This document shows positions 1 to 18,248 of a stretch of DNA of 18,248 nucleotides, piece by piece. Position numbers and translations under genes: made by a program. This DNA is from Nitrospiraceae bacterium (GTDB taxonomy: Bacteria > Nitrospirota > Nitrospiria > Nitrospirales > UBA8639): contig DOFS01000016.1 in the NCBI GenBank assembly GCA_003523945.1, positions 1 through 18,248 on the forward strand. Direction: 5' to 3'. Each line of letters begins with the position of its first letter. Positions within the stretch are counted from its first letter, which is position 1. The notes beneath the pieces were generated by a model. It ran no database searches. It was not told the origin of the DNA and saw only the letters and a program-made list of their open reading frames with translations.

Positions 1-2794
1 CATACATCTGCACCCAGTCGTTGACCGACCATTGGCTATGTACCCGATGCCGGGTCTTCGGCGTCACGCAGTAGAACTGATACCCCTTCTCCCAGAGCGG
101 ATTGGCGTATCGTTTAATCTCCTGCCATGGCAACTTAATATTTCGCACCGTCTTATCGTCATGGTGCTGGGCCGTGATCGGCACCCCATAGTCATCCGGC
201 CGGATGTACGGATTGGTGGACATGATCGCATTAGGCAAGTACGGCGTCGCTTCCGTCCCTTCCCGGTGCGAGATGAAATTTTCTCCATACTCAATAGCTT
301 CCGGCTCAACCCGGTAGGTCTCCAAGCGTCCACTGCGGGTCCACATTGGCTTGGATTCGTTGGTTTCCTCCCATAAGGGGACGCGCGGATACGTCCGGCA
401 CATCACCATCCAGCCCTTTTCCGACTTCAACATGGTATCCGCCGAATATCCATAGGAGGTGCTACCGGCATCCAACAACCGCTGCACATACACATCGACC
501 CGATTGTCATAGACAAATTTAAAGTAATCGCGGAACCGGCCATCACCCGTCATTTCGGTGAGTTTGGCCGCGACCCCCGCCACCGTATCCAAATCGTTCC
601 GGGTGTCATACAACGGTCGAATGCCACCCTTCCACACTTGCATCCATGGATTCGAGACGGTGGCGGTCATTTCAGGATAGGTGAACTCCATCCATCCGTT
701 CACCGCAAACGACACATCGGCGTGATTCACATCGGAGGTCATTTCAATGTCCTGAGTCACAATGGCTTCAATATGGGGATCCACATTTTTCACCATGTCA
801 TAGTGGTGCTTTGAGTTATTGAGAATATTGACATTCGCCACCCATCGGAACTTACTCGGCGTCGGCATATGCGTCTTACCGGTAAACACCCGTCGGCCAT
901 ACTTCGGCGTATTCACGATCAAGGCCGTATCGCCGTGATTCCAATAGGTGGTTTCCTCGCCGTAATAATATGGACGATAATTCACCTCTTTCCCATGGGC
1001 ATTGGGATCCGTCGTGATCTTGAACGGGTTTTCACCGGTGTGAATACCAATGCCCTCACCTGACCATGGCGTGGCAGCCCAGACTCCAACCTTATAATTT
1101 CCTGACCATGTATGGCATCCACTACCAAACTTCCCCATGTTTCCAGTGAGTATCATGACCATAGCGGCCGCTCGCCCCATCGAGGTCATATGAAAATAAT
1201 GGCAGACCCCTTCACCATTATGGATCGCAGCCGGTTTGATGGTCCCATTATCTCTTGCCCACCGCACGATGAGGTCTTTTGGGCAGCGATTAATCTGATG
1301 GACGGTATCCAAATCGTAATCCTGAAGATGAACCTGGTACATCTGGAAAAGGGGCATGACATCCGCCTCTCTCCCATTAAGCAATTTCACTCTGAATGTT
1401 CCCGTCAGGGCCGGATCCAGCCCGCTGTTCTTAAAATGCCAACCTACCAGTTCCCGATGAAGCGGAACCGCCTTTTCCTGGTTGAGATCCCATATCATAG
1501 CCCCTCCAAGTCTGGCGATCTGAGAAGGCGAAAGCCCTTGTACTTTGCCAGAATAAGCCTTGGAGAAATCCGGAAAAGCATAATCCTTAATAACATCCCG
1601 CGGATCCAAGTACTGCAAGGTATCTGTACGAATCAATAACGGGAGATCTGTACTGGATCGAACAAAATCGTTGTCCTGAAGATTTTCGTCTAAAATAATT
1701 TTACATGCCCCAAGAAAGAGGGCCCCATCGGTCTCGGGTCGAACCGGCATCCAATAATCCGCTCGCTGCGCAGTCGGGTTATATTCCGGTGTGATGACCA
1801 CCACTCGACCACCCCGTTCAATGGATTCCAGTTTCCAATGCGCTTCCGGCATTTTATTTTCGACAAAGTTTTTCCCCCAGCTTGTATTCATCTTGGAAAA
1901 CCGCATGTCCGAAAGATCGCAATCGATCGCTTGCGCTCCTGACCAGAAGGGCTGAGAAGGATCCTGGTCCCCGTGCCAGGTTAGATTATTAAAATACCGT
2001 CCCCCCTGAGCACTGTCCGGTCCGACTTTTCTCACCCAACTATCCAACAGGGCTCCACATCCCCCGTTCATTCTGGTGATCCCCATTTTGCCGATGACAC
2101 CTAACACGGGCATGCCGGCGCGGAATTTCATACTCCGGACCCCTGATCCCTTCATCATCTCGATCATTTCCGGAGGATACCCTTGCTCTCGCAATCGCCT
2201 GGCACCGGCCTCTCCGCTATACCGGTTGGCGATCACGATCATGGCCTTGGCCAAATAGGTAAACGCGGTATCCCAGGAGACCCGCAACATATCATCCAAA
2301 TAGCGGGCATTAAATTTATATTTTGTCATGACCGTCGGCGTTAACTCCGGACTCCCGTCATCCATCCATTCTTTCCAGCCTCGCCGCATCAAGGGTCCCT
2401 TGAGCCGGTACGGGCCATACACCCGGCGATGGTAGGTATACCCCTTCAAGCACATCCGCGGATTATGAGCAAAGGTCCCACGATTGCCGTACAGGTCTTC
2501 ATAGGTCTGGTGATCGTAGTTTTGCTCCACGCGCATCACCACCCCGTTCCGGACAAACGCCCGGATGCGGCAGGCATGAGTATCATTCGGAGAACAACAC
2601 CAGGTAAACGAACTGTCATACCGGTATTGGTCGTGATAGACCCGCTCCCAGGAGCGATCCGGGTATTCACCCAGGGGATTACCCACTTCCACAACCGGTT
2701 GTAATGCTGTTAACGCCAACGCCTGATCCGCTAACGCCACGGCAGCCACCGTTCCAGCTGTAATTTTTAAGAATTGCCTTTTAGTAACCAACAT
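1..2794 (-). CDS. nxrA: Nitrite oxidoreductase alpha (catalytic) subunit NxrA, partial
   Basis: This is the molybdopterin subunit that oxidises nitrite to nitrate in Nitrospira, a type II DMSO-reductase-family enzyme thought to act on the periplasmic side of the membrane. I read 931 codons without stop or frameshift. The ATG at 2794 has GGAGGA seven bases upstream. The C-terminus, probably about 200 residues, lies beyond position 1. An N-terminal Tat-like signal (TKRQFLKITAG, then a hydrophobic stretch) has Lys-Arg where twin Arg is usual. The [4Fe-4S] ligands follow the family spacing with Asp in the second position: C67-x3-D71-x3-C75-x39-C115. D296 in CDLSDMRFSKMNTSWGKN is the probable Mo ligand region. 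The gene lies 52 nt after the small membrane ORF and reads in the same direction as the bd-like oxidase; nxrB is expected downstream. Identification is by whole-length recognition and is very secure. Confidence 0.96.
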   Translation of the reverse strand, partial: MLVTKRQFLKITAGTVAAVALADQALALTALQPVVEVGNPLGEYPDRSWERVYHDQYRYDSSFTWCCSPNDTHACRIRAFVRNGVVMRVEQNYDHQTYEDLYGNRGTFAHNPRMCLKGYTYHRRVYGPYRLKGPLMRRGWKEWMDDGSPELTPTVMTKYKFNARYLDDMLRVSWDTAFTYLAKAMIVIANRYSGEAGARRLREQGYPPEMIEMMKGSGVRSMKFRAGMPVLGVIGKMGITRMNGGCGALLDSWVRKVGPDSAQGGRYFNNLTWHGDQDPSQPFWSGAQAIDCDLSDMRFSKMNTSWGKNFVENKMPEAHWKLESIERGGRVVVITPEYNPTAQRADYWMPVRPETDGALFLGACKIILDENLQDNDFVRSSTDLPLLIRTDTLQYLDPRDVIKDYAFPDFSKAYSGKVQGLSPSQIARLGGAMIWDLNQEKAVPLHRELVGWHFKNSGLDPALTGTFRVKLLNGREADVMPLFQMYQVHLQDYDLDTVHQINRCPKDLIVRWARDNGTIKPAAIHNGEGVCHYFHMTSMGRAAAMVMILTGNMGKFGSGCHTWSGNYKVGVWAATPWSGEGIGIHTGENPFKITTDPNAHGKEVNYRPYYYGEETTYWNHGDTALIVNTPKYGRRVFTGKTHMPTPSKFRWVANVNILNNSKHHYDMVKNVDPHIEAIVTQDIEMTSDVNHADVSFAVNGWMEFTYPEMTATVSNPWMQVWKGGIRPLYDTRNDLDTVAGVAAKLTEMTGDGRFRDYFKFVYDNRVDVYVQRLLDAGSTSYGYSADTMLKSEKGWMVMCRTYPRVPLWEETNESKPMWTRSGRLETYRVEPEAIEYGENFISHREGTEATPYLPNAIMSTNPYIRPDDYGVPITAQHHDDKTVRNIKLPWQEIKRYANPLWEKGYQFYCVTPKTRHRVHSQWSVNDWVQMY

Positions 2795-2846
2795 CAAACG
2801 TTCCTCCATACAAAGGTTGAAAGTTCCGGCTAACTAAACAAATCCT

Positions 2847-3035
2847 TTATCCCTCCTTTTTTTGAGACTGCCTCAACCGATGTCTTTCCCAGACATTCAA
2901 TTCGGCAGGTATGGCCACCGCGGTCTTGGGTGGCTCGACCATGAGATTTGCCCATCCCAACACTAAAACTCCCACGAAACTGACTATTCCGAAGATCATT
3001 TCAATCAGAGGATTTGCAACCCAAAATTCCATCAT
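2847..3035 (-). CDS. Small single-helix membrane protein between bd-like oxidase and nxrA
   Basis: I do not recognise a named family. The 62-residue product starts MMEFWVANPLIEMIFG, has one clear hydrophobic helix (about residues 9-32) and ends in a charged tail (ERHRLRQSQKKEG). The start is chosen at 3035 because AAGGAG sits six bases upstream; an in-frame ATG at 3053 would place that RBS inside the gene. It lies between the bd-like oxidase and nxrA on the same strand, 52 nt before nxrA, so co-expression with both is likely. By position it could be a small accessory subunit, comparable in size and topology to CydX-type oxidase peptides, or a membrane partner for Nxr. Both ideas are inference. 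Codon quality and RBS make a real gene likely. Confidence 0.75.
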   Translation of the reverse strand: MMEFWVANPLIEMIFGIVSFVGVLVLGWANLMVEPPKTAVAIPAELNVWERHRLRQSQKKEG

Positions 3036-3070
3036 CTCGCTCTCCTTCACCATCCAATCACTCCATTTAT

Positions 3071-3098
3071 GCGCTTCACCTTGGATAGGTGAAGGCGC
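3071..3098 (-). other. Hairpin in the bd-like oxidase/small membrane protein gap
   Basis: Arms GCGCTTCACC (3071-3080) and GGTGAAGGCGC (3088-3098) pair with one bulged base around a 7-nt loop. No T-run follows on the minus strand, so this is not a classical terminator. An mRNA-processing or stability hairpin between two co-transcribed genes is a reasonable inference. Confidence 0.4.
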
Positions 3099-3174
3099 CT
3101 TTCAACCCTGACCTGGCACTGGACTTATGAATCCATGATTCATCCATCCCTCCATGGCTTCACCATGAAACCCA

Positions 3175-5163
3175 TCAGGAACGACTGGCCGTTTGTGGTG
3201 TGAACTGCGGCACAGCCGGTGATTCTGACACCTTTGGCGTCTCCGGCACTGGCGATTTCTTGCCGGCAAAAGCCGCAAGCCAGAACACGAAGAGAATGGT
3301 TGACCAGAACAAAAGAACATTGAAGGAAATCATATTGGCCGCAAACCCGATGGTATGGGTATAGGCCCAGGGCGAGTTATCCCGCATCACCTCGTTGACA
3401 TGCCAGAAGAGACGGACTGATGAACGGATGTATCCCATCAAGGCCATCATCCAGGTAAACTCCGTTGCCAGGGCGATCAGAGCATATTGCGATCGCGCCG
3501 GCATTTTCCCCCATTGAATGGGCCCAGCCACTTTGGCCCCCTTGAGCATGGCCAGGTTCAACGGCATCATCAATAGAAGACACGACATGGTGGTGGCCAC
3601 CTGGGGAACAGATAGACCAATCCGAACGTTCGCGGGTATGAAATACCCATAGATCGCCAACCAAATAATATTGAGACTTCCGACCACGAAAAAACAGGTC
3701 ATAAAGATATTGCCGAACAATTTCCATTTCACAGCTGGAATCAAATTGCCGCGCTGATACCAGATGAAACTCACAATCGTCACAATGATGAGCATATTGA
3801 TCCCGCCATTTTTGGCAGACATCACCCCATAGTTTCCTAAGACGGGATGCTGTTGGCCTCCCATGGCTTTCAGCTCCGCCGGTGTCATGACGATGGTATG
3901 GGGCGTGATAAAGACCAGGAGCCCTACGACCGCGATAAACACCAGATATTTAATATATCGTTGAAACCGTTCAGCACCGGGCATCCGGCCAAAGCATTGC
4001 CACAAGTAATAACTGGTACTCAAAAAGAGTGCGCCGATCATAGTGGCCTGAATGATAAACAACCACGCGAGAAGTCCCCCCATCAGGGTTATTCCCATTT
4101 GTTGGCGATAGGCATAGACCTCCCGCATGAGCCAATAGCCGGCAAACGGCAGGGGAATGAGAAAAATGACCGCGATAAACATGGCCACATATCCCATCCA
4201 GTCGTAATGGGCTCGCTCTTCATCGGTTTTTGCCGATAAAAACCGATAGGCGGCATACGCCGCCACGACGCTACCCCCGAATGCCATATTTCCTAAAATC
4301 CGATGAACATTCAGAGGATTCCATAAGGCGCTATGAATCGCATGCCAGATATTTCCGAGGTACCGTCCTTGTTCATCCACCCCTGCCGGCGACATCATGA
4401 ACGCGATCCACGAGTTCGCCAAAAACATCAGCACGGTTCCAATGACATTCAAGACCACGGCGATACTGAGATGCACCCACTTCAGGACGCCTTCCCTCAT
4501 CCTGTCCCATCCGTAGTAATAGATATACAAAGTCCCGCTTTCCGCCACGAAGAGCAGAGCATAGATGTGCATGACAGGACGGAAGATTCCTGAAAGATAG
4601 CTGAAAAATGTGGGATAGAGCGTGAGAAAGGTAAAGAGTAGAATGCCTCCGAGAATCGCGGTTAACGAATACGCCGTCAAACTGATTCGTATAAAATCAT
4701 AAGCCAGTTGATCATATTTCTTCGCCATGGCCTTGTCCTTGGTCACCATGCCGATAAACTCGATCACCATGCAGAAGATGGGAACAGCCAGGACAAAACT
4801 GCCGTAATACAAATGCTGCTGATTCGCAACCCAAATCAGCACTCGACTTTCAAAATTGCCATAGCGGGGATAATCATGCGTATTGTCCGCGGTGAGTGGA
4901 GCGGTTTCGCTCGACACCACACCTTCTGTTTTGTAATAAATATCTCGCCCCATTTCGACAGGAGCTTCGGCTTCTTCTCCCTCAACAACCTCCTGGGCGG
5001 GCTGTGGACTTTGCCCTCCCCCTCCCGATGCGATGGCCTCACTGTCTCCAAACAGGATCGGCATAGCGATTCCGATGGGAAGCAACAACATTACCGCAAA
5101 CATGCCGATCAGCATGATTACGGCATTTTTTTTCAGTTTCCCTCCACTCATTCCTCTACGCAT
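3175..5163 (-). CDS. Cytochrome bd-like oxidase subunit I (Nitrospira type)
   Basis: A polytopic membrane protein (662 residues, a dozen or more hydrophobic segments) with the CydA landmarks in order. NQQHLYYGSF has the His (H117) matching the b595 ligand of canonical CydA. FVAESGTLYIYYYGWDRM contains the conserved Glu (E208) and the GWDR turn. LANSWIAFMMSPAG resembles the CydA ANGWMQNPVG box, and WNPLNVHRILGNMAFGG carries another His (H287). It is longer than CydA, with an N-terminal helix, an acidic/Gly-rich loop (about residues 40-75) and a Pro-rich tail. Nitrospira is known to encode such deep-branching bd-like oxidases, proposed as terminal oxidases; no CydB lies beside it here. Start: ATG 5163 has GAGGAG eight bases upstream; a GTG at 5172 is the alternative. 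It is the first gene of the probable nxrA operon. Confidence 0.85.
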   Translation of the reverse strand: MRRGMSGGKLKKNAVIMLIGMFAVMLLLPIGIAMPILFGDSEAIASGGGGQSPQPAQEVVEGEEAEAPVEMGRDIYYKTEGVVSSETAPLTADNTHDYPRYGNFESRVLIWVANQQHLYYGSFVLAVPIFCMVIEFIGMVTKDKAMAKKYDQLAYDFIRISLTAYSLTAILGGILLFTFLTLYPTFFSYLSGIFRPVMHIYALLFVAESGTLYIYYYGWDRMREGVLKWVHLSIAVVLNVIGTVLMFLANSWIAFMMSPAGVDEQGRYLGNIWHAIHSALWNPLNVHRILGNMAFGGSVVAAYAAYRFLSAKTDEERAHYDWMGYVAMFIAVIFLIPLPFAGYWLMREVYAYRQQMGITLMGGLLAWLFIIQATMIGALFLSTSYYLWQCFGRMPGAERFQRYIKYLVFIAVVGLLVFITPHTIVMTPAELKAMGGQQHPVLGNYGVMSAKNGGINMLIIVTIVSFIWYQRGNLIPAVKWKLFGNIFMTCFFVVGSLNIIWLAIYGYFIPANVRIGLSVPQVATTMSCLLLMMPLNLAMLKGAKVAGPIQWGKMPARSQYALIALATEFTWMMALMGYIRSSVRLFWHVNEVMRDNSPWAYTHTIGFAANMISFNVLLFWSTILFVFWLAAFAGKKSPVPETPKVSESPAVPQFTPQTASRS

Positions 5164-5177
5164 TCCTTTCACTCCTC

Positions 5178-5638
5178 TCCCCCAAGGTCATTGAGCTCAT
5201 CGGGTAGGCAAGCCAAAATTTACCCGTTGAGAAATTTATTTATGAAACTTTTCTGAGGTTGCCGTATTTTCATCTCCACCAACTTGGATTCCCGTCCTTT
5301 TTTCTATTGTTGTTGAACGCTTTGCATGGGCCATGCCCAAAAAAGGAAAATTCAATGGTCCCAGCGAATCCTTTGTAAACCATAGCGTGGCTTGTCTTTA
5401 TCCGTGTGTTCCATTAATAGGCCTATCATTTGCCCACGAAAAGACGTGGTGGGTAATGGTGGCTACCCACCGCTCCACGTGGCCGGAGGCAGAGAAATAC
5501 TTGGAGGACAAAGAAGCGAACCTTCAGGAGCACAACCAAAAAGGATCAGAGTCCCGCACACCAGATCACTCTCCAGAGGGTGTGAGAGTTCTGAAGAATG
5601 TGAATCGGTCTTGAGTGTGTGGTGGGGGAAAAAAACGA
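5178..5638. other. Intergenic region upstream of the bd-like oxidase, rich in inverted repeats
   Basis: No convincing gene is seen; the open frames here have poor coding character and no RBS. It should contain the promoter and leader of the bd-like oxidase/nxrA transcript (minus strand). It holds a foldable element at 5433-5480 (listed separately) and an inverted repeat GCATGG-G-CCATGC at 5324-5336. I could not assign a -35/-10 pair with confidence, and no clear terminator follows the transaldolase-like gene. Confidence 0.5.
5433..5480 (-). promoter_or_regulatory. Foldable leader element, copy A, with mutually exclusive hairpins
   Basis: On the minus strand ACGTGG (5480-5475) can pair with CCACGT (5449-5444), enclosing a second 6-bp helix TGGGTA/TACCCA (5469-5464 with 5455-5450) and a 5-nt bulge. 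The same CCACG can instead pair with the following CGTGG (5438-5434) around the loop TCTTTT. The two folds compete, as in attenuators or riboswitches. The element lies 271 nt upstream of the bd-like oxidase start. A related hairpin lies at 6499-6516. Pairing is read directly; function is inferred. Confidence 0.4.
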
Positions 5639-6232
5639 TTAGACAGCAGGATCAAAAAGTTGCCGAAACATGGCAAATTGCATCGTGCAGATATGCCCTC
5701 CCGCCAACGCCGCCTCAAGCACCTCATGAGGAGAACGGATACCGGCGAGAAGCACCTGAGTGGAGAGCCCATAATTTCGAAAAACTGTGACAATTTTGCG
5801 GGTGATATCGCTTCCCTTGGATTGATTGTCGCCGATGTGATCGGGGCAAATTGAAACACACCATGCACCGGCTTTGGCGGCAATCAACGCTTGCGTCAGG
5901 GAAAAACATAGAGACACATTTACCCGGATGCCTTCGGCCGTCAACCGCTTAGTCGCTTTGAGTCCTGCAGGCGTCAAAGGACATTTCACCAAGACATTTC
6001 TATGGATTTTCGCTAATTCTTTCCCTTCCTTGACGATGGCTTCTTCTTCAATACTCAACACGCCCACGCTAATCGGACTATCCACATACCGACAGATTTC
6101 CCGAATTCCTTGATAAAAATTCAGACCCTGCTCCGTAACCAAACTGGCGTTCATGGCTATCCCATCCAGAATTCCCAACCTGCCAATTTCCTGAATTTCT
6201 GTGAGACTCACCGTATCTAGATAGAATTTCAT
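5639..6232 (-). CDS. Divergent transaldolase / fructose-6-phosphate aldolase-like protein, short C-terminus
   Basis: A 197-residue class I aldolase-fold protein of the TalC/FSA (MipB) group, which forms a Schiff base with sugar phosphates. D6 (FYLDT), N28 (MNASL) and the Schiff-base lysine K83 (VLVKCPLT) are kept. Other active-site positions differ from the family: TTNPS reads AMNAS, NVTL reads NVSL, the VGR(I/L)DD segment with its phosphate-binding Arg reads CPDHIGDN, and VPF reads MQF. The protein ends at QLFDPAV, about 15-20 residues before the usual HPLTD...W tail. It may be a transaldolase with altered substrate, or a non-catalytic relative. The ATG at 6232 overlaps the TGA of a six-codon leader ORF; GGAGGA lies upstream of that leader rather than directly before this start. 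It stands alone between two larger intergenic regions. Confidence 0.75.
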   Translation of the reverse strand: MKFYLDTVSLTEIQEIGRLGILDGIAMNASLVTEQGLNFYQGIREICRYVDSPISVGVLSIEEEAIVKEGKELAKIHRNVLVKCPLTPAGLKATKRLTAEGIRVNVSLCFSLTQALIAAKAGAWCVSICPDHIGDNQSKGSDITRKIVTVFRNYGLSTQVLLAGIRSPHEVLEAALAGGHICTMQFAMFRQLFDPAV

Positions 6233-6249
6233 GAACGTTCATTACTCAT
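6229..6249 (-). other. Six-codon leader ORF overlapping the transaldolase-like start
   Basis: ATG AGT AAT GAA CGT TCA TGA encodes MSNERS. Its stop overlaps the following start as ATGA. The only good Shine-Dalgarno (GGAGGA at 6267-6262) precedes this mini-ORF, 12 nt upstream. This suggests translational coupling, or simply a long-spaced RBS for the main gene. Confidence 0.35.
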
Positions 6250-6498
6250 GAACAGGAATAATCCTCCTCGCAATTTAGGCCCTTGCCGCAAGCCTGGCGT
6301 ACCGCTCTCACCCCATGACCTAAAAATAAAATCAGCCTCATCACTACCACTCTCTTCATTTGATCTCAATTAGCTGGCTTATCGGTGCCTTGCATACACT
6401 AAGCCATTGTGCAGTTAAGAACCCATATCGCTAAATTTCTTAAAATTTGTGTTGATTCACCTAAAAAGTCCATGAGTTCAGGAAGATGGACTTGCATA

Positions 6499-6516
6499 GC
6501 CACGAAAGACCGTGGT
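6499..6516 (-). promoter_or_regulatory. Hairpin element, copy B, upstream of the transaldolase-like gene
   Basis: On the minus strand CCACG-GTCTTT-CGTGG forms a five-bp stem with a six-nt loop. It matches copy A (CCACG-TCTTTT-CGTGG) in stem sequence and nearly in loop, including an ACC just upstream. Its distance to the start at 6232 is about 268 nt, almost the same as that of copy A to its own gene. Confidence 0.35.
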
Positions 6517-6639
6517 GGTCACATGACTCAAACCTTTGTATTCCGTGACTGTTCCTCAGCTGAGAGGTTGGGAAAAATGGAAAAATAGAGGAGGAAGAGG
6601 AGGAGATTAAAATGCGTGGGGGGAATGGCTAGGTTCGCG

Positions 6640-6696
6640 TTGGACCCCAAAGACCTGCTTTTCTAATCCGGTTCCGGAACGGGTTGGGGGGTCCAA
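6640..6696. repeat. Nested inverted repeat
   Basis: Perfect 9-bp arms TTGGACCCC (6640-6648) and GGGGTCCAA (6688-6696) enclose 39 nt. That interior contains a perfect 10-bp palindrome, GTTCCGGAAC (6671-6680), whose flanks also pair in part. It does not fold as a tRNA. It may be a small structured RNA, a miniature repeat or a protein-binding site. Confidence 0.45.
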
Positions 6697-7107
6697 TCTG
6701 AGTTATTCTGCTGCTCCCCTCACAACTCCATCTGCCAGCTACTGGCGGCCAATGACAGGAGAATACATTGCCGCGTGAATAATCGACTAACCCAGCCGGG
6801 GCCTTGGATGGGTGTGTCACGTAAAAAACAAGAGCCCTTCGGACCAGGAAAGAAAACCACTGCGCTGTCACCTGAGATACTCATGACATCCATCCGGAAC
6901 GATCATTCACATCTGATTGGCTCATCAATATAAACACTCCCGCATGTCCCTGATCCCATAAACGATAGATTAAGGTTGAAGCTGTTGGGTAGATATTTGA
7001 TAGTATTACAGCGATCCGCGCTTGCATTAAATGGCCATGCGACCGCAACCAAGGAATAAGCGTCAGAAATCGATGGCTCCGAACAATCATCACGATGGTT
7101 GTTCCAT

Positions 7108-7620
7108 TTAAGGAGGTCCCATAGACTTTGGAGGATAACCGGCTCTCATTAAAACTCGGCGTATAGTCCCAAACACTGTCGGGGTATCGGAATAATCAGC
7201 TACTGATACTGGCGAAACAGCCTGCAAACGCCGTAGAAGATCCTCGATCTCAACACCGGCAATCTGTTCGCATTGCACATACACCCCTTCTGAGCCTTCC
7301 TCCAGTCCATTGTGAGAATCAAGAATCATTCGGATTGACTCAATGATGGCTCGCGTGGGTGTCGGCATAATCAACGTACCAAGGGCGCCATGATCAAGCC
7401 GTAGCTTATCGGTCAAGGGAAGTGGGCTGCCGCTTCTCAATCGTTGAATGGTTGGAAACAGCACCTTTTCCTCCATCGCGATGTGCCGGAGAAGACCCAT
7501 GCGGAATTCTCTATAGGCCTGGTGATCAATTTTCTCCTGTTGGTCAATGGCCCGGTGCAAGAGATTATCTAACCGTGCATGGTCCTCCGCCAGGTAATGT
7601 TGCACAATTCCCAATCTCAC
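7108..7620 (-). CDS. Hemerythrin HHE-domain protein
   Basis: A 170-residue four-helix-bundle protein with the non-haem di-iron hemerythrin pattern: H14 (EDHARLD), H46-x3-E50 (RHIAMEEKVLFP), H77 (LRLDHGAL) and H103-x3-E107 (SHNGLEE). Such proteins bind O2, NO or act in iron or redox stress. The HHE domain fills residues 5-120; the rest is a tail without recognised domain. The start is GTG at 7620 with GAGGAG six bases upstream. Only 12 nt separate it from the superoxide dismutase gene, so the two are almost surely co-transcribed and the context points to oxidative or nitrosative stress. The exact ligand is not decidable from sequence. Confidence 0.88.
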   Translation of the reverse strand: MRLGIVQHYLAEDHARLDNLLHRAIDQQEKIDHQAYREFRMGLLRHIAMEEKVLFPTIQRLRSGSPLPLTDKLRLDHGALGTLIMPTPTRAIIESIRMILDSHNGLEEGSEGVYVQCEQIAGVEIEDLLRRLQAVSPVSVADYSDTPTVFGTIRRVLMRAGYPPKSMGPP

Positions 7621-7632
7621 ATGTTTCTCCTC

Positions 7633-8244
7633 TCAGATTCCTGATTGGCGTTTAGCCACAACATCCCAATTGACATTCGAAAGGAAGCTTTCAATATATG
7701 CCCCCCGTTCGGACGGTTGAAAGTCGAGTAGATAGGCATGCTCCCACACATCCATCACCAACAGGGGTCGAAAGCCTGCGACATTACCAAATTCATGGAG
7801 ACTTACCCAATGGTTGGATAATCGCCCGTTATGGGGGTTTTGATAGCAAATGGCCCAACCGACTCCTCGCATTTTCCCTATGCTAGAAAAGTCCGTCTTC
7901 CAATTCTCAAAACTTCCAAAACTCTCTGTTATGCCTTTTCCTAAAGAATCCTGACCTTTCAAACCTATTGAGGCTTGAGAGGTCATATTTTCAAAATATA
8001 ACTCATGCAGAACCATCCCGTTATATTCAAATCCCAGCCGCCTGGTGAGTTCCGAATAAGCCGGCATTTCCTCCTGATCCACCTTTCCGTCTTTTAAAAT
8101 ATTGGCAATGAGTTTGTTGAGCGTATTCGTAGCCTTAACATATCCTTCATACAGCTTGAAATGCATCTCCAGCGTCTTATCTGAAATTCCTTTTAATCCT
8201 GAAAGGTTAAATTCTTTGGCTGTATATTGTTGAGTGCGCGTCAT
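7633..8244 (-). CDS. sod: Superoxide dismutase, Fe/Mn family
   Basis: This 203-residue enzyme converts superoxide to hydrogen peroxide and oxygen. The four metal ligands are visible: H28 (LEMHFKLYEGYV), H80 (MVLHELYFEN), and D165 and H169 in the signature DVWEHAYLLDF. The segment between (GVGWAICYQNPHNGRLSNHW) departs from the common GSGWAWLV box, so I do not choose Fe or Mn. There is no signal peptide, so it should be cytoplasmic. The ATG at 8244 follows GGAGG by ten bases. It is the first gene of a pair with the hemerythrin protein. In an aerobic nitrite oxidiser the enzyme would protect against superoxide made by respiration. Confidence 0.93.
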   Translation of the reverse strand: MTRTQQYTAKEFNLSGLKGISDKTLEMHFKLYEGYVKATNTLNKLIANILKDGKVDQEEMPAYSELTRRLGFEYNGMVLHELYFENMTSQASIGLKGQDSLGKGITESFGSFENWKTDFSSIGKMRGVGWAICYQNPHNGRLSNHWVSLHEFGNVAGFRPLLVMDVWEHAYLLDFQPSERGAYIESFLSNVNWDVVAKRQSGI

Positions 8245-8976
8245 AAAAACCCTACCTCCATTGCATAATCAGAAATTTTCCTCATAGAAACCCTGATTAA
8301 ATAAAATAATAATCTCCCTGACTAATAAGAGAATACGTTAGCGTCATAATCCCCCACGGGCACACACCGACTGTGGCTTCAGGAGTCGGTCCCGGTTTTT
8401 CACCATTTTTATTTGGAGAAATACTTGGAAACCTTATGTTTCGGTTTATGCGGGCATATCGCCATGATGTTCACTCACAGCTAGGAAAGATCCTCATCCG
8501 AACCCAAATGCCATTTGCTCCGGATGCCCCTGATTTCTCTTTGGTGAAGCTCATGGGTACGCCTCATGCGAAATGACCCTTGGAAACAAGCAAAGCAATG
8601 AACATGCCAGATGAAATTTACACTTCCGTTTGAATCGATTTTTTTCTACATGCAGCGTTTCATGATCGAGGGTCAGGAAACAAACTATGAAGACTGCTTA
8701 GATCCTCCGTCCCCGGTGTGAGGACCCCACTCCTATAATGCTGAGCAGAGTTCGAAGCCTCAATCATTTTGCAATGGACGATGGGGAGGGAAACTTCCGT
8801 TTATGACGTTGGGCTGGCGAGTTTAGATAGGGATGCCATGTCATGAACTTTAGGAAAGTCTTTGCCCTCAGGAGGGACGTTTTTTGGATACGGAGTTCTT
8901 ATTTTAGAGGAAAAACTTCTTCATTGGTTCACTTTTCCAAATCTCTGGCGTTGAACCGATTGAGCCAGCAGGGGGT
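8245..8976. other. Intergenic region upstream of sod (about 730 bp)
   Basis: The promoter of the sod-hemerythrin pair should lie just right of 8244, where an AT-rich block with GATTA...TAATC arms (8295-8299 and 8310-8314) is seen. A hairpin ACCGACT/AGTCGGT (8366-8372 with 8384-8390) is followed on the plus strand by CCCGG and TTTTT. Near the rnk stop, ATTGGTTCA (8923-8931) pairs with TGAACCGAT (8952-8960) with one wobble pair and a 20-nt loop. A GTG-started frame at 8373-8576 (67 codons) begins inside the first hairpin and is not called. Confidence 0.45.
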
Positions 8977-9399
8977 TTATAGGTGATAATCTCCGGCGGC
9001 TTCAGGTTGATAGAGCACCTCTTCAATTTTCAACTTTCGTTTTCCTGCAGGCACCTGCCACTCAATAATGTCCCCAACTCGACAACCCAGAATGGCCGTT
9101 CCCACCGGTGCGAGGACCGAAATCCTGCCTGTCGCAGCATCTGCATCACGCGGAAACACTAAGGTATATACCAGCTTCTCTGCCTTGCCCATGTCTGATA
9201 ATCGGACACGTGAGTTCATTGTGACGGCATCATGCGGAATATCCTTTGGGAGGACAATGTTCGCCCGGTCTAATTCTTCCTTCAGGCCATCCAGATGGTC
9301 GCTTTCGCTTTTGCTGCCTCTGAACGTGAGGCCAACGTCCAATAGTTCAGTGAGTCTGTTCAGATCGTATTCTGTAATGTAAATGTCTCGATGCTCCAT
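8977..9399 (-). CDS. rnk: Rnk-type nucleoside diphosphate kinase regulator (GreA/GreB C-terminal fold)
   Basis: A 140-residue protein closely matching Rnk along its whole length. The N-terminal helical part contains LKEELDRANIVLPKDIPHDAVTMNS (about residues 39-63), and the C-terminal GreA/GreB-like FKBP domain contains VLAPVGTAILGCRVGDIIEW and ends with the typical YQPEAAGDYHL. Rnk proteins bind RNA polymerase near the secondary channel and were named for effects on nucleoside diphosphate kinase levels. The start ATG at 9399 has GGAGGAG about eight bases upstream. It is monocistronic here and divergent from the response regulator, with a 406-bp gap that must hold both promoters. Identification is secure; its targets in this organism are unknown. 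Confidence 0.92.
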   Translation of the reverse strand: MEHRDIYITEYDLNRLTELLDVGLTFRGSKSESDHLDGLKEELDRANIVLPKDIPHDAVTMNSRVRLSDMGKAEKLVYTLVFPRDADAATGRISVLAPVGTAILGCRVGDIIEWQVPAGKRKLKIEEVLYQPEAAGDYHL

Positions 9400-9805
9400 G
9401 GTGCGACTCCTCCTTATTCGCGAAGAGTATCACAAGATTAGAAGATAGGCCTAGGGCTTATAGGGTTTGAGCTAAGAAACGGACTTGCTTAGCAATATGA
9501 AGTATTTCCTTTCCTTACAACCGGCCTTCTGAAGACGGGTGCTTCTGTTTGATTCATGAAAACGCGTGCAAGGAATGAGAAATACCGTATGTATTCATCG
9601 CATCTAACAAAGCTTGTGGTTCGAGCCAATAACGGTTGTCGGGCCTTCTATCAGAGCTGTATCTTGATAGGATCAAGGTTCCAACCCTGTTTAGGGGTAA
9701 GTGGCACTGTCCCGGCAAGGGCATTCCCCCTCCATCCAGGAACTCGGATGAAGAAAATATAATAATCTCTCTCGTAAAATAAGAAAGCACGACCGGAGTC
9801 GTACT
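9400..9805. other. Divergent promoter region between rnk and the response regulator
   Basis: No gene is supported. A TATAAT at 9758-9763, 42 nt before the regulator's ATG, is the best -10 candidate on the plus strand; no good -35 precedes it. An inverted repeat CTATCA (9648-9653) / TGATAG (9665-9670) lies further upstream. The 11-bp-phased TTCAT array seen at the two downstream promoters is absent, so autoregulation through that site is not supported. Confidence 0.45.
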
Positions 9806-10489
9806 ATGCGAATACTTCTCGTCGAAGATGATACCGACCTGGCGCAATTCATTCGGAAAGGTCTTCAGGAGGAGGGGCACGCAATCGACCAGGCGGCAAA
9901 TGGTGAGGACGGGTTTCTTCTCGCCAGCACCTACTCTTACGATCTTCTCATCCTAGATGTCATGCTCCCGCAATTGGATGGCATGGAATTGTGTCGCCGG
10001 CTTCGGACCAAGGGATACGCCACTCCCATTCTTTTTCTTACTGCTCGCGCTTCCATAGAGGATAAGGTTACAGGGTTCGACAACGGAGCCGATGATTATC
10101 TGACGAAACCGTTTGCATTTGCGGAATTGCTTGCGCGGATACGTGCCTTAATCCGACGGGTGGGACCCCACACACTCAGACGATTAAAAGCTGCCGATCT
10201 GGAGATTGACCCTTCGTCCAGAAAGGTCTGGCGAGCAGGGAACGAGATTGCATTAACGAATAAGGAATATGCGCTCCTGGAATATTTGTTACGGAATAAA
10301 AACCGGATACTGACGCGGACAGCCATAATCGAGCATGTCTGGGACATTAACTACAATCCCATGACGAATATTGTCGACGCACACGTTCGAGCATTACGAT
10401 CAAAAATGGATCGGGATTTTCCCCCTCCTCTCATTAAATCAGTTCGCGGGGCAGGATATATGCTGGAGGCACCGGAGGAAGCCGTATGA
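9806..10489 (+). CDS. OmpR/PhoB-family response regulator
   Basis: A 227-residue cytoplasmic transcription factor. The receiver domain (residues 1-115) has acidic residues E7/D8/D9, phosphoacceptor D51 (LLILDVMLP), T79 and K101 (YLTKPF). The C-terminal winged-helix domain (about 125-222) shows the usual LTNKEYALLEYLL and RTAIIEHVWD segments and RALRSKMD in the recognition region. It resembles CusR/QseB-type regulators. ATG 9806 follows GGAG by seven bases. Its stop overlaps the kinase start by 4 bp (ATGA), so the two are translationally coupled. The phased direct repeats at 12086-12133 and 13234-13281 fit the binding mode of this family and are its likely targets. The input signal cannot be told from sequence. 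Confidence 0.94.
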   Translation: MRILLVEDDTDLAQFIRKGLQEEGHAIDQAANGEDGFLLASTYSYDLLILDVMLPQLDGMELCRRLRTKGYATPILFLTARASIEDKVTGFDNGADDYLTKPFAFAELLARIRALIRRVGPHTLRRLKAADLEIDPSSRKVWRAGNEIALTNKEYALLEYLLRNKNRILTRTAIIEHVWDINYNPMTNIVDAHVRALRSKMDRDFPPPLIKSVRGAGYMLEAPEEAV

Positions 10490-11937
10490 GGTCATTTCGA
10501 AAGCAAATCCGACATTCGGCTCTCGCGCTCGTCATTGGCTTGCTCGCAGCGTTTACCGTACTTGTCTACTGGAGTTTCGAGGCGGCACTCAATCGGTATG
10601 TGGATAGCCGCTTGATGACTCTCGCAAGCACTCTCGTGAAATTCATCAATAATCAGCCTAATCTACTTCAGACACCAAAACAGGAAATGGTCAATATAGA
10701 TTTCGGTGGGACCACTGAGGAGGAGCAACGTTCGCTACGAGAGGCATCGCATTCCATCCTGGTGCTGTCGCCTACCGGGAAAACCATTTGGAAGGGCCCA
10801 ACCGCGATCGATCGATCTCCGCTCCCTGACAGCCTGCTCTCGCAAGTTCAGGAAGGTCAGATTGTTTACGATACCGTTCACCCACCCAACGCGGCTCCAG
10901 TTCGACGGGTTTCCATTCCCGTGCCAAAGCACAAGGAGCCGCAATATATCATCCAGGCCGAAACCTCCCTTCGCTTTTCACAAGAAGCCCTGAGAAGTCT
11001 TTTCATCTTGCTTGCAGGTTTTTCAAGTATCACGGTTGCCATGGCGTGGCTAGGGAGTCATTGGGTAGCCGGAAAAGCCCTATCCTCTCTCAAGACCCTC
11101 AGTGCGACTGCGGAGAACGTCACTGGCCCACCGTTCCGAACGCAATTGTTCCTCGATCCTCCTTACCAGGAATTCAGCCAGTTGACCAACGCATTCAATG
11201 CCATGCTAGACCGCCTTCAAAAAAACTTCGAAGGACAACGACATTTTGTCGATCACGCCGCTCATGAAATGCAGACTCCCTTAACCGTTCTGCAGGCCAA
11301 TATTGAAGTGACCCTTCAAAAGGCCCGAACGCTTGTTGAATATCGAGAAGCGTTGCTCACCAATTTGGAGCAAGTTGAGCGGTTAGGAACACTGACCCGC
11401 TCGCTGCTGATCCTGGCAAGTTTTTCAGACGACCGTTATGCCGTTCAACTGGTGCCACTTGACCTGGAGCCCCTCGTTCAGGATCTCGTCGGTGAACTTA
11501 TGTTACTTGCCGAAGATCAACAGATTCTACTGACACTTGACTCTCAACCAGTACCACTCGTGCTGGGGGATAGGGAACGGTTAAAACAGTTACTCATCAA
11601 TTTACTCGATAATGCCATTCGTTATACCTCTCCTGGAGGAACCGTCGTTGTTCGCATGGGATTGATGGAAGATTATGTGTCCATTGCTGTTGAGGACAGC
11701 GGCGTAGGAATTGGGCCAGAACATCTTCCCCGCCTTTTCGATCGGTTTTACAGGGCTGACGCATCAAGGGTAAAGAACTCGGGCGGAACCGGTCTGGGAT
11801 TGCCTATCGTCAAAGAGATTGCCGAGGCACACCGCGGTACCGTCACCGTCCAAAGCGAAATCGGAAAAGGTTCCGTATTCACCTTGGTTCTTCCGACATG
11901 CAAAGATCTTCCTCAATCTTCTGCTGTCCCTACATAA
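10486..11937 (+). CDS. Sensor histidine kinase partner of the OmpR-family regulator
   Basis: A 483-residue inner-membrane kinase. TM1 spans about residues 12-30, followed by a sensor loop of about 135 residues, TM2 about 170-189 and a HAMP linker (190-248). The dimerisation box has phosphoacceptor H260 (HAAHEMQTPLTVLQ). The ATPase domain has its N box at N376 (LLINLLDNAIRYT), G1 at D404 (VEDSGVGIG) and G2 in GGTGLGLP (433-440). The layout is that of CusS/QseC-like kinases. The H box reads HEMQTPL rather than the common HELRTPL, with no expected loss of function. No metal-binding His/Met cluster is seen in the sensor loop, so metal sensing is not supported. It overlaps the regulator gene by 4 bp; a hairpin with T-run lies about 60 nt past its stop. 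Confidence 0.93.
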   Translation: MRSFRKQIRHSALALVIGLLAAFTVLVYWSFEAALNRYVDSRLMTLASTLVKFINNQPNLLQTPKQEMVNIDFGGTTEEEQRSLREASHSILVLSPTGKTIWKGPTAIDRSPLPDSLLSQVQEGQIVYDTVHPPNAAPVRRVSIPVPKHKEPQYIIQAETSLRFSQEALRSLFILLAGFSSITVAMAWLGSHWVAGKALSSLKTLSATAENVTGPPFRTQLFLDPPYQEFSQLTNAFNAMLDRLQKNFEGQRHFVDHAAHEMQTPLTVLQANIEVTLQKARTLVEYREALLTNLEQVERLGTLTRSLLILASFSDDRYAVQLVPLDLEPLVQDLVGELMLLAEDQQILLTLDSQPVPLVLGDRERLKQLLINLLDNAIRYTSPGGTVVVRMGLMEDYVSIAVEDSGVGIGPEHLPRLFDRFYRADASRVKNSGGTGLGLPIVKEIAEAHRGTVTVQSEIGKGSVFTLVLPTCKDLPQSSAVPT

Positions 11938-11940
11938 TTC

Positions 11941-11966
11941 CTCTACTTTTCTCTACTTTTCTCTCC
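11941..11966. repeat. Short tandem repeat
   Basis: The 10-bp unit CTCTACTTTT occurs twice, followed by the partial unit CTCTCC, directly after the kinase stop codon. It is probably slippage-derived. Confidence 0.6.
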
Positions 11967-11994
11967 TCCCTTCCAACAGCCAACACCTCTGCGT

Positions 11995-12012
11995 AAAACC
12001 CGACGGTTTTTT
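11995..12012 (+). terminator. Weak intrinsic terminator after the two-component operon
   Basis: AAAACC-CGAC-GGTTTT forms a 6-bp stem with a tetraloop and runs into a T-tract (six T in a row at the end of the stem). The stem is A/T-rich, so termination may be partial. It separates the kinase gene from the independent promoter at 12086. Confidence 0.5.
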
Positions 12013-12085
12013 CTTGGTTTTCGAATGCGCCCCTGTCCAACGGGTCCTATACCGTCGCGGATGGGTGGATGGATCACAATCTTAT

Positions 12086-12139
12086 ATGAACATTTCTTCA
12101 CGTTCTGTTCATCTCTTGTTCATGCAGTTACGGTACAGT
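12086..12139 (+). promoter_or_regulatory. Promoter P1 with four 11-bp-phased half-sites and -10 box
   Basis: An inverted half-site ATGAA starts at 12086. TTCAC starts at 12097, TTCAT at 12108 and TTCAT at 12119, each exactly 11 bp apart. Ten bases separate the last half-site from the -10 box TACAGT (12134-12139). No TTGACA-like -35 is present at 17-bp spacing, so an activator on the half-sites probably replaces it. The same array recurs at 13234. Predicted transcription start is near 12146. Confidence 0.75.
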
Positions 12140-12220
12140 CCACCTACCCTTCGGGAAACCATCCTAAAGGGAACAGGGAAGATCGGCGCGAAGAACAAAT
12201 TCAGACAGGAGGCAATAACG

Positions 12221-12415
12221 ATGGTCGAAATACCTTCACGTCGGCATGGCGGTCTAGCTCATCAAGTCAGTGGGAGAATCATACTCATGACGTGGGCCTG
12301 TGCACGGCATTCTATTGTCCAATACCGCCATTACTATAGCCTTTTCCCACCAGGAGATTGGTCGTGTAAATCAAAAATGAAGGATTTCAGTCAAGAGACA
12401 AACCGATGTCGATGA
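12221..12415 (+). CDS. Hypothetical 64-residue protein downstream of P1
   Basis: I do not recognise it. The ATG at 12221 has a perfect AGGAGG eight bases upstream and lies about 75 nt after the predicted start of the P1 transcript. The product is basic, Cys-containing (WACARH, WSCKSK, NRCR) and has no clear membrane segment. The frame is open far upstream into the kinase gene, but the RBS and promoter position make 12221 the sensible start. The composition is not strongly coding, so it could also be a leader ORF or untranslated. It precedes the 112-residue gene by 110 nt in the same presumed transcript. Confidence 0.4.
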   Translation: MVEIPSRRHGGLAHQVSGRIILMTWACARHSIVQYRHYYSLFPPGDWSCKSKMKDFSQETNRCR

Positions 12416-12525
12416 CCTGAGGACCACTTTCTCATAACGACTGAATTCTCCATCGTGAAAAATCGTGAGAATGGAAGGAGAAGGTTGTTGGGAGCGATCC
12501 TGCGAAATACAGAAGGAATACGATT

Positions 12526-12864
12526 ATGACAATGAAAAACAGAAATCACGTCAGAGCTCAGATCTTTGTACACGAAAGTCAGAATGGAGAGTACTGTGTA
12601 CCCTACAAAACTCTTATAGGTTACGGAATTGGCAACCGGGTGATTGTTGACGGCGCTGGGGAACACCTTTATGGCGGCCAGGTATTTGAAAGTGTAGAAA
12701 CGGCTGCGAATGAAGCCAAGGGAAAAGCTTTAAAGACCATAAAGAAAAAATTTCCTCATGTGGAGGAACATACAATTGTATGGGATGTGGTGCTTGAACG
12801 GGATTTAGCCCTCAGCCACGGGTCACGAAGAAGGATGGTTCTTGAGGAGTTCTCGACAACTTGA
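12526..12864 (+). CDS. Hypothetical small soluble protein
   Basis: A 112-residue protein of unknown family. It has a hydrophilic N-terminus (RAQIFVHESQNGEYCVPYKTL), a Gly-rich middle (GYGIGNRVIVDGAGEHLYGG), an amphipathic helix (ETAANEAKGKALKTIKKKFP) and a charged C-terminus. There is no signal peptide or membrane helix. The sequence has good coding character. AAGGAA lies about seven bases before ATG 12526; a second in-frame ATG follows at 12532. It is probably transcribed from P1 together with the 64-residue ORF, and the strong hairpin at 13121-13161 may end the transcript. By its promoter it belongs to the same response as the guanylyltransferase-like gene downstream. Confidence 0.7.
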   Translation: MTMKNRNHVRAQIFVHESQNGEYCVPYKTLIGYGIGNRVIVDGAGEHLYGGQVFESVETAANEAKGKALKTIKKKFPHVEEHTIVWDVVLERDLALSHGSRRRMVLEEFSTT

Positions 12865-12886
12865 TGGCTCAGTGGTGATCGCTGGA

Positions 12887-12898
12887 GTGCGATCGCAC
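12887..12898. repeat. 12-bp perfect palindrome
   Basis: GTGCGATCGCAC is perfectly self-complementary and lies 23 bp after the stop of the 112-residue gene. It could be a binding site or a small hairpin; nothing in the context decides. Confidence 0.5.
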
Positions 12899-13120
12899 TT
12901 GCACGATATAAGACGGGGCTTGGGAATCTGGCAAACGACTGAAGATCCACGGAACTTTCATAAGGAAGAAGTCTGAAATACGAAAAACGTTTAAGGATCC
13001 AGAAAGAACCCCATAGGATGATCACACTCACAATTCGCCTGCTGAAAAAATCAGAACGAGGCATGAAATTGTCACTTACTTAAGCCGTTTAGTTGAAACC
13101 GCCTCGATAGGACTGCCCGG

Positions 13121-13173
13121 CGAGTGAAGCTCCCCGCCAAAAAGGCGGGGGGTTTCACTCGAAAAACCTTTTT
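13121..13173 (+). terminator. Long GC-rich hairpin, probable terminator
   Basis: Arms 13121-13138 and 13144-13161 pair with a few central mismatches: outer CGAGTGAA/TTCACTCG, inner CCCCGCC/GGCGGGG, loop AAAAA. The stem is followed by AAAAACC and then TTTTT (13169-13173). It sits between the P1 transcript and promoter P2, where a terminator is expected, although the T-run is offset by eight bases. Confidence 0.6.
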
Positions 13174-13233
13174 CCCTCCTCATCGACGACTTTCTTCAGT
13201 ATCAACATTCCCATCAAAGACCTGATGCATTCA

Positions 13234-13287
13234 TGAAGAATTCTTCATGGTTCATTCATGATCCGTTCATGTTGTGTAGGTATAGTC
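13234..13287 (+). promoter_or_regulatory. Promoter P2 with the same four-half-site array
   Basis: ATGAA starts at 13234, then TTCAT at 13245, 13256 and 13267, each 11 bp apart. Ten bases separate the last from the -10 box TATAGT (13282-13287), followed by CC as in P1. I count 38 of 56 aligned positions identical to P1 over this block, centred on the half-sites and -10. A perfect 18-bp palindrome, CATGAAGAATTCTTCATG (13233-13250), is built from the first two half-sites. No -35 box is seen. Predicted transcription start is near 13294. Confidence 0.78.
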
Positions 13288-13342
13288 CCAACCAATGAGA
13301 ATGAAGCTGCATTGCAACAACTTCCATGAAAAGGAGGGGGTG

Positions 13343-14287
13343 ATGAAAAAACAAGGTCAATCATCTCAGCTTTGGTCTGTCATTTTGGCGGGAGGTGACG
13401 GCCTGCGAATGCAACCCATGATTCAGCAGTGGTTGGGTAAGCCCAAGCCAAAACAATACTGCACCTTTGTCGGGACCCGATCCATGTTTCAGCATACAGT
13501 CGATCGGGCGCTCAGACTCACGAAACCCGAGCGAACCGTTACCGTGATTGCGAGGAGCCATGAAGCAGAGGCCTGGTCGCAGTTAGGTGGAAGAGTCTGC
13601 GGAAAAGTCTTGGTGCAGCCCAAAAATTTTGGCACAGGACCAGGGATTTTTTTACCACTGACCTATATCCGTGCGAAAGAGAAAAACGGAACTGTGGTGA
13701 TTTACCCATCTGATCACTTTATCTATCCGGAAGATCGTTTTTTAGAGATAGTTGAGCTAGCTGAATGGGTAGTTGAGAGAATGCCACATCGCCCAGTTCT
13801 TTTGGCAGCTCCTGCAGACCGCCTGGAGGTCGAATATGGCTGGATCCTCCCCGCCGACGTTCACTCGGTTGTGGACGGGTATCGCCTGTGTACCATCGAG
13901 AGATTTCTGGAAAAGCCGAATGTGATTCAGGCACGCCAAGCGCTGGCGGCCAATGGGATGTGGAATATGCTGGTTTTGGTGACGAAGATCGAAGCAATCT
14001 GGAGTCTGGGATGGGAATATTTTCCAGAGATGATGATGCTATTCGAGCGCCTTGAAAAGGTCATCGGGACTTCGGAAGAATGCACGGTTTTGAATGCCAT
14101 ATATGAAGTCATGCCAAACAAGGATTTGTCATTTGATTTACTCCAACACGTCCCCCGAAGAATGATGGCATTGGAGGTAAATGGGGTTCTTTGGAGTGAT
14201 TGGGGTCAACCAGATCGGATTGAGAAGACCTTGGAAAAACTCAACAAAAAACCGGCCTTTTCAATGGACTACCTGGCTTCGGTTTAA
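13343..14287 (+). CDS. Mannose-1-phosphate guanylyltransferase-like nucleotidyltransferase
   Basis: A 314-residue enzyme of the sugar-phosphate nucleotidyltransferase family, expected to make GDP-mannose (or a related NDP-sugar) for surface polysaccharide. Visible motifs are the signature VILAGGDGLRMQP (13-25), KPKPKQYC (33-40), the metal/substrate segment IYPSDHFIYPE (120-130), ERFLEKP (186-192), MWNMLVLVTK (206-215) and SDWGQPDRI (285-293). It lacks the C-terminal isomerase domain of bifunctional AlgA/ManC. The start is ATG 13343 because AAGGAGGGGG lies directly upstream; an in-frame ATG at 13295 coincides with the predicted transcription start and has no RBS. It stands alone behind promoter P2, so envelope polysaccharide synthesis is probably under two-component control. 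Substrate is inferred from the family. Confidence 0.85.
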   Translation: MKKQGQSSQLWSVILAGGDGLRMQPMIQQWLGKPKPKQYCTFVGTRSMFQHTVDRALRLTKPERTVTVIARSHEAEAWSQLGGRVCGKVLVQPKNFGTGPGIFLPLTYIRAKEKNGTVVIYPSDHFIYPEDRFLEIVELAEWVVERMPHRPVLLAAPADRLEVEYGWILPADVHSVVDGYRLCTIERFLEKPNVIQARQALAANGMWNMLVLVTKIEAIWSLGWEYFPEMMMLFERLEKVIGTSEECTVLNAIYEVMPNKDLSFDLLQHVPRRMMALEVNGVLWSDWGQPDRIEKTLEKLNKKPAFSMDYLASV

Positions 14288-14541
14288 TCTGTACAGCAAA
14301 CGATAGAGGATCTCGATAGCCGGAATAATGTCCTACTAAGGACAGAAATACTTGTTCGGTATAGGTGAATCATGATTGTGAAATTTGAAGCAACCGTCTC
14401 ACAAAATTAAACAGGCAGGCAGAGGGTCTGGTATTTGCGTGAAATGGTTGGAGATCTACCTCTCATGTTTTTCATTTAAAGAATTCATTTGATTCACACA
14501 ACGTGCACTAGCACCCACCACCATACAAAGGAGGTCCCAAG

Positions 14542-14706
14542 ATGTTCATGGAAGCCACGATAACCATGTTGAGTGTGATGTTCCTGTTGTGGGCAGCCGC
14601 CGTTTGGGCGTCTTACCGAGAAGATCCTGGTGATCCTCGTGAACGTCGACCTATCTCTGTTGAGGATGGGTCGCTGGCAACAAATCGGTATAAAAAAGGT
14701 GCCTAA
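14542..14706 (+). CDS. Small single-pass membrane protein, 54 residues
   Basis: This short gene starts at ATG 14542 with a perfect AAAGGAGG seven bases upstream. The product begins MFMEATITMLSVMFLLWAAA, giving one transmembrane helix (about residues 5-24). A hydrophilic, acid- and Arg-rich tail follows (SYREDPGDPRERRPISVEDG) and ends KKGA. Size and layout resemble small accessory subunits of membrane complexes, but I recognise no family and no partner is adjacent. A perfect 13-bp stem-loop lies 43 nt after the stop. The RBS, the clean helix and the hydrophilic tail make a real gene likely; function is unknown. Confidence 0.65.
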   Translation: MFMEATITMLSVMFLLWAAAVWASYREDPGDPRERRPISVEDGSLATNRYKKGA

Positions 14707-14748
14707 ATAATAAGGTGGAAGTTTTGGCACCCAGATGCATCACCGCGA

Positions 14749-14781
14749 GTCTGTCATGCCCTACAAACGGGCATGACAGAC
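14749..14781 (+). other. Perfect 13-bp stem-loop downstream of the 54-residue gene
   Basis: GTCTGTCATGCCC (14749-14761) and GGGCATGACAGAC (14769-14781) pair without mismatch around TACAAAC. No T-run follows on either strand, so it is not a standard intrinsic terminator. It may protect the 3' end of the small mRNA or bind a protein. Confidence 0.6.
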
Positions 14782-14941
14782 AACTCAAGTGGACGGGAAC
14801 CCAGTTTCCACGGAAATGACAGAAGGAAATTTTAAGGAAAGGGAAAATACTATGGTCTTACAGCCAACGAGATGAGGAAGTATTCCGAACCGGGTGCATT
14901 CACGGGTTACGCCCTTTCCTGAAGAAAGGAGATAGAGGACA

Positions 14942-15325
14942 ATGAGCAAAACGCATTGAAAGCCTTACGGACCATACGAAGGCTCATATCTCAGTTTTTA
15001 CGACGCAAGCCAAGATGCAAGAGGATATCATTTCGGACAGGGTCTCAGGGGTAAAATAGCCCCTCCTACTCCGAGAGGCTTGAAATCTCTCGCTTGGTGG
15101 TCTCCGGATCGACCCAAACGGTTGCGAATTATTCGTCGTATGCGGGACCAAGACCTTAATGAAATTCTACGCCTCAGAAGAAAAGGAGAAGGCTCAACTT
15201 TCTCGAACCCGTCACACTCATCGACTGAGCATCAGCGATCGTGGAATGACGGGGATCAGGAGCCATTCAAAGGAGAGTCTGAGGAGCAAAGAGCATCTCG
15301 CATGCACAACCTTCGAGTAGCGTGA
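14942..15325 (+). pseudogene. ORF interrupted by an in-frame TGA at codon 6
   Basis: ATG 14942 has AAGGAG ten bases upstream and reads MSKTH, then TGA (14957-14959). The same frame then stays open for 121 more codons to 15325, starting KPYGPYEGSYLSFYDASQDA and continuing into a Trp/Arg-rich middle and a polar tail. I do not recognise the product. Possibilities are a nonsense mutation (for example from TGG), stop-codon readthrough, or a leader peptide followed by an unrelated open frame. Directly after the TGA, AGCCTT and AAGGCT (extended by CG/CG across a bulged A) form a hairpin with a seven-base loop. The only alternative start in the long part is a TTG at 15080 without RBS. Coding status is moderate at best. 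Confidence 0.35.
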
Positions 15326-15474
15326 TTGACTCGCGTCAGTTTTTCCACACTCCTTTCCCTGTCAGAGGATAGACATCTTATTCAATGTTCCACAAGAATT
15401 TTAACCACGTGATTCCAAAGCCTCCTTCCCGATCAGTAGGGCACCCATCAGCAGAAGCACACGCTTCAACTTGC

Positions 15475-16245
15475 TCAATATCCGGCAAACCCTTCAGTGC
15501 GAATGTCAACTTGGCGAACGCCAGCGTTCTTGAGCATCGTGCGTAAGCCTTTCACCATGGACGGTGGGCCCACAACATAGTAGAGGGGAGATTCAATCCC
15601 TTGTAAATGCCTGGTCAGCATCGCGTGGTCCAGATACCCTGTCTCCCCTGTCCAGGAACCGTCGGACTCTTCTATTTGGGTCATCGTAGCCACGAAGGTG
15701 TAGCTGGGGATCTTCCTCTGAAGATCCTGGAGTTCATCAAGAAACGGCGCATCTTCCGGATGGCGATTCGAGTAAAAGAGCTCAAGGCGATGGGGAAGGT
15801 GTTGCACAGCGGCTTGCACCAACATGCTCCGGAAAGGTGTGATCCCAATTCCACCGGCAAGCAGAACCAGCGGTCTCGCTGAACTCTCAGGCAACGTGAA
15901 GTTTCCTAAGGGGCCTTTAATATTGACCATGGTTCCGAAAGGCATCCTCAGTAATACGCGCTTAAAGGCGGTATCCCGCAATCGGGTCACGACCATGAGG
16001 CGCTCCTCCGACGGCGCGCTGGCGATGGTAAAGGCTCGGGTGTTGCCTTCTGAGTCTGTTTCCGGTGGGTCAGGAAGCATGAGATCGATAAACTGGCCGG
16101 CTTTGAATGTGAAGCCTGATGGTCGTTCAAAAGAGAAGGCCATCGTCCTTTGGGCCACTTCACGACGTGCGATCAATCTGACACGATACCTTGCTTCGAT
16201 GGCGTTCAGACTCGCTTCTTGATCTTTACCCGCTACCTCGTTCAT
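15475..16245 (-). CDS. FNR-like FAD/NAD(P)-binding oxidoreductase
   Basis: A 256-residue soluble flavoprotein of the ferredoxin-NADP+ reductase superfamily, moving electrons between NAD(P)H and a partner. The FAD domain (about 18-118) has AGQFIDLMLPD and the FAD-binding R70-A-F-T73. The NAD(P) domain has GGIGITP (131-137), GPPSM (226-230) and the C-terminal EGFAGY (251-256), where E/F stack near the flavin. No [2Fe-2S] domain is attached, so an external partner (ferredoxin or another protein) is expected; none is encoded nearby. ATG 16245 has AGGAG eight bases upstream. It lies 70 nt after the DUF488 gene on the same strand and converges with the interrupted ORF on the other side. The exact partner is unknown. 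Confidence 0.88.
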   Translation of the reverse strand: MNEVAGKDQEASLNAIEARYRVRLIARREVAQRTMAFSFERPSGFTFKAGQFIDLMLPDPPETDSEGNTRAFTIASAPSEERLMVVTRLRDTAFKRVLLRMPFGTMVNIKGPLGNFTLPESSARPLVLLAGGIGITPFRSMLVQAAVQHLPHRLELFYSNRHPEDAPFLDELQDLQRKIPSYTFVATMTQIEESDGSWTGETGYLDHAMLTRHLQGIESPLYYVVGPPSMVKGLRTMLKNAGVRQVDIRTEGFAGY

Positions 16246-16315
16246 TGTGTGATCTCCTTTCTTCGCATGACCAACGCAGCGTCAGGGCGGTCAGCTATTC
16301 CCTTGCAAAGCGCGC

Positions 16316-16669
16316 CTACGCCAACTCTTCCAGGAGTTCTTTCAAAACCACCGCTTGGTTATGCTCCTCGTCGGCGGCACCATACAGGAGGGTGAGCGTA
16401 TTTTGACGTGAAAGCCCTGCAAGCTCTTTGAGCGCTTCCCTCGGTTCGGCGGAGGAAAGCTCTTTCCGATACCGCTCCTTGAAGACCTCCCATTTGTCCG
16501 GATCATGGTCGAACCATTTCCGGAGAGAACTGCTCGGCGCTAAATCCTTCCGCCATGCTGCAAGACTCGCCTGCTCTTTGCTTATCCCCCGCGGCCAGAT
16601 CCGGTCCACCAGGATTCTGGTCCCATCGCGCGAACTCGGCTCACAATAGACACGTTTGATTCGTATCAT
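16316..16669 (-). CDS. DUF488 (YeaO-like) family protein
   Basis: A 117-residue cytoplasmic protein matching the YeaO branch of DUF488 along its length. Typical segments are IRIKRVYCEPSSRDGTRILV, DRIWPRGISKEQASLAAWRKDLAPSSSLRKWFDHDP (in pieces, about 22-57) and LTLLYGAADEEHNQAVVLKELL near the C-terminus. The biochemical role of this family is not established. It sits between the transaldolase-family gene (52 nt upstream) and the FNR-like gene (70 nt downstream), all on the minus strand, so one transcript is likely. ATG 16669 has only a weak purine-rich RBS. Confidence 0.9.
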   Translation of the reverse strand: MIRIKRVYCEPSSRDGTRILVDRIWPRGISKEQASLAAWRKDLAPSSSLRKWFDHDPDKWEVFKERYRKELSSAEPREALKELAGLSRQNTLTLLYGAADEEHNQAVVLKELLEELA

Positions 16670-16721
16670 GGTTTCACTTTTTCAAGGAATGAATGCTAAT
16701 TCCATTTCCCCACTCTGTCTT

Positions 16722-18014
16722 CTACAAATACCGCCTCATTTCCCGATCCATGTCCTCCTGATATTTCTCAAAGTCTGCATCGGCAAGCAGGCTGTACAAG
16801 GTGTCCAATGACAACTTCATCGTGAATGAATCTTCCAGGTCCGGGATTTTCCCACCACGCATGGCCAGCCATTCGTGGTCATTGGGGGCATAGAACAGAT
16901 CTCCAAATCCGGCTTCTTCAAACCGTCGTACCAAATGATCGCCGTCCTCAAGGTCTTGATATTCGATGGTCCTCCTATACTCAAGGAGGAACTCCACAAA
17001 TTCGGGTTCGACCGTGTATAGCCTGGCGATACGATCAGCCCCCAATTTCGCGACGATGTTGTCCGGAATTCCAAGGCGATCTTTGTACGAGGTGCCGAGG
17101 CGACTCTCGATGGAGCTGGGGATCACTTCATCTTGGCCGAGAAACTCCTGAAGAACCTTGCATGGTACGGTATAGACATCGCACCCAGCGGTATGAAGAA
17201 AACTTCGCCAGTCACGCAGACTCGCGACGATAAGCTGAGTTTGAACTCCGGGATTGTGCCTGAGCCGCAGGAGGATCCGCTGCGCTTCCAGGCACACGTG
17301 GGCGCCGAGCAGCTCGGCTTTGAGTCCCTGGTCCAGCCGTCCCATGAAAATATTCGTTCGCGTGACATTGGACAACAGCGCCGCGGCGACAACCTGTCTG
17401 GCTGAAAAGGTGGATGTAAAATTCACCGGGATGCCTTCGTCCTCCAAGTCCCGGGCGACCAGAAAGCACCCCGGAGCATGTGGGGCAAACGGAACTTTTA
17501 CGAGGACGCTCGAGACCATTTGTCGCAACGAACGGCCGATCTCCTTCGCTTTTTTTACATCGTGTACCAATCCCATGTGGATCTGTAGACTCACTTCCCA
17601 CGAACGACCGCTCGAGAATGCCCGCACCATGTCGGTGCCGATCCTCCCGGAGACAATGCTGTAGAGCAACGGGAGGAGTTCCCCTTGGGAGAACCCCTGC
17701 TCTCGTTCGCGAAGGTGCTGTGCCCATTCGGCGGTGGCGTTCCGTTCGAGGTATTGGTGGATGACCTTGGCCATTAGCGGCTGGTTCACAGTGTTGCCAT
17801 CGATCTCTTCAAGTATGGTCTCCTGATCAACCGTCAAAACCTTCACTAATTCTTGCGGACTTGCCGTATCGGCATAAAAATGTGCGGTTCCCGCTTTTTT
17901 CAACGCTGCCAATAAAGGAGAACTGGTAAGCTCCGGGTTCGCGGCCAAACCGTGGGATTGCCCTAGGGCGATGAAGACGTCATAAACTGATAAAGACTGT
18001 TGTCGGGTGCTCAT
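16722..18014 (-). CDS. Transaldolase-family protein with C-terminal extension
   Basis: A 430-residue enzyme with a transaldolase core (about residues 40-295), expected to transfer dihydroxyacetone units between sugar phosphates in the pentose phosphate pathway. Active-site landmarks are D49 (HFYADTAS), IDGNTVNQP (71-79), Schiff-base lysine K173 (VLVKVPFAP), VNFTSTFS (197-204), NIFMGRLDQ with R226, and VASLR (263-267). The core thus keeps the Arg and Lys that the 5639-6232 protein partly lost. It has an N-terminal addition and about 130 extra C-terminal residues (SYKDRLGIPDNIVAKLGADR onward, very acidic near the end) that I cannot assign to a domain. ATG 18014 follows AAAGGTG. It heads the set with DUF488 and the FNR-like gene. 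Catalysis is likely, substrate unproven. Confidence 0.82.
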   Translation of the reverse strand: MSTRQQSLSVYDVFIALGQSHGLAANPELTSSPLLAALKKAGTAHFYADTASPQELVKVLTVDQETILEEIDGNTVNQPLMAKVIHQYLERNATAEWAQHLREREQGFSQGELLPLLYSIVSGRIGTDMVRAFSSGRSWEVSLQIHMGLVHDVKKAKEIGRSLRQMVSSVLVKVPFAPHAPGCFLVARDLEDEGIPVNFTSTFSARQVVAAALLSNVTRTNIFMGRLDQGLKAELLGAHVCLEAQRILLRLRHNPGVQTQLIVASLRDWRSFLHTAGCDVYTVPCKVLQEFLGQDEVIPSSIESRLGTSYKDRLGIPDNIVAKLGADRIARLYTVEPEFVEFLLEYRRTIEYQDLEDGDHLVRRFEEAGFGDLFYAPNDHEWLAMRGGKIPDLEDSFTMKLSLDTLYSLLADADFEKYQEDMDREMRRYL

Positions 18015-18179
18015 AGTTCACCTTTGCTGTCGGTTGTCTCAAATTGCTCCACAAGACCACCATATTTGATACAGAATTTTGAGTTCACTTTACGCCTGAC
18101 CCTTCCCAGCTGGTCTTTCTCCATTTCCACGAAACATCATTGATCAGGTATTGCCATCAATCCCATCCAAACGAAGCGG

Positions 18180-18248
18180 CTAAAGATTCATGCGAAGCCG
18201 GACCACCCGTCCAACAATTTCCTGGTGACTCATGAGATACGCGTCCTT
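18180..18248 (-). CDS. C-terminal end of a minus-strand gene, partial
   Basis: The last 22 codons read KDAYLMSHQEIVGRVVRLRM, then NL and TAG (18182-18180). The composition looks like protein, and the frame is open to the window edge. It lies 165 nt upstream of the transaldolase-family gene on the same strand, so it could be the preceding operon member. The fragment is too short to identify and could be a chance open frame. Confidence 0.35.
   Translation of the reverse strand, partial: KDAYLMSHQEIVGRVVRLRMNL

What the first reader, a model, noticed from the sequence alone, without database searches (positions are those of the whole stretch)
12086..13287. Twin activator-dependent promoters with identical four-site, 11-bp-phased arrays beside their likely regulator
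P1 (12086-12139) and P2 (13234-13287) share one inverted ATGAA and three TTCAT/TTCAC half-sites in exact 11-bp steps, then exactly 10 nt, then TAYAGT and CC. Both lack a -35 box. Eleven-bp-phased direct repeats abutting the -10 are the known geometry of OmpR/PhoB-family class II activation. An OmpR-family regulator and kinase are encoded immediately upstream and read the same way. The inferred regulon is a 64-residue ORF, a 112-residue unknown protein and a mannose-1-phosphate guanylyltransferase-like enzyme. The extra inverted fourth half-site is unusual.
Basis: partly seen in the sequence, partly recalled or inferred. Interest (0 to 1): 0.78.

Follow-up and report, generated by a model that had tools for sequence, protein, structure and literature searches.

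The report
Four-site switch promoters, conserved widely
Two promoters beside a bacterial sensor-regulator pair carry the same four evenly spaced binding sites, a layout that recurs beside related regulators in many bacteria and very probably shows which genes those regulators switch on.

Summary
P1 (12086-12139) matches as stated; P2 is 13233-13286 (one base off). Both read RTGAA-N6-TTCAY-N6-TTCAY-N6-TTCAY-N10-TAnnnT (0 of 200 shuffles). In 117 Nitrospirales genomes the direct-site core plus -10 occurs in 41, its reversed control in 0. The inverted site and the 10-nt gap, tested apart, are both sharply fixed. Arrays lie beside one response-regulator subfamily, also at loci picked without the motif (20 of 32). 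A paralogous regulator (~50% identical) has the same layout with half-site TTAAT. The neighbouring OmpR-family protein is very probably the class II activator. The 'unusual' inverted site forms, with the first direct site, a 16-bp palindrome with the geometry of the CopR/CusR/AgrR box; an in-phase direct repeat beside that box is published for AgrR (PMC7380067). New here: the strict four-site form, its TTCAT and TTAAT readings, its spread over phyla, and its targets (nucleotidyltransferase, PepSY, AmoC). Binding, transcription starts and signal are untested. New variant of a known kind.

The parts
9806..10489 (+). OmpR-family response regulator, proposed activator
   Evidence: PF00072 and PF00486; nearest NCBIfam TIGR01387 cztR_silR_copR, 258.7 bits, under its cut-off 279.2
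10486..11937 (+). sensor histidine kinase, start overlapping the regulator's stop
   Evidence: HATPase_c, HisKA, HAMP (HAMP slightly under its cut-off); nearest TIGR01386 cztS_silS_copS, 256.5 bits, under its cut-off 292.55
12086..12101 (+). P1 palindrome: inverted half-site ATGAA (12086-12090) plus first direct half-site TTCAC (12097-12101)
   Evidence: inverted site and inner spacer conserved across Nitrospirales
12108..12112 (+). P1 second direct half-site
12119..12123 (+). P1 third direct half-site
12134..12139 (+). P1 -10 hexamer TACAGT, 10 nt after the third direct site
   Evidence: N10-TAnnnT in 44 of 56 distinct arrays found without a -10 condition
12221..12415 (+). 64-codon ORF; start and ribosome-binding site conserved, ORF length not
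12526..12864 (+). 112-aa protein of unknown function, probable P1 target
   Evidence: 54-82% identical in three relatives; 10 homologues in the protein database, three of them named as Nitrospirales proteins; no Pfam
13233..13248 (+). P2 palindrome ATGAAGAATTCTTCAT, a perfect inverted repeat
13255..13259 (+). P2 second direct half-site
13266..13270 (+). P2 third direct half-site
13281..13286 (+). P2 -10 hexamer TATAGT
13343..14287 (+). nucleotidyltransferase-family enzyme, P2 target; start probably at 13340 or 13343 rather than 13295
   Evidence: PF00483; AAGGAG and this start conserved in three relatives; family found within 3.5 kb downstream of arrays in 14 loci

Best explanation
P1 and P2 are class II, activator-dependent promoters. 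Phosphorylated regulator (9806-10489), made with its kinase, binds four half-sites on one face of the DNA, one helical turn apart: a symmetric pair on the 16-bp palindrome (about -60 to -45) and a tandem pair on the two downstream direct sites (about -38 to -23). The tandem pair takes the place of a -35 element and recruits RNA polymerase to the -10 hexamer 10 nt on. P1 drives a small ORF and the 112-aa protein; P2 drives the nucleotidyltransferase. In the same genome a third array stands before a PepSY protein, a DUF2231-type frame, a paralogous regulator-kinase pair and a CusB-like pump subunit, so the two systems may cross-talk. Shown: the sites, their conservation, their geometry and their link to this regulator subfamily. 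Inferred: binding, phosphorylation, two-dimer occupancy, activation, transcription start (about 12146 and 13293).
For: Pattern in 41 of 117 genomes, reversed control in 0 of 117. Inverted RTGAA at the exact offset in 44 of 76 arrays found without asking for it, at most 4 at any other offset. N10-TAnnnT in 44 of 56 distinct arrays found without a -10 condition, at most 4 at any other offset. Regulator subfamily cleanly separated in the list shown (62% identity and above against 52% and below, one truncated 80% match aside); genomes with an array hold it in 34 of 41, genomes without in 25 of 76 (Fisher p 2.4e-7, not corrected for relatedness). Arrays above 20 bits in 20 of 32 regulator loci fetched by the regulator's position, best reversed-matrix control -2.9 bits over 40 loci. 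P1 and P2 are conserved islands in three relatives with the orthologous regulator. Paralogous regulator: 18 of 20 loci with a TTAAT version. AgrR: inverted and direct repeats both contribute to activation, type II position (PMC7380067).
Against: 12 of 32 subfamily loci showed no array above 20 bits. 7 of 41 array-bearing genomes lack a subfamily regulator, two of them at 98-99% completeness. 40 of 76 arrays have no OmpR-family regulator of 45% identity or more in the fetched stretch, though many stretches are cut by contig ends. The own genome holds two subfamily regulators, so the assignment to this one rests on adjacency. No array precedes the regulator gene itself. No binding or expression data.
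Confidence: 0.82

Rival explanations
1. The main regulator of P1 and P2 is the paralogue beside the PepSY array (contig C395), or both paralogues share one regulon.
For: Both regulators belong to one subfamily (64% identical) and their arrays share the same half-sites and spacing.
Against: P1 and P2 stay beside the orthologue of the window's regulator in the three relatives with a full-length orthologue at 81-93% identity (G003, G027, G036). PepSY-type and P1/P2-type arrays differ in spacers (by eye).
Confidence: 0.12
2. A different transcription factor, not an OmpR-family response regulator, binds the palindrome or the array.
For: 40 of 76 arrays have no regulator of this kind in the fetched stretch; the palindrome alone could suit many dimeric factors.
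Against: Linkage at loci chosen by the regulator; paralogue and half-site change together; geometry agrees with AgrR and CusR boxes.
Confidence: 0.05
3. Non-regulatory 11-bp tandem repeats or chance.
For: Short repeats arise easily in AT-rich DNA; some of the AT-rich hits may be such.
Against: One site is inverted, spacers are not repeated, the -10 sits at one fixed offset, and controls are empty.
Confidence: 0.01

Closest known systems
AgrR box of Cupriavidus metallidurans (PMC7380067: abstract, passages and section 18 read)
   Same: 16-bp inverted repeat with half-sites 11 bp apart, in-phase direct half-site beside it at some operators, both contributing to activation; proposed type II activator. 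That its target prsQ2 encodes a small PepSY-like protein is recalled, from no call
   Different: AgrR consensus ATKACANNNNTGTMAT, direct repeat only at some operators and imperfect; here ATGAA..TTCAT, two near-perfect direct sites and a fixed 10-nt gap to the -10
CusR and HprR boxes of E. coli (promoter sequences of cusC and hiuH)
   Same: palindrome ATGAC-N6-GTCAT or ATTAC-N6-GTAAT followed at 11 bp by one more direct half-site (GTCAC, GTAAG)
   Different: fourth site degenerate; possible -10 one base further (my reading, no mapped start consulted)
P. putida CopR1/CopR2 sites (PMC12428095, passages read)
   Same: multiple TGACA-like half-sites inside long footprints
   Different: no fixed four-site array in the passages seen
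ArcA multi-repeat sites (PMC3798270, passages read)
   Same: OmpR/PhoB-family regulator with up to five direct repeats, core pair at 11-bp centres
   Different: direct repeats, no palindromic core in the passages seen; variable architecture
PhoB pho box (recalled, from no call)
   Same: 11-bp direct repeats in place of the -35, about 10 nt from the -10
   Different: no inverted half-site; TGTCA half-site

Membership tests
OmpR/PhoB-family response regulator | receiver domain plus winged-helix Trans_reg_C | tested here: met
   PF00072 102.9 bits, PF00486 87.4 bits
CzcR/SilR/CopR subfamily (TIGR01387) | score above the curated cut-off | tested here: not met
   258.7 against 279.2; the C395 paralogue 278.5. 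Nearest family, not a formal member
CopR/CusR/AgrR-type operator | 16-bp inverted repeat, half-sites 11 bp apart | tested here: met
   both promoters; exact RTGAA in 44 of 76 arrays of Nitrospirales
CopR/CusR/AgrR-type operator | half-site sequence TGTMAT / TGACA | tested here: not met
   half-site is TTCAT, or TTAAT in the paralogue
CopR/CusR/AgrR-type operator | additional in-phase direct half-site | tested here: met
   two direct sites downstream
CopR/CusR/AgrR-type operator | response to copper, silver or related metals | not testable with these tools
   only hints: CusB-like HlyD_D23 protein encoded after the C395 kinase, AmoC targets
Class II activator-dependent promoter | binding sites in place of the -35 at fixed distance from the -10 | tested here: met
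   no sigma70-type pair at either site; N10 to TAnnnT in 44 of 56 arrays
Class II activator-dependent promoter | mapped start and activator dependence | not testable with these tools
   none
pho box | direct repeats of TGTCA without inverted site (definition recalled) | tested here: not met
   TTCAY half-sites and an inverted site

The most novel reading that the evidence does not exclude
One inverted plus three direct half-sites in 11-bp steps, 10 nt from the -10, is an old standard promoter class of CopR-related response regulators in many phyla. Paralogues keep the scaffold and change the half-site (TTCAT, TTAAT, and in E. coli GTCAT and GTAAT), so scanning for the scaffold reads the regulons of orphan two-component systems straight from genomes, including an AmoC regulon in Nitrospira.
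Probability: 0.45. Interest if true: 0.65.

Novelty: new variant of a known kind. Interest (0 to 1): 0.5.

Why it matters
Most two-component regulators in uncultured bacteria have no known targets. A strict scaffold with almost no chance matches ties regulator subfamilies to target genes by sequence alone, and the TTCAT and TTAAT paralogues give a natural series for asking how OmpR-family proteins choose their half-site. It also predicts that stand-alone amoC genes of some Nitrospira are under a CopR-like system, which can be tested directly.

Tried and rejected
Chance or tandem repeat: rejected by empty reversed-pattern controls. Known RNA element: no Rfam match in the window at gathering score. 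'CC' after the -10 as a signal: not conserved. Scaffold search without a given half-site: among the 32 TTCAT-type loci 18 reach 16 points, against 0 of 96 resampled sequences; in the same loci six altered scaffolds (other spacing, gap or orientation) reach 16 in 0 to 2 of 32. Among the 20 paralogue loci only 2 reach 16, because my filter dropped half-sites with fewer than three different bases, TTAAT among them. The paralogue loci were meant as a negative control; they turned out to hold the TTAAT version, so they do not serve as a plain negative. A regulator of the same genome that groups with E. coli CusR (L287) has no AgrR-type box in its stretch at up to 2 mismatches. The tree of 33 regulators leaves the order of half-site changes open, and for other phyla the regulator in it is simply one found in the same stretch. 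Papers: no hit for 'heavy metal response regulator' with TTCAT; the comammox/amoC/copper/two-component search and the Nitrospira response-regulator motif search listed nothing on this array in titles and abstract starts.

Full report
What is there. The window (contig C526 of genome G000) encodes an OmpR-family response regulator (9806-10489) and a histidine kinase (10486-11937). Each is an inverted ATGAA, then three TTCAT/TTCAC in 11-bp steps, 10 nt, then TACAGT or TATAGT. Two exact matches, none in 200 shuffles with up to 3 mismatches.

In its own genome the complete array occurs in one further place, C395:91-144; a copy at the end of contig C463, one base different downstream, looks like an assembly overlap. 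It lies before a PepSY protein gene, a DUF2231-type reading frame, a second regulator 64% identical to the first, its kinase, and a gene for a CusB-like HlyD protein.

Order-wide test. The pattern of three direct sites plus N10-TANNNT matched in 41 of 117 genomes at 77 places; the pattern read backwards matched in 0 of 117. I fetched 76 of the 77 places (the C463 copy left out). The six bases inside the palindrome are conserved too (position by position G 45, A 60, A 42, T 35, T 67 and C 51 of 76), whereas the spacers between direct sites are much less so. So the palindrome seems to have longer half-sites, about 7 bp (ATGAAGA..TCTTCAT), than the 5-bp direct sites.

The -10 was tested apart. 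The pattern RTGAA plus three direct sites, without a -10, gave 59 places in 37 of 117 genomes, control 0. One place (G108:C127) was not held; two pairs of places share one array. Of the 56 distinct arrays, 44 have TAnnnT and 50 have TA exactly 10 nt after the last site; counted as 57 different stretches, no other offset up to 21 had more than 4 TAnnnT.

Which regulator. In the list shown, matches to the window's regulator fall into two groups: 62% identity and above, or 52% and below, apart from one truncated match of 80% (its list is cut at the low end). 59 of 117 genomes have a regulator of the upper group. Genomes with an array have it in 34 of 41, genomes without in 25 of 76 (relatedness not corrected). 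Of 76 arrays, 35 have such a regulator in the fetched stretch of at most about 12 kb. I then fetched 32 of the 34 listed upper-group regulator loci that the motif had not already brought in (G083:C15 and the truncated G038:C244 left out). A matrix from the 76 arrays found a site above 20 bits in 20 of 32, usually one or two mismatches from the pattern, 15 of them after the kinase gene and 5 before the regulator gene; the same matrix reversed never exceeded -2.9 over 40 loci. Two of the 20 (L259, L260) hold arrays already listed. Twelve of 32 had none.

A second regulator with the same scaffold. Twenty loci of ~50% identical paralogues were meant as a negative control. Instead, 18 of 20 hold a version of ATTAR-N6-YTAAT-N6-YTAAT-N6-YTCAT-N10-TA (the inverted site of L291 deviates), mostly just after the regulator-kinase pair and before a gene of about 415-490 codons. 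A genome-wide pattern for it matched in 14 of 117 genomes, once each, control 0; 12 of the 14 lie on the same contig as, and within about 2.2 kb of, that paralogue as listed (in G067 and G114 it is another contig).

Beyond the order. The 116 loci hold 124 arrays; 42 of the 124 lie in a stretch with an OmpR-family regulator at 38% identity or more, 15 of them with one at 60% or more. The closer look at sequences and genes used the 80 loci that were listed, with 85 arrays. Some AT-rich hits may be chance. In a tree of 33 regulators the Nitrospirales TTCAT group is one side of a branch (92/87), the TTAAT group and the E. coli CusR/HprR pair likewise, and regulators found near TTCAT arrays in other phyla fall elsewhere (3 changes). 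TTCAT may thus be the older reading, but support is limited and cognacy in those phyla is assumed.

Targets. One search clustered the frames within 3.5 kb downstream on the same strand of 145 distinct arrays (the 76 plus those of the 80 listed loci). By representatives scanned against Pfam: nucleotidyltransferase like that of P2 (14 loci), universal stress protein (12 loci, 470-1820 nt down), PepSY (11), DUF2231 (9), FtsX/MacB-type permease (9, mainly Campylobacterota), guanylate cyclase in Chloroflexota (2 proteins scanned), and AmoC (4 loci, each scanned). Several representatives had no Pfam family (for example L090:3777-4889, L103:4725-4973, L054:5051-5872, L113:4987-5766). Gene calls were mine, greedy by length, so single cases may be wrong. 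P1 and P2 are islands of conservation in three relatives; the 112-aa protein is 54-82% identical there. The 64-codon ORF has a conserved start and ribosome-binding site, but ORFs of 64, 47, 95 and 85 codons. The enzyme's start is more likely at 13340 or 13343 than at 13295.

Mechanism. With a start about 7 nt after the -10 (assumed), the sites lie at -60 to -56, -49 to -45, -38 to -34 and -27 to -23, on one face. I propose a symmetric pair on the palindrome and a tandem pair on the last two sites, the latter replacing the -35. This is inference. Published support comes from AgrR: 16-bp inverted repeat core, in-phase direct repeats at some operators, both contributing to activation, type II position (PMC7380067; abstract, passages and section 18). 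There the unphosphorylated form was the active one in the mutant studied, so phosphorylation dependence here is an assumption. In E. coli K-12 the cusC and hiuH promoters show the palindrome followed by one direct half-site at 11 bp.

Verdict. The strict four-site form, its change of letters with the paralogue, its breadth and its targets were not met in searches. Those cover open-access papers only; I saw listings of them and read parts of three papers (PMC7380067, PMC12428095, PMC3798270).

Noticed in passing
L096:5271-6098, L102:3922-4779, L107:5277-6113, L110:4008-4835: amoC genes in four Nitrospirales genomes (G115, G098, G107, G063) begin 165-234 nt downstream of a TTCAT array. amoA was found in G063 and G107 but not in G098 or G115, so two genomes seem to hold an array-linked amoC without amoA.
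   Followed up: partly
L266-L269, around position 4001 or its complement: In four genomes TTCAT repeats run on past the -10 before a 316-326 codon gene without Pfam match (scanned in L266), followed by a porin gene (BBP2, scanned in L266). In L266, L267 and L269 a second array faces a gene nearby (Slp lipoprotein in L266); none was seen in L268.
   Followed up: partly
L156, L164, L184: Chloroflexota arrays precede a 397-429 codon gene (guanylate cyclase domain in L156 and L164; L184 not scanned) followed by a response regulator and kinase.
   Followed up: no
window 3175-9399: The minus strand upstream holds a cytochrome bd-type oxidase subunit I, a transaldolase-like protein, a hemerythrin, a superoxide dismutase and a GreA/Rnk protein: a stress- and oxygen-related neighbourhood.
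   Followed up: no
L111:4263-7086: An array without the inverted ATGAA next to several receiver-domain proteins of 41-46% identity, an arrangement not seen at the other arrays listed.
   Followed up: no
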